Shown here one piece after another: positions 1 to 41,322 of a stretch of 41,322 bases of DNA. The notes under the pieces were generated by a model that worked only from the letters and a program-made list of their open reading frames with translations, did no database searches and was not told the DNA's origin. The DNA comes from an uncultured Clostridium sp. (GTDB taxonomy: Bacteria; Bacillota; Clostridia; TANB77; CAG-508), in assembly GCA_946409935.1 (NCBI GenBank), contig CAMJYG010000018.1:1-41322 (forward strand). The letters run 5' to 3'. Each line of letters starts with the position of its first letter. Position 1 is the stretch's first letter. The translations under genes and the position numbers were made by a program.

Positions 1-9
1 TTCATACCT

Positions 10-48
10 ATGTGTGCCTTTGAGCGAAGCGAGAAAGGAATGGAATTT
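10..48 (+). repeat. Repeated leader element with ribosome binding site (copy 1)
   Basis: A 38-base stretch containing GAGCGAAGCGAGAAAGG followed by AATGGAATTT lies just before the ATG of the spo0A-like gene. A near-identical copy sits on the minus strand at 16570-16607, directly before an unrelated Nudix gene. The AAAGGA inside it is the likely Shine-Dalgarno; in both copies the start ATG comes about 12 bases after it. A looser relative (GTGTGAAAGGAATGAAGTATAAT) precedes the carboxypeptidase start at 33282. It is seen directly as a repeat; a role as a transportable 5' leader is inference. Confidence 0.6.
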
Positions 49-51
49 ATA

Positions 52-560
52 ATGATTAAAGTTATGGTAGCTGATGACAATGTTGGTTTAAACAAAGTCT
101 ATTGTGACTTTTTATCAAAAGACAAAGACATTCAAATCGTATGTAGTACATTTTCAGAGTTATGCCTAAACCTGTCGAATTTGACGATATTCTAAGTACA
201 ATTAAAGAAATTCCTTTGGAAAATGATTCTAAAAAATTTTCCGACCAAAGTTTAAGGCATTTCCTTTTTACTCTTAATTGCAATATTTCTTCAGATGGCA
301 CAAAATATTTAGCCGATGCCATTATTCTAGTAAATGAAAATCCCGAACTTTTAAAAAATATGAATGATATTTATGAAATTATTTCTGAAAAATATTCTAT
401 TTCCAACAAAACTGTAAAATGGTGAATTAGAAATTCTATTGATACTATGAATAAAAATACAAGTAATGAAGAATTATGCCTTAAGTTAAAAAAGCAAACT
501 TTTAGGAAATTAACACCGAAATATTTTATCCCTTTAGCTTTTTCGCATTTTAATAGTTAG
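52..560 (+). pseudogene. Broken Spo0A-like response regulator
   Basis: The first 35 or so codons read as the start of a receiver domain (MIKVMVADDN, with the acidic pair). The frame then changes near position 165 to MPKPVEFDDILSTIKE, the typical end of a receiver with its conserved Lys-Pro. Roughly 60 residues in between, including the phosphorylated Asp, are missing. The rest (about 240-560) resembles the Spo0A DNA-binding domain (GTKYLADAI, NPELL, IYEIISEKY, VKWxIRNSID). An in-frame TGA at 423-425 interrupts it where the second copy at 37.6 kb has GAA; beyond it the frame stays open to TAG at 558. Intact relatives bind 0A-type boxes and control sporulation or related development. With a deletion, frameshift and nonsense codon this copy is very likely dead. 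Confidence 0.75.
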
Positions 561-611
561 TATAATGTAAAATGAAGTGAAAATTTTTATTCACTTCATT
601 TTTACATTATA
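561..611. terminator. Bidirectional stem-loop terminator
   Basis: The arms TATAATGTAAAATGAAGTGA and TCACTTCATTTTTACATTATA pair almost perfectly around a short AT loop. The hairpin lies between the 3' ends of the plus-strand spo0A-like remnant and the minus-strand gene at 637, so it can serve both. Confidence 0.7.
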
Positions 612-636
612 CTTTTATTCAATATATTTAAAATTA

Positions 637-1053
637 TTATTTTCTTACTAATCTCATACTGTATAAATTATAATAATCCTTATATTCAATAATATTCTCT
701 CTTCCATTAATGACTTCATGCTTATGTCCTTCCAATTTATATGTTGGTACCATAAACATAAATATAAAATAGATAATGATAAGAATACTAGTTATTATAT
801 TATTAATTTTTATTTTCTTGTTACATAATACTATTAATATTATTATATTCAAGACTATATTTATCCAAAAGTAAATAGTTAATTCGGCATATTTACTCCC
901 CGCTGGAAAAATAAATCTAAAGAAAGTAATAATAAGTATATTTGTCATCACTACTGATATAGCAATTCGTTTATTTTTAAACTCTATTTTATTTGCTATA
1001 GTTATTAATATTATTAATAACATTATAATTACTGGTACAAGTACTAGTATCAT
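637..1053 (-). CDS. Small multi-pass membrane protein, unknown function
   Basis: 138 residues with hydrophobic stretches near residues 1-20, 30-50, 60-78 and 84-102, so about four membrane helices, and a short polar C-terminal tail. The start ATG has GGAGAG a few bases upstream. It is the last gene before the terminator at 561-611 and lies about 70 bases after the gene at 1122. No family is recognised. It belongs to a run of short membrane or exported proteins (637-2856) with no metabolic context, typical of cargo beside a mobile element. Confidence 0.6.
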   Translation of the reverse strand: MILVLVPVIIMLLIILITIANKIEFKNKRIAISVVMTNILIITFFRFIFPAGSKYAELTIYFWINIVLNIIILIVLCNKKIKINNIITSILIIIYFIFMFMVPTYKLEGHKHEVINGRENIIEYKDYYNLYSMRLVRK

Positions 1054-1121
1054 ATTTTATCTCTCCAATCATTTTTTATATACTAATATATTGAATAATT
1101 TCTATTTATGTAATGATATAT

Positions 1122-1925
1122 TTATTTGATTTTTGTTCCTCCCCATTCAACTAAAACAAATCCTTTTCGTTCTGGAGTAATCAAATCTTGCTCTTTTATT
1201 TCTATGTATTCCTCTAATGGTTTAAATTCCATCATAATCCTTATAATTGAATCTGGTCTTTTACTTATTTCTAACGGCATATTTTCATCAATTTCTTCTT
1301 TTGTTTGAAATCTAATATAATTGTATTTATTATTTTCCATCTGCGGAAGCCAATAAATTATAAACTCATTTGCTTCTCTTTCTGATAACCCTAAAACTTT
1401 CAACTTTTCTTCCATAAATTTTATTGTATCTATACCTTTTACGCAAAAACCTTCTTCCATTTTATCATTATAATTTTTTTCATTTATACCTTCCCAATAT
1501 AAAGCATAAAGATTTCTCCCTGTCTTGCAATCTATCAAGTCTCCATTTGGCTTTGCAATTACATTCCAACTTTCTTCATATTTAGGATATGTATATAATA
1601 AATTTTCTTGTTTCCCAAGTTTTACAGTCAATTCGGTTTCTTCAGTTGGATATAAATATATAATTGGCTTTTTCACATCTATTGTTCTATGAGGCATCCT
1701 ATTGTAGCTATTATTACTACTATTTTGATTGTTATTTATTGTATTTTCGTTATTATTTTGATTTAATTCTGCATTTGTACTACTATTTAATGATGTATTC
1801 ATATTTTTTAAATTATCTTCCTTTGAATTTATACTCACAAGTATTAAATATGCTATAGAAACGAAACAAATTAATAATACTATTGTACATAAATTAGCTA
1901 TTATTTTTCTATTCTTCCCATCCAT
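1122..1925 (-). CDS. Membrane-anchored conserved extracellular protein
   Basis: 267 residues. An N-terminal helix (about residues 10-30) is followed by an Asn/Ser-rich linker (about 35-75) and a globular region starting KKPIIYLYPTEETELTVKL. The later features TYPKYEESWNVIA, YALYWEG, the FCVKG segment, FIIYWLPQME and FVLVEWGG resemble an uncharacterised Gram-positive secreted family that I recognise by its KPxIYLYP start but cannot name functionally. The linker composition fits a cell-surface tether. The start has a strong AAAAGGAGAAAAGAA site. It lies 18 bases after the propeptide-like gene, so the two are probably cotranscribed. Confidence 0.7.
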   Translation of the reverse strand: MDGKNRKIIANLCTIVLLICFVSIAYLILVSINSKEDNLKNMNTSLNSSTNAELNQNNNENTINNNQNSSNNSYNRMPHRTIDVKKPIIYLYPTEETELTVKLGKQENLLYTYPKYEESWNVIAKPNGDLIDCKTGRNLYALYWEGINEKNYNDKMEEGFCVKGIDTIKFMEEKLKVLGLSEREANEFIIYWLPQMENNKYNYIRFQTKEEIDENMPLEISKRPDSIIRIMMEFKPLEEYIEIKEQDLITPERKGFVLVEWGGTKIK

Positions 1926-1943
1926 TTCTTTTCTCCTTTTACT

Positions 1944-2354
1944 TTAATAAATTATATGACTATTAAAATCTATAACATCTCCATTATAGGCATTTAAATA
2001 AAATGTATAACTGTCGTTTTTTACTCTATATGCAAGAATTGGTGCATTTTCATATTCGTGATATGTATATATAATTAATTCTGTTTTATCTTTTTTTACA
2101 TTACCATAAGTTTCTTTAATTTTATTTTCTGCATCTTTTTTTGAGAATGACACCGCAAAATTCATATTATTTAATAATGAAGTTGGCACAATATTTGAAT
2201 CAAGATAATTTGCAATATTTTTCCCATCAGTTGACACTACAATTCTTCTTCCAGTAACTTCATAATCCTTAAATACTTGACTGAATTTATATACTGAACC
2301 ATATTCATCTGAACTATTATAGAAACTTTTTAGTTCCTCATATGCGTTAGACAA
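1944..2354 (-). CDS. Orphan FTP/PepSY-type propeptide-like protein
   Basis: 136 residues with no catalytic domain. The pattern VYKFSQVFKDYEVTGRRIVV, then a DG turn, then AENKIKETYG, then LAYRVKNDSYTFYLNAYNGD matches the FTP plus PepSY layout of thermolysin-type prodomains, which chaperone and inhibit their protease. The likely start is TTG at 2354, overlapping the end of the upstream membrane-protein gene, which suggests translational coupling rather than an independent strong site. No zinc-protease HExxH follows: the next gene is the surface protein at 1122. It is either a remnant of a protease gene or a stand-alone PepSY-like inhibitor displayed with the membrane protein upstream. Confidence 0.6.
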   Translation of the reverse strand: MSNAYEELKSFYNSSDEYGSVYKFSQVFKDYEVTGRRIVVSTDGKNIANYLDSNIVPTSLLNNMNFAVSFSKKDAENKIKETYGNVKKDKTELIIYTYHEYENAPILAYRVKNDSYTFYLNAYNGDVIDFNSHIIY

Positions 2355-2856
2355 TCCTATCTAAGTTTATATAACATTTATTTCCATTAATATTTATTAT
2401 TCCTAATCCAATTGTTGGAATTCCTATTATCACTTGTTCAATTCTTCCGTCATTATAATAAATTGTAGCTTCTCTACTTCCTTTAGCAATTATAAAATTA
2501 TCCTTTACAAATCTTGTATTATTCTTTAAATATTCTCTATCAATTTCATTATTTCCAATTTGTATTTTATCTATAGTATCTAAATCACTTTTTATTTGAA
2601 TATCTTTAAAAATACCATATCCATTATAAATTATTACCCAACAAATAATAGTTGTTATTAAAGTAATTAATATTCTTATACCAATATACTTAATTTTTGT
2701 TTTTTTATAGTGTATTATTTGGGCAATTGTAATAATTGTAAAAGCAATTATATTCATTACTTTTACCTCTGTATAAAACATTAAAATAAATGTTATTACC
2801 AAAACTGGAATTGAAATAAGCGAAACATATCCTAAAATATTTAGTATTTTCTTCAT
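2347..2856 (-). CDS. Membrane protein with C-terminal extracytoplasmic domain
   Basis: 169 residues. Three or four hydrophobic segments lie in the first 80 residues (about 5-27, 32-48, 58-78), followed by a soluble domain of about 85 residues rich in Ile and Gly. The start ATG has GGAAAGGACAG upstream. Its stop overlaps the TTG start of the propeptide-like gene by 8 bases, so the two are probably made together. No family is recognised. The arrangement (membrane part plus outer domain, then an orphan propeptide) suggests a two-part surface system of unknown role. Confidence 0.6.
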   Translation of the reverse strand: MKKILNILGYVSLISIPVLVITFILMFYTEVKVMNIIAFTIITIAQIIHYKKTKIKYIGIRILITLITTIICWVIIYNGYGIFKDIQIKSDLDTIDKIQIGNNEIDREYLKNNTRFVKDNFIIAKGSREATIYYNDGRIEQVIIGIPTIGLGIININGNKCYINLDRIV

Positions 2857-2920
2857 ACAATCACTGTCCTTTCCATATCTATTATTAACATAACAGCCAC
2901 TCTCCTGTTTTTTAATACCT

Positions 2921-3147
2921 TCATATATGTAATATTTTCTTTATTGCTTTTATTATTTTATTGTAAAAACGTTCTTTTTTCACTATAATCAGCATTTCTG
3001 CATTATTACACTTTTCTATTTCTTTATCAGATTTCATTGCAAATAATTTATCTGGATTATACCTTGCTCTTTTTTCTTCTTCAATATTTTTCATATCATT
3101 TTGCATTTTTGCTTTAATCTTTGCTTTTTGTTCTGGACTTGAGTAAG
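2921..3147 (-). CDS. 3' exon of an intron-split conjugative-element gene
   Basis: This is the downstream half of a small acidic protein. The open frame runs from the intron edge through SSPEQKAKIKAKMQNDMK and EEEKRARYNPDKLF to a basic tail. An internal ATG at 3106 might allow a 61-residue fragment to be made alone. Joined to the 5' exon at 5044-5266 it gives a protein of about 150 residues with the order KENYPKAYTEVLEI ... NIFRDYW | AYSSPEQ ... I recognise this as an accessory protein family of Clostridia mobile elements, function unknown. The exact splice base is uncertain by up to 7 nt; frames agree for ends at 3142 or 3148. Confidence 0.6.
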
Positions 3148-5043
3148 GTAGACGTAGCCATTACTGACTACACCCCTTTCAGACCCGTACGTGCGGCTTT
3201 TCCGCATACGGTTCCCCGTAATACATTACATTCTATCATAAATATTTACATATATTTTTGGTGTTAATAAGGGATAGTGTTTTAGCATTTGCGCAAATTC
3301 TTCACTCGTGTAACTTCTTCGTTGACTTCTTCTATTAAGCCATTTCCAAAGTAATTTATTTATGCAAAACATGAAATTGTGTATTCTTTCATAATTATCT
3401 GTAACACCATAATATTGATAATGACCTCTAAGTTTTGTATTTACCATTTTTATGAGTTCTCTTACTTTAGTATGTTTGTTCTCTTTAATCCATATTTTGA
3501 ATTCTTTTATTTTTGCTTTAAATTTCTTCCTTGATGTCTTCCTTTTAACCCTAAATTTACCTTTGGTGCTTTTACTGCAGTAGTGTGTAAATCCTAAGAA
3601 ATCAAATGTTTCTACTCTACCATCTTTGCTATTTGATTTTGCATATCTTCCAAATGCTATTAATCTAGTTTTGTCTTTTGCTAATTCTAAATTAAATTTC
3701 TTTAATCTTTCTGGTAGTAGTTCGTTTATAAATAGTTCAGCTTCGTTTTTGTATTGAAAACAACATACAAAATCATCAGCATAAGCTATAATATAGCTTT
3801 CTCCTGTAAAGTTCTTTTGCACTTTCTTTTCAAACCATAATATCAATACATAGTACATATATATATTTGCTAATATTGGACTAAGTATCGAGCCTTGTGG
3901 AGTTCCTTCCGTTGTTTCTATATATTGTGTCTTTTCTACAATTCCTGCTTTTAGAAATCTTTTTATTAGTCTAATTATTCTTGGGTCTTTTATATGTTGT
4001 TCTACACATTTTATTAACCATTTATGGTCAACATGGTCAAAATAACCTTTTATGTCCGCATCAACAATATAACTTACTTTCTTCCTTTCGATTGTCCAAC
4101 TTAGCTCTTTTAGAGCATCATGACAACTTTTATTTGGTCTAAATCCGAAACATACATTTTGGTAGTTTAGATTCAAAAATTGCTTCAATTATCTTTTTTA
4201 GTGCCATTTGTACTATCTTGTCTTCATAATTAGCTATTGCTAAACCTCTCATTTTGCCATTTGCTTTTGGAATATATACTCTTTTGGATGGCGATGGTAT
4301 AAAACTCATACTTTGTAATTCATTTTCTAATTGTTCTAAATTACTCTCTAGGTTTTCTTCATATTCAGCTTTTGTTACACCGTCTAGTCCTGTTGCTTTC
4401 TTCCCATCAATTTCTTTATGACATAACATTAGTAGGTCTTTATTTAGGAAATGATAAATTGATGTAAATACTTCTTTTGGTCTTTCTTTTGATATCTCTG
4501 TTATTCTCGCTAATTTCGTTTCCATTATATTTTGTTGTTTCAGCTTCTGCGTTTTACTCCTTTCTAACTCTGTGTTTAGATAATGTGTCTTTAACAAGAG
4601 CTGTATTACGTAAGTCCCTTTTCTCCTCCAAGTTTATTATTCTTGGTATCAACAATAATATGGACTTATATGACTGCCAATACTTCGTTTAGTTCCTTTC
4701 TTACGATTGTTACCTATACCTAAAAAATTTCTAGGAAAGTATTGGCTCTCGCCGTTCATTGCATAGTCATTGTATATCATGATTAGGTCTCCGACCACGC
4801 AAGAGCAATGTAAAGCCTTGCCAAAATTGCTTTATATTGTATTGTTTTCCCACGTTGGGAACTGGTCAACCTCTTGATATTTATTGAGAATTTCGTGGCT
4901 CAATACTAACCCTAATACCTAACTGTCTACGCTTAGCATTCAATATTACTATTAAATACCCAAGACTCGCTACTGGTGGTTTGGCTAGAACCTTTCCAGA
5001 TGGGATTTCCACCTATTAAACTATGCAACCTGCACGGTCGCAC
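3148..5043 (-). mobile_element. Group II intron
   Basis: On the minus strand the element begins GTGCGACC (5043 downward), the usual group II 5' end. It carries a reverse transcriptase/maturase (3226-4597) and then domain V at 3182-3214 (GAACCGTATGCGG, AAAA loop, CCGCACGTACGGGTC), followed by a domain VI-like hairpin and a 3' end CTAC near 3148. About 440 nt upstream of the protein (4600-5043) form the domain I region. It lies in the sense direction of the interrupted gene, so splicing can restore its protein. The reverse transcriptase is frameshifted, so mobility probably needs help in trans. Total length about 1.9 kb; the 3' boundary is uncertain by a few bases. Confidence 0.85.
3226..4597 (-). 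pseudogene. ltrA: Group II intron reverse transcriptase/maturase, frameshifted
   Basis: Two overlapping frames make up one protein. The 5' part (4597-4139) carries the N-terminal RT motifs (KKATGLDGVT, PKANGKMRGLAIANYEDKIV). The 3' part (4188-3226) continues CFGFRPNKSCHDAL, DADIKGYFDHVDH, GTPQGSILSPILANIY, the active-site AYADDFV, FDFLGFTH and a domain X segment LRGHYQYYGVTDNYE. No HNH endonuclease domain follows. The break lies in ATTTTTGAAT near 4180-4190, where the family has IFE-x-KFL. A 14-nt deletion between TTTTTGAA repeats explains the frame change. The intron may still fold but probably cannot make a full maturase from this copy. Confidence 0.85.
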
Positions 5044-5266
5044 CCCAATAATCTCTGAAAATATTTACCATAATAGCTTCAGTTTCATCTAATATCTTTA
5101 GTTTTGAAAAATCTTGATTTTCATCAATGATAAAACTGTAATTGGTATCTTTTTTACATTCAAATGTTTCCAATAATTTCTTTGGTATTTTTTTCACATC
5201 ATTTTCTGGCATATATTTTAATATTTCTAAAACTTCTGTATATGCCTTGGGATAATTTTCTTTCAC
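5044..5266 (-). CDS. 5' exon of an intron-split conjugative-element gene
   Basis: GTG start at 5266 with a strong AAGGAGGGCAACAAAA site. It encodes KENYPKAYTEVLEILKYMP ... IFRDYW and then runs into the intron, where translation would stop after seven extra residues. After splicing, the frame continues in the exon at 2921-3147. The protein is small, charged and soluble, of a kind found next to CHAP hydrolase and ArdC-like genes in Clostridia conjugative elements; its role is unknown. It lies about 44 bases after the membrane zinc-ribbon gene in the same direction. Confidence 0.65.
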
Positions 5267-5309
5267 TTTTGTTGCCCTCCTTATAATTATTCTCCATAAT
5301 TATTTTGTT

Positions 5310-5849
5310 TTACCTTATTTCATATAATATCTTTTTTAATAAAGAATTACCATACACTAATTTCATTACAGCTTTTTTTATATTTTCACTATCGCTCTCA
5401 TTTTCTAATATATCTTCTAAATCTTTCATTTCTTCTGTATTTAAAGTTTTTAGATATTTATATTTAGGTTTATGATTTGGCTCTTCAATTTCTAAATCTT
5501 CAAATACATCTCCATTCTTATAAATTTTTATACCTCTGCTTCCCATACTGAAATAATGTATGGTACTATATAATACTTCCTTGATTTCCCCACATACTCT
5601 ACATCTATCAGTAATTTCGCTACATTCTCTGCAAAGTTTTTCAGATGAAGATCCTTCAAAAGAATGCAAGCATATATGACAAATGCGGTGTGTTATTTCT
5701 GCAGTTGTAACCTCTATAGTATTGCACTTATTCGATGTACCGTACATCATATTTCCTCTTATTATTTTAGCTTTATCAGTATTAAAAGTTAATATAAATA
5801 TTATTAATAACAATATTATTAATATGCTAAATATAATTTTTTTCTTCAT
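5310..5849 (-). CDS. Membrane-anchored zinc-ribbon-like protein
   Basis: 179 residues. An N-terminal hydrophobic helix (about 4-22) is a signal anchor. A Cys-rich block follows (CHICLHSF, LCRECSEI, CRVCGEI), giving three CxxC pairs that probably hold zinc. The remainder is acidic, with a predicted helical C-terminus. The start has TTAGGAGTAGAGT upstream. It sits between the intron-split gene and a small conjugative-element protein, all on the minus strand. I do not recognise a family; the metal-binding suggestion rests only on cysteine spacing. Confidence 0.6.
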   Translation of the reverse strand: MKKKIIFSILIILLLIIFILTFNTDKAKIIRGNMMYGTSNKCNTIEVTTAEITHRICHICLHSFEGSSSEKLCRECSEITDRCRVCGEIKEVLYSTIHYFSMGSRGIKIYKNGDVFEDLEIEEPNHKPKYKYLKTLNTEEMKDLEDILENESDSENIKKAVMKLVYGNSLLKKILYEIR

Positions 5850-5867
5850 ACTCTACTCCTAACTTTT

Positions 5868-6134
5868 CTATTCTTTAACTGCAATCATTAATTCATTATC
5901 CTGGACTTTCATTTTCGCATCTTTATATTCAAATCTTGTTCCTGTAAAATAAACTTTATAATTTTCATTTTGTAATTTCATTCTTATTAATTCTAAAAAT
6001 CTATCTGTGTCTTGTTCAGATAAATTGTATTTAACCCTTAATTCATAAAATGAGTATCTTATAAATTCAGTATTTTTCATCATTTTTTCCTCTAAAGTTG
6101 TTTCTATTAAACTTTTAATTAATTTGTCATCCAA
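5868..6134 (-). CDS. Small conserved mobile-element protein
   Basis: About 88 residues, starting at TTG 6134 because an AGGAGTG lies 8 bases upstream. A longer frame to 6203 would start inside the preceding terminator and adds an unconvincing hydrophobic stub. The core (TEFIRYSFYELRVKYNLSE, FLELIRMKL, YFTGTRF, DNELMIAVKE) resembles a small soluble protein I have seen near CHAP hydrolase genes in Clostridia elements, function unknown. It ends 18 bases before the zinc-ribbon gene start and is likely cotranscribed with it. Confidence 0.55.
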   Translation of the reverse strand: MDDKLIKSLIETTLEEKMMKNTEFIRYSFYELRVKYNLSEQDTDRFLELIRMKLQNENYKVYFTGTRFEYKDAKMKVQDNELMIAVKE

Positions 6135-6181
6135 CCTATCTTCACTCCTATCGCTTACTGATAAAATTTTACCATAAATAC

Positions 6182-6240
6182 AAAAAAAAATAAATAGTAG
6201 CAAGCAAAGTTATTTTTGAAATATTTTGCTTACTACTATT
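6182..6240 (-). terminator. Terminator after the CHAP gene
   Basis: On the minus strand AATAGTAGTAAGCAAA pairs imperfectly with TTTGCTTGCTACTATT and is followed by a run of nine U. It ends the transcript of the hydrolase remnant at 6244. Similar wording (AAATAAATAG ... CAAGCAAAG) recurs at 18600-18622. Confidence 0.65.
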
Positions 6241-6243
6241 AAA

Positions 6244-7056
6244 TTATTCATATTTAGGACTACCATACCCAATTACTTGTACATCATCAAAAGAATACAT
6301 CCTTTCAGCACATTTGTTACTTGTATTTCCCTCAATTGTATAAATTGTTCTATTAGCCATATCTGTTCTAGTTACAATTCCAACATGATCACAATTTCCA
6401 TCTTGATTTCCATTTTCATCTTTCCAATCGAAAAAGATGATATCAGCAATCATTGGATAATATCCATCACTTCTATCATGCCATTGCTCTCTTTCTTTAA
6501 ACCATTTTATTCCATCTGTACATAAAGCAAATTTTGGCATTATTCCTCTTTCTGTGTAACCACATTCATTTGCACAATAGCTCACATAACAAGCACACCA
6601 ATGCACATGTTCTTCAAAGCCATACCATTTTCAAAATTTATCTCCGCCTTCATTTCCTAGCTGTGCTTTTGCTACAAGTAGTATTTGACTACTTGGAATT
6701 TGAGAAAATTCGTATTCATCGTCTCCTGTTCCATAAAATATTGCAGCTATAAGTCCACTTATTAAAACAATTACAATAATTATAATAACTGCTACCCAAC
6801 CTCCTGCAACAATTGCAGCTACAATTCCTTTTATTGCTTGAGCTAGGTTATCTTTTATTTCAAGCTTTCCAAAACTATTTTCAAGTGTTTCTATAAGACC
6901 ATTTGCATAAGATGCTTTAACTTCCCAAAGGTTTAGTTCTTTATTTATTCCACTGTGAGTATCAGTTACATCAAATACATATTTTAATACATTTCTACCA
7001 TTTTCAATAGAAATTAAAGCTATTCCTCTTGCTCCTTTATTTACCCATCGTTTCAA
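6244..7056 (-). pseudogene. CHAP cell-wall hydrolase fused to ArdC-like remnant, nonsense codon
   Basis: One reading frame is broken only by TGA at 6631-6633. Its first part (KRWVNKGARGIALI, LKYVFDVTDTHSG) belongs to the large ArdC-like element protein begun at 7255. It is joined near 6865 to a membrane segment (VAAIVAGGWVAVIIIIVIV) and a CHAP-type peptidoglycan hydrolase: LGNEGGDKF, stop, KWYGF, then WCACYVSYC with the catalytic Cys, DHVGIV with the His, and TIEGNTS. Family members normally read GGxxWxWYGF, so the stop replaces a Trp codon. Such hydrolases open the cell wall for conjugation. The fusion shows that most of two element genes was deleted. Confidence 0.75.
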
Positions 7057-7072
7057 TTTTTTATTCCAAGTT

Positions 7073-7255
7073 CTATATCACAGCACACGCTGTTGCATCA
7101 GGCTTTTGAGCATATATTAACACTTGTTCATTAAAAGAATATTTGTAATTATTGCTTGCAGTATCTAAAAATTTAATCCAATTTTTGGGACTATTTGTTA
7201 TTTCTTTTAATGTTTCATTTGCCATTTCATTTATTAATTGATATTTATTAGGCAT
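7073..7255 (-). pseudogene. N-terminal fragment of ArdC-like large element protein
   Basis: 60 codons (LINEMANETLKEI, KNWIKFLDTAS, NYKYSFNEQVLIYAQKPDAT) match the start of the very large conjugative-element protein with ArdC-like antirestriction and helicase/methylase modules. A one-base frameshift at about 7065 separates it from WNKKLKRWVNKGARG, which continues in the next frame. The start overlaps the previous stop (TAATG), so it is translationally coupled to the 75-residue gene. It is dead as a full protein: the downstream methylase/helicase part appears only as a fragment at 19.7-20.1 kb. Confidence 0.7.
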
Positions 7256-7482
7256 TAAGTTTCCTCCTCTTCTTTTTTAGTTTGTGTATAATTAAAATAT
7301 TCAATTGTATTATGATTTTTAATATATTCACGAAGAATTATAATGTTTTGAATATCTTTATCATTTGTAATTTCTTTTAAATCTTCTATTTTTAGATTTA
7401 ATATATCTTTTTCACTAGATTTTCCTGCTTTTATTAGTTTATTAAAAGTTTCTAATCTAGGATTCTCTCTTTTTTTTGGCAT
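7255..7482 (-). CDS. Small conserved element protein upstream of ArdC-like gene
   Basis: 75 residues with a basic start (MPKKRENPRLETFNKLIKAG) and an acidic end. The pattern PRLETFNKLIKAGKSSEKDIL is familiar from a small ORF that precedes the large ArdC-like gene in Clostridia conjugative elements; no function is known to me. The GGAGGTG site is well placed. The stop TAA overlaps the next ATG (TAATG). It follows the terminator at 7504-7551, so it probably starts an operon. Confidence 0.65.
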   Translation of the reverse strand: MPKKRENPRLETFNKLIKAGKSSEKDILNLKIEDLKEITNDKDIQNIIILREYIKNHNTIEYFNYTQTKKEEEET

Positions 7483-7503
7483 TTTGCACCTCCATTTTCA
7501 AAT

Positions 7504-7551
7504 AAAAAAAGCTAGATTTGTATATTTTAATACTATAATCTAGCTTTTTTT
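7504..7551. terminator. Bidirectional terminator
   Basis: AAAAAAAGCTAGATT pairs with AATCTAGCTTTTTTT around an 18-base AT loop, with A/T runs on both sides. It separates the hydrolase gene at 7680 (minus strand) from the element operon starting at 7482. Confidence 0.8.
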
Positions 7552-7679
7552 ATTTATTTTTTACATATATATTTTTTCATAATTGTTCTTTTTATAATAA
7601 GATTTTATATTGCTTTTTTGTATGTGTCAATGAATGATTTTTGAAACAATTTTGAAATTTTGTATATACTTATAATTCT

Positions 7680-8939
7680 TTATCTTACGTAATCATCAAA
7701 ATCTGTTCTTATTTCATCTGCACTTGCTTTACCTTTTTTAAATCCCTCACCATTTATTCCTTCTTGATAAAATATTTCTAAATCCTTTAAATATTCTTCA
7801 TAATGCGCGTAACCTTTTCCAAAAGATCTATGATCTGCTCCTTTATATATTTTACTTGTTATTTTATATCCATGTTGTTTATACCAATTAATCGCATTTT
7901 TAAACCTCTCATTTAAGTTGATGCCAAACATTGCTCTATATCTTGTAGCAATGTCTTCCGGCGATGAAATTGTCAAGTATGATATATCATGCATTGGTAC
8001 TATATTACCGTTTTCATCTCTTCTATTTGAAGTTTCTTTTGCTTCAAGTTCGCCAACATAATATGCAAATTGAATTTTTTTATATGACTCCTCATCAAAT
8101 TTTTTTCCAAAAAGTTCCTCAAAATTGCGTATTCCAAATGGCCAATCTAAATCTTTCGATGGTATAGGTATAGAACCTGTAGTCGCTCCAATTATAGCTT
8201 TGCTAATAATCTCTGGGTGTATCTCCGCAAATCTTTGTGCAAATACTCCAGATGTAGAATATCCATTCAAAACAATTTTATCTGAAACATCTTTTCCCGA
8301 AATACTTTTTAACCTTTTTTGAGCATCTAAAATGCTTTGTTTTACCAACAAATCACACCTAGGATATTTTAAATCATTTGATGTAAAACATTCTCTAGCT
8401 AATTGTTGATAATATGGTTCATTTTCATTTTCTCTAGGAACATATACATATAACATTGGTGCATTAATTTGACTTCTTACATACTTTCCTATCTGCTCTG
8501 CTCCATCAATAAATGTTACTTCTCTCTCCTTCGTACTATGTGTATTTAGCGTATTTAAAGTATCAACAATTAGTTCACAATTCTCATCTATTGTTTTTGG
8601 ATATACTAATATATATGGAAACATAGAACCATTTACAGTTATAGTATTAATATATATAGTATATTCATTTATATTTATAGGAACATTAGTATATTTTGTT
8701 TTTTCACTAAACATCTGTCTATTTTGTGCATCTGCCTCATTTTTTTCATGTTGTAATACACTTATTATTTTTTTAGCAGTTTCTTGCATTTGTTGGTCGC
8801 CATTATTCCATTGTTGTATAAAACGATTCTCTTGTAATTTTTTAATAAACTCATCCTCTTTATGTACATTTGGTGCGTCAAGTAGTGGCTGATCTTTTTT
8901 CTTAATAAAAAATTGTTTTAATTTGGTTAATAATCCCAT
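7680..8939 (-). CDS. Alpha/beta-hydrolase family protein
   Basis: 419 residues. A polar, helical N-terminus (about 1-90) precedes a beta-rich stretch and the hydrolase fold. The nucleophile elbow NGYSTSGVFA (near 228) supplies Ser, and GADHRSFG near the C-terminus supplies the catalytic His. An Asp or Glu between them is likely but not assigned. No signal peptide is seen, so it probably acts in the cytoplasm. The start has AGGAGGAAAAATAA. It stands alone, with a terminator just after it at 7504-7551. The layout resembles secreted-esterase-like or PHB-depolymerase-like hydrolases without export; the substrate is unknown. Confidence 0.75.
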   Translation of the reverse strand: MGLLTKLKQFFIKKKDQPLLDAPNVHKEDEFIKKLQENRFIQQWNNGDQQMQETAKKIISVLQHEKNEADAQNRQMFSEKTKYTNVPININEYTIYINTITVNGSMFPYILVYPKTIDENCELIVDTLNTLNTHSTKEREVTFIDGAEQIGKYVRSQINAPMLYVYVPRENENEPYYQQLARECFTSNDLKYPRCDLLVKQSILDAQKRLKSISGKDVSDKIVLNGYSTSGVFAQRFAEIHPEIISKAIIGATTGSIPIPSKDLDWPFGIRNFEELFGKKFDEESYKKIQFAYYVGELEAKETSNRRDENGNIVPMHDISYLTISSPEDIATRYRAMFGINLNERFKNAINWYKQHGYKITSKIYKGADHRSFGKGYAHYEEYLKDLEIFYQEGINGEGFKKGKASADEIRTDFDDYVR

Positions 8940-9014
8940 TTATTTTTCCTCCTAATAAATTATTCGGTCAGAAGGCTGTAATTTTCGTATTTGTTATAAA
9001 AATTATATCATATT

Positions 9015-9089
9015 TCAATTTATTTGCAATATGCCAAGTTGTTCTTCAAGTCTTCCAGTGCAGATTACAACTTCATACTTGTTGTTCAT
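9015..9089 (-). CDS. 24-residue small protein with strong ribosome site
   Basis: A short frame (MNNKYEVVICTGRLEEQLG ...) with an excellent TAGGAGGCCAACT site before its ATG. It may be an intact micro-protein or the first codons of a truncated element gene. An unusual nested palindrome (9130-9156) lies upstream and looks like an operator. The region between here and the hydrolase start (8940-9014) shows no other gene. Confidence 0.4.
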   Translation of the reverse strand: MNNKYEVVICTGRLEEQLGILQIN

Positions 9090-9129
9090 AGTTGGCCTCC
9101 TATAGATACATATACAATTTTCAAAGTGA

Positions 9130-9156
9130 ACACTCTTTTGAGTGTATGCATACACT
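9130..9156. promoter_or_regulatory. Overlapping palindromes, likely operator
   Basis: AGTGTATGCATACACT (9141-9156) is a perfect 16-base palindrome. ACACTCTTTTGAGTGT (9130-9145) is a second inverted repeat sharing its left arm. Only one can form at a time as RNA; as DNA they look like adjacent repressor half-sites. They lie about 40-65 bases upstream of the 24-residue gene. Confidence 0.5.
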
Positions 9157-9325
9157 TTAATTGTGTCATATTATGTTGATTTAAATAATAGCTAACTAGT
9201 TTTACAAATATGAAATCATATTTCTTCTTCCTCGTCTTCATCTTCTTCAATCCCATTGTTTCTTAATATTTCAGGCTCTTGTTTTAAACTATTATTCTCC
9301 TCTATTTACCATTTTAATTATTATT

Positions 9326-9619
9326 TTATAAAGTATCGTGAATTTCAATTAATCTTAAAATCAATTCATCTATTGTTGATGTATCTTGATTTTCAGCAAT
9401 CATTCTTTTTCTCTTTCTATCTAATCCATTTATCATAGCTCCCAAATCGTATCTATCAACTTTCATTTTAGGCTTTAATTTAACAATTACAACATCAATT
9501 GCATCTGAATAACCAACTTCATTTAACAAATCATTTCTAAAATCATTTAAAGCATACATTAAGATTCTTAATTCACTACTACTTAATTCTATTTTTTCTT
9601 TTTTAATTCTTCCAAACAT
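9326..9619 (-). CDS. Small conserved conjugative-element protein
   Basis: 97 residues if started at ATG 9619; AAGGAG sits 8 bases before it, whereas the ATG at 9625 is too close to that site. Sequence: MFGRIKKEKIELSSSELRIL, MYALNDFRNDLLNEVGYSDA, and a basic C-terminal half (DRKRKRM). I know similar small proteins from Clostridia conjugative elements, where they are unnamed. A short acidic frame after its stop (about 9218-9300) lacks a start codon and may be a leftover. Confidence 0.6.
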   Translation of the reverse strand: MFGRIKKEKIELSSSELRILMYALNDFRNDLLNEVGYSDAIDVVIVKLKPKMKVDRYDLGAMINGLDRKRKRMIAENQDTSTIDELILRLIEIHDTL

Positions 9620-9695
9620 ACCCATCTCTCCTTAATTTCTATTTGAGGAGAGTATATCATATTTTTTGGTTTTTGTCTTATGTGTAAAAAATTTA

Positions 9696-9725
9696 TTGAC
9701 TTTTTTATCAATTTTGGTATATAAT
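9696..9725 (+). promoter_or_regulatory. Promoter of the antitoxin-like RNA
   Basis: TTGACT at 9696-9701 and TATAAT at 9720-9725 are separated by 18 bases. Transcription would begin near 9732, at the start of the RNA described next. This is the best plus-strand promoter in the region. Confidence 0.7.
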
Positions 9726-9731
9726 AGATAT

Positions 9732-9830
9732 AGAAAGTAAGCAATTACAAGAATGTAGTTGCCCATTATATTATTTGGAAACTACACATTGCTATGTAAT
9801 GCCAATTTAAGCAATGTGTAGTTTTTTATT
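9732..9830 (+). ncRNA. Candidate antitoxin RNA of a type I toxin-antitoxin locus
   Basis: An RNA of about 100 nt is expected between the promoter at 9696-9725 and a strong terminator, AAACTACACATTGCT (9779-9793) pairing with AGCAATGTGTAGTT (9810-9823) followed by six T. It runs convergently to the toxin message and overlaps its 3' end by about 50-60 nt. Its 5' end (TATAGAAAGTAAG ... ATGTAGTTGCCC) nearly repeats the toxin message's 5' end. The layout matches type I loci of Clostridia and the Fst/par type, where a convergent RNA blocks toxin synthesis. No coding frame is seen in it. Confidence 0.65.
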
Positions 9831-9936
9831 TTATTTGCTTATTTATCCATTGTATGTATAAAATACATAGCAAGGCTAAATTTATTGTTATTGATACTAT
9901 TAATCCTATAAATAGGAATGCTAATATTTCTAACAT
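9826..9936 (-). CDS. Candidate type I membrane toxin, 36 residues
   Basis: A 36-residue protein: MLEILAFLFIG, a hydrophobic core spanning one membrane helix (residues 4-27), then IQWINKQIK with a basic end. This charge pattern is typical of type I membrane-depolarising toxins. The start ATG is preceded by a very strong AGGGGGTGAGGCT. A long leader of about 75 nt contains the sequence shared with the antisense RNA. The stop lies at the edge of the shared terminator. Alternatives are a small stress membrane peptide or a leaderless fragment, but paired convergent promoters argue for toxin-antitoxin. Confidence 0.65.
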   Translation of the reverse strand: MLEILAFLFIGLIVSITINLALLCILYIQWINKQIK

Positions 9937-10017
9937 AGCCTCACCCCCTAACTCTTGATAAGAAATCAAGGTCGAGGGCAACTACACATCTGCTTAACTT
10001 ACTTTCTATACACAGGT

Positions 10018-10046
10018 ATTCTATAATATTATTTTAATTATGTCTA
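10018..10046 (-). promoter_or_regulatory. Promoter of the toxin message
   Basis: On the minus strand TAGACA (10046-10041) and TAGAAT (10023-10018) are 17 bases apart. The start of the message would fall near 10010, exactly at the inverted copy of the antisense RNA's 5' sequence (9998-10010). Confidence 0.5.
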
Positions 10047-10065
10047 TAATATTTAAAAATATTTA

Positions 10066-10958
10066 TTATTTTTTTGTATTTTTATTGTGATTATGAATAA
10101 CTATATAACCAATTCCAAATAAAGATACTATCATAGCTCCAGCAAATAATTTTATCCTGCTTTCATCTCCTGTTTTAGGAACTTCTATCTTTTTATTTTC
10201 AAAAGTAAATTCTATTGTGCTATCTGTTTCTTCTACTTGTTCGTCATCTACGAATATTCCTTTGTCATTTATTTCAACTTTTGCTACTCTGCTAGATAAT
10301 TCATAATCTTTTGGAGCTTTTATTTCTTTGATGTAATATGTACCATATCTTAATTCTTCAAATAAAGCTGTTCCATCTTCTTTATTAGATTTAACCTCTT
10401 TGATTAGTTTTGTACATTCTGGATCTTCATAAATACAAAAAATATATTTATCTTTAATAATTTCTTTAGTTTCAGAATCTCTGCCTGAATATCATCATCT
10501 CTAAATGTGGCACTACTTTGTCCTAAAATTTCCCAAATATATTGTTGAGTTAAAACATATTGTTTTTTATCTTCGTATGAAGTATTAATGTTTACAACAT
10601 AATCTCCATAATTTTTATACCATCCAAGATAAGCTATTTTACAAGCTCTTATCATATTTGGATCTGTTGGAATATAATAACTTCCACTAACTCTAACTCC
10701 TGGTTTAAAATCCACTCCATGTTCTGAACAAAATACTGTAATTTGCTCTCCAGTTTCTGAATTTACTAATCTTCTGATTAACATTCCATTTGAATTTGCA
10801 GAATGGTCTGTTGTTCTTATTCCTGAATAATATTGACCACCTACCCATGTTGCTGTTCCGCTTCCAGATACAGCAAATATAGGCTGTGTTATACTTAATA
10901 TTGTTATTATTAATAAAATAACTGCTAAAATTCTTTTATATTTTAATATTTTTATCAT
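10066..10958 (-). pseudogene. Thioester-domain (TQXA) LPXTG-type surface protein, frameshifted
   Basis: The 5' part (10958-about 10490) encodes a signal peptide (residues about 8-30), then a thioester-type domain with FCSEHGVDF (reactive Cys) and TQQYIWEILGQ (the TQ pair). Near IQAE the frame changes, and DSETKEIIKDKYIF starts a SpaA/prealbumin-like repeat. The C-terminus has the sorting signal VPKTGDE, a membrane helix and a basic tail, ending TAA at 10066. Intact relatives are long adhesins that bind host ligands covalently and are anchored by sortase. Here the stalk is collapsed and the anchor is out of frame, so an anchored protein is not made. Assembly collapse of repeats is an alternative. 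Confidence 0.75.
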
Positions 10959-10988
10959 ATTCTAATCCTCCTAGTTTTTTTATTTAAA

Positions 10989-11016
10989 AAGAACAAGTAC
11001 TAGTTTACTTGCTCTT
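10989..11016 (-). terminator. Terminator between parB and the surface-protein gene
   Basis: On the minus strand AAGAGCAAGTA and TACTTGTTCTT form a stem with one mismatch, followed by a U run. The 11017-11166 stretch has no gene; it holds two direct copies of GTTCACACAC about 36 bases apart. Confidence 0.6.
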
Positions 11017-11166
11017 GTAATTAATTTATTTATTTTATTATATATAATTATAATATTTATCTTTTAGTTTGTAATATAGTATGTATTTAAAAGGGATTGT
11101 AAGGGGAAACTTTGTAAAAAGTTCACACACTTATAGTTGTACCTATTTTTACCCTGTTCACACACA

Positions 11167-12117
11167 TTATCTAGAACTTCTTTCTTGTCTCAATTTTTCT
11201 CTTTTATTATGCTCTTCCACACATTTAATAATAAAATCTTCTACTTTTCCAGATTTTTTAACTTTGGTTGGTATATATTTTTCTATTCTTTCATTGTGTA
11301 TCTTTATAAATTCTTTTTGATTTGGTTTTTCTTGTCCTAAAATCTCCTCTATTTTTTCTTCTGTTAAATTTCCTTCTTGCTCAAGTTTCTTCAATCTTAT
11401 TGCTTGACTTAATGAAGGGGTAGCTTCATCAAATTCAAATATATTTAGAACTACATATTGATTTTCTTCACTTAAATAAGATAATTCTACTGCTGGTCTA
11501 AATGCTATTCTTTTTAAATCAACTTGTTCTAATAATTCTGGTACTAGATATGTAAGACGAATGTATCTTCTTATATTTTCTCTACTTTCTCCAACATTTT
11601 CTCCTAGTATTTCCCTTGATGTCAACTTCGGCACCATTGGTGCAGAAGTTTCGTTATCATAAATATCTATATTTTTCCCTTGATGTTTCATAGCTTCAAG
11701 CTTCATTTTATATGCAAATGCTTTTTCACTTGGCAATATTTCTTCTCTTTGAATATTACTATCAACCATTAAAATTGTAGCTTCATCATCTGTCAAGTTT
11801 TTTACAATACATCTTATTTGTTTTACCCCTGCAAGTTCACAAGCTCTTTTTCTTCTATGTCCAGAAACCATTTCATAAGTTCCATCTTCTTTAGGTCTAA
11901 CTATAACAGGTAGTATAACTCCATATTCTTTTACACTCTTGACCATTTCTTCCATTTTATCATCATTTACAACTTTAAAAGGATGTTCAGGAAAGTTTGA
12001 AATTTTACTTATGTCTATTTCTTCAACTTTTTCTGCCTTTTCATAATCTCTTTGAGCTTGACTTGTAAATAAATCATCTAACTTTGGAAGTTTCATTTTT
12101 TGTTCTTGTTTTTCCAT
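11167..12117 (-). CDS. parB: ParB-type partition protein
   Basis: 316 residues. The N-terminal ParB domain has DISKISNFPEHPFKV, the loop LPVIVRPK and the CTP/DNA-contact motif SGHRRKRACE. A central helix-turn-helix region (LTSREILGENVGESRENI) follows, and then a basic, charged C-terminus. Start ATG 12117 has AAAGGAGGT; the gene overlaps the end of parA by 44 bases, so the pair is coupled. The role is segregation of an element copy by loading on parS-like sites. Its neighbours are element genes, not gyrase or rsmG, so this is an element-borne copy. No parS was identified. Confidence 0.9.
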   Translation of the reverse strand: MEKQEQKMKLPKLDDLFTSQAQRDYEKAEKVEEIDISKISNFPEHPFKVVNDDKMEEMVKSVKEYGVILPVIVRPKEDGTYEMVSGHRRKRACELAGVKQIRCIVKNLTDDEATILMVDSNIQREEILPSEKAFAYKMKLEAMKHQGKNIDIYDNETSAPMVPKLTSREILGENVGESRENIRRYIRLTYLVPELLEQVDLKRIAFRPAVELSYLSEENQYVVLNIFEFDEATPSLSQAIRLKKLEQEGNLTEEKIEEILGQEKPNQKEFIKIHNERIEKYIPTKVKKSGKVEDFIIKCVEEHNKREKLRQERSSR

Positions 12118-12892
12118 TGTCTAGTACCTCCTTTGCAAGATTTTCATAGGCTAAAGCCACAGAACTATTTTTATCAAACTCAAAAATACTCTTACCTGTA
12201 GAGGTAGCTTTTGCTGTGTTTATAGCTTTTGGAATTTCAGTATCATATATTTTTACATATTGTCCATAATTTTCTGCTAATGTATTTCTTACATCTCTTG
12301 ATAAATTTGTTCTTTTATCTACAAGTGTAAGTAATACTCCTCCAATTTTTAAATTAGGATTAATTTGCTTATGAACTCTATTTACCGTTTTTAATAAATG
12401 CCCCATACCTTTAGCAGCTAAATATTCTCCTTGTACTGGAATAATAATATTATCACTACAAGCTAGTGCATTTATTGTAATCATTCCTAAACTTGGCATA
12501 CAATCAATTAAAATATAATCATAATTGTCTTTTATGCCTCTTATAGAATTTTTCAGTGTAAACTCTCTACTCATTGCATTAACTAATGAAAACTCTATTG
12601 CTGATAAATCTAAATTTGAGGGAATTAAATCAATTCCCTCTTTATGATGAAGTATCGTTTCTTCTATTTTTACTTCATTATCACATATTGTATCAGACAT
12701 TAATGTTCCAATGGTATTTTGCAATTCGTCTTGATTATAGTATCCCATACAAGTTGTTAAATCTCCTTGCGGATCTGCATCAATTAATAAGACTTTTTTG
12801 CCCTGTTTAGCGAGAGCTACACCTAAAGAAAAAGTGGTAGTCGTTTTTCCAACCCCACCTTTTTGGTTTGCTATTGCTATAATTTTACTCAT
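12074..12892 (-). CDS. parA: ParA-type partition ATPase
   Basis: 272 residues from ATG 12892 (AAAAAGGAG 7 bases upstream; the frame continues farther but without a site). It has the deviant Walker A NQKGGVGKTTT (about residues 9-19), DADPQGDLT and a Walker B IDCMPSLG. It hydrolyses ATP while moving ParB-bound DNA on the nucleoid. The start overlaps the end of the 201-residue gene by 8 bases, and its end overlaps parB, so three genes are coupled. It probably stabilises the integrative element in its circular state. Confidence 0.92.
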   Translation of the reverse strand: MSKIIAIANQKGGVGKTTTTFSLGVALAKQGKKVLLIDADPQGDLTTCMGYYNQDELQNTIGTLMSDTICDNEVKIEETILHHKEGIDLIPSNLDLSAIEFSLVNAMSREFTLKNSIRGIKDNYDYILIDCMPSLGMITINALACSDNIIIPVQGEYLAAKGMGHLLKTVNRVHKQINPNLKIGGVLLTLVDKRTNLSRDVRNTLAENYGQYVKIYDTEIPKAINTAKATSTGKSIFEFDKNSSVALAYENLAKEVLDNGKTRTKNETSKVR

Positions 12893-13490
12893 CGGCATTC
12901 TCCTTTTTCTTGTTAATATAAACATAAGGAAATGATTTTTCAAATGTATCTTCATAATTAGCATTATATTCTATACAGGTAATATATTGTTCAACTGCAT
13001 CATTTATTGCATTTAAAATATCCTCCTCACTAACATTAGAAGAATCAGCATATTTTAATCCTTTAATAACACCATTTACTAATACCATATCTTCCATTTC
13101 AAACTCATACAACTTTTCTAAAGCAGGTAAATCTTTTTCGAATGAATCTGTATGTAAAATTTTATACACCAATTCCATTAAATCCATTACGGCAAATAAA
13201 TGTCTATTTCCTATAAATTCCTCTTCAACTTCTTGCTTCTTAAATAATTTTTTTGTGTCTGACTCTTTTTTGCATTGTTTAGCATATTTGTTAATTATTT
13301 TTCTTGTTTTCTTACAATTAGATTCAGTTATTTTTATTAAATCTCTAAAATCTAATACTCTTTTAACTTTGTTTAATAAATCTGTTTTCATTAATTGATA
13401 TTCTTCTAATGCATAAATTCTTCTTTGCATTTGAATATATCTAAATAATTCTTCTTGTGTAAAATTCAATAAATTTTTTTCTTGTTCCAT
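12885..13490 (-). CDS. Element protein cotranscribed with parAB
   Basis: 201 residues, mostly charged and helical, with a likely coiled region (NKVKRVLDFRDLIK, KKTRKIINKYAKQCKK) and an acidic C-terminal half. No signal peptide or known domain is seen. AGAGAGG precedes the ATG. Its stop overlaps the parA start, so it may assist partition or replication of the element. Its first 32 codons and upstream terminator are duplicated at 20113-20300. Confidence 0.65.
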   Translation of the reverse strand: MEQEKNLLNFTQEELFRYIQMQRRIYALEEYQLMKTDLLNKVKRVLDFRDLIKITESNCKKTRKIINKYAKQCKKESDTKKLFKKQEVEEEFIGNRHLFAVMDLMELVYKILHTDSFEKDLPALEKLYEFEMEDMVLVNGVIKGLKYADSSNVSEEDILNAINDAVEQYITCIEYNANYEDTFEKSFPYVYINKKKENADE

Positions 13491-13520
13491 TTTTACCTCT
13501 CTTTCTTGGAGGCATAAAAA

Positions 13521-13550
13521 AGAAGCTAATCTATTTCTAAATTAACTTCT
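13521..13550 (-). terminator. Terminator after the RhuM-Fic gene
   Basis: On the minus strand AGAAGTTAAT and AGATTAGCTTCT pair around a short loop, followed by six U. The same hairpin is present in the duplicated copy near 20255-20285. Confidence 0.6.
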
Positions 13551-13597
13551 ATTTGTTAGATATTATTTCAATAACCATATTTATATAAGATTAAATT

Positions 13598-14542
13598 TTA
13601 TTCATTATTCAAAAAATTCATTACTAAATCTATAATAACATCTTTTTCTTTTGGATTAGATTCTGCAATTAAAAGAGTTAGCGCTGCTAAAGTATTATTA
13701 TCTATGACTTGTCTATCATCTTTATATAATATATTGTAAAAATTCAAAAAGTAAATAAATAATGTTGCAGCTATTCTTTTATTTCCATCTGCAAATACAT
13801 GATTCTTTACAATTAAATACAAGAAATTTGCACCTTTTTCTTCTATACTTTTATAAATATCTTGTCCACCAAAGCTTTGATAAATATTTCTTATAATAGA
13901 TTCCAATCCTCTATCTCTTTCTACTGCAAATAGTGAACTTTCTTCATTAAATTTAAGTTTATTAATTATTTCTATGCAATCGCTGTATTCAATTTTTCTT
14001 TCATCTATGTTTCCTTCGATTTTTTTAAGAGTTCTATGGTCATAATCGTCTAGTAAATCTAATGCTTTTGAATATTCTCCAATTACTTTTAATATTTCTT
14101 TTGCATCATTCCCTTCTAAACGCTCATCAATTCTATTTGCAATATCTATTAATTTTATTGTTTTTTCTAAATATTCCAGTCTTTTTTGATTTACTGCGTA
14201 ACCTTTTAACATATAATCTTTTAATATTTTATTTGCCCATTGCCTAAATATCACACCATTTTTGGATTTAACACGATACCCCACCGATATAATTACATCA
14301 AGATTATATAATTTAGATTTTCTTCCTCCAGAACTTTTGTCGGAAATTCCGACAGAAGTTTTTTCATCTAGTTCACCCTCTTTAAAAATATTATTAATAT
14401 GTTCACTTATGGTTGCATGTTTTACATCAAATAATTTCTCCATTTGTGCTTGAGTTAGCCAAACAGTTTCCTCACTTAAATTTACCTCTAATTTAACTCC
14501 TTGATTTTCAAATAAAATTATTTCATTATTTTTTTCATTCAC
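13598..14542 (-). CDS. RhuM-Fic/Doc family protein
   Basis: About 314 residues from GTG 14542, chosen because GAGAGGA lies 9 bases upstream; the open frame extends to 14632 without a site. The N-terminal RhuM-type DNA-binding part reads VWLTQAQMEKLFDV, SEHINNIFKEGEL, NLDVIISVGYRVKS. The C-terminal third has a complete Fic motif HVFADGNKR, which in active enzymes transfers AMP or another phosphate-linked group to proteins. No inhibitory S/TxxxE/G helix was located with confidence. Such proteins act as toxins or defence factors on mobile elements. The last about 25 residues recur at 20335-20420 fused to DUF402. Confidence 0.85.
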   Translation of the reverse strand: MNEKNNEIILFENQGVKLEVNLSEETVWLTQAQMEKLFDVKHATISEHINNIFKEGELDEKTSVGISDKSSGGRKSKLYNLDVIISVGYRVKSKNGVIFRQWANKILKDYMLKGYAVNQKRLEYLEKTIKLIDIANRIDERLEGNDAKEILKVIGEYSKALDLLDDYDHRTLKKIEGNIDERKIEYSDCIEIINKLKFNEESSLFAVERDRGLESIIRNIYQSFGGQDIYKSIEEKGANFLYLIVKNHVFADGNKRIAATLFIYFLNFYNILYKDDRQVIDNNTLAALTLLIAESNPKEKDVIIDLVMNFLNNE

Positions 14543-14639
14543 AATATCACATCCTCTCTTTTTTATAGTATTATTTTTCTTATCCAAAGTCACAAACTTT
14601 TCTGTTATCCATTGTAGCTGTAGTGTTTTCAATCCTCCG

Positions 14640-15016
14640 TGTGACTTAAAATCAGGTTTTATATTAGGAAATTACTGAATTCCCTGTAAAACTCTAAGAA
14701 GAATTTTGGTTTATTTTCTAAAATTTTCTCATTTTACGAATTAGGTCACAAATTATTTTAGTTCGCTTAGATTTTTTAATGTTTTTTAGCCTTTTTTTAG
14801 TGTTTTTTTACGAACTAGCAAGCCCTAAAAGTGCTGAAAAATAGGCATTCTTATTTTGCAAAATAGTAAGATACAAAATATTCAACATTGTTCTCAGGGA
14901 AGAACTCTTTGAATTTTTTATGAAATTCTTTCCTTATATTCTCTATAGCTCTAGAGTTTTTTTATTTATAGCTAGCCTTGTTGAAAACAATTAATAAAAA
15001 TACAAGTAAAATATAC
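14640..15016. other. Gene-free AT-rich gap with repeats
   Basis: No coding frame with a ribosome site is seen. It contains TTTACGAATTAG (about 14734) and TTTACGAACTAG (about 14808) as direct repeats, an inverted TAGTTCG at 14759-14765, and a hairpin CTTATTTTGCAAAATAGTAAG near 14850. This could be an element control region or replication/transfer origin, but nothing identifies it. Confidence 0.35.
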
Positions 15017-15280
15017 TTATTTTATGATAAAATATCCATTTTTTTCAAATATGCTATTTATTTGAAATTTATTATCAATTAAATGTTGTATTACCGCTCC
15101 TGCTACAGCTGATAATAATATTTTTGCTGTTTCTGATATATTACTAATCATTACAATTTGATCTGCTGCCATTTTATTTAGCATAAACTTCCTTCCTTTT
15201 AACTCTCCAAAATATTCTGATAAAGCCCATTCAATTTGATATTTTTTATTTTTTATAATTATTTCTATAATTTGTGACAT
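15017..15280 (-). CDS. Small soluble protein, unknown function
   Basis: 87 residues (MSQIIEIIIKNKKYQIEWAL ... AGAVIQHLIDNKF ... GYFIIK). A strong AAAGGGGAAAG site precedes the ATG, which supports a real gene. The middle (ISETAKILLSAVAGAVIQHL) is amphipathic or hydrophobic. No family is recognised. It lies about 100 bases after the phosphatase gene at 15380. Confidence 0.55.
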   Translation of the reverse strand: MSQIIEIIIKNKKYQIEWALSEYFGELKGRKFMLNKMAADQIVMISNISETAKILLSAVAGAVIQHLIDNKFQINSIFEKNGYFIIK

Positions 15281-15379
15281 AACTTTCCCCTTTCTAACTT
15301 ACTATTATATAAATATCTCCCTATCTATGTACTTCCGTCATATTTTCTATCGAAACTAATATCTTTAAATCTTTTACAT

Positions 15380-16021
15380 CTATATTTCAAAATAATTTAT
15401 ATCAACTAGTCTTTTTTCTTCAAATTCTAATTTCATTATTGATGGTGCTTTCATTATTCCATTTATAATTAATAATTTCCCATTAAAGCTGATTGTTATT
15501 TTTTTTATTGGTTCTGCCTTTTCTAGCTTACAATATCGTAGTAAATAGAATAAAATACAAGCATTATGAGCAACTATTGCAATTTTTTTATTATTATTTT
15601 TAGAAATAATTTCATTTATTTTTAAATTTATTCTATTCGCAACATCTAACCTAGATTCTCCATCTGAATTTTTCAAATTTTCATCTTTAAATTGATTTAT
15701 CCAAAATTCTTCAAATTCATCCATACTTATATTTTTATTAAATGTTCCATAATGTCTTTCATCAAAAGCAGATGAAATATTTATTTTTATATTATTATTT
15801 TTGCATATATATTTTGCTGTTTGTGCTGTTCGTACATAGTTACTTGTCCATATTTCATCAATATTTTGTAATTCAGTATTCATTGATAATAATTTCGCAC
15901 TTTTCTCACCTTCGCAGCTTAAAATCTCTTTTTCATCATTTAATTGAAATGTATCATTATTATCAAATATTCCATAATTTTTTTCTTTTATCGAATGCCT
16001 TATTAAATATAAAGTCGTCAT
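15380..16021 (-). CDS. Histidine phosphatase superfamily protein (first of two)
   Basis: 213 residues. It starts TTLYLIRHSIKE, with the catalytic RHS (8-10). SNYVRTAQTAKYI supplies the second Arg, FDERHYGTFNK the acid region and VAHNACIL the second His. These are hallmarks of phosphoglycerate-mutase-like phosphatases; the substrate is unknown. The start has GGGAGAG. It is the last of five same-strand genes with two Nudix hydrolases, a second phosphatase and a GNAT. The grouping suggests turnover of nucleotide or sugar phosphates, which is inference. Confidence 0.8.
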   Translation of the reverse strand: MTTLYLIRHSIKEKNYGIFDNNDTFQLNDEKEILSCEGEKSAKLLSMNTELQNIDEIWTSNYVRTAQTAKYICKNNNIKINISSAFDERHYGTFNKNISMDEFEEFWINQFKDENLKNSDGESRLDVANRINLKINEIISKNNNKKIAIVAHNACILFYLLRYCKLEKAEPIKKITISFNGKLLIINGIMKAPSIMKLEFEEKRLVDINYFEI

Positions 16022-16107
16022 TTTTTCTCTCCCATCTTTTAGTTAAATTTTTTCCATTAAAATTCAATCCCATTTCTTAATAATTTTGTTTTTTGAAAAT
16101 CATATCA

Positions 16108-16566
16108 TTAATTAAATATTTTCTCAATTTTTAAAACATTGTTTAGTTTATCGCATGTAATATTTAAGTTTATTATATCTTCATCTTTTAAATATTCTAA
16201 TATCTTTACCACTGGTAATATTTTTTCTTTTTTTAATAATTCTTGTATATCAATCCACATTGAAATATTTTCTTCGAATTCTTGTGGCTTTCCATTATAT
16301 CTATTAGCAATAAATATAGAAAAATTATAAATTCTATCAGGATATTCTACTATAGCCTTACCTTTATATAATAAATCATCTATTTGTATCCCTGTTTCTT
16401 CTTTGAATTCTCTCTTCGCCGCATCCACATCACTTTCATTATTTTCTATTTTTCCACCAGGTATATCATAGAAATCTCTATTTACCTCACATTTATTCTT
16501 AATAACTACAACTTTATTATTTTCTATCAAATAAGTTCTTACTGCATTTCTTACTTTTTTATCCAT
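16108..16566 (-). CDS. Nudix hydrolase (first of two)
   Basis: About 152 residues from ATG 16566, placed after the repeated leader with AAAGGA. The frame continues upstream through the leader as CAFEQSEKGMEF, which is not protein-like. The Nudix box GGKIENNESDVDAAKREFKE ends EETGI and fits GX5EX7REUXEEXGU fully, so it should bind Mg and split a nucleoside diphosphate-X bond. NRDFYDIPGG is the usual lead-in. The substrate is unknown. It lies 85 bases after the second Nudix gene's stop; that gap is the repeat leader. Confidence 0.85.
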   Translation of the reverse strand: MDKKVRNAVRTYLIENNKVVVIKNKCEVNRDFYDIPGGKIENNESDVDAAKREFKEETGIQIDDLLYKGKAIVEYPDRIYNFSIFIANRYNGKPQEFEENISMWIDIQELLKKEKILPVVKILEYLKDEDIINLNITCDKLNNVLKIEKIFN

Positions 16567-16569
16567 TTC

Positions 16570-16607
16570 AAATTCCATTCCTTTCTCGCTTTGCTCGAAG
16601 GCACACA
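16570..16607 (-). repeat. Repeated leader element (copy 2)
   Basis: Minus-strand copy of the 10-48 element: TGTGTGCCTTCGAGCAAAGCGAGAAAGG then AATGGAATTT, with two or three differences from copy 1. It supplies the ribosome site of the Nudix gene at 16566. Its presence before two unrelated genes shows that it moves or is copied as a unit. Confidence 0.6.
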
Positions 16608-16651
16608 TAATAATAAAAAATAATTTTTTTAAACTATCTTTTCTTTTCAAA

Positions 16652-17086
16652 TTAATCGTTTAAAATACTTAAAATATTAATTGATGCCACTAATTTTTTC
16701 TTTTGATTCATTACTGCTGTTCTAACATATCTTCCCCTTAACATATCATCCATTTTATTTACTATATCGTCATATTCAAACCATTTAACATCTAATATTT
16801 CTTTCTTATCAAATTTAATACTTTCTTTAATTAATTTAGCATTAAAAACTATCATTAAAAACAAATCATCTTTTAGTATTTTATTAGCAATATAGCAAAT
16901 ACCATCTAATTGAACATCACATCCCGATTCTTCTTTTATTTCTCTAATTGCTCCTTGTTCTATACTTTCATTAAAATCTAAATGTCCTGCTGGGAAATTC
17001 CACTTTTTATAACATTTACTCTTTGCTTCTTGTACTAATAAATACTTTCCGTCTTTTTCTATAATTCCACCTACTATTACATTCAT
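16652..17086 (-). CDS. Nudix hydrolase (second of two), MutT-like
   Basis: About 144 residues from ATG 17086 (GGAGGAGATAGTT just before it; the ATG at 17101 has no site). The Nudix box GHLDFNESIEQGAIREIKEE ends SGC, with all catalytic Glu residues present. WNFPAGH precedes it, as in MutT/Ap4A-type enzymes. An RGRYVRTAVMNQKKK stretch near the end is basic. It follows the phosphatase gene by 30 bases. The substrate cannot be told. Confidence 0.85.
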   Translation of the reverse strand: MNVIVGGIIEKDGKYLLVQEAKSKCYKKWNFPAGHLDFNESIEQGAIREIKEESGCDVQLDGICYIANKILKDDLFLMIVFNAKLIKESIKFDKKEILDVKWFEYDDIVNKMDDMLRGRYVRTAVMNQKKKLVASINILSILND

Positions 17087-17116
17087 AACTATCTCCTCCA
17101 ATTTATCTTTCTTTTT

Positions 17117-17656
17117 CTATTTTTTATACATTTCATCATCAACAATAAAAATTTCCAAATTTTTTGGTTCTGAAACCTTATCTTTATCAATAAACATTCT
17201 TTTTAAATTTCTCATAAAAGCATTATGTGTTACAACCAATAATTTTTCATCTGCTTTATATTTAGAAAAAATATCTTTTAAAAATGATTTTATTCTTTTA
17301 TCAACATCATCTAAAGACTCTCCATTTGGTGGATTTAATAGTCCTTTTTTATATAAATCATACTCTACTTTTGGCAATTCTGATTTTAATCTTCCCTGCC
17401 AGTCACCTGATGATACTTCAGTTAATCTTTCATCTATAATAAAATCAACATCATTACCTTTTATCGCTTTTAATGTTTGATGAGTTCTTGTTAGTGGTGA
17501 ACAATAGTAATAATCAAATTTCTCTATCAATTCTTTTGATAATGCAACTGCATCATCTATTCCTTTTTGAGTTAAATTAGTTTCTAATCTCCCTGTTAAT
17601 ATTCCTTTTTCGTTTGCTTCTGTTTGTCCATGTCTGATAAAAAATAATTTAGCCAC
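17117..17656 (-). CDS. Histidine phosphatase, phosphoglycerate-mutase-like (second)
   Basis: About 179 residues from GTG 17656 (AAGGAGGAATATT upstream; upstream codons overlap the GNAT end). MAKLFFIRHGQTEAN has the catalytic RHG, CSPLTRTHQTL the second Arg, DERLTEVSSGDWQG the acid/Glu, PPNGESLDDV the conserved turn and VVTHNAFMR the second His. This is the CobC/PhoE/GpmB-like branch, a broad phosphatase. It sits between the GNAT and Nudix genes in the five-gene run. Confidence 0.88.
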   Translation of the reverse strand: MAKLFFIRHGQTEANEKGILTGRLETNLTQKGIDDAVALSKELIEKFDYYYCSPLTRTHQTLKAIKGNDVDFIIDERLTEVSSGDWQGRLKSELPKVEYDLYKKGLLNPPNGESLDDVDKRIKSFLKDIFSKYKADEKLLVVTHNAFMRNLKRMFIDKDKVSEPKNLEIFIVDDEMYKK

Positions 17657-17670
17657 AATATTCCTCCTTC

Positions 17671-18498
17671 TTATTTTATAACTCTTTTTGTATAATAATA
17701 GCAATAGCATAAGTCCTTAAAACCTATTTTTCTATAGAGATTTGCAGGATAATATCCTTCTTCCGTTTGAAGAACAACCAATTTTATATTCCTATCTTTA
17801 GCAATTTTTAATTGTTTTTTTATAACTTTTTTTCCTATGCCTTGTCCTCTATATTTTTCTTTTATAACTAAACTATGAATACTGTAATATTTTTTATCAA
17901 ATGCTCCGCCAGTTAATCCCACTATTTCATTATTTATTTTTACTAAATAAAATTCGTTATAAATGTCCTTACTTACTTGCCTAAAATTAGAATAAACTTC
18001 TTTGTATGTAGAATCCAAATTCCCATATGGATCATTATCGTTCTCAGTTCTATACATTTTTACTAGCTCATCTGCATATAAATTCATATTTTCAGTTTTT
18101 TCTAAAACAATATCATAATCACATTGAACTTCCATATTATCCAATATTTCAAACTCATCATATATTTGCCATACCTCATTTGAAATCAATTCATATTCTT
18201 TTTGAAAATATTGGTCTCTATTTTCGTATATTTCTTCCATAAAAGGCATTACTGCTACTGTAATTTTTCTATCCTTATTTTTCAAAAAACTTCCACCATC
18301 TTTAATTATTTGTTCAAAATCTTTAATATTATTAATTTTAATATTTGTTATATAATTCCAGAATTCATCTTTAATTTTATTATTAAATGCTACTGTATAA
18401 TCTTTATATTTTTTATAACCACTTATACCAAGTCCTATAAGCGATTTTAAATTAAATTCATTTAGATCTTCTATTAATTTCAAATTATAATTTAACAT
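17671..18498 (-). CDS. GNAT acetyltransferase with extra N-terminal domain
   Basis: 275 residues. The C-terminal GNAT domain (about 130-275) has YLVKINNEIVGLTGGAF, SLVIKEKYRGQGIGKKVI (acetyl-CoA loop) and YRKIGFKDLCYCYYY. The first 125 residues look like a degenerate second GNAT or other fold (DFEQIIKDGGSFL, RKITVAVMPFME). The start has AGGAGAAAAC. It is the first of five genes running minus, and a promoter would lie within 18500-18600. The acceptor is unknown. Confidence 0.8.
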   Translation of the reverse strand: MLNYNLKLIEDLNEFNLKSLIGLGISGYKKYKDYTVAFNNKIKDEFWNYITNIKINNIKDFEQIIKDGGSFLKNKDRKITVAVMPFMEEIYENRDQYFQKEYELISNEVWQIYDEFEILDNMEVQCDYDIVLEKTENMNLYADELVKMYRTENDNDPYGNLDSTYKEVYSNFRQVSKDIYNEFYLVKINNEIVGLTGGAFDKKYYSIHSLVIKEKYRGQGIGKKVIKKQLKIAKDRNIKLVVLQTEEGYYPANLYRKIGFKDLCYCYYYTKRVIK

Positions 18499-18649
18499 AT
18501 AGTTTTCTCCTACATCTTTTAACTATTTATTGTAATTTAACTTTCATTACCATTTTTTATACTATTTTCAATTTATCAGATTATACCATAAATTTCAAAA
18601 AAAATAAATAGCCTCAAGCAAAGCATTATACCTATATTTGTTATTGCCT

Positions 18650-18668
18650 TATAAGTTGCTAACTTATA
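18650..18668. promoter_or_regulatory. 19-base perfect inverted repeat
   Basis: TATAAGTT, GCT, AACTTATA. It stands alone in the 18500-18980 gap, upstream of the GNAT operon in the minus direction. It may be an operator for a small regulator. The rest of the gap shows no gene, only AT-rich hairpins. Confidence 0.4.
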
Positions 18669-18906
18669 TTTAAGTTTATAGTTCTGTATCTATAATTTAA
18701 CTAGCTCGAAATATAGGAATGTATCTAATGAATTTCTATTCAATTTTCAATGTTCATAGAGAATTTTTTTATTCCCTCACTTGTTTGCTCACTTAAACGC
18801 AATTTGTTAAGGCTATTTTTTAAAAAATATTTTTTCCTCTACTTAATAAGTCAGTAAAGTGCGTTTTTGCCCCTATTTTCAAATTTTTTTTGTTTTTGAT
18901 ACAAAT

Positions 18907-18943
18907 AAAAAAATCCCCCTCACTTTTAGAAAGGAATTTTTTT
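18907..18943. terminator. Terminator-like hairpin
   Basis: AAAAAAATCC pairs with GGAATTTTTTT around a 16-base loop, with T runs on either strand. Confidence 0.55.
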
Positions 18944-18984
18944 GCACTTTGTAGGATAAAATTTTAATTTTTTTACTAGCTAAA

Positions 18985-19015
18985 GAAAAAAACACCCACC
19001 TGTTTTAGTAAGTGT
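18985..19015 (-). terminator. Terminator of the RelE/Phd pair
   Basis: On the minus strand ACACTTACT and GGTGGGTGT pair (nine pairs including G-U) around AAAAC, followed by seven U. It lies about 40 bases after the toxin stop. Confidence 0.7.
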
Positions 19016-19055
19016 CAAATTATAAAATCCAATTTTATATAACTTCTATATGTGT

Positions 19056-19370
19056 TTAATAATTTCTTCTACCATAATACATATGTGATATATATATTAT
19101 TTTCTTTTTTTCATCTATCGTGTAAAGAATTACATAGTTATCAACTACAATTTTTCTAAACTCTTCATTTCTTCTTCCTTTTTTTGGTATTTTCGCATAT
19201 ATTTCAGGAGAATCTTTTAAATCCATTACCTTATCTCTCATTTTTCTCATTAATCTTATTGCAGCATTCTCTTCAATTAGCGTTTCAGAAATATATTTAT
19301 AGATTTCCCTAATTTCATCTCTACAATCTTCGGTAAATTCTATTTCGTATAATTCATTTTTAGAATCCAT
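19056..19370 (-). CDS. RelE/ParE-family toxin
   Basis: About 104 residues from ATG 19370, which overlaps the antitoxin stop by 11 bases. It begins MDSKNELYEIEFTEDCRDEI and has helices IREIYKYISE and AAIRLMRKMRDKV, then PEIYAKIPKKGRRNEEFRKI and the end NYVILYTIDE, ISHMYYGRRNY. This is the RelE/ParE fold with the usual C-terminal basic/aromatic residues. ParE types poison gyrase and RelE types cut mRNA; which applies here is not determinable. It is organised as antitoxin first, toxin second, with its own terminator. Confidence 0.85.
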   Translation of the reverse strand: MDSKNELYEIEFTEDCRDEIREIYKYISETLIEENAAIRLMRKMRDKVMDLKDSPEIYAKIPKKGRRNEEFRKIVVDNYVILYTIDEKKKIIYISHMYYGRRNY

Positions 19371-19596
19371 ATTGTGCTTCCAACTCCTTAAATACATCAA
19401 TTGCCTTAACTGTTTTTCCTTCTCTTATTTGTTTTTCTGCTTTTAATAATTTTTCTTCGATTTTATCTTCACAAATCTTTTTTCTATATTCTTCCATTTT
19501 CATAATTACAATATTATTATTTTCTATAGTAATAACCATTTCACCATTTTTAGTTATTGCCGTCTTCAAATCTTGGATATTTGTTACTTGTTGCAT
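19360..19596 (-). CDS. Phd/YefM-like antitoxin
   Basis: 78 residues: MQQVTNIQDLKTAITKNGE, then VITIENNNIVIMKMEEYRKK, the typical Phd/YefM beta-strand and helix. The helical, charged C-terminus (EEKLLKAEKQIREGKTVKAI) should wrap the toxin. It overlaps the toxin start. Like its family it should repress its own promoter; the likely control region is 19597-19640. Confidence 0.82.
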   Translation of the reverse strand: MQQVTNIQDLKTAITKNGEMVITIENNNIVIMKMEEYRKKICEDKIEEKLLKAEKQIREGKTVKAIDVFKELEAQYGF

Positions 19597-19699
19597 ATTC
19601 CTAACACCTCTCTCTTTCTTATTATATATTTAGTATATCATATTTTTGACTACTTTAAAATACATTTGTTTAATTTTCCATATTATTTTTTTAAGACAC

Positions 19700-20112
19700 C
19701 ATTTTAAATGTACGCAAAATACAGCATACTTCATCTGGTTTCCATGCACAGTCTAAATGATATGTGGCAATTAATTTATCCTGTATATTTGTTCCAACTC
19801 CTGATTTTTTAGTTGACTTCTGGTAACATTCCTAAAAAATTTCCAATTCCACAACTTGGTTCTAATATATTTGCTTGTTCTACTCCCATATTTTTTAAAG
19901 CTGTATATATAGCATTTATAACTATTGGGTGGAGTATAGAATGCAGTTAATGTTGAACTTCTAGCTGATTTATATTCTTCATCTGTAAGTATCTCTTTTA
20001 ACTCTTGATATTCTACATACCAATTTGATTTATTTTCATCAAATACATCAGAAAGTCCTCCCTAGCCTACAATATTCTGCAAAAATTTCTTGTTCTTCTT
20101 TATTTGCAAATA
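19700..20112 (-). pseudogene. Fragment of ArdC-like element methylase/helicase
   Basis: Broken frames spell the methylase start of the giant conjugative-element protein: NKEEQEIFAEY, then GGLSDVFDENKSNW, YQELKEILTDEEYKSARSST, INAIYTALKNMGVEQANILE and PSCGIGNFLGMLPE (the SAM-binding motif). A TAG replaces the usual Trp near 20063, and frameshifts occur near 20060 and 19930. This is the same protein family whose N-terminus is at 7073-7255. It is joined on its upstream side to the duplicated start of the parAB-linked gene. Confidence 0.7.
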
Positions 20113-20418
20113 TGTTTTCATTCATTGATATTCTTCTAATGCATAAATTCTTCTTTGTATTTGAATATATCTAAATAATTCTTCTTGTGTAAAATCCAAT
20201 AAATTTTTTTCTTGTTCCATTTTTACCTTTCTTTCTTGGAGGCATAAAAAAGAAGCTAATCTATTTCTAAATTAACTTCTTTTTGTTAGATATTATTTCA
20301 ATAACCATATTTATATGAGATTACATTCTATTCATTATTTAAAAAATTCATTACTAAATCCTTTTTCTTTTGGATTAGATTCTGCAATTAAAAGGGTTAA
20401 CGCTGCTAAAGTATTATC
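20113..20418 (-). repeat. Duplicate of 13383-13700
   Basis: About 300 bases nearly identical to 13383-13700. It covers the first codons of the 201-residue gene, its leader, the terminator and the last codons of the RhuM-Fic gene. This copy lost about 12 bases (tataataacatc) and diverges beyond each end. Direct orientation means recombination could delete 6.7 kb. Confidence 0.85.
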
Positions 20419-20586
20419 TTCTTTTGTCATTTCTTTTTTATCAAATGCTTCCTTCAATTCATCTTCATCTAACAATAGAATATCTCCAGTTGGTTTAACT
20501 ACAACATCTAAATATAAATCATCTTCAGTAATAGCATCCATTTTTTCAGGATATTCCTCTCTTTCATTTACTCCTATTTTTGTCAT
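20335..20586 (-). pseudogene. DUF402 C-terminus fused to RhuM-Fic C-terminus
   Basis: An 83-codon open frame. Residues 1-56 (MTKIGVNEREEYPE, DDLYLDVVVKPTGDILLLDE, DELKEAF) are the end of a DUF402-type protein (a nucleoside di/triphosphatase family). From about residue 57 it becomes NTLAALTLLIAESNPKEK, the tail of the RhuM-Fic protein at 13598. Neither domain is complete, so function is unlikely. Confidence 0.7.
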
Positions 20587-20603
20587 TACTCTTCTTTTTC
20601 CAA

Positions 20604-21086
20604 TTAAAAACTTAATCTCATCTCATGCCAAACAACCCCACCATGATTAGATTCAGATATACCTTCATCTATAAAACCAAATTTTGAATAATATTTTACT
20701 AAATGATCTTTACAAGTTAATACTAATCCTTTTCTATTTTCTGCTTTTGCAGTTTCTATCATATTTTTAATTAATAATCCTGCACATCCTCTTCCACGAT
20801 ATTCTGGTATAGTATCTACTCCAAATATCATTTGCCATGCTCCATTCTCATTATGTATTGAACTATCAGAATACATCTCATCTTCTAAATGTTCTTTATC
20901 TGTAACAAGACCATTTATAAAAGATACAATTTTCCCATCGTCTTCTAATACCCAAAAATGATTAGGATAATCAATTAATCTTCCTTCAAAGGATTTTTGT
21001 GAAGCAGCCTCTGAATTAGGAAAACATATTTTTTCTATTTCTGTAATTCTATTTAAATCATTAATGTTTGCATTTCTTATTTTCAT
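20604..21086 (-). CDS. GNAT acetyltransferase
   Basis: About 160 residues from ATG 21086 (GGGAGAG 6 bases upstream; the ATG at 21101 lacks one). MKIRNANINDLNRITEIE starts the fold, FGVDTIPEYRGRGCAGLLIK is the acetyl-CoA loop and KYYSKFGFIDEG the C-terminal strand. The PNHFWVLEDDGKIVSFING region resembles the arylalkylamine-type branch. The acceptor is unknown. It lies 48 bases after the methyltransferase gene. Confidence 0.82.
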   Translation of the reverse strand: MKIRNANINDLNRITEIEKICFPNSEAASQKSFEGRLIDYPNHFWVLEDDGKIVSFINGLVTDKEHLEDEMYSDSSIHNENGAWQMIFGVDTIPEYRGRGCAGLLIKNMIETAKAENRKGLVLTCKDHLVKYYSKFGFIDEGISESNHGGVVWHEMRLSF

Positions 21087-21149
21087 TATATTCTCTCCCA
21101 TCTCTTTAAAATTATTTTATAATATCTTGTTCCTTTTCTTATGTATAAT

Positions 21150-21746
21150 TTATTTCTTTTGAGCTATCACTGTATATACATGCCAAAATTTATTCTTTTT
21201 ACTTGTCGCATCTTGATAATATTTTTCTTCGGAAAAGTAAAAAATATTAAAATCTTTAAAATACTCTAATAATTTTTCCTTTTCAACTGTCATATTACAT
21301 TCTTTCCAATCATCTTCTTTTCCTAAAAAATTACCAATAAATACACCTTTGGGATTAATAACATTTTGTAAAAGATTTGCCATAAATCCATCAAAATTTT
21401 CTTTAACATATTGCATGCTAAAATTTGCATTTACTAAATCCGCTTTTGGTAAATTAATTTTTGAGAAATCGTCTATTATAATATTTAAGTTTTCAATATT
21501 TAAATTTCTACTTTCAAGGATACTTTTTACTTGTTCATTATTATCTATTGCTGTAACTTTAAATCCTTTTGAAATTAGAAACTCTGTATCATTTCCTGCT
21601 CCACACCCTAAATCTATTGCAGTATTTCCTTTAAAATTTTTATTATAATTATTTAAGAAAAATCTTCTTATTGATACTGATGGATTTCCCTTAATCTTTT
21701 TCTTATAATATTCTTTCCATTCTTTCATTTCCTTTGAAATTCCCAT
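21150..21746 (-). CDS. Class I SAM-dependent methyltransferase
   Basis: 198 residues. TAIDLGCGAGNDTEFLISKG is the SAM-binding motif I, followed by VTAIDNN and ADLVNANFSMQYV. The C-terminal half (GVFIGNFLGKEDDW) resembles TehB-like small-molecule methyltransferases. ACTAGGAGTATAAAG precedes the ATG. It is probably cotranscribed with the GNAT at 20604. The substrate is unknown. Confidence 0.82.
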   Translation of the reverse strand: MGISKEMKEWKEYYKKKIKGNPSVSIRRFFLNNYNKNFKGNTAIDLGCGAGNDTEFLISKGFKVTAIDNNEQVKSILESRNLNIENLNIIIDDFSKINLPKADLVNANFSMQYVKENFDGFMANLLQNVINPKGVFIGNFLGKEDDWKECNMTVEKEKLLEYFKDFNIFYFSEEKYYQDATSKKNKFWHVYTVIAQKK

Positions 21747-21764
21747 AACTTTATACTCCTAGTA

Positions 21765-21914
21765 TTATAAATTATCTATATAATTATCTATATAATATTC
21801 TAATATTTTTCTATCTCTTAAAACCACAAATTTGGTCATATACACTGATTCATAATCTGATTTTACTATATTTTCGTAACAATTTGTAATCAACTCTAAT
21901 GCTTTTTCTGGCAT
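21765..21914 (-). pseudogene. C-terminal remnant of an unknown protein
   Basis: 49 clean codons from ATG 21914 (MPEKALELITNCYENIVKS, then YESVYMTKFVVLRDRKIL, EYYIDNYIDNL). Codons upstream fit a continuation in the next frame (IKYEFDMQD at about 21930-21950), so a frameshift probably beheads it. No ribosome site is seen. No family is recognised. Confidence 0.35.
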
Positions 21915-22074
21915 TTCCCAAAGTAGTCTTGCATATCAAATTCATATTTAATCCTTCTTAATATTTTCTCATTGATTACAACCCCTCTACTATAATTTCA
22001 GCATAATTACAAGTAACTTATTTTTTTATTATTATACATCAAAATCATTTCTTTGGCAACGCTCTTGAGATTTC

Positions 22075-22187
22075 TTATTTTGTAATATCTATAGTATTTA
22101 TAAACTTTCTTGGCACTCTCGCTCCAACCGTACATAAAATTTCATAATTTATAGTACCACATTTTTCTGCCAACTGTATATTACTAT
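22075..22187 (-). pseudogene. alr: Alanine racemase C-terminal fragment
   Basis: The frame LAEKCGTINYEILCTVGARV followed by PRKF, ending TAA at 22075, is the diagnostic end of alanine racemases (xxGTINYE, C, xRVPR). Everything upstream is replaced: a stop lies in frame at about 22190, where the repeat shared with 41.2 kb starts. It is a remnant of an alr gene once next to, or brought near, ddl. Confidence 0.75.
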
Positions 22188-22663
22188 TACTTCAAAAATT
22201 TTTCTATATTAATATTTCTATATAACATTTTTCTATATTTTCCTCAATTCTATTTTTTATAATTTCATTATATTGTATGTTTTTTCTATTTTAGATATAT
22301 AAAATTTTATATTGTATCATTATTAATTTGCTCAATTTTCATATTTATAGTTTCAAATTTTCCTGTATTAATTAGATTTAATATTGTCCCTACTTCTGAT
22401 GTAAAACTATTATTATCATTTAAATATGCTTTTCTTTTCTCCAACATGTAATTTTTATATTTGGCATTTATAGCTCTTTGACCTGTGCAATAATTGTTAA
22501 CCGTACTATTTGCAACAATATCACAATTAAAAATTATTGAAAATAAATCAGTTTGCAAAAAAGAACTAGAATCAATTGCCATTTCTTTAATCAATCTAAA
22601 TATATTCCCCAAAGAAAGGTATTCATCATTTTCATTTAGCTTTATTACTCTTTTTTTATCCAT
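22188..22663 (-). pseudogene. Collapsed copy of the protein at the right window edge
   Basis: The first 118 codons (from ATG 22663, AAGGTGATTAAAT site) read KRVIKLNENDEYLSLGNIFR, LIKEMAIDSSSFLQTDLFS, STVNNYCTGQRAINA. This N-terminal module is known to me from uncharacterised Clostridia proteins. It stops at 22307 just as it meets 22188-22320, which is about 80% identical to 41173-41310. There the same sequence is the intact C-terminus (NIKFYISKMEK, NIEKFYIENINIEKFLK). The middle of the gene was therefore deleted out of frame. Confidence 0.65.
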
Positions 22664-22699
22664 ATTTAATCACCTTAATTATATATACTACCATATTTT

Positions 22700-22810
22700 T
22701 CAAAAACATTCAATTGTTTTTTGGGGATTGTTCGTAAATTAAGCCCATTCGTTGCGAATTGATGAGTATTGTATTTATTGATATTAGAGTGCTATACTAT
22801 AAACATAAAT
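22700..22810 (+). repeat. Repeat A with promoter, upstream of ddl
   Basis: This stretch resembles 38130-38270 and 40970-41100 (both minus). The most conserved part includes TTGTAT (22769-22774), 18 bases ending ATATTAGAGTGC, and TATACT (22793-22798), so it is a promoter. It also shares CAATTGTTTTTTGGGGATTGTT upstream. Here it drives ddl; in the other copies it drives a GNAT start. Confidence 0.65.
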
Positions 22811-22899
22811 GAGGTTTTTCTAATGCATAAATTAAATGAACAATACATATTACATAAGTGAATAGATATCATTAAATTATAATGAAGGGATTGGTAATA

Positions 22900-23908
22900 A
22901 TGAAAAAAATATTAATAATATATGGTGGAAAATCAACAGAACATGATATTTCTGTTAAATCTGCCCGGTTTTATACTTAATAATCTTGATAAAGAAAAAT
23001 ATGAAATTTATGAGGCTTTTATTGATAAACAAGGTAATTGGTATAATGGCAAAAATAAAAGTATTATTGAAAACATTACATCTTTTTTAAAAGATTTTGA
23101 TGTTGTATTTCCAATTTTACATGGTCTAAATGGTGAAGATGGCACAATTCAAGGAATGTTAGAACTACTTGGAATTCCATATGTTGGATGTGGCATTTTA
23201 TCATCATCAATATGCATGGATAAAATATATTCTAAAATTATATTTGATAGATGTAATATTAAAAATGCTAAATCAATTAATTTGCGATATATTTCTGAAA
23301 ATGAGTATTTGTATTATGATAAAAATTTTAGTGAAAAAAATATAGATTTCTATGAATTAAATTCAGCTATTAGGAACAATTTAAGCTATCCTCTTTTTGT
23401 TAAACCTTCTCGCTCTGGCTCATCTATTGGAATCACAAAAGTTGAAAACTATGAACAATTGAAACAAGCACTAGAAAGCGCATCAAAATACGATAAAAAA
23501 ATATTAATTGAACAAGCAATAGTAGGAAAAGAAGTTGAGGTTGCTGTTTTAGGTAATTCTATAAATGGAATTGAAGTTTCAAGTGTTGGAGAAATATTAT
23601 CAGCAGAAGAATTTTATTCATTTTCTTCAAAATATGAAAATAGTAATTCAAAAACTAGAGTACCTGCAAGTATTTCTAAAGAACAATCTGATTTAATTAA
23701 AAAATATGCTAAACAATTATTTACAGCTATTGATGGTACTGGATTATCTCGAATAGATTTTTTCATTGAAGAGTCTACTGGTGATGTTTATATAAATGAA
23801 ATAAATACTATGCCTGGATTCACAGATATTAGTATGTACCCAATTTTAATGAGATATTTTGGATATACTAATTCTAAATTAATTGATAGGCTAATTGATT
23901 TGGCTTAA
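22900..23908 (+). pseudogene. ddl: D-alanine--D-alanine (D-Ala-D-X) ligase, one-base frameshift
   Basis: ATG 22900 (AAGGGATTGG site) opens KKILIIYGGKSTEHDISVKS, the ATP-grasp ligase start. After 22 codons, GCCCGG shifts the frame, and the rest (GFILNNLDKEKYEIYEAF to 23908) continues in another one. Removing one C restores it. Later motifs are intact: LHGLNGEDGTIQG, GCGILSS, FVKPSRSGSSIGI, the omega loop EEFYSFSSKYENS, and INEINTMPGFT. It makes the peptidoglycan dipeptide precursor. The SSKY loop does not settle D-Ala versus D-Ser/D-Lac. The single C may be an assembly error. Confidence 0.8.
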
Positions 23909-23925
23909 TTTGTTTATTTTAAAAA

Positions 23926-23976
23926 TTTATCCCTTAACTAATAACATAACCTATTAGTTAAGGGGTAAATTTTTTT
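23926..23976 (+). terminator. Terminator of ddl
   Basis: TTTATCCCTTAACTAATA pairs with TATTAGTTAAGGGGTAAA, followed by seven T. Confidence 0.85.
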
Positions 23977-24179
23977 ATACATCAATTCAAATTCAATTTA
24001 CTTATTTATCTATTCCTTTGCATATTTTTTCATATCTATTATCATTTTATTTTCTACATATATTTGATTTATAATTAGATATTCTAACTGACATATTAAT
24101 TTTCTCCCTTTATCAAATTTTCTTTTTTTACTAAAATACAATTCTTTTGATTTAATACATTATTATAATTCAATATTTT

Positions 24180-24836
24180 TTATCCCTCTTTATAATCTTT
24201 TGGAATTTCGAACAATTTTAAATCAACATTATATGATATTTCTATTTTTAGTAATTCTTCATAATTTTCAACAAATGTTTTAATATACACTAACTTATTG
24301 CCATCATAATAAAATCTTGTTTTTGCATCATCAATTTCTGAATTTTCAAAATACTTAAACATAAAGTCTGTAATTATTTCATATTCTTCGTATTTATATT
24401 CTTTGTTATTAATTTTTTCTTTTCCAGTAGTATATTCTAAGTTCTTTAAATCTTCTAATTGTGATTCTATTTTATTTAAATCCATTTCATTATTTTGATA
24501 AGTATAGTAAACCTTATTTTTATCATCTAAAAGATAAGAATTACCATCTTTAACGATAAATTTAGATTCTTCACCATCATAAATAGTATCAACATAAGCA
24601 GTATTATTATTTTTAGAATAATACATTTTATTTTTTTCATCAAATATTGTTGAAAAGTTATATGTTTTTTTATCTTTCAATATTTCGTATAATTTAATGG
24701 TTTTACCATCTGAGACTTCACTTACATTATTATTCATAAATATCGTTATTAAACCACAAATTATAATAACTGCTATAATAGTAATACTCACTATTAATAT
24801 TGTTTTTTTATTTATATTTTTATTTAATTTAAACAT
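24180..24836 (-). CDS. Membrane-anchored extracellular protein
   Basis: About 218 residues from ATG 24836 (AAAGGAT upstream; ATG 24842 also possible). It has a basic start, one helix (about residues 12-34) and an outer domain of about 180 residues rich in Lys, Asp, Tyr and Asn. Repeating short strands (FDEKNKMYYSKNNNTAYVDT, RFYYDGNKLVYIKTF) suggest a LolA-like or lipoprotein-like beta fold. No Cys lipobox. No function is known. Confidence 0.6.
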   Translation of the reverse strand: MFKLNKNINKKTILIVSITIIAVIIICGLITIFMNNNVSEVSDGKTIKLYEILKDKKTYNFSTIFDEKNKMYYSKNNNTAYVDTIYDGEESKFIVKDGNSYLLDDKNKVYYTYQNNEMDLNKIESQLEDLKNLEYTTGKEKINNKEYKYEEYEIITDFMFKYFENSEIDDAKTRFYYDGNKLVYIKTFVENYEELLKIEISYNVDLKLFEIPKDYKEG

Positions 24837-24883
24837 ATACATACCATCCTTTGTATCCATCGCATAGCGTGAATGTCTTTTTA

Positions 24884-24986
24884 TACAATAGGAAAAAATA
24901 AATTGCCTTTAAAAATAAAATTTGTTTTTTATTTTCACTTTGAGTTGTGTAACAACTTTAGAAACTTCATAGTGTTTCCTATTGTA
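24884..24986. mobile_element. MITE-like element with 12-bp inverted ends
   Basis: TACAATAGGAAA (24884-24895) and TTTCCTATTGTA (24975-24986) are perfect inverted ends around 79 bases. TA lies directly outside each end, as for Tc1/mariner or IS630-type targets. Inside are a small hairpin AGTTGTGTAACAACT and an A/T-rich palindrome. It could also act as the pfkA terminator. No coding capacity. Confidence 0.5.
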
Positions 24987-25001
24987 TATAAGATTATAAA
25001 T

Positions 25002-26147
25002 TTAATCTCCTAAATTTATTCCAACATTTCTTGCGGTTTTAACTAAATCATCATCCATTGTTACTTTTCTTAAATTACTTTCTTGCGTATTTCCAGAAAC
25101 TGCACCAATTTTTGTGTTTTTTCCAACAACATCTTCTAATGAAACACTATCTAGTTTTCCATTTTTTATAACTGTTAAAGTTCCAAATTTTCCTTCTAAA
25201 GCAAGTTCCATTGCTTTTGTTCCATATTTTGTTGATAAAACTCTATCAAATGCTGTTGGCGTTCCGCCTCTTTGCATATATCCAAGTGTTGTATTTCTTG
25301 CTTCTAATCCGGTTAATTCTTCTAATTGTTTTGCTACAACTTGTCCAATTCCACCTAGTTTAGTATTATCAACACCTGCGCCATTGTTTCTTGTTCCTGC
25401 AACTACCATTTCTCCATCTTTTGGTTTAGCTCCTTCTGCAACAACTACAACACTGAAATTTTTTCCTCTCTTTTTTCTGTTTTCAATTTTTGTTGCAACT
25501 CTATTAATGTCATAAGGAATTTCAGGAATTAAAGCAACATCTGCTCCACCAGCTATTGCAGCTTCTAATGCTATCCAACCAGCATATCTTCCCATAACTT
25601 CTAAAACCATTATTCTATGATGTGTTTCACCTGTTGTATGTAGTCTATCTAATGCCTCCATAGCGACTGAAACAGCTGTATTATATCCAAAAGTAATTTC
25701 TGTACATGCAACGTCATTATCAATTGTTTTAGGTACACCAATAATATTAACACCTTTTGTAGCAAAGTCTCTTGCAGATTTTTGAGTTCCATCTCCTCCT
25801 AATGTAAATATACAGTCAAACCCAAAATCTTTTATATTTTGAATTGCTTGTTCTGATAAATCTTTATATTCTACTGTTCCATCTTCATTTACAACTTTAT
25901 AATTAAAAATATTTGCATTTGTTGAAGAACCAATTATAGAACCACCTTTAGGTAAGATTCCCATAGCTTCTCCATCAGCAGCTGTTGATAATCTTTCAAA
26001 ATCTTTTTTTAATAGTCCATTGTATCCATCTATTATACCATAACATTCTACGTCATGATTTTCTGCTGTTTTTACAATTGCTCTTATAACAGCATTAAAA
26101 CCTGATACGTCTCCTCCATTTGCTAGTATTCCTACTTTTTTTAACAT
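25002..26147 (-). CDS. pfkA: 6-phosphofructokinase
   Basis: 381 residues: MLKKVGILANGGDVSGFNAV, the phosphate-donor loop TLGGDGTQKSA, and VPKTIDNDVACTE with the catalytic Asp. MEVMGRYAGW-like (LEVMGRYAGWIALEAA), AEGAKPKDGE and LGYMQRGGTPTAFDR complete the sugar-phosphate site. Gly in GGDGT favours ATP rather than pyrophosphate; Lys in PKTIDND is usual in the longer, non-allosteric ATP branch. It commits fructose 6-phosphate to glycolysis. Start ATG has AAAGGAGGATTTTTT. It stands alone, about 95 bases after the rod element at 26242-26399. Confidence 0.93.
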   Translation of the reverse strand: MLKKVGILANGGDVSGFNAVIRAIVKTAENHDVECYGIIDGYNGLLKKDFERLSTAADGEAMGILPKGGSIIGSSTNANIFNYKVVNEDGTVEYKDLSEQAIQNIKDFGFDCIFTLGGDGTQKSARDFATKGVNIIGVPKTIDNDVACTEITFGYNTAVSVAMEALDRLHTTGETHHRIMVLEVMGRYAGWIALEAAIAGGADVALIPEIPYDINRVATKIENRKKRGKNFSVVVVAEGAKPKDGEMVVAGTRNNGAGVDNTKLGGIGQVVAKQLEELTGLEARNTTLGYMQRGGTPTAFDRVLSTKYGTKAMELALEGKFGTLTVIKNGKLDSVSLEDVVGKNTKIGAVSGNTQESNLRKVTMDDDLVKTARNVGINLGD

Positions 26148-26241
26148 AATAAAAAATCCTCCTTTTGTGTTTTTTTAACCTGATATTATTATACCAATAA
26201 TATCTTTTTTTACAACACTTTTTAAGAAGATTTTTATTTTT

Positions 26242-26399
26242 GTTACTATTCACAGCTAATAAAACTTTAAGCCCGCGCCAGCAATTACTATATAATTTTT
26301 TAGGAGGCAACTGAGCGGGAATCGCTTGGAGGTGCCTGAAAAATTATATAGTCATTGCGCTAGGCAGGGCACACTATTTTAAAAGCTGTGAATTGTAAC
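26242..26399. repeat. Long rod-like palindromic element with inverted ends
   Basis: Outer ends GTTACTATTCACAGCT (26242-26257) and AGCTGTGAATTGTAAC (26384-26399) are inverted. Inside, 26271-26370 folds into one long rod: GCCC with GGGC, AGCAAT with ATTGC, ACTATATAATTTTT with AAAAATTATATAGT (14 perfect pairs), then AGGCA with TGCCT and a GC-rich tip (GAGCGGGAATCGCTT). It is markedly more GC-rich than its surroundings. It is either a structured RNA (6S-like shape but no 6S wording recognised) or a palindromic mobile repeat. It lies between mutS and pfkA. Confidence 0.6.
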
Positions 26400-26423
26400 C
26401 AATTTTTAGTTACAATTCACAGT
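26386..26423 (-). terminator. Terminator of mutS
   Basis: CTGTGAATTGTAAC and GTTACAATTCACAG form a perfect 14-base stem around CAATTTTTA; in the minus direction it ends in CTTTTAAAA. It shares its left arm with the rod element's outer end. Confidence 0.65.
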
Positions 26424-26424
26424 T

Positions 26425-26553
26425 TTACTTCATTTTCTCCTTTATCCTCACCAGAGTATTCAAAGCATCAATTGGAGTAAGCTCATTTAAATTAACCTTA
26501 TCAATTTCATGAGCAATTTCAGCCAATTTATAATTATACAAATCAAACTGTCC
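26425..26553 (-). pseudogene. Detached MutS C-terminal tail
   Basis: In the frame next to the mutS end: SGQFDLYNYKLAEIAHEI, then NELTPIDALNTLVRIKEKMK, stop TAA at 26425. This is the usual MutS C-terminus (beta-clamp and dimer/tetramer region). One missing base near 26554 (GAGC for GAGNGC) separates it from the main gene. Confidence 0.75.
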
Positions 26554-29041
26554 GCTCTACTTGTTTTTTATCTTGCTTTTCTTGTTTTTTACCTGTTAAT
26601 ACATTTTTTCTTTCCAAAGAGCTTAATATTTCATTTGCCTTTTTAGTAACATCTTTTGGAACTCCTGCAAGTTTTGCAACATGTATTCCATAGCTTTCAT
26701 CAGTTCCACCTTTTACTATTTTTCTTAAAAATACAATATCTTCGCCTTTTTCTTTTACAGCTATAGAATAGTTTTTAATTCCATATAATTTATTTTCTAA
26801 TTCTGTTAATTCATGGTAATGTGTTGCAAATAATGTTTTTGCTCCACATTTTTCTTTATCTGCAATAAATTCTGCAACAGCCCACGCGATTGATAAACCA
26901 TCATATGTTGATGTTCCTCTTCCAATTTCATCTAGTATTACTAAACTATTTGAAGTTGCTTCTTTTAATATATTTGCTACTTCCATCATTTCTACCATAA
27001 ATGTACTTTGTCCCATGCTTAAATCATCAGATGCACCAACTCTTGTAAATATTTTATCTACTACTCCTATTTTCGCAGATTCAGCTGGAACAAAGCTTCC
27101 TACTTGAGCCATTAAAGTAATTAGTGCAACTTGTCTCATATATGTAGATTTACCAGCCATATTAGGACCTGTAATAATTGATAATCTATTTTCTTCTTTA
27201 TCTAAATATGTATCATTTTCTACAAAGCTTCCTACCTCTAGTATTTTTTCTATTACTGGATGTCTACCATTTTTTATATCAATTATTCCTGATGAAGTTA
27301 CCTCTGGCATGCAATAATTCATATCTTCTGCAACTTCTGCAAATGAAGCTAATATATCTAATGTAGATATTACTTCACTTGTTTTTTGCAATCTTTTTAC
27401 ATTTTTTGAAATTTCTTCTCTTATTGAAATAAAAGCATCATACTCTAAATTTACTACTTTTTCTTCTGCTCCTAAGATTTGGTTTTCTAAGTTTTTTAGC
27501 TCTTCTGTAATATATCTTTCTGCATTTGTTAATGTTTGCTTTCTGATAAATCGTTCTGGCACTTGGTCTAAATATGATTTAGTTACTTCAATAAAGTATC
27601 CAAATACTTTGTTGAATCCTATTTTTAAATTTTTAATTCCTGTTTTTTCTCTTTCTTCTGCTTCTAACTCAATTAACCAATTTTTTCCTTCTGTTCCGGC
27701 TGTTTTTAATTTATCAATTTCTTCATCATATCCTAATTTTATAATTCCACCATCTTTTATAGTCATTGGTGGATCATCAACTATTGCTTTATCGATTAAT
27801 TTATAAATATCTTGCAACTCATCTAAATTATCATATAATTCTTGTAATAATTCAGATTGGCAATTTTCTAAGGAAGCTTTTACATCAGGCAATTTATATA
27901 ACGAATTTTTAAGTGTAACCATATCTCTTGCATTTGCATTACCATATGCCATTTTACCAGCTAGACGCTCTATGTCGTACACCTTTTTTAGATTTTCTAC
28001 AATGTCACCTCTTAGCATTATATTATCTTTTAATTCTTTAACAGAATTTAATCTTTTATTAATTTCTACAACATCAACTAATGGGTCATTAAGCCATCTT
28101 CTAAGCTGCCTTCCTCCCATAGATGTTGATGTTCTATCTAACACCCATAATAAAGTTCCTTTTTTAGACTTATCTTTCATCTTTTCTGTTAATTCAAGAT
28201 TTCTTCTTGCATTTATATCTAAAGCCATATATCTTGATAATTGATACACAGTAATTTTATTTATATGGTCTAAACTTGTTTTTTGTGTTTGCTCTATATA
28301 TTCTACTAATGCATGAATTGAACTTATGCTTAATCTCTTTTCCTCAATGTTTTCTATTTTTCTGCCTTTTACATCTATTATATTAAACCTTAAATCTAAA
28401 CTTTCTAATTTGTCATTAAAAAATTTATCATTAAATTTAGTTATGTATATATTTTCAAACCTTTCTTTTATTTTGTTCATCTCTTCTGTGCAATCTGCCA
28501 TCATAGAATTAATTACTAATTCAGAAGGAGTATATCTTGCAATTTCATCTAATAACATTGGAAAATTGTTATTATCCTTTATTTCTGCTGAATAAAATTC
28601 ACCAGTTGATATGTCACATACACTTATTCCAAAATAGATTCCAGACTTAAAAATTGACATTATGTAGTTATTTTTTCTTTCTTCTAGCATATTGCTTTCA
28701 ACAATTGTACCAGGTGTTACAACTCTAATTACACCTCTTTTAACAATACCTTTTGCTGTTTTGGGGTCTTCTAATTGTTCACATATAGCAACTTTATAAC
28801 CTTTATTTACAAGCTTTGCAATATACATTTCTGCAGCATGATGTGGAACTCCTGCCATTGGAGCTCTTTCTTCTTGTCCACAATCTTTTCCTGTTAATGT
28901 AATTTCTAATTCTCTTGCTACTAAAATTGCATCATCAAAAAACATTTCATAAAAATCGCCTAATCTATAAAATAATATACAATCTTTATATTCTTCTTTT
29001 GTTTCAAGATATTTTTGCATCATAGGTGAAAATTCTGCCAT
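26543..29041 (-). CDS. mutS: DNA mismatch repair protein MutS, C-terminus frameshifted
   Basis: 832 residues up to an early stop. It starts MAEFSPMMQKYLETKEEY and has the mismatch-wedge motif LFYRLGDFYEMFFDDA. The ATPase part has Walker A ITGPNMAGKSTYMRQ, VILDEIGRGTSTYDG (Walker B, D-loop) and TLFATHYHELTEL. It recognises mismatches and recruits MutL. It ends KKQVERTV where a one-base loss moves the last about 42 residues out of frame. Loss of this tail in other species weakens tetramers and clamp contacts but spares much repair. The start has GAAGGAGAAATTAG. It is last in the miaB - HTH - mutS run. Confidence 0.93.
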   Translation of the reverse strand: MAEFSPMMQKYLETKEEYKDCILFYRLGDFYEMFFDDAILVARELEITLTGKDCGQEERAPMAGVPHHAAEMYIAKLVNKGYKVAICEQLEDPKTAKGIVKRGVIRVVTPGTIVESNMLEERKNNYIMSIFKSGIYFGISVCDISTGEFYSAEIKDNNNFPMLLDEIARYTPSELVINSMMADCTEEMNKIKERFENIYITKFNDKFFNDKLESLDLRFNIIDVKGRKIENIEEKRLSISSIHALVEYIEQTQKTSLDHINKITVYQLSRYMALDINARRNLELTEKMKDKSKKGTLLWVLDRTSTSMGGRQLRRWLNDPLVDVVEINKRLNSVKELKDNIMLRGDIVENLKKVYDIERLAGKMAYGNANARDMVTLKNSLYKLPDVKASLENCQSELLQELYDNLDELQDIYKLIDKAIVDDPPMTIKDGGIIKLGYDEEIDKLKTAGTEGKNWLIELEAEEREKTGIKNLKIGFNKVFGYFIEVTKSYLDQVPERFIRKQTLTNAERYITEELKNLENQILGAEEKVVNLEYDAFISIREEISKNVKRLQKTSEVISTLDILASFAEVAEDMNYCMPEVTSSGIIDIKNGRHPVIEKILEVGSFVENDTYLDKEENRLSIITGPNMAGKSTYMRQVALITLMAQVGSFVPAESAKIGVVDKIFTRVGASDDLSMGQSTFMVEMMEVANILKEATSNSLVILDEIGRGTSTYDGLSIAWAVAEFIADKEKCGAKTLFATHYHELTELENKLYGIKNYSIAVKEKGEDIVFLRKIVKGGTDESYGIHVAKLAGVPKDVTKKANEILSSLERKNVLTGKKQEKQDKKQVERTV

Positions 29042-29096
29042 TCTAATTTCTCCTTCTACTTTCTACTTCTTAAATTCTTTTATCATTCTTATTTTG

Positions 29097-29918
29097 TTAC
29101 TTTTCCCTTACTCCTCTAGTTATATTACCTATTTTATATGTTGCTCTTGTTGGATTATTTTGCACAACACTATCATGAATTGAGCCTTTGGTTAAAAATT
29201 TTAAGTTACCTTTAAACAATTGCATTTTTTCTCTACTAGTTTTTATTCTAGATGTTTCACTTGTACTATATCCTGAATTTTGTCTTTCAATAATTATCCT
29301 TTTTAATTCTTGTTTTCTTTTAAAGATATCTGAAGTTCTAAAACCCAACATCTGTGCAGCCTCTTTTTTTGAAACACCTTGCTCCAAATATTGTTCATAT
29401 CTATTTAATAAATTTTCTAAATATACTTTTCTATTTTCTATACTATCTTGACTACCTTGAATTTCTCCAATTTTCATGATATTAATTAATTTTTTATCTT
29501 CAATAGATAATTCTCCCTTTCTATACCTTTTATATAACATATATAATTCACCTAGTGTCATTCCTGTAGAATTATCTATAATGTTAGATTCTTTCATATT
29601 GTCTATTCTTCTTCTTATTGTTCTCTCTGATACTCCATATTCTACTACTATACTACCTATTTCTCTACCATCTTTCATAATTTCTTTTGCTAATTCGACA
29701 AAATTTATATCTGTTATTTCTCTAGGTTTATATGGGAATTTTTCGATAAATCTTTTATATAAATTGGGATTTATTTCAAAAAGTTCTGTTATTCTAAAAT
29801 TCATTGTTCTAGAACAAATATGATACTGTTTTAAAATAGCATTTCTTGTTATTTCTCCCTTAATTAATTTTTCTACTACTTCCTCAAACTCTTTTTGAGA
29901 TATTTTTCTTTCTTTCAT
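29097..29918 (-). CDS. Helix-turn-helix protein between miaB and mutS
   Basis: 273 residues with up to three HTH-like segments: GEITRNAILKQYHICSRTMN (about 19-38), GREIGSIVVEYGVSERTIRR (about 84-103) and GVSKKEAAQMLGFRTSDIF (about 190). The rest is charged and helical. No effector or nuclease motif is seen. It follows miaB by 17 bases and precedes mutS by 55, so it shares their message. It may be a DNA-binding regulator or a relic of a resolvase-type HTH array; its tie to repair is only positional. Confidence 0.65.
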   Translation of the reverse strand: MKERKISQKEFEEVVEKLIKGEITRNAILKQYHICSRTMNFRITELFEINPNLYKRFIEKFPYKPREITDINFVELAKEIMKDGREIGSIVVEYGVSERTIRRRIDNMKESNIIDNSTGMTLGELYMLYKRYRKGELSIEDKKLINIMKIGEIQGSQDSIENRKVYLENLLNRYEQYLEQGVSKKEAAQMLGFRTSDIFKRKQELKRIIIERQNSGYSTSETSRIKTSREKMQLFKGNLKFLTKGSIHDSVVQNNPTRATYKIGNITRGVREK

Positions 29919-29935
29919 AACTTTTATATTTTCTC

Positions 29936-31342
29936 CTATTTAATACATCCTTTTAAATACCACATATGCTCTGAAACTATTTCTAATTCTACAATATTTC
30001 CTATTAATTCTTCTTTTCCTTCAAAAACAACTACTTTGTTGCTATCAGTTCTTCCTGTTAACATGTTTTCGTTATTTTTACTTGTACCTTCTACTAATAC
30101 TTTTTCAACTGTTCCTAGGTATTTTTTATTATTTTCTTCGATTTGGCTTTCAACTAATTTTTTTAATTTGTCAAACCTTTTATGTTTAATATTTTCTTCA
30201 ACTTGATTTTCCATTCTGTCTCCTGGTGTTTCAACTCTTCTTGAATATATAAACATATAAACTTGTTCATAACATACTTTTCTTACTACATCTAAAGTAT
30301 CTTCAAATTCTTCATCTGTCTCGCCTGGAAAACCTACAATAATATCTGTTGATAAGCTTAAATTAGGTATTTTACTTTTCATTTTTTCTACTAGTTCTAG
30401 GTATTGTTCTTTTGTATATTTTCTATTCATATCTTTCAATACCTTTGTATTTCCAGATTGTAATGGCAAATGTACCAATTTACAGACTTTCTCACAATCT
30501 GCAATTGCTTCTATTACGTCATCTGTAAAATCTTTTGGATGTGGTGAAACAAAACGGATTCTTTCAATTCCATCTATTTTATTTACTTCTCTTAATAGAG
30601 TAGCAAAAGAATTAACACCATTATACGCCTCAAATGGAATATTTTTTTCTCTTTCCACTCTTAAATATGAATTTACATTCTGACCTAGTAGAGTAATCTC
30701 TTTATATCCTTGATTTGCTAAATCTCTTACTTCGTTTATAATATCTTGAGGCTTTCTACTTCTTTCTCTTCCTCTTACATATGGAACTATACAATATGTG
30801 CAAAAATTATTACATCCATTCATAATAGTAACAGATGCTTTTATTTTATCATTTCTCTTAATTGGTAAACCTTCATACACTTTTCCATCGATATCTAATA
30901 TATCTTCTAACTTAGTTTTTTCTTCTATTACCTGGTATAAATCTTCTGGAAATTTATGTAATGTATGAGTTCCAAATATTATATCAACAAAAGGATAGCT
31001 TTGTTTTATTTTATCTGTTATATGTTTTTCTTGCATCATACATCCGCCAATAGCTATTATAAGTCCTTTTTGTTCTTTAAGCTTTTTTAATTCTCCTAAT
31101 TTTCCAAATAGCTTTTCTTCAGCATTTTCTCTAACGCAACATGTGTTAAACAAAGCTAAATCTGCTTCGTCTTGTTTTAGAGTTAAAGTATAACCCATTT
31201 CTTCTACCATACCACTTAGCTTTTCAGAATCATTCTCATTTAACTGACATCCCATTGTTAGTATTGTGTATTTCAATTTTTTGTTTTGATTTAGCTTATT
31301 TACTTTATCTATATATTCTTTTTGTAATTCAATCTCTTCCAT
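29936..31342 (-). CDS. miaB: tRNA-2-methylthio-N6-dimethylallyladenosine synthase
   Basis: 468 residues. The UPF0004 domain has TMGCQLNENDSE, NTCCVRENAEEKL and IAIGGCMMQE (three auxiliary-cluster Cys). The radical SAM motif is MNGCNNFCTYCIVPYVRGRE (CxxxCxxC), with SRKPQDI. A TRAM domain ends it (GRTDSNKVVVFEGK). It adds a methylthio group to i6A37 of tRNAs reading U-starting codons. AAAAGGAGAAATAA precedes the ATG. It is the first gene of the operon with the HTH protein and mutS, a usual Clostridia order. Confidence 0.95.
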   Translation of the reverse strand: MEEIELQKEYIDKVNKLNQNKKLKYTILTMGCQLNENDSEKLSGMVEEMGYTLTLKQDEADLALFNTCCVRENAEEKLFGKLGELKKLKEQKGLIIAIGGCMMQEKHITDKIKQSYPFVDIIFGTHTLHKFPEDLYQVIEEKTKLEDILDIDGKVYEGLPIKRNDKIKASVTIMNGCNNFCTYCIVPYVRGRERSRKPQDIINEVRDLANQGYKEITLLGQNVNSYLRVEREKNIPFEAYNGVNSFATLLREVNKIDGIERIRFVSPHPKDFTDDVIEAIADCEKVCKLVHLPLQSGNTKVLKDMNRKYTKEQYLELVEKMKSKIPNLSLSTDIIVGFPGETDEEFEDTLDVVRKVCYEQVYMFIYSRRVETPGDRMENQVEENIKHKRFDKLKKLVESQIEENNKKYLGTVEKVLVEGTSKNNENMLTGRTDSNKVVVFEGKEELIGNIVELEIVSEHMWYLKGCIK

Positions 31343-31355
31343 TTATTTCTCCTTT

Positions 31356-31638
31356 TTGCCATGGGGACGCCCCTTTTGGCAATTTATTGTCAAGGGGACA
31401 CCCCTTATTAAAGAACAAAATTGTATAAAAAATAAGATAAGGCTTAATTTCTACGCTTTTGCCTTATCTTATTTTATTATATTTTGTCAGTTTTTGCAAT
31501 AATTTCAAATTATAAAAAAGAATATTTTTTAAAAACAGTGTTACAATTCACAGCTATGTTTTTATTTTTAAATGTTAATATATCAATATTATTTCATATT
31601 GCCTAAAAAAATTGCCAAAAGGGGCGTCCCTATGGCAA
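31356..31638. repeat. Three short GGGGACR-CCCC hairpin repeats
   Basis: TTGCCATGGGGACGCCCC with TTTTGGCAA (31356-31382), AAGGGGACACCCCTT (about 31393-31407), and TTGCCAAAAGGGGCGTCCC with TATGGCAA (31612-31638, inverted to the first). Each is a GC-rich hairpin in AT-rich DNA. They bracket the miaB upstream region and abut the rpmE stop. A related GTTACAATTCACAGCT lies at 31540-31555. These look like REP-type dispersed repeats. Confidence 0.55.
31429..31480. terminator. Bidirectional terminator after rpmE
   Basis: AAAATAAGATAAGGC pairs exactly with GCCTTATCTTATTTT, with A/T runs on both sides. It can end rpmE transcription in the minus direction. Confidence 0.8.
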
Positions 31639-31640
31639 TT

Positions 31641-31841
31641 TTATGCAAGACCGTATTTTTTCTTAAATTTATCTGCTCTACCACCAACAGTTTCTTGTCT
31701 TAAGTTTCCTGTCCAGTATGGATGACATTTAGAACATACGTCTACTTTTAAATCTTTTTTTGTTGAACCAACTTCTATAACATTACCACATGCACATGTG
31801 ATTGTTGTTTGATTGTAATTTGGATGTATTCCTTCTTTCAC
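31641..31841 (-). CDS. rpmE: 50S ribosomal protein L31 (zinc-binding type)
   Basis: 66 residues from GTG 31841 with AGAGGTGAACATAA upstream. [19 protein letters not shown], then [11 protein letters not shown], gives Cys at 16, 18, 36 and 39: the zinc-containing form. [12 protein letters not shown] is the usual end. It sits on the 50S central protuberance and bridges to the 30S head. It is single-gene, with a promoter at 31887-31915. Confidence 0.96.
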
Positions 31842-31886
31842 TTATGTTCACCTCTTTCTCAAATTGAAATTAATAGACTGTTTATT

Positions 31887-31915
31887 ATAATAACATACAT
31901 TTTTATTTTTTTCAA
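31887..31915 (-). promoter_or_regulatory. Promoter of rpmE
   Basis: Minus strand TTGAAA (31915-31910), 17 bases, TATTAT (31892-31887; TATAAT overlaps slightly downstream). Confidence 0.6.
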
Positions 31916-32029
31916 GTCTAAATTTGTTATATTTTTACTTTTTTGATATTATACTACAATTTATGAATATTAAAACTTTAAGTCTATATAAACAATTATT
32001 ATTTCTTTTAAATCTTTTAATATAAAATG

Positions 32030-32182
32030 TTATTTTTCAACCTTATCACTCATATATTCTGCAGAATATAACATTTCTTTATTAATTGATAATTTATTTA
32101 CTAATTTTCCCATAACATTGAATACACATGCAAATATTAATATTATAAGACCAACTTTTTTCCATATTTTTGCAAGCATCAT
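32030..32182 (-). CDS. 50-residue single-pass membrane protein
   Basis: MMLAKIWKKVGLIILIFAC, then VFNVMGKLVNKLSI and a charged end (EYMSDKVEK). It has one membrane helix (about residues 9-28) with a basic start, so the N-terminus is likely inside. GAAAAGGAGAAAA precedes two adjacent ATGs, which strongly supports translation. It stands alone between rpmE and the VanW-like gene. The family is unknown; the size and shape fit small stress or regulatory membrane proteins. Confidence 0.6.
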   Translation of the reverse strand: MMLAKIWKKVGLIILIFACVFNVMGKLVNKLSINKEMLYSAEYMSDKVEK

Positions 32183-32266
32183 TTTTCTCCTTTTCAAAAA
32201 TAATACATATTAATTATACTTTTATTTTTTAAAAAAGTCAATAATTTTAACATTTTTGGATAAAAT

Positions 32267-32378
32267 AAAAATTAGAACAAATCGGAAAGCAATAAACTTG
32301 TAGTATGTTACTTTATACTATAAATTCTAATTAGCGACAAATTAAAAATAGTAAAGCTTTCCGTAAATTTGTAATTTT
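32267..32378 (+). promoter_or_regulatory. Long inverted-repeat leader before the VanW-like gene
   Basis: AAAATTAGAACAAATCGG then AAAGC (32267-32290) is inverted, with small gaps, as GCTTTCC, GTAAATTTGTAATTTT (32356-32378). Inside is a perfect hairpin TAGTAT, ATACTA (32301-32320). It ends about 20 bases before the start codon, close to the ribosome site. It may be an RNA leader controlling translation or a small palindromic insertion. No known riboswitch motif was recognised. Confidence 0.45.
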
Positions 32379-32398
32379 AGGAAGGAATGATATCAATC

Positions 32399-33163
32399 AT
32401 GAATAAAAAAAATATACTTACAACTGTTATAATTATCGGTATTTTAATATCTGCTGGAATTTGGTTCTATTTTTCTAACAAAAATTCATCAAATAACAAT
32501 TATCAAGCAAGTAGGACATCCACTAATAATACAAGTGATGCTAGTTTAAATCAAAATGTAAATAATCCGGTTAATTTAGGAAATAATTCTAACGAAAATA
32601 TAGATAACTCTGTTAATGGTACCGAAAACGCTAATATTAATAATACAAATCCAACAGAAAATACTTCAGAAATAAAAGAATCTGAAACTACTGCTATAAC
32701 AGAAGAACAAATTGCAACTTTCACAACGAAAATATACTCTAAGGATTCTGCGAGACAAAATAATATATCAATAACTTGTAATACATTAAATAATACTGTT
32801 GTAAAAAACGGAGATTCTTTTTCTTTCTGTGAAACAGTCGGTCAAGCAACCACAAGTAAAGGATATCAAAAAGCAGATATTTTTGATAAAGATGGTAATA
32901 AGAAAAAAGGCTTGGGTGGAGGTAATTGTCAGATTAGTACAACATTATATAATGCATTACTTTTTGTACCGTCCCTTGTTGTTACAGAGAGACATAAACA
33001 TAGTAATTATGTTCCTTATATTGCGAAAGGCAAAGATGCAGCTGTTGCATATGGTAGCTACGATTTAAAATTCAGAAATGATTCAGGTAATGATGTAAAA
33101 ATTCAATCTTCAACTGATGGTGAAAATGTAACAATTAATTTAATTGCTTTAAAACAAGGTTAA
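32399..33163 (+). CDS. VanW-like surface protein
   Basis: About 254 residues from ATG 32399; AGGAAGGA is about 12 bases upstream, while the ATG at 32387 abuts it. One N-terminal helix (about 5-25), then an Asn/Ser/Thr-rich linker (about 30-105), then the VanW domain (FSFCETVGQATTSKGYQKA, GGGNCQISTTLYNALL, TERHKHSNYVPYIAKG, DAAVAYGSYDLKF). VanW domains are widespread in Firmicutes and of unknown activity, possibly at the cell wall. It is followed at once by the carboxypeptidase gene. It is not evidence of glycopeptide resistance on its own. Confidence 0.85.
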   Translation: MNKKNILTTVIIIGILISAGIWFYFSNKNSSNNNYQASRTSTNNTSDASLNQNVNNPVNLGNNSNENIDNSVNGTENANINNTNPTENTSEIKESETTAITEEQIATFTTKIYSKDSARQNNISITCNTLNNTVVKNGDSFSFCETVGQATTSKGYQKADIFDKDGNKKKGLGGGNCQISTTLYNALLFVPSLVVTERHKHSNYVPYIAKGKDAAVAYGSYDLKFRNDSGNDVKIQSSTDGENVTINLIALKQG

Positions 33164-33281
33164 ACTTAGTTACAATTCAGTAAAAGTAATATTTTTTATT
33201 TAAGCAAATATATATAAAATAATTATAATTCTTTTTAAAACTTATATGTGTTTAAAAAGTGTGAAAGGAATGAAGTATAAT

Positions 33282-33776
33282 ATGCATAATTTTAAAATAT
33301 ATATTTGCATTTGTTTAATTTTAATATTCACCTTTTTCAGTTTTTCATACTGCTTTGCAGAAGAAACCACATATGTATGGTCGTCCAATGCTAGTTCTAA
33401 TGTTAATAATATTGAAACTGATCCTTCTCAAACGTCTATTTTTTCATCTAGTAGTGATTCTAATTTTAGCAACACATTAAATTTAGAATCAGCATCTGCG
33501 ATTCTAATTGAACAATCAACTGGTCAAATTTTATATTCGCATAATATTCATGAACAATTAAGACCCGCTTCTGTCACAAAAGTTATGAGTATATTATTAA
33601 TTATGGAAGCATTAGACTCTGGGAAAATATCTTTATCTGATTCTGTTCCATGCACGGAAAACGCGGCTTCTATGGGAGGCTCACAAATTTGGCTTGATCC
33701 AAGGGAAACATTAACTGTTGATGAAATGTTAAAAGCTATTTGTGTTGCTTCTGCAAATGATTGTAATGTACAATAA
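33282..33776 (+). pseudogene. D-Ala-D-Ala carboxypeptidase, 5' half only (DacF/PBP5-like)
   Basis: ATG 33282 follows GAAAGGAATG. A signal peptide (about residues 1-26) precedes a Ser/Asn-rich stretch and the S11 peptidase domain. ASAILIEQSTGQILYSHN and RPASVTKVMSILLIMEAL hold the catalytic SxxK; VASANDC is the SxN motif. The reading ends two codons later at CNVQ, TAA (33776). The KTG motif and the whole C-terminus are absent and do not occur later in the window. Full enzymes are about 380 residues and trim peptidoglycan pentapeptides, often during sporulation. The break coincides with the start of the recombinase element. Confidence 0.85.
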
Positions 33777-33800
33777 TGACACAAAAAAATAGGAAATTTT

Positions 33801-33943
33801 AAAATTGAAAATTTTTATATTTTCAATTTTTTTAAGTTCTAGGAAATTGCAATTTTAAGAAGCAATTTCCGTAGAAATTAAATATGCGAACGTTACAAAT
33901 TCTTAAAGCTTTGCTTTATAGAATTTGTTAGTTCGTTTTTTTT
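33801..33943. terminator. Three tandem hairpins at the element edge
   Basis: AAAATTGAAAAT with ATTTTCAATTTT then T run (33801-33833); GGAAATTGC with GCAATTTCC (33842-33870); CGAACGTTACAAATTCT with AGAATTTGTTAGTTCG then eight T (33887-33943). The first and third look like plus-strand terminators. Confidence 0.65.
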
Positions 33944-33973
33944 ATGAATTAAATTTATATAGAAATACATTAA

Positions 33974-34010
33974 TTCAAATTGTACAATTAATATCAATGT
34001 ACAATTTGAA
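33974..34010. repeat. Inverted repeat after the recombinase pair
   Basis: TTCAAATTGTACA and TGTACAATTTGAA are perfect arms around 11 bases. It contains AATGTACAAT (33996-34005), which also occurs at the carboxypeptidase break (33765-33774). It may be a terminator or recombinase binding site. Confidence 0.5.
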
Positions 34011-34012
34011 TG

Positions 34013-35578
34013 TTAAATGTTAAAAATTCCTATATCTGAAAAATTAAATTTTACACTTATTTCTTTATCAAATACTTCAATCCTCTTAATCAGTTCTTCA
34101 AACTTTATATCTTTAAAATCCTTTTTTTCAAGTTTTTCAAGTTTTTTTAACACAGATTTCTTTTGGCTTAAAGTATTTAATTCTTTATTTTTATTATTTA
34201 TTTCAATTTCTTTATCAGTTATATCTTCTGATAATTCTTTTCGTTTTTCTAGTAAAACTTTATATCTGCTTTTATATTCTTCTTCGGTTATTTTATTTGA
34301 TAATCTTTGATTATACAATGATGTGATTTTAAAATTAATCTTGTCAAGAGTAGCTTTTAGTTTTTCTAATTCAATTTCAATGCTTTTTATTGCCTCGTTA
34401 GCTGCTTTTTTATAAAGGTTGTCCTTTATTTTATTATTTTTTAAATATTCTTTATAAATATTAGATATGTACTCTATAGTCTTACTTTCTATTAAATTAT
34501 AATCAATTTTGCAATCATTTGAGCATAGTCTAGGATTATCACTATTGTTTCTGCAATAAACATAAACTTTTTTCCTTGCATTTTTAAAAATAAGTTTTTG
34601 GCCGCAATTTTTACAATATATAAAATTTTTTAAAAGATGTGTATTTTCTTTTATTTCTCTTGTTAAACCATATTTTTTTGTACTATGAACTTTTTCAAAT
34701 ATCTCTTCTGATATTATCGCATCATGAGTATTTTTTGTTACTATAAAATCTTTTCTCTTAACGAAAATTTTATCCTTTGACTTATAACTAATCTTTTGTG
34801 TTTTCCCCCTTACTGTGTACCCTAGATAAACTTGATTTCCTAAGATTTTAGTCACAGAACTTCTTCTCCACACATCTTTATTCTTTAAATTTTCGAGTCC
34901 CTTTATATTCATATATTGTGCAGGAGTTAAATAATTATTCTTTTCTAAATATTCAACTATTTTGTTACATGTATACCCTTGCAATTTAAGTTCAAATATT
35001 TTCTTTACAGTTTTGCTTGCTTCATCATCTATTATTAATTTACCTGGTAATTCTGGATCTTTTTTATATCCAAAGGGGGCGGTTGTGCATGCATAAAAGC
35101 CATCTTCCATCCTTTTTCTTTTTGTTCTCTTTACTGCAATAGAAGTATCTTTGCAATGTTTTTCATTAAATACTGATTTTATTGGCATAAAATCGTTACT
35201 AGAATTATCACAAAAGTTATCTATATTATCTAATATAGCAAGATATCTAATGCCATGGTCTGGAAAATATTTTTCTATATAATTTCCTACTTCAATATAG
35301 TTTCTTCCCAACCTAGCTAAATTTTTTGTTATTACCATATTAATTTTTTTATTTTCTATATCTTGTATTAACCTTTTAAATGATGGTCTATTAAAATTAG
35401 CTCCACTATATCCATCATCTACATATTCTTCGAATAATATCATATCATCATGTTTTTCTATGTAATCCTTGATTATTTTTCTTTGATTAGTTATGCTTTC
35501 GCTTTCTTCTCTATCTCCATCATCTTTGCTTAGTCTTAAATATATGCCAACATTATAAATCATTTTTGGGCTCACCAT
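34013..35578 (-). CDS. Large serine recombinase (second of the pair)
   Basis: 521 residues. The resolvase domain holds the nucleophile in VGIYLRLSKDDGD (Ser17), then EEYVDDGYSGANFNRPSF. KNLARLGRNYIE has Ala where most have Ser. A recombinase domain (GFYACTTAPFGYKKD), a zinc ribbon (YCKNCGQKL ... YCRNN ... LCSNDC) and a long coiled coil (about 380-470) follow. Start ATG 35578 has GGAGGACAAATAG and lies inside the end of the previous recombinase, a 26-base overlap. Such enzymes integrate and excise elements at att sites. The pair may act together. Confidence 0.9.
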   Translation of the reverse strand: MVSPKMIYNVGIYLRLSKDDGDREESESITNQRKIIKDYIEKHDDMILFEEYVDDGYSGANFNRPSFKRLIQDIENKKINMVITKNLARLGRNYIEVGNYIEKYFPDHGIRYLAILDNIDNFCDNSSNDFMPIKSVFNEKHCKDTSIAVKRTKRKRMEDGFYACTTAPFGYKKDPELPGKLIIDDEASKTVKKIFELKLQGYTCNKIVEYLEKNNYLTPAQYMNIKGLENLKNKDVWRRSSVTKILGNQVYLGYTVRGKTQKISYKSKDKIFVKRKDFIVTKNTHDAIISEEIFEKVHSTKKYGLTREIKENTHLLKNFIYCKNCGQKLIFKNARKKVYVYCRNNSDNPRLCSNDCKIDYNLIESKTIEYISNIYKEYLKNNKIKDNLYKKAANEAIKSIEIELEKLKATLDKINFKITSLYNQRLSNKITEEEYKSRYKVLLEKRKELSEDITDKEIEINNKNKELNTLSQKKSVLKKLEKLEKKDFKDIKFEELIKRIEVFDKEISVKFNFSDIGIFNI

Positions 35579-37196
35579 CTATTTGTCCTCCTACACAATT
35601 CAATTCATAAAAATTAAAATAAATAACAGCATTTTTATTTTTATCTATTTCAATTCTATTTACTAATTGATTTATAATTTCTTTGTTAAATTTTTTGCTT
35701 TTTGATAACCTCGTTATAATTTTTTGCATATCATCTTTTATTCTTTTTTGCGTATAGTCTTCCTCAAAATCATTTAATTCACTTTGCGACTCACCTAAGA
35801 CTTTCTCAATTCTGTGTCTTTGATTAACTAATCCTTCCGAAAACATTTTAAAATCCTGTTCTTCTATTATTCCATTTAATTTATCTTCATATAAAGTACT
35901 TATTTTCTTATTGACAATTTCTAAATCCTTAGTCAATTGTTTTATTTTTTGTTCAATTTTTCCTTTATTACCTTGTGAATCTAGTAACTTTTTCAAAGCT
36001 TCTTCATCTTTAAAAGCATTTGAATTTAAATACATTTCTAATGTTTCAGATATTTTTGAAATAGCTTTTTCTTCAAATTCATCATAATTAATATATCTTC
36101 TATAACATTTTTTATTTGAATACTTTTTTATAGCGGTATTACACAATATATATCTTCTAATTTTTTCTCCATTTTTTCCTTTGTCTGCTTTTACTCTAAT
36201 TGACAGCCTATTATTACATTCTGCACAATATAATAAACCTTTAAATAATACATCAGTATCTCTAACTTTTGTGTTTTTACTCTTCTTCAACATTTCTTGT
36301 ACTAAGTTCCATTTATCTATATTTATAATTGGCTCATGATGATTTTGAGTTATTGTGTGTTGTTCCTCTGGCAAAGCTATCATTTTTTTACTTTTATAGC
36401 TTATTTTTTTCTTTTTGTTTTGTACACAATTACCAATATAAATTTGATTTTCAAGAATTCTTCTAATTGTGTTATGATTCCACTTATCTGTAGTACTTGT
36501 TAAATGGTTAACCACACAAGTCATTTTCATTTGAAGACCTGGTGTCTCTACTCCTTCATCTGTTAATAAATTTGCTATTTGATACGTTCCTTTTCCATTA
36601 AGAAATAATTCAAAAATTCTTTTAACTACACCAGCTTGCATCTCATCAACTTCGAGATTTCCAGCTTTGTTAATTTTCTTATATCCAAATGGAGCATATG
36701 TAGTGTAATAAAAACCTTCTAATCTTTTCTTATTTTTAGTTTTTCTTATATTTTTTGAAGTTTCCTTTGCGTAATAGTCATTCATTATATTTTTAAATGC
36801 AACTGTATCACAATTTCTATCTAAAAAAGTATCAACATCATCTAATATAGCAATATATCTTATTTCATTTTCTGGAAAGTAGTTTTCTATATATCGCCCT
36901 GTTTCTATATAGTCCCTGCCCAGTCTTGATAAGCTTTTCGTAATCACCATATTAATTTTTTTGTTTTCAATATCTTTTATCATTCTTTTAAAACTTGGTC
37001 TATTAAAATTTGTGCCTGTAAATCCATCATCAATGTATTCTTCATATATTTTGTATTTATTTTCTTTAGCAAATGCCTTTAATATTTTTCTTTGATTTAC
37101 AACACTTTCGCTTTCTTCTCTATCACCATCTTCCTTGCTTAAACGAATATAAATTGCGGCATTATATTCTTGATTATTTTCTTTTTCGATGTTCAA
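35553..37196 (-). CDS. Large serine recombinase (first of the pair)
   Basis: 547 residues from TTG 37196 with TAGGAGGCTATT. AAIYIRLSKEDGDREESESV carries Ser20; KSLSRLGRDYIETGRYIENY is complete. The recombinase domain YAPFGYKKINKAGN, the zinc ribbon LYCAECNNRLSIRVK and a C-terminal coiled coil follow. It is about 40% like its downstream partner by eye, and the two overlap, so they should be made in equal amounts. Pairs of this type occur at one end of Clostridia integrative elements. Confidence 0.92.
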   Translation of the reverse strand: MNIEKENNQEYNAAIYIRLSKEDGDREESESVVNQRKILKAFAKENKYKIYEEYIDDGFTGTNFNRPSFKRMIKDIENKKINMVITKSLSRLGRDYIETGRYIENYFPENEIRYIAILDDVDTFLDRNCDTVAFKNIMNDYYAKETSKNIRKTKNKKRLEGFYYTTYAPFGYKKINKAGNLEVDEMQAGVVKRIFELFLNGKGTYQIANLLTDEGVETPGLQMKMTCVVNHLTSTTDKWNHNTIRRILENQIYIGNCVQNKKKKISYKSKKMIALPEEQHTITQNHHEPIINIDKWNLVQEMLKKSKNTKVRDTDVLFKGLLYCAECNNRLSIRVKADKGKNGEKIRRYILCNTAIKKYSNKKCYRRYINYDEFEEKAISKISETLEMYLNSNAFKDEEALKKLLDSQGNKGKIEQKIKQLTKDLEIVNKKISTLYEDKLNGIIEEQDFKMFSEGLVNQRHRIEKVLGESQSELNDFEEDYTQKRIKDDMQKIITRLSKSKKFNKEIINQLVNRIEIDKNKNAVIYFNFYELNCVGGQIDGEPKNDL

Positions 37197-37256
37197 AATA
37201 GCCTCCTATCCATTATAAACACCTTGATATAGTTATAACGTATTTTTGCCTAAATA

Positions 37257-37412
37257 TCAAGATTCATTAATGTTTTTAGTAATTTTATTTATTAGAATTT
37301 TTTCCATAATACTTTGAAAGCTCTCTCCATCCTTTTTGAATGCAACTGAAAAATTTATTTCACTACTGCTTTTATTGGGTTTTGCCTGTACATTTTCATT
37401 TTGGAAACACAT
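37257..37412 (-). CDS. Small gene upstream of the recombinases
   Basis: 51 residues from ATG 37412 (GAGGTGGTTATAGG site). MCFQNENVQAKPNKSSSEIN then FSVAFKKDGESFQSIMEK, ILINKITKN, ending TGA. A polar protein that commonly precedes such tandem recombinases in my memory, possibly as a directionality or regulatory factor; that role is inference. Sixty bases separate it from the first recombinase. Confidence 0.55.
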   Translation of the reverse strand: MCFQNENVQAKPNKSSSEINFSVAFKKDGESFQSIMEKILINKITKNINES

Positions 37413-37477
37413 CCTATAACCACCTCTTATACAATAACTATGTAAAAAAAATATTTTTATTCTTATACCTGAATTTT

Positions 37478-37746
37478 CAGATGGCACAAAATATTTAGCA
37501 GATGCCATTACTCTAGTAAATGAAAATCCCGAGCTTTTAAAAAATATGAATGATATTTATGAAATTATTTCAGAAAAATATTCTATTTCCAGCAAAACTG
37601 TAAAATGGGAAATTAGAAATTCTATTGATACTATAAATGTATTTTCAAATGAAATTTCCTCTATTTACTTAAAATTAAAATCTGAAAATAAAGATTTTGT
37701 TGAACATACAATAAAGCATTTGTATTCTATGCAAAATAGAAGATAG
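37478..37746 (+). pseudogene. Second Spo0A-like DNA-binding-domain fragment
   Basis: The region from SDGTKYLADAITLVNENP through NDIYEIISEKYSISSKTV, KWEIRNSIDT, is over 90% identical in DNA to 291-455 of this window. It begins abruptly, without receiver or start codon, and its last 35 codons (VFSNEISSIYLKLKSENK ... SMQNRR) differ from copy 1, so it is also a fusion at that end. It faces away from the recombinases. It shows that this island and the window start share a source. Confidence 0.7.
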
Positions 37747-37766
37747 ATTTCGTTATATAGAGTATT

Positions 37767-37808
37767 AAAATAAGATGTGAAAGTTTAATTTCTCACATCT
37801 TATTTTTT
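37767..37808 (+). terminator. Terminator
   Basis: AAAATAAGATGTGA with TCACATCTTATTTT and further T, after the spo0A-like fragment. Confidence 0.85.
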
Positions 37809-37882
37809 AGATTATACAGGTTAAAGTTACTATTTTTCATTAATTATAAATTTATGTATATCCCCTTACATTTCTCTAATAA

Positions 37883-38122
37883 CTAAATAGAATCATAATA
37901 ATACACATTTTCCAGCAAATCTTGATTAGGCAATTTAAAAATTCTAGTTTTTATAAATCTGCCACCAATATGCTTATAATATTCATTTGATGGATTTTCT
38001 TCTAAACAACCTATAATCATTCTGGTACAACCAAGTTTCTTTAATTCATCTATTCCTATTTCAGTTAGTTTTCTGCCAAATCCATTGCCTTTATATTTTT
38101 TTATCATAACATTTCTCTCCAA
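37883..38122 (-). pseudogene. GNAT acetyltransferase with internal deletion
   Basis: 79 residues. MERNVMIKK is the normal start with TTGGAGAG before it. It then jumps to YKGNGFGRKLTEIGIDELKK, the acetyl-CoA loop, and CTRMIIGCLEENPSNEYYKH, GGRFIKTRIFKLPNQDL. The preceding half of the fold is missing, so it is inactive. The same promoter, leader and first nine codons occur again at 40947-41100 with a different continuation. Confidence 0.65.
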
Positions 38123-38270
38123 TTTAATTAATTTCTTTCAATTTATAAATTGTTCATGTTATAAATATAGCACTCTAATATTAGCAAACACAACATTCAC
38201 CAATTCGCATGTAGAGCAATCGATTTACAAACAATCCTCAAAAAAACAATTAAATGTTTCTAAAAACATA
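38097..38270 (-). repeat. Repeat A with promoter (GNAT copy)
   Basis: It contains TTGTGT (38193-38188), 18 bases, TATATT (38169-38164) on the minus strand, a CAATTTATAAATTG palindrome, and CAAACAATCC upstream. It is over 90% like 40930-41100 and more distantly like 22700-22810. The same stretch continues to 38432 with a 100-base insertion relative to the 41 kb copy. Confidence 0.7.
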
Positions 38271-38569
38271 TCAAGATAAAAATAATATACTATAAATTGA
38301 CAAAAAAACTGTATGAATTATTTCGAAAAATTTTTTCGCTTTATTTCACACAGTTCATATTTTATTATTTATTTTGAGATAAAAATAAGATTTTAGAGAA
38401 TATTTATCTGAAAATATATATTTTTTAATGATCGAGTATATCGATTTTCTCCAGAATTTACGTTATAAAGCTTACAAAGTTGAAATTTATAATTTTTTTA
38501 AAATTATAAGAACATCTACTTTATTTGTAAATATTCAAGATTCTGTATATATTAAATTTTTTATATTTA

Positions 38570-39829
38570 TTATGCCTCTTTTAAACTATTTTCATTTAAT
38601 AAAAAATCATAAATACTCATATATATTATTCCATCATCATCTTGCCATTTTATAAAATGATCATAAACTATCACAATTTTTTTGAAATTGTCTCCAACAT
38701 TTAATAAAGATTGTGTTTCTTGTATTCTTTTTGAACTGTCTTCTATACTATAAGCAGACTGAATATAATATTTATCACTTCCTTTATTTACAACAAAATC
38801 GATTTCTAATTGTTTATAATCTTTTTTACCATTTTCCAATATAGCTCTTTTTTCAACTATACCTATATCGACATTAAACCCTCTTCTTCTAAGTTCAGTA
38901 TAAATTATATTCTCCATTATATGAGTCTTTTCGGTTTGCCTATAATTTAATAAACTATTTCTAATGCCAATATCAACAAAATAATATTTTGATGGGGTTT
39001 CTATATATTTTTTACCTTTTATATCAAATCGTTTTGATTTTTCAATTAAAAATGCTTCTTCTAAATATTTTAAATATGAAGATATAGTCTTATCTGTTAT
39101 ATTTTTATTGCCTTTACTTACAAAAGTATTGTATAACTTCCTAGGATTTGTAAGTGAGCCAATACTTGATGATATAATTTCTATTAAAGTTATTAATTCT
39201 TCATCATTCCTTATATTATTTTTTTCAATTACATCATTTATATAAACATTATTTTTTTGAAAATTTAAATATTCAATCTTTTCTTCAGCAGTTTCAAAAG
39301 ATGCAATCAATGGTAATCCTCCAAAGTTTATATATTCATTTAACCCTTTTGTTTCATCTCCACTTTCATATACTGACATAAACTCTGAAAAGCTTAATGG
39401 ATATACTTTTATTTCATCACCACGACCTCTAAATTCTGTTATAATATCAGATGATAAGAATTTAGAATTGCTTCCTGTAACATACACATCAATATTAGTT
39501 TTCCTTAAAAAGCTATTTAATACGCTTTCAAATTTTTCCACTTTTTGTATTTCATCTAAAATAATATAATACATATCATTATCTTTAATTTTTTTCATAA
39601 TATATTCATATAACTTTTTTGCATTTAAGTATTCTTCATTTTCAATTGAATCAAGTTCTAACTTAATAATATGATCTGCTTTTACACCACTACCTAATAA
39701 ATAATCTTTAAAAATGGGATCTAATAAATATGATTTTCCACATCTTCTTATACCAGTTATTATTTTTATAAGCTTATTTTCTTTTTTTGATATTAATTTA
39801 TTTAGATAATAATTTCTTTCTACTAACAT
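38570..39829 (-). CDS. AAA-type ATPase with DUF4143 domain
   Basis: About 419 residues from ATG 39829 (GTGGAGGATATT just before). Walker A is TGIRRCGKSYLL and Walker B YYIILDEIQKVE. VYVTGSNSKFLSS (sensor), TEFRGRGDEIKVYPLSFSEF and GGLPLIASFETAEEK follow. A winged-helix segment is followed by the DUF4143 part FVDIGIRNSLLN, ENIIYTELRRRGFNVD, QLEIDFVV. The last part is nuclease-like (E, IDFVV, YYIQ). Such proteins are common on islands, with no agreed role. Monocistronic. Confidence 0.85.
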   Translation of the reverse strand: MLVERNYYLNKLISKKENKLIKIITGIRRCGKSYLLDPIFKDYLLGSGVKADHIIKLELDSIENEEYLNAKKLYEYIMKKIKDNDMYYIILDEIQKVEKFESVLNSFLRKTNIDVYVTGSNSKFLSSDIITEFRGRGDEIKVYPLSFSEFMSVYESGDETKGLNEYINFGGLPLIASFETAEEKIEYLNFQKNNVYINDVIEKNNIRNDEELITLIEIISSSIGSLTNPRKLYNTFVSKGNKNITDKTISSYLKYLEEAFLIEKSKRFDIKGKKYIETPSKYYFVDIGIRNSLLNYRQTEKTHIMENIIYTELRRRGFNVDIGIVEKRAILENGKKDYKQLEIDFVVNKGSDKYYIQSAYSIEDSSKRIQETQSLLNVGDNFKKIVIVYDHFIKWQDDDGIIYMSIYDFLLNENSLKEA

Positions 39830-39914
39830 AATATCCTCCACTTAAATATGATAATACTATTATACTCAATTATTTTGTTTTTATCAATATCTGTTACGAA
39901 AAAACTGTCTTTTT

Positions 39915-40112
39915 TCATTTTTTTCGGAGTTTAATTAGATTCTTTAATCGATTTTTTGGCGGGAGTTTGACACTTTCAAAATAAAAAATTCGATGTAAAT
40001 ATTTAAAATGCTTAATTTCTTTGTCAAATTTTTCTATTTTCTCTTGCGTACTTTCTCGTGATGTGGTGTAATGATAAATATAAAAATCAATTAGCTTTTT
40101 TGAGTAGGACAT
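39915..40112 (-). CDS. Short basic protein or fragment, unknown
   Basis: 65 codons after ATG 40112 (MSYSKKLIDFYIYHYTTSR, EKIEKFDKEIKHFKYLHRIF, basic end). The frame runs open upstream to about 40160 (INFLAASNGVFAC), where the DNA is unusually GC-rich (CTTGCCGCAAGCAACGGCG). There is no ribosome site before the ATG. It may be the end of a truncated element gene. Confidence 0.3.
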   Translation of the reverse strand: MSYSKKLIDFYIYHYTTSRESTQEKIEKFDKEIKHFKYLHRIFYFESVKLPPKNRLKNLIKLRKK

Positions 40113-40179
40113 ACACGCGAATACGCCGTTGCTTGCGGCAAGGAAGTTTATTTGTAATTATCTTTCAACCTTTTCTCCA

Positions 40180-40874
40180 CTATAATGTAGAAAATAATAA
40201 TATTGGATTTCTATAAATTCCATTTTTTTGTATGAATTCATTTATGTCTTTTGCCTCAATAAATTTAATTATATAATTTGACATTTTTTCTTTCAGCTCT
40301 TTTTCTTCTTCTGTTATTAATTTACCTGAAACACCATATAATTCAATCATTAGTTCTAATTCGTGCAAAGTAACTCCAAATAAATTAATACATGCTTCTT
40401 TTTTGTTTAATTTTCCGGATTTCAATTTTTCATTTAGTAAAACTTCATAGTTTTCCAAATCTTTAATATTTTTTGCTTCGCATTTATTACCAGATACCAA
40501 AGCAAATTCAAATTCAAAAATTGCTTTTTGCATAGTTTGAGCATCTTGTCCGATTATTGAAGATAAAATCCCACAATACTGCTTAAACTTTTCAAGTCTT
40601 AATGGATTTTTAACTATATTTAAGAATGTTGAAAAGCCTTCAAAATCGTATGTAATGAAATCGTTAATAGCTTCTTTACTAAAATTCTGCATAATTCTAC
40701 TATCAAAAATTTCTAAACGACTAAGTGTGTGTACATTTAGATTCGGTCTATTTTTTATAAAATCGGGAGCATTATAAAAATTATAATAAGTGATTATTTT
40801 TTTCTTATAAATAGTTTTAACTGCAATCTTTGAAAGATATTTAATTTGCTATTCGCCTTAGAAATTTTTTCCAT
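40180..40874 (-). pseudogene. Uncharacterised soluble protein with A-run frameshift
   Basis: ATG 40874 (AAAAGGGGTGTAAATAATAA) opens MEKISKANSKLNIFQRLQ, LKLFIRKK and hits TAA. One base away in the run of seven A (40797-40803), the frame goes on as IITYYNFYNAPDFIKNRP, NLNVHTLSRLEIFDSRI and to 40180 (FITYDFEGFSTFLNIVKNP, IIGQDAQTMQKAIFEFEF, LHELELMIELYG). In total about 230 residues, helical, no membrane part. It resembles an unnamed Clostridia family. The homopolymer suggests slippage, sequencing error, or phase switching. Confidence 0.55.
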
Positions 40875-40929
40875 TTATTATTTACACCCCTTTTATTCTA
40901 TCTCACCAATACACTTAACATTTTCCAAT

Positions 40930-41170
40930 TTTCTTGATTTTTTTATCATAACATTTCTCTCCAATTTAATTAATTTCTTTCAATTTATAAATTGTTCATG
41001 TTATAAATATAGTACTCTAATATTAGCATACACAATATTCACCAATTCGCATGTAGAGAAATCGATTTACAAACAATCCTAAAAAAACAATTAAATGTTC
41101 CTAAAAATATATTAAGATAAAAATAAGATTTTAGAGAATATTTATCTAAAAATATATATTTTTTAATGAT
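40930..41170 (-). repeat. Repeat A (third copy) plus downstream shared block
   Basis: Promoter TTGTGT (41035-41030), 18 bases, TATATT (41011-41006), leader and MERNVMIKK start as in the 38 kb copy; the frame then ends after about 23 codons (SRKLENVKCIGEIE). The 41115-41170 part matches 38380-38432. Confidence 0.65.
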
Positions 41171-41175
41171 CACTA

Positions 41176-41322
41176 TTACTTCAAGAATTTTTCTATATTA
41201 ATATTTTCTATATAAAATTTTTCTATGTTTTTTTCAATTCTATTTTTTATTTTTTCATTATATTGTGCATTTTTTTCCATTTTAGATATATAAAATTTTA
41301 TATTGTAATAATATTCCTCATT
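41176..41322 (-). CDS. C-terminus of a protein continuing past the window
   Basis: An open frame enters from the right edge (NEEYYYNIKFYISKMEKN, AQYNEKIKNRIEKNIEKF, YIENINIEKFLK) and stops TAA at 41176. Rich in Lys, Glu, Asn and helical. The related copy at 22188-22663 shows the family's N-terminus (KLNENDEYLSLGNIFRLI). Intact members are, as I recall, several hundred residues with repeat-type helices; no function is known. Confidence 0.55.
   Translation of the reverse strand, partial: NEEYYYNIKFYISKMEKNAQYNEKIKNRIEKNIEKFYIENINIEKFLK

What the first reader, a model, noticed from the sequence alone, without database searches (positions are those of the whole stretch)
9690..10050. Candidate type I toxin-antitoxin locus
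A 36-residue hydrophobic peptide with a very strong ribosome site and basic C-terminus is read from a minus-strand promoter (10018-10046). A convergent plus-strand RNA of about 100 nt with a consensus promoter (9696-9725) ends in a strong terminator overlapping the toxin message's 3' end. This matches the known architecture of Clostridia type I modules. The peptide is too short for routine gene callers.
Basis: partly seen in the sequence, partly recalled or inferred. Interest (0 to 1): 0.8.

Follow-up and report, generated by a model that had tools for sequence, protein, structure and literature searches.

The report
Gut-bacterial toxin gene with mimic antitoxin RNA
A tiny membrane-peptide gene in an uncultured gut bacterium is read against a small opposing RNA, an arrangement conserved in many relatives; the opposing RNA copies the front end of the peptide's own message, which suggests a double RNA lock on a self-poisoning peptide that has not been tested in cells.

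Summary
A 36-codon hydrophobic ORF (9936-9826, minus) and a convergent plus-strand RNA unit (9733 to about 9829) share a hairpin terminator. The module is not a one-off: the same assembly holds eight such ORFs, and a profile finds it in 148 of 292 genomes of its family but, in a 341-genome class sample, not convincingly outside its order. The peptide is under purifying selection, the ribosome site is buried in a conserved leader hairpin, and of 120 scorable homologues 111 keep both promoters, 7 only the antitoxin's and none only the toxin's. This is what a type I toxin-antitoxin (TA) locus predicts. Pfam, NCBIfam, PADLOC, PDB and Rfam gave no credible match.

A toxin mRNA that reads through the weak sense terminator would close into a 5'-3' panhandle. 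Pairs co-vary (27 inferred AU-GC double changes), and mismatches favour those tolerated as G-U in the toxin mRNA. Such closure is described for hok and aapA in Gram-negatives; the convergent layout resembles par/Fst. I rate it a new variant of a known kind. Transcription and toxicity are untested.

The parts
9826..9936 (-). ORF of the putative toxin peptide, 36 aa, hydrophobic, W near the C-terminus
9939..9949 (-). Shine-Dalgarno AGGGGGTGAGG
   Evidence: core conserved across 58 aligned leaders
9944..9979 (-). leader hairpin that buries the Shine-Dalgarno
   Evidence: predicted: over 58 leaders SD unpaired probability 0.067 mean against 0.315 with shuffled leaders
9975..10006 (-). 5' arm of the predicted mRNA panhandle (leader nt 1-32); near copy of the antitoxin RNA 5' end
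10018..10046 (-). toxin promoter (TAGACA, 17, TAGAAT); predicted start about 10006, uncertain by a few nt
9733..9829 (+). predicted antitoxin RNA, about 97 nt
   Evidence: not shown by expression data
9696..9725 (+). antitoxin promoter TTGACT, 18, TATAAT
9741..9762 (+). 5' hairpin of the antitoxin RNA
9779..9827 (+). shared terminator hairpin; strong U tract only in the antitoxin direction
9733..9765 (-). 3' arm of the predicted mRNA panhandle, complement of the antitoxin RNA 5' end

Best explanation
It is a chromosomal type I toxin-antitoxin module. The toxin mRNA starts near 10006 and encodes a 36-residue peptide that I expect to insert in the membrane (inferred). Its ribosome site is closed by a local leader hairpin (predicted and conserved). 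The full mRNA runs past the weak sense terminator to about 9733, and its first ~33 nt pair with its last ~33 nt, closing the molecule (inferred from co-variation). An opposing promoter closer to consensus makes a ~97-nt antitoxin RNA (predicted) that is complementary to the whole 3' end of the mRNA and whose own 5' end copies the mRNA leader. I infer that the antitoxin RNA binds the 3' arm in place of the leader, forms a long duplex and leads to degradation or lasting silence. If antitoxin supply falls, the stable mRNA is slowly opened and the peptide is made (inferred). The chromosomal role (stabilising DNA regions, stress or phage response) is unknown.
For: Eight ORF copies in the assembly; family-wide spread (148 of 292 genomes, 29 of 39 genera). 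Purifying selection. SD burial, P 1e-21. Promoters: 111 of 120 both, 7 antitoxin only, 0 toxin only, 2 neither (two of the 7 have the same sequence). Panhandle: own-end duplex -34.0 against -25.2 kcal/mol swapped, 0 of 3000 permutations reach it; more stable on the mRNA strand in 56 of 58. First 9 nt: 96.2% paired against 86.2% permuted (0 of 5000), 62-56% when slid. On a tree, 27 AU-GC double changes, 20 changes to G-U and 8 to A-C. Twenty loci of divergent subfamilies repeat it: -36.5 on the mRNA strand, -22.4 on the other, 20 of 20; -33.3 when ends are swapped, 0 of 3000 permutations.
Against: No transcript, toxicity or neutralisation data. I saw no clear terminator for the long mRNA (by eye, no systematic scan). 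In folding, removing the last 42 nt does not expose the ribosome site: mean unpaired probability 0.132 full-length, 0.065 truncated, raised by more than 0.1 in 2 of 56 and lowered in 18, so a simple hok-like 3'-trimming switch is not supported. Swapped 3' ends still close in 112 of 166 tests against 53 of 56 native, so closure is only partly locus-specific. Direct leader-antitoxin pairing shows little cognate preference (median rank 26 of 56). Permutations do not remove relatedness among loci. The assembly is estimated 8.14% contaminated, so some of the eight copies may be foreign.
Confidence: 0.7

Rival explanations
1. Ordinary convergent type I TA (par/Fst or TxpA style) without an end-to-end mRNA panhandle; the similar 5' ends are a by-product of shared promoter-start sequence or of gene conversion between inverted repeats.
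For: Convergent layout, shared terminator, buried ribosome site. Shared start sequence could follow from promoter function; gene conversion would also make both ends change together.
Against: Similarity is locus-specific (8.16 of 9 identical against 6.47 permuted), and in native pairs the pair-breaking A-C class is halved (28 against 56 permuted) while the G-U class stays (136 against 144), which neither cause predicts.
Confidence: 0.22
2. A small regulatory or stress membrane peptide controlled by an antisense RNA, not a poison.
For: No toxicity test; C-terminal tail mostly net neutral (36 of 60).
Against: Asymmetric loss (0 toxin-only of 120); toxin ORFs broken early or without start codon in loci that keep both promoters (L055, L073, L106); several copies per genome and patchy presence.
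Confidence: 0.15
3. A small mobile element (MITE-like) whose inverted ends are transposition signals.
For: Inverted 5' ends, dispersed copies without recurrent neighbours (at most 4 of 62 loci share a neighbour family).
Against: Conservation extends outside the inverted ends through both promoters and fades there; G-U asymmetry points to RNA. No target duplication or empty site was established either way.
Confidence: 0.06

Closest known systems
par locus of pAD1 (Fst/RNA II) and the Fst/Ldr family
   Same: Convergent toxin mRNA and small antitoxin RNA, common terminator, ~33-aa membrane peptide, stem-loop hiding the ribosome site, W before the C-terminal tail in 40 of 60 members here. Seen: sections 2 and 4 of PMC7472228, passages of PMC8167048.
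   Different: No Fst or Ldr model among hits of 60 members; the [PDST]xxxG motif is in 0 of 60; 5' repeats are inverted (same sequence in both RNAs), not direct repeats.
aapA/IsoA of Helicobacter and hok/sok
   Same: Toxin mRNA closed by a 5'-3' long-distance interaction; local SD hairpins as an additional lock (passages of PMC6733600).
   Different: Those are Gram-negative. In aapA the 3' end masks the SD and trimming frees it; here the SD has its own hairpin and trimming is not predicted to free it. Mimicry of the leader by the antitoxin RNA was not in the passages I saw.
Clostridioides difficile type I modules (CD2517.1-RCd8, CD0956.2-RCd10 and others)
   Same: Convergent overlapping toxin and antitoxin in a Clostridia chromosome; several modules per genome (sections 2 and 3 of PMC6563280 read; passages of PMC7699646).
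   Different: Those toxins are 34-59 aa with charged, Lys-rich tails and several lie in prophages or near CRISPR arrays; here no phage or plasmid hit. CRISPR arrays were not looked for. No direct sequence comparison with the C. difficile toxins was run.
TxpA/RatA and BsrG/SR4 of Bacillus subtilis
   Same: 3'-overlapping antisense antitoxin and ribosome site sequestered by base pairs (section 2.4 of PMC6562991 read; passages).
   Different: That section contrasts mRNA processing in Gram-negatives with other means in B. subtilis; end-to-end closure is not mentioned in it.

Membership tests
type I toxin-antitoxin | small hydrophobic peptide gene under selection | tested here: met
type I toxin-antitoxin | antisense RNA unit with its own promoter and terminator overlapping the toxin transcript | tested here: met
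   sequence level only:
type I toxin-antitoxin | translation restrained by mRNA structure | tested here: met
   prediction only:
type I toxin-antitoxin | peptide toxic when expressed | not testable with these tools
   needs an experiment
type I toxin-antitoxin | RNA neutralises the toxin mRNA | not testable with these tools
   needs an experiment
Fst/Ldr | sequence match to Fst or Ldr models | tested here: not met
   no such family among hits up to E 10 for 60 members. HMMER filters drop most weak hits; that the libraries hold Fst and Ldr models is recalled, not checked
Fst/Ldr | P/D/S/TxxxG motif in the membrane helix | tested here: not met
   0 of 60
Fst/Ldr | tryptophan between helix and C-terminal tail | tested here: inconclusive
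   40 of 60 have W in residues 26-33; 51 of 60 have W or Y at the same motif
Fst/Ldr (par) | direct repeats giving complementary 5' ends | tested here: not met
   repeats are inverted, both RNAs carry the same sequence
hok/aapA-like closed mRNA | 5'-3' long-distance pairing | tested here: met
   by co-variation and folding only:
hok/aapA-like closed mRNA | 3' trimming frees the ribosome site | tested here: not met
   prediction only: accessibility up in 2 of 56, down in 18
C. difficile type I modules | toxin sequence similarity | not tested
   no direct comparison run; library scans gave no credible hit

The most novel reading that the evidence does not exclude
A large Gram-positive type I TA family in which the antitoxin RNA is a molecular mimic of the toxin mRNA's own 5' leader: leader and antitoxin compete for the same 3' arm, so the mRNA is either self-closed and stable or captured by the antitoxin, with a separate hairpin guarding the ribosome site. 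It would be the first end-to-end closed type I toxin mRNA that I know of in Gram-positive bacteria. The seven paper searches showed none among the 8 to 20 papers each listed; up to 65 papers matched a search and only open-licence papers are held.
Probability: 0.45. Interest if true: 0.75.

Novelty: new variant of a known kind. Interest (0 to 1): 0.62.

Why it matters
It adds a common peptide family that the libraries searched here do not name, found in about half of the sampled genomes of one family of uncultured gut Clostridia (148 of 292), with up to eight ORFs in one assembly. It joins two control schemes usually described apart, the convergent par/Fst layout and the closed hok/aapA mRNA, and offers a way in which an antitoxin RNA can be kept matched to its target: both RNAs must fit one 3' arm. 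The co-variation makes this directly testable with two transcripts and compensatory arm changes.

Tried and rejected
Family libraries: Pfam, NCBIfam, PHROGs (three peptides), PADLOC, PDB and Rfam gave only weak hits below curated cut-offs or of unrelated families. Phage and plasmid origin: no DNA or protein match, no viral contig with an exact match to the core pattern. Recurrent neighbour: none. RNAalifold on the MAFFT alignments was uninformative for the leader because subfamilies misalign (likewise the alignment); I used anchored counts instead. A model in which the antitoxin RNA recognises its cognate leader directly was weak: RNAduplex -18.2 native, -17.8 swapped, -15.7 shuffled; with shorter segments the preference is small though significant by permutation. 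A search for an empty site next to the neighbouring surface-protein gene gave no clean one. The regex promoter count (antitoxin 68, toxin 21 of 119) was too strict and is replaced by the profile count. Those profiles were trained on dereplicated loci from the same set, after leaving out by eye 4 loci with a replaced leader and 3 whose antitoxin stretch was missing or cut short by an ORF that runs on. The first U-tract count (45 and 3 of 59) mis-picked some hairpins and is replaced. Rows dropped: two loci that duplicate others (L007, L029) and 2 of 130 pattern matches without a start codon; 14 of 128 loci shorter than 430 nt before dereplication; 8 of 128 at contig ends; 4 of 62 (one more without an anchor for the inner helix) and 6 of 62; 3 of 23 second-set loci without both anchors (L169 was dropped before that for want of a recognised ORF). 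One search was mis-anchored for some loci and is not used. In the second set L172 is of a third, more divergent type, and the 20 loci hold only 11 distinct leaders and 12 distinct 3' ends.

Full report
OBSERVATION. The window belongs to a 2.1-Mb, 88-contig assembly, estimated 97% complete and 8% contaminated. The minus strand encodes a 36-residue hydrophobic peptide at 9936-9826 behind AGGGGGTGAGG, and the plus strand carries a promoter-like site at 9696-9725, a predicted RNA from 9733 and a terminator hairpin at 9779-9824 followed by T's to 9827. Single promoter matches mean little (8 found, 4.8 expected in shuffles); the case rests on conservation.

FAMILY. DNA search of the same assembly gave five more places, of which C9, C45, C15 and C29 show the same layout with an ORF and C22 is a remnant. 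The peptide profile adds C8, C4 and C34, so with the window copy eight ORFs; C45 and C4 have altered leaders. The same pattern found 0 viral contigs. From these and the first-found loci I extracted 128 ORFs (some are the same locus under two names); the 114 of at least 430 nt were dereplicated to 62 loci. The 60-peptide profile matched 65 of 117 genomes of the genus, 148 of 292 genomes in a family sample with 29 of 39 genera positive, and four genomes of three other families in the order sample of 287. In the class sample of 341 genomes 7 matched: six of the same family, the window's own assembly included, and one outside the order at E 4.6e-4 with a stop inside, which I take as chance. I suspect GTDB order TANB77, family CAG-508; that is recalled and untested.

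SELECTION AND DECAY. Over the N-terminal part outside the search pattern, mean dN is 0.091 and dS 0.347 (557 pairs 80-98% identical, not independent). Profiles of the two promoter regions scored 120 loci with enough flank: 111 both, 7 antitoxin only, 0 toxin only, 2 neither; shuffled sequences never passed 5.8 bits against a cut of 10. Two of the 7 (L030, L049) have the same sequence, so six independent cases at most. In one (L003) a group II intron match overlaps the leader and the start of the ORF; in another (L088) a tRNA gene ends just upstream of the ORF remnant. Toxin ORFs broken early or without start codon occur in loci that keep both promoters (L055, L073, L106). One-sided decay is what a toxin with its antidote predicts, although the numbers are small.

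RNA FEATURES. (a) The ribosome site is buried: mean unpaired probability 0.067, median 0.007, in 58 leaders against 0.315 and 0.287 with shuffled leaders. The hairpin stem varies by compensation (CTCGA/TCGAG, CTTGAT/ATCAAG, CATAGT/ACTATG, GATAGC/GCTATC); a stem of this quality is found in 93% of native and 47% of shuffled leaders, so the stem alone is modest evidence. (b) The antitoxin promoter consensus is TTGACA-TATAAT; the toxin promoter's first hexamer is weaker, and GTTCGC stands just before it in 21 of 56 loci. Conservation fades beyond about -60 (toxin) and -40 (antitoxin). (c) The terminator has at least 7 U at its base in the antitoxin direction in 55 of 59 loci and in the sense direction in 3 of 59.

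PANHANDLE. The first nine nt of both RNAs agree at 8.16 positions in their own locus and 6.47 when loci are permuted (58 loci, 0 of 5000). Because the RNAs are convergent, this means that the toxin mRNA's 5' end is complementary to its own 3' end if it reaches the antitoxin start. The own-end duplex averages -34.0 kcal/mol, swapped -25.2 (0 of 3000); own ends are not always best (median rank 3 of 58, rank first in 14). The same pairing on the opposite strand would average -27.0 and is weaker in 56 of 58. In native pairs the A-C class is 28 against 56 permuted, while the G-U class is 136 against 144. Anchored counts give 96.2% standard pairs for nt 1-9 (86.2% permuted; 62, 60, 56% slid by 1-3) and 78.8% for the inner 12 nt (72.4% permuted; 41, 34, 42% slid). 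On a tree built without the arms, one parsimony reconstruction has 27 AU-GC double changes, 20 changes to G-U and 8 to A-C, six of these at nt 1, where the start site is uncertain. Twenty further loci with divergent toxins (mostly ending LYKNWVDKQLHK), outside the tests above, show it too: -36.5 against -22.4 on the other strand, 20 of 20, and -10.4 with shuffled leaders; -33.3 with swapped ends, 0 of 3000. They are close relatives of each other (11 distinct leaders). The 274-nt RNA of the window folds with z -8.5 and closes end to end; native mRNAs are predicted closed in 53 of 56.

WHAT IT DOES. I read the antitoxin RNA as complementary to the whole 3' end of the mRNA and, in its first third, a copy of the leader it displaces. 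Closure should protect both mRNA ends, giving the stable pool that type I toxins need; the hairpin guards translation meanwhile. These steps are inferred. Results against a simple hok-like switch: trimming the 3' end does not free the ribosome site in prediction, swapped 3' ends often still close (112 of 166), and cognate preference of the antitoxin for the leader is weak. How the long mRNA ends is unexplained; collision with the opposing promoter is a guess.

COMPARISON. par/Fst has the same convergent layout and a 5' stem-loop hiding the ribosome site (PMC7472228, sections 2 and 4 read) but direct repeats at the 5' ends (PMC8167048 and PMC4147584, passages). hok and aapA have closed mRNAs (PMC6733600, passages; PMC8167048, passage). 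The B. subtilis review contrasts mRNA processing in Gram-negatives with ribosome-site sequestration in B. subtilis (PMC6562991, section 2.4 read). C. difficile modules are convergent with overlapping transcripts (PMC6563280, sections 2 and 3 read; PMC7699646, passages). Searches listed no paper on this family; of the listed papers I saw titles and abstract starts, the library lacks most subscription papers, and each list was cut at 8 to 20 papers.

Noticed in passing
window 10068-10958 (minus): The neighbouring LPXTG-type surface-protein gene (named from its sequence by eye) seems internally deleted: the two parts that meet near 10480/10481 lie about 3.0-3.6 kb apart in several relatives, for example G078, G051, G805 and G105.
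   Followed up: partly
L192 (G074:C39) and G017:C1:92348-92449: Beside a homologue of the same surface-protein gene, these relatives carry a nearby module; in G074 it is of the other toxin subfamily (L192), for G017 the module itself was not read.
   Followed up: partly
window 3143-5009 (minus): Group II intron RNA matches and a reverse transcriptase/maturase ORF at 3226-4188.
   Followed up: no
window 11167-14632 (minus): ParB- and ParA-like genes, then a protein with RhuM and Fic matches.
   Followed up: no
window 34013-37196 (minus): Two adjacent large serine recombinases, possibly a mobile element end.
   Followed up: no
toxin promoters of family loci: GTTCGC just upstream of the -35 hexamer in 21 of 56 loci, absent from the window copy, may be a regulator site.
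   Followed up: partly
L003 1690-1828 (minus): Group II intron match at the leader of a toxin copy in the same assembly, whose antitoxin promoter remains.
   Followed up: partly
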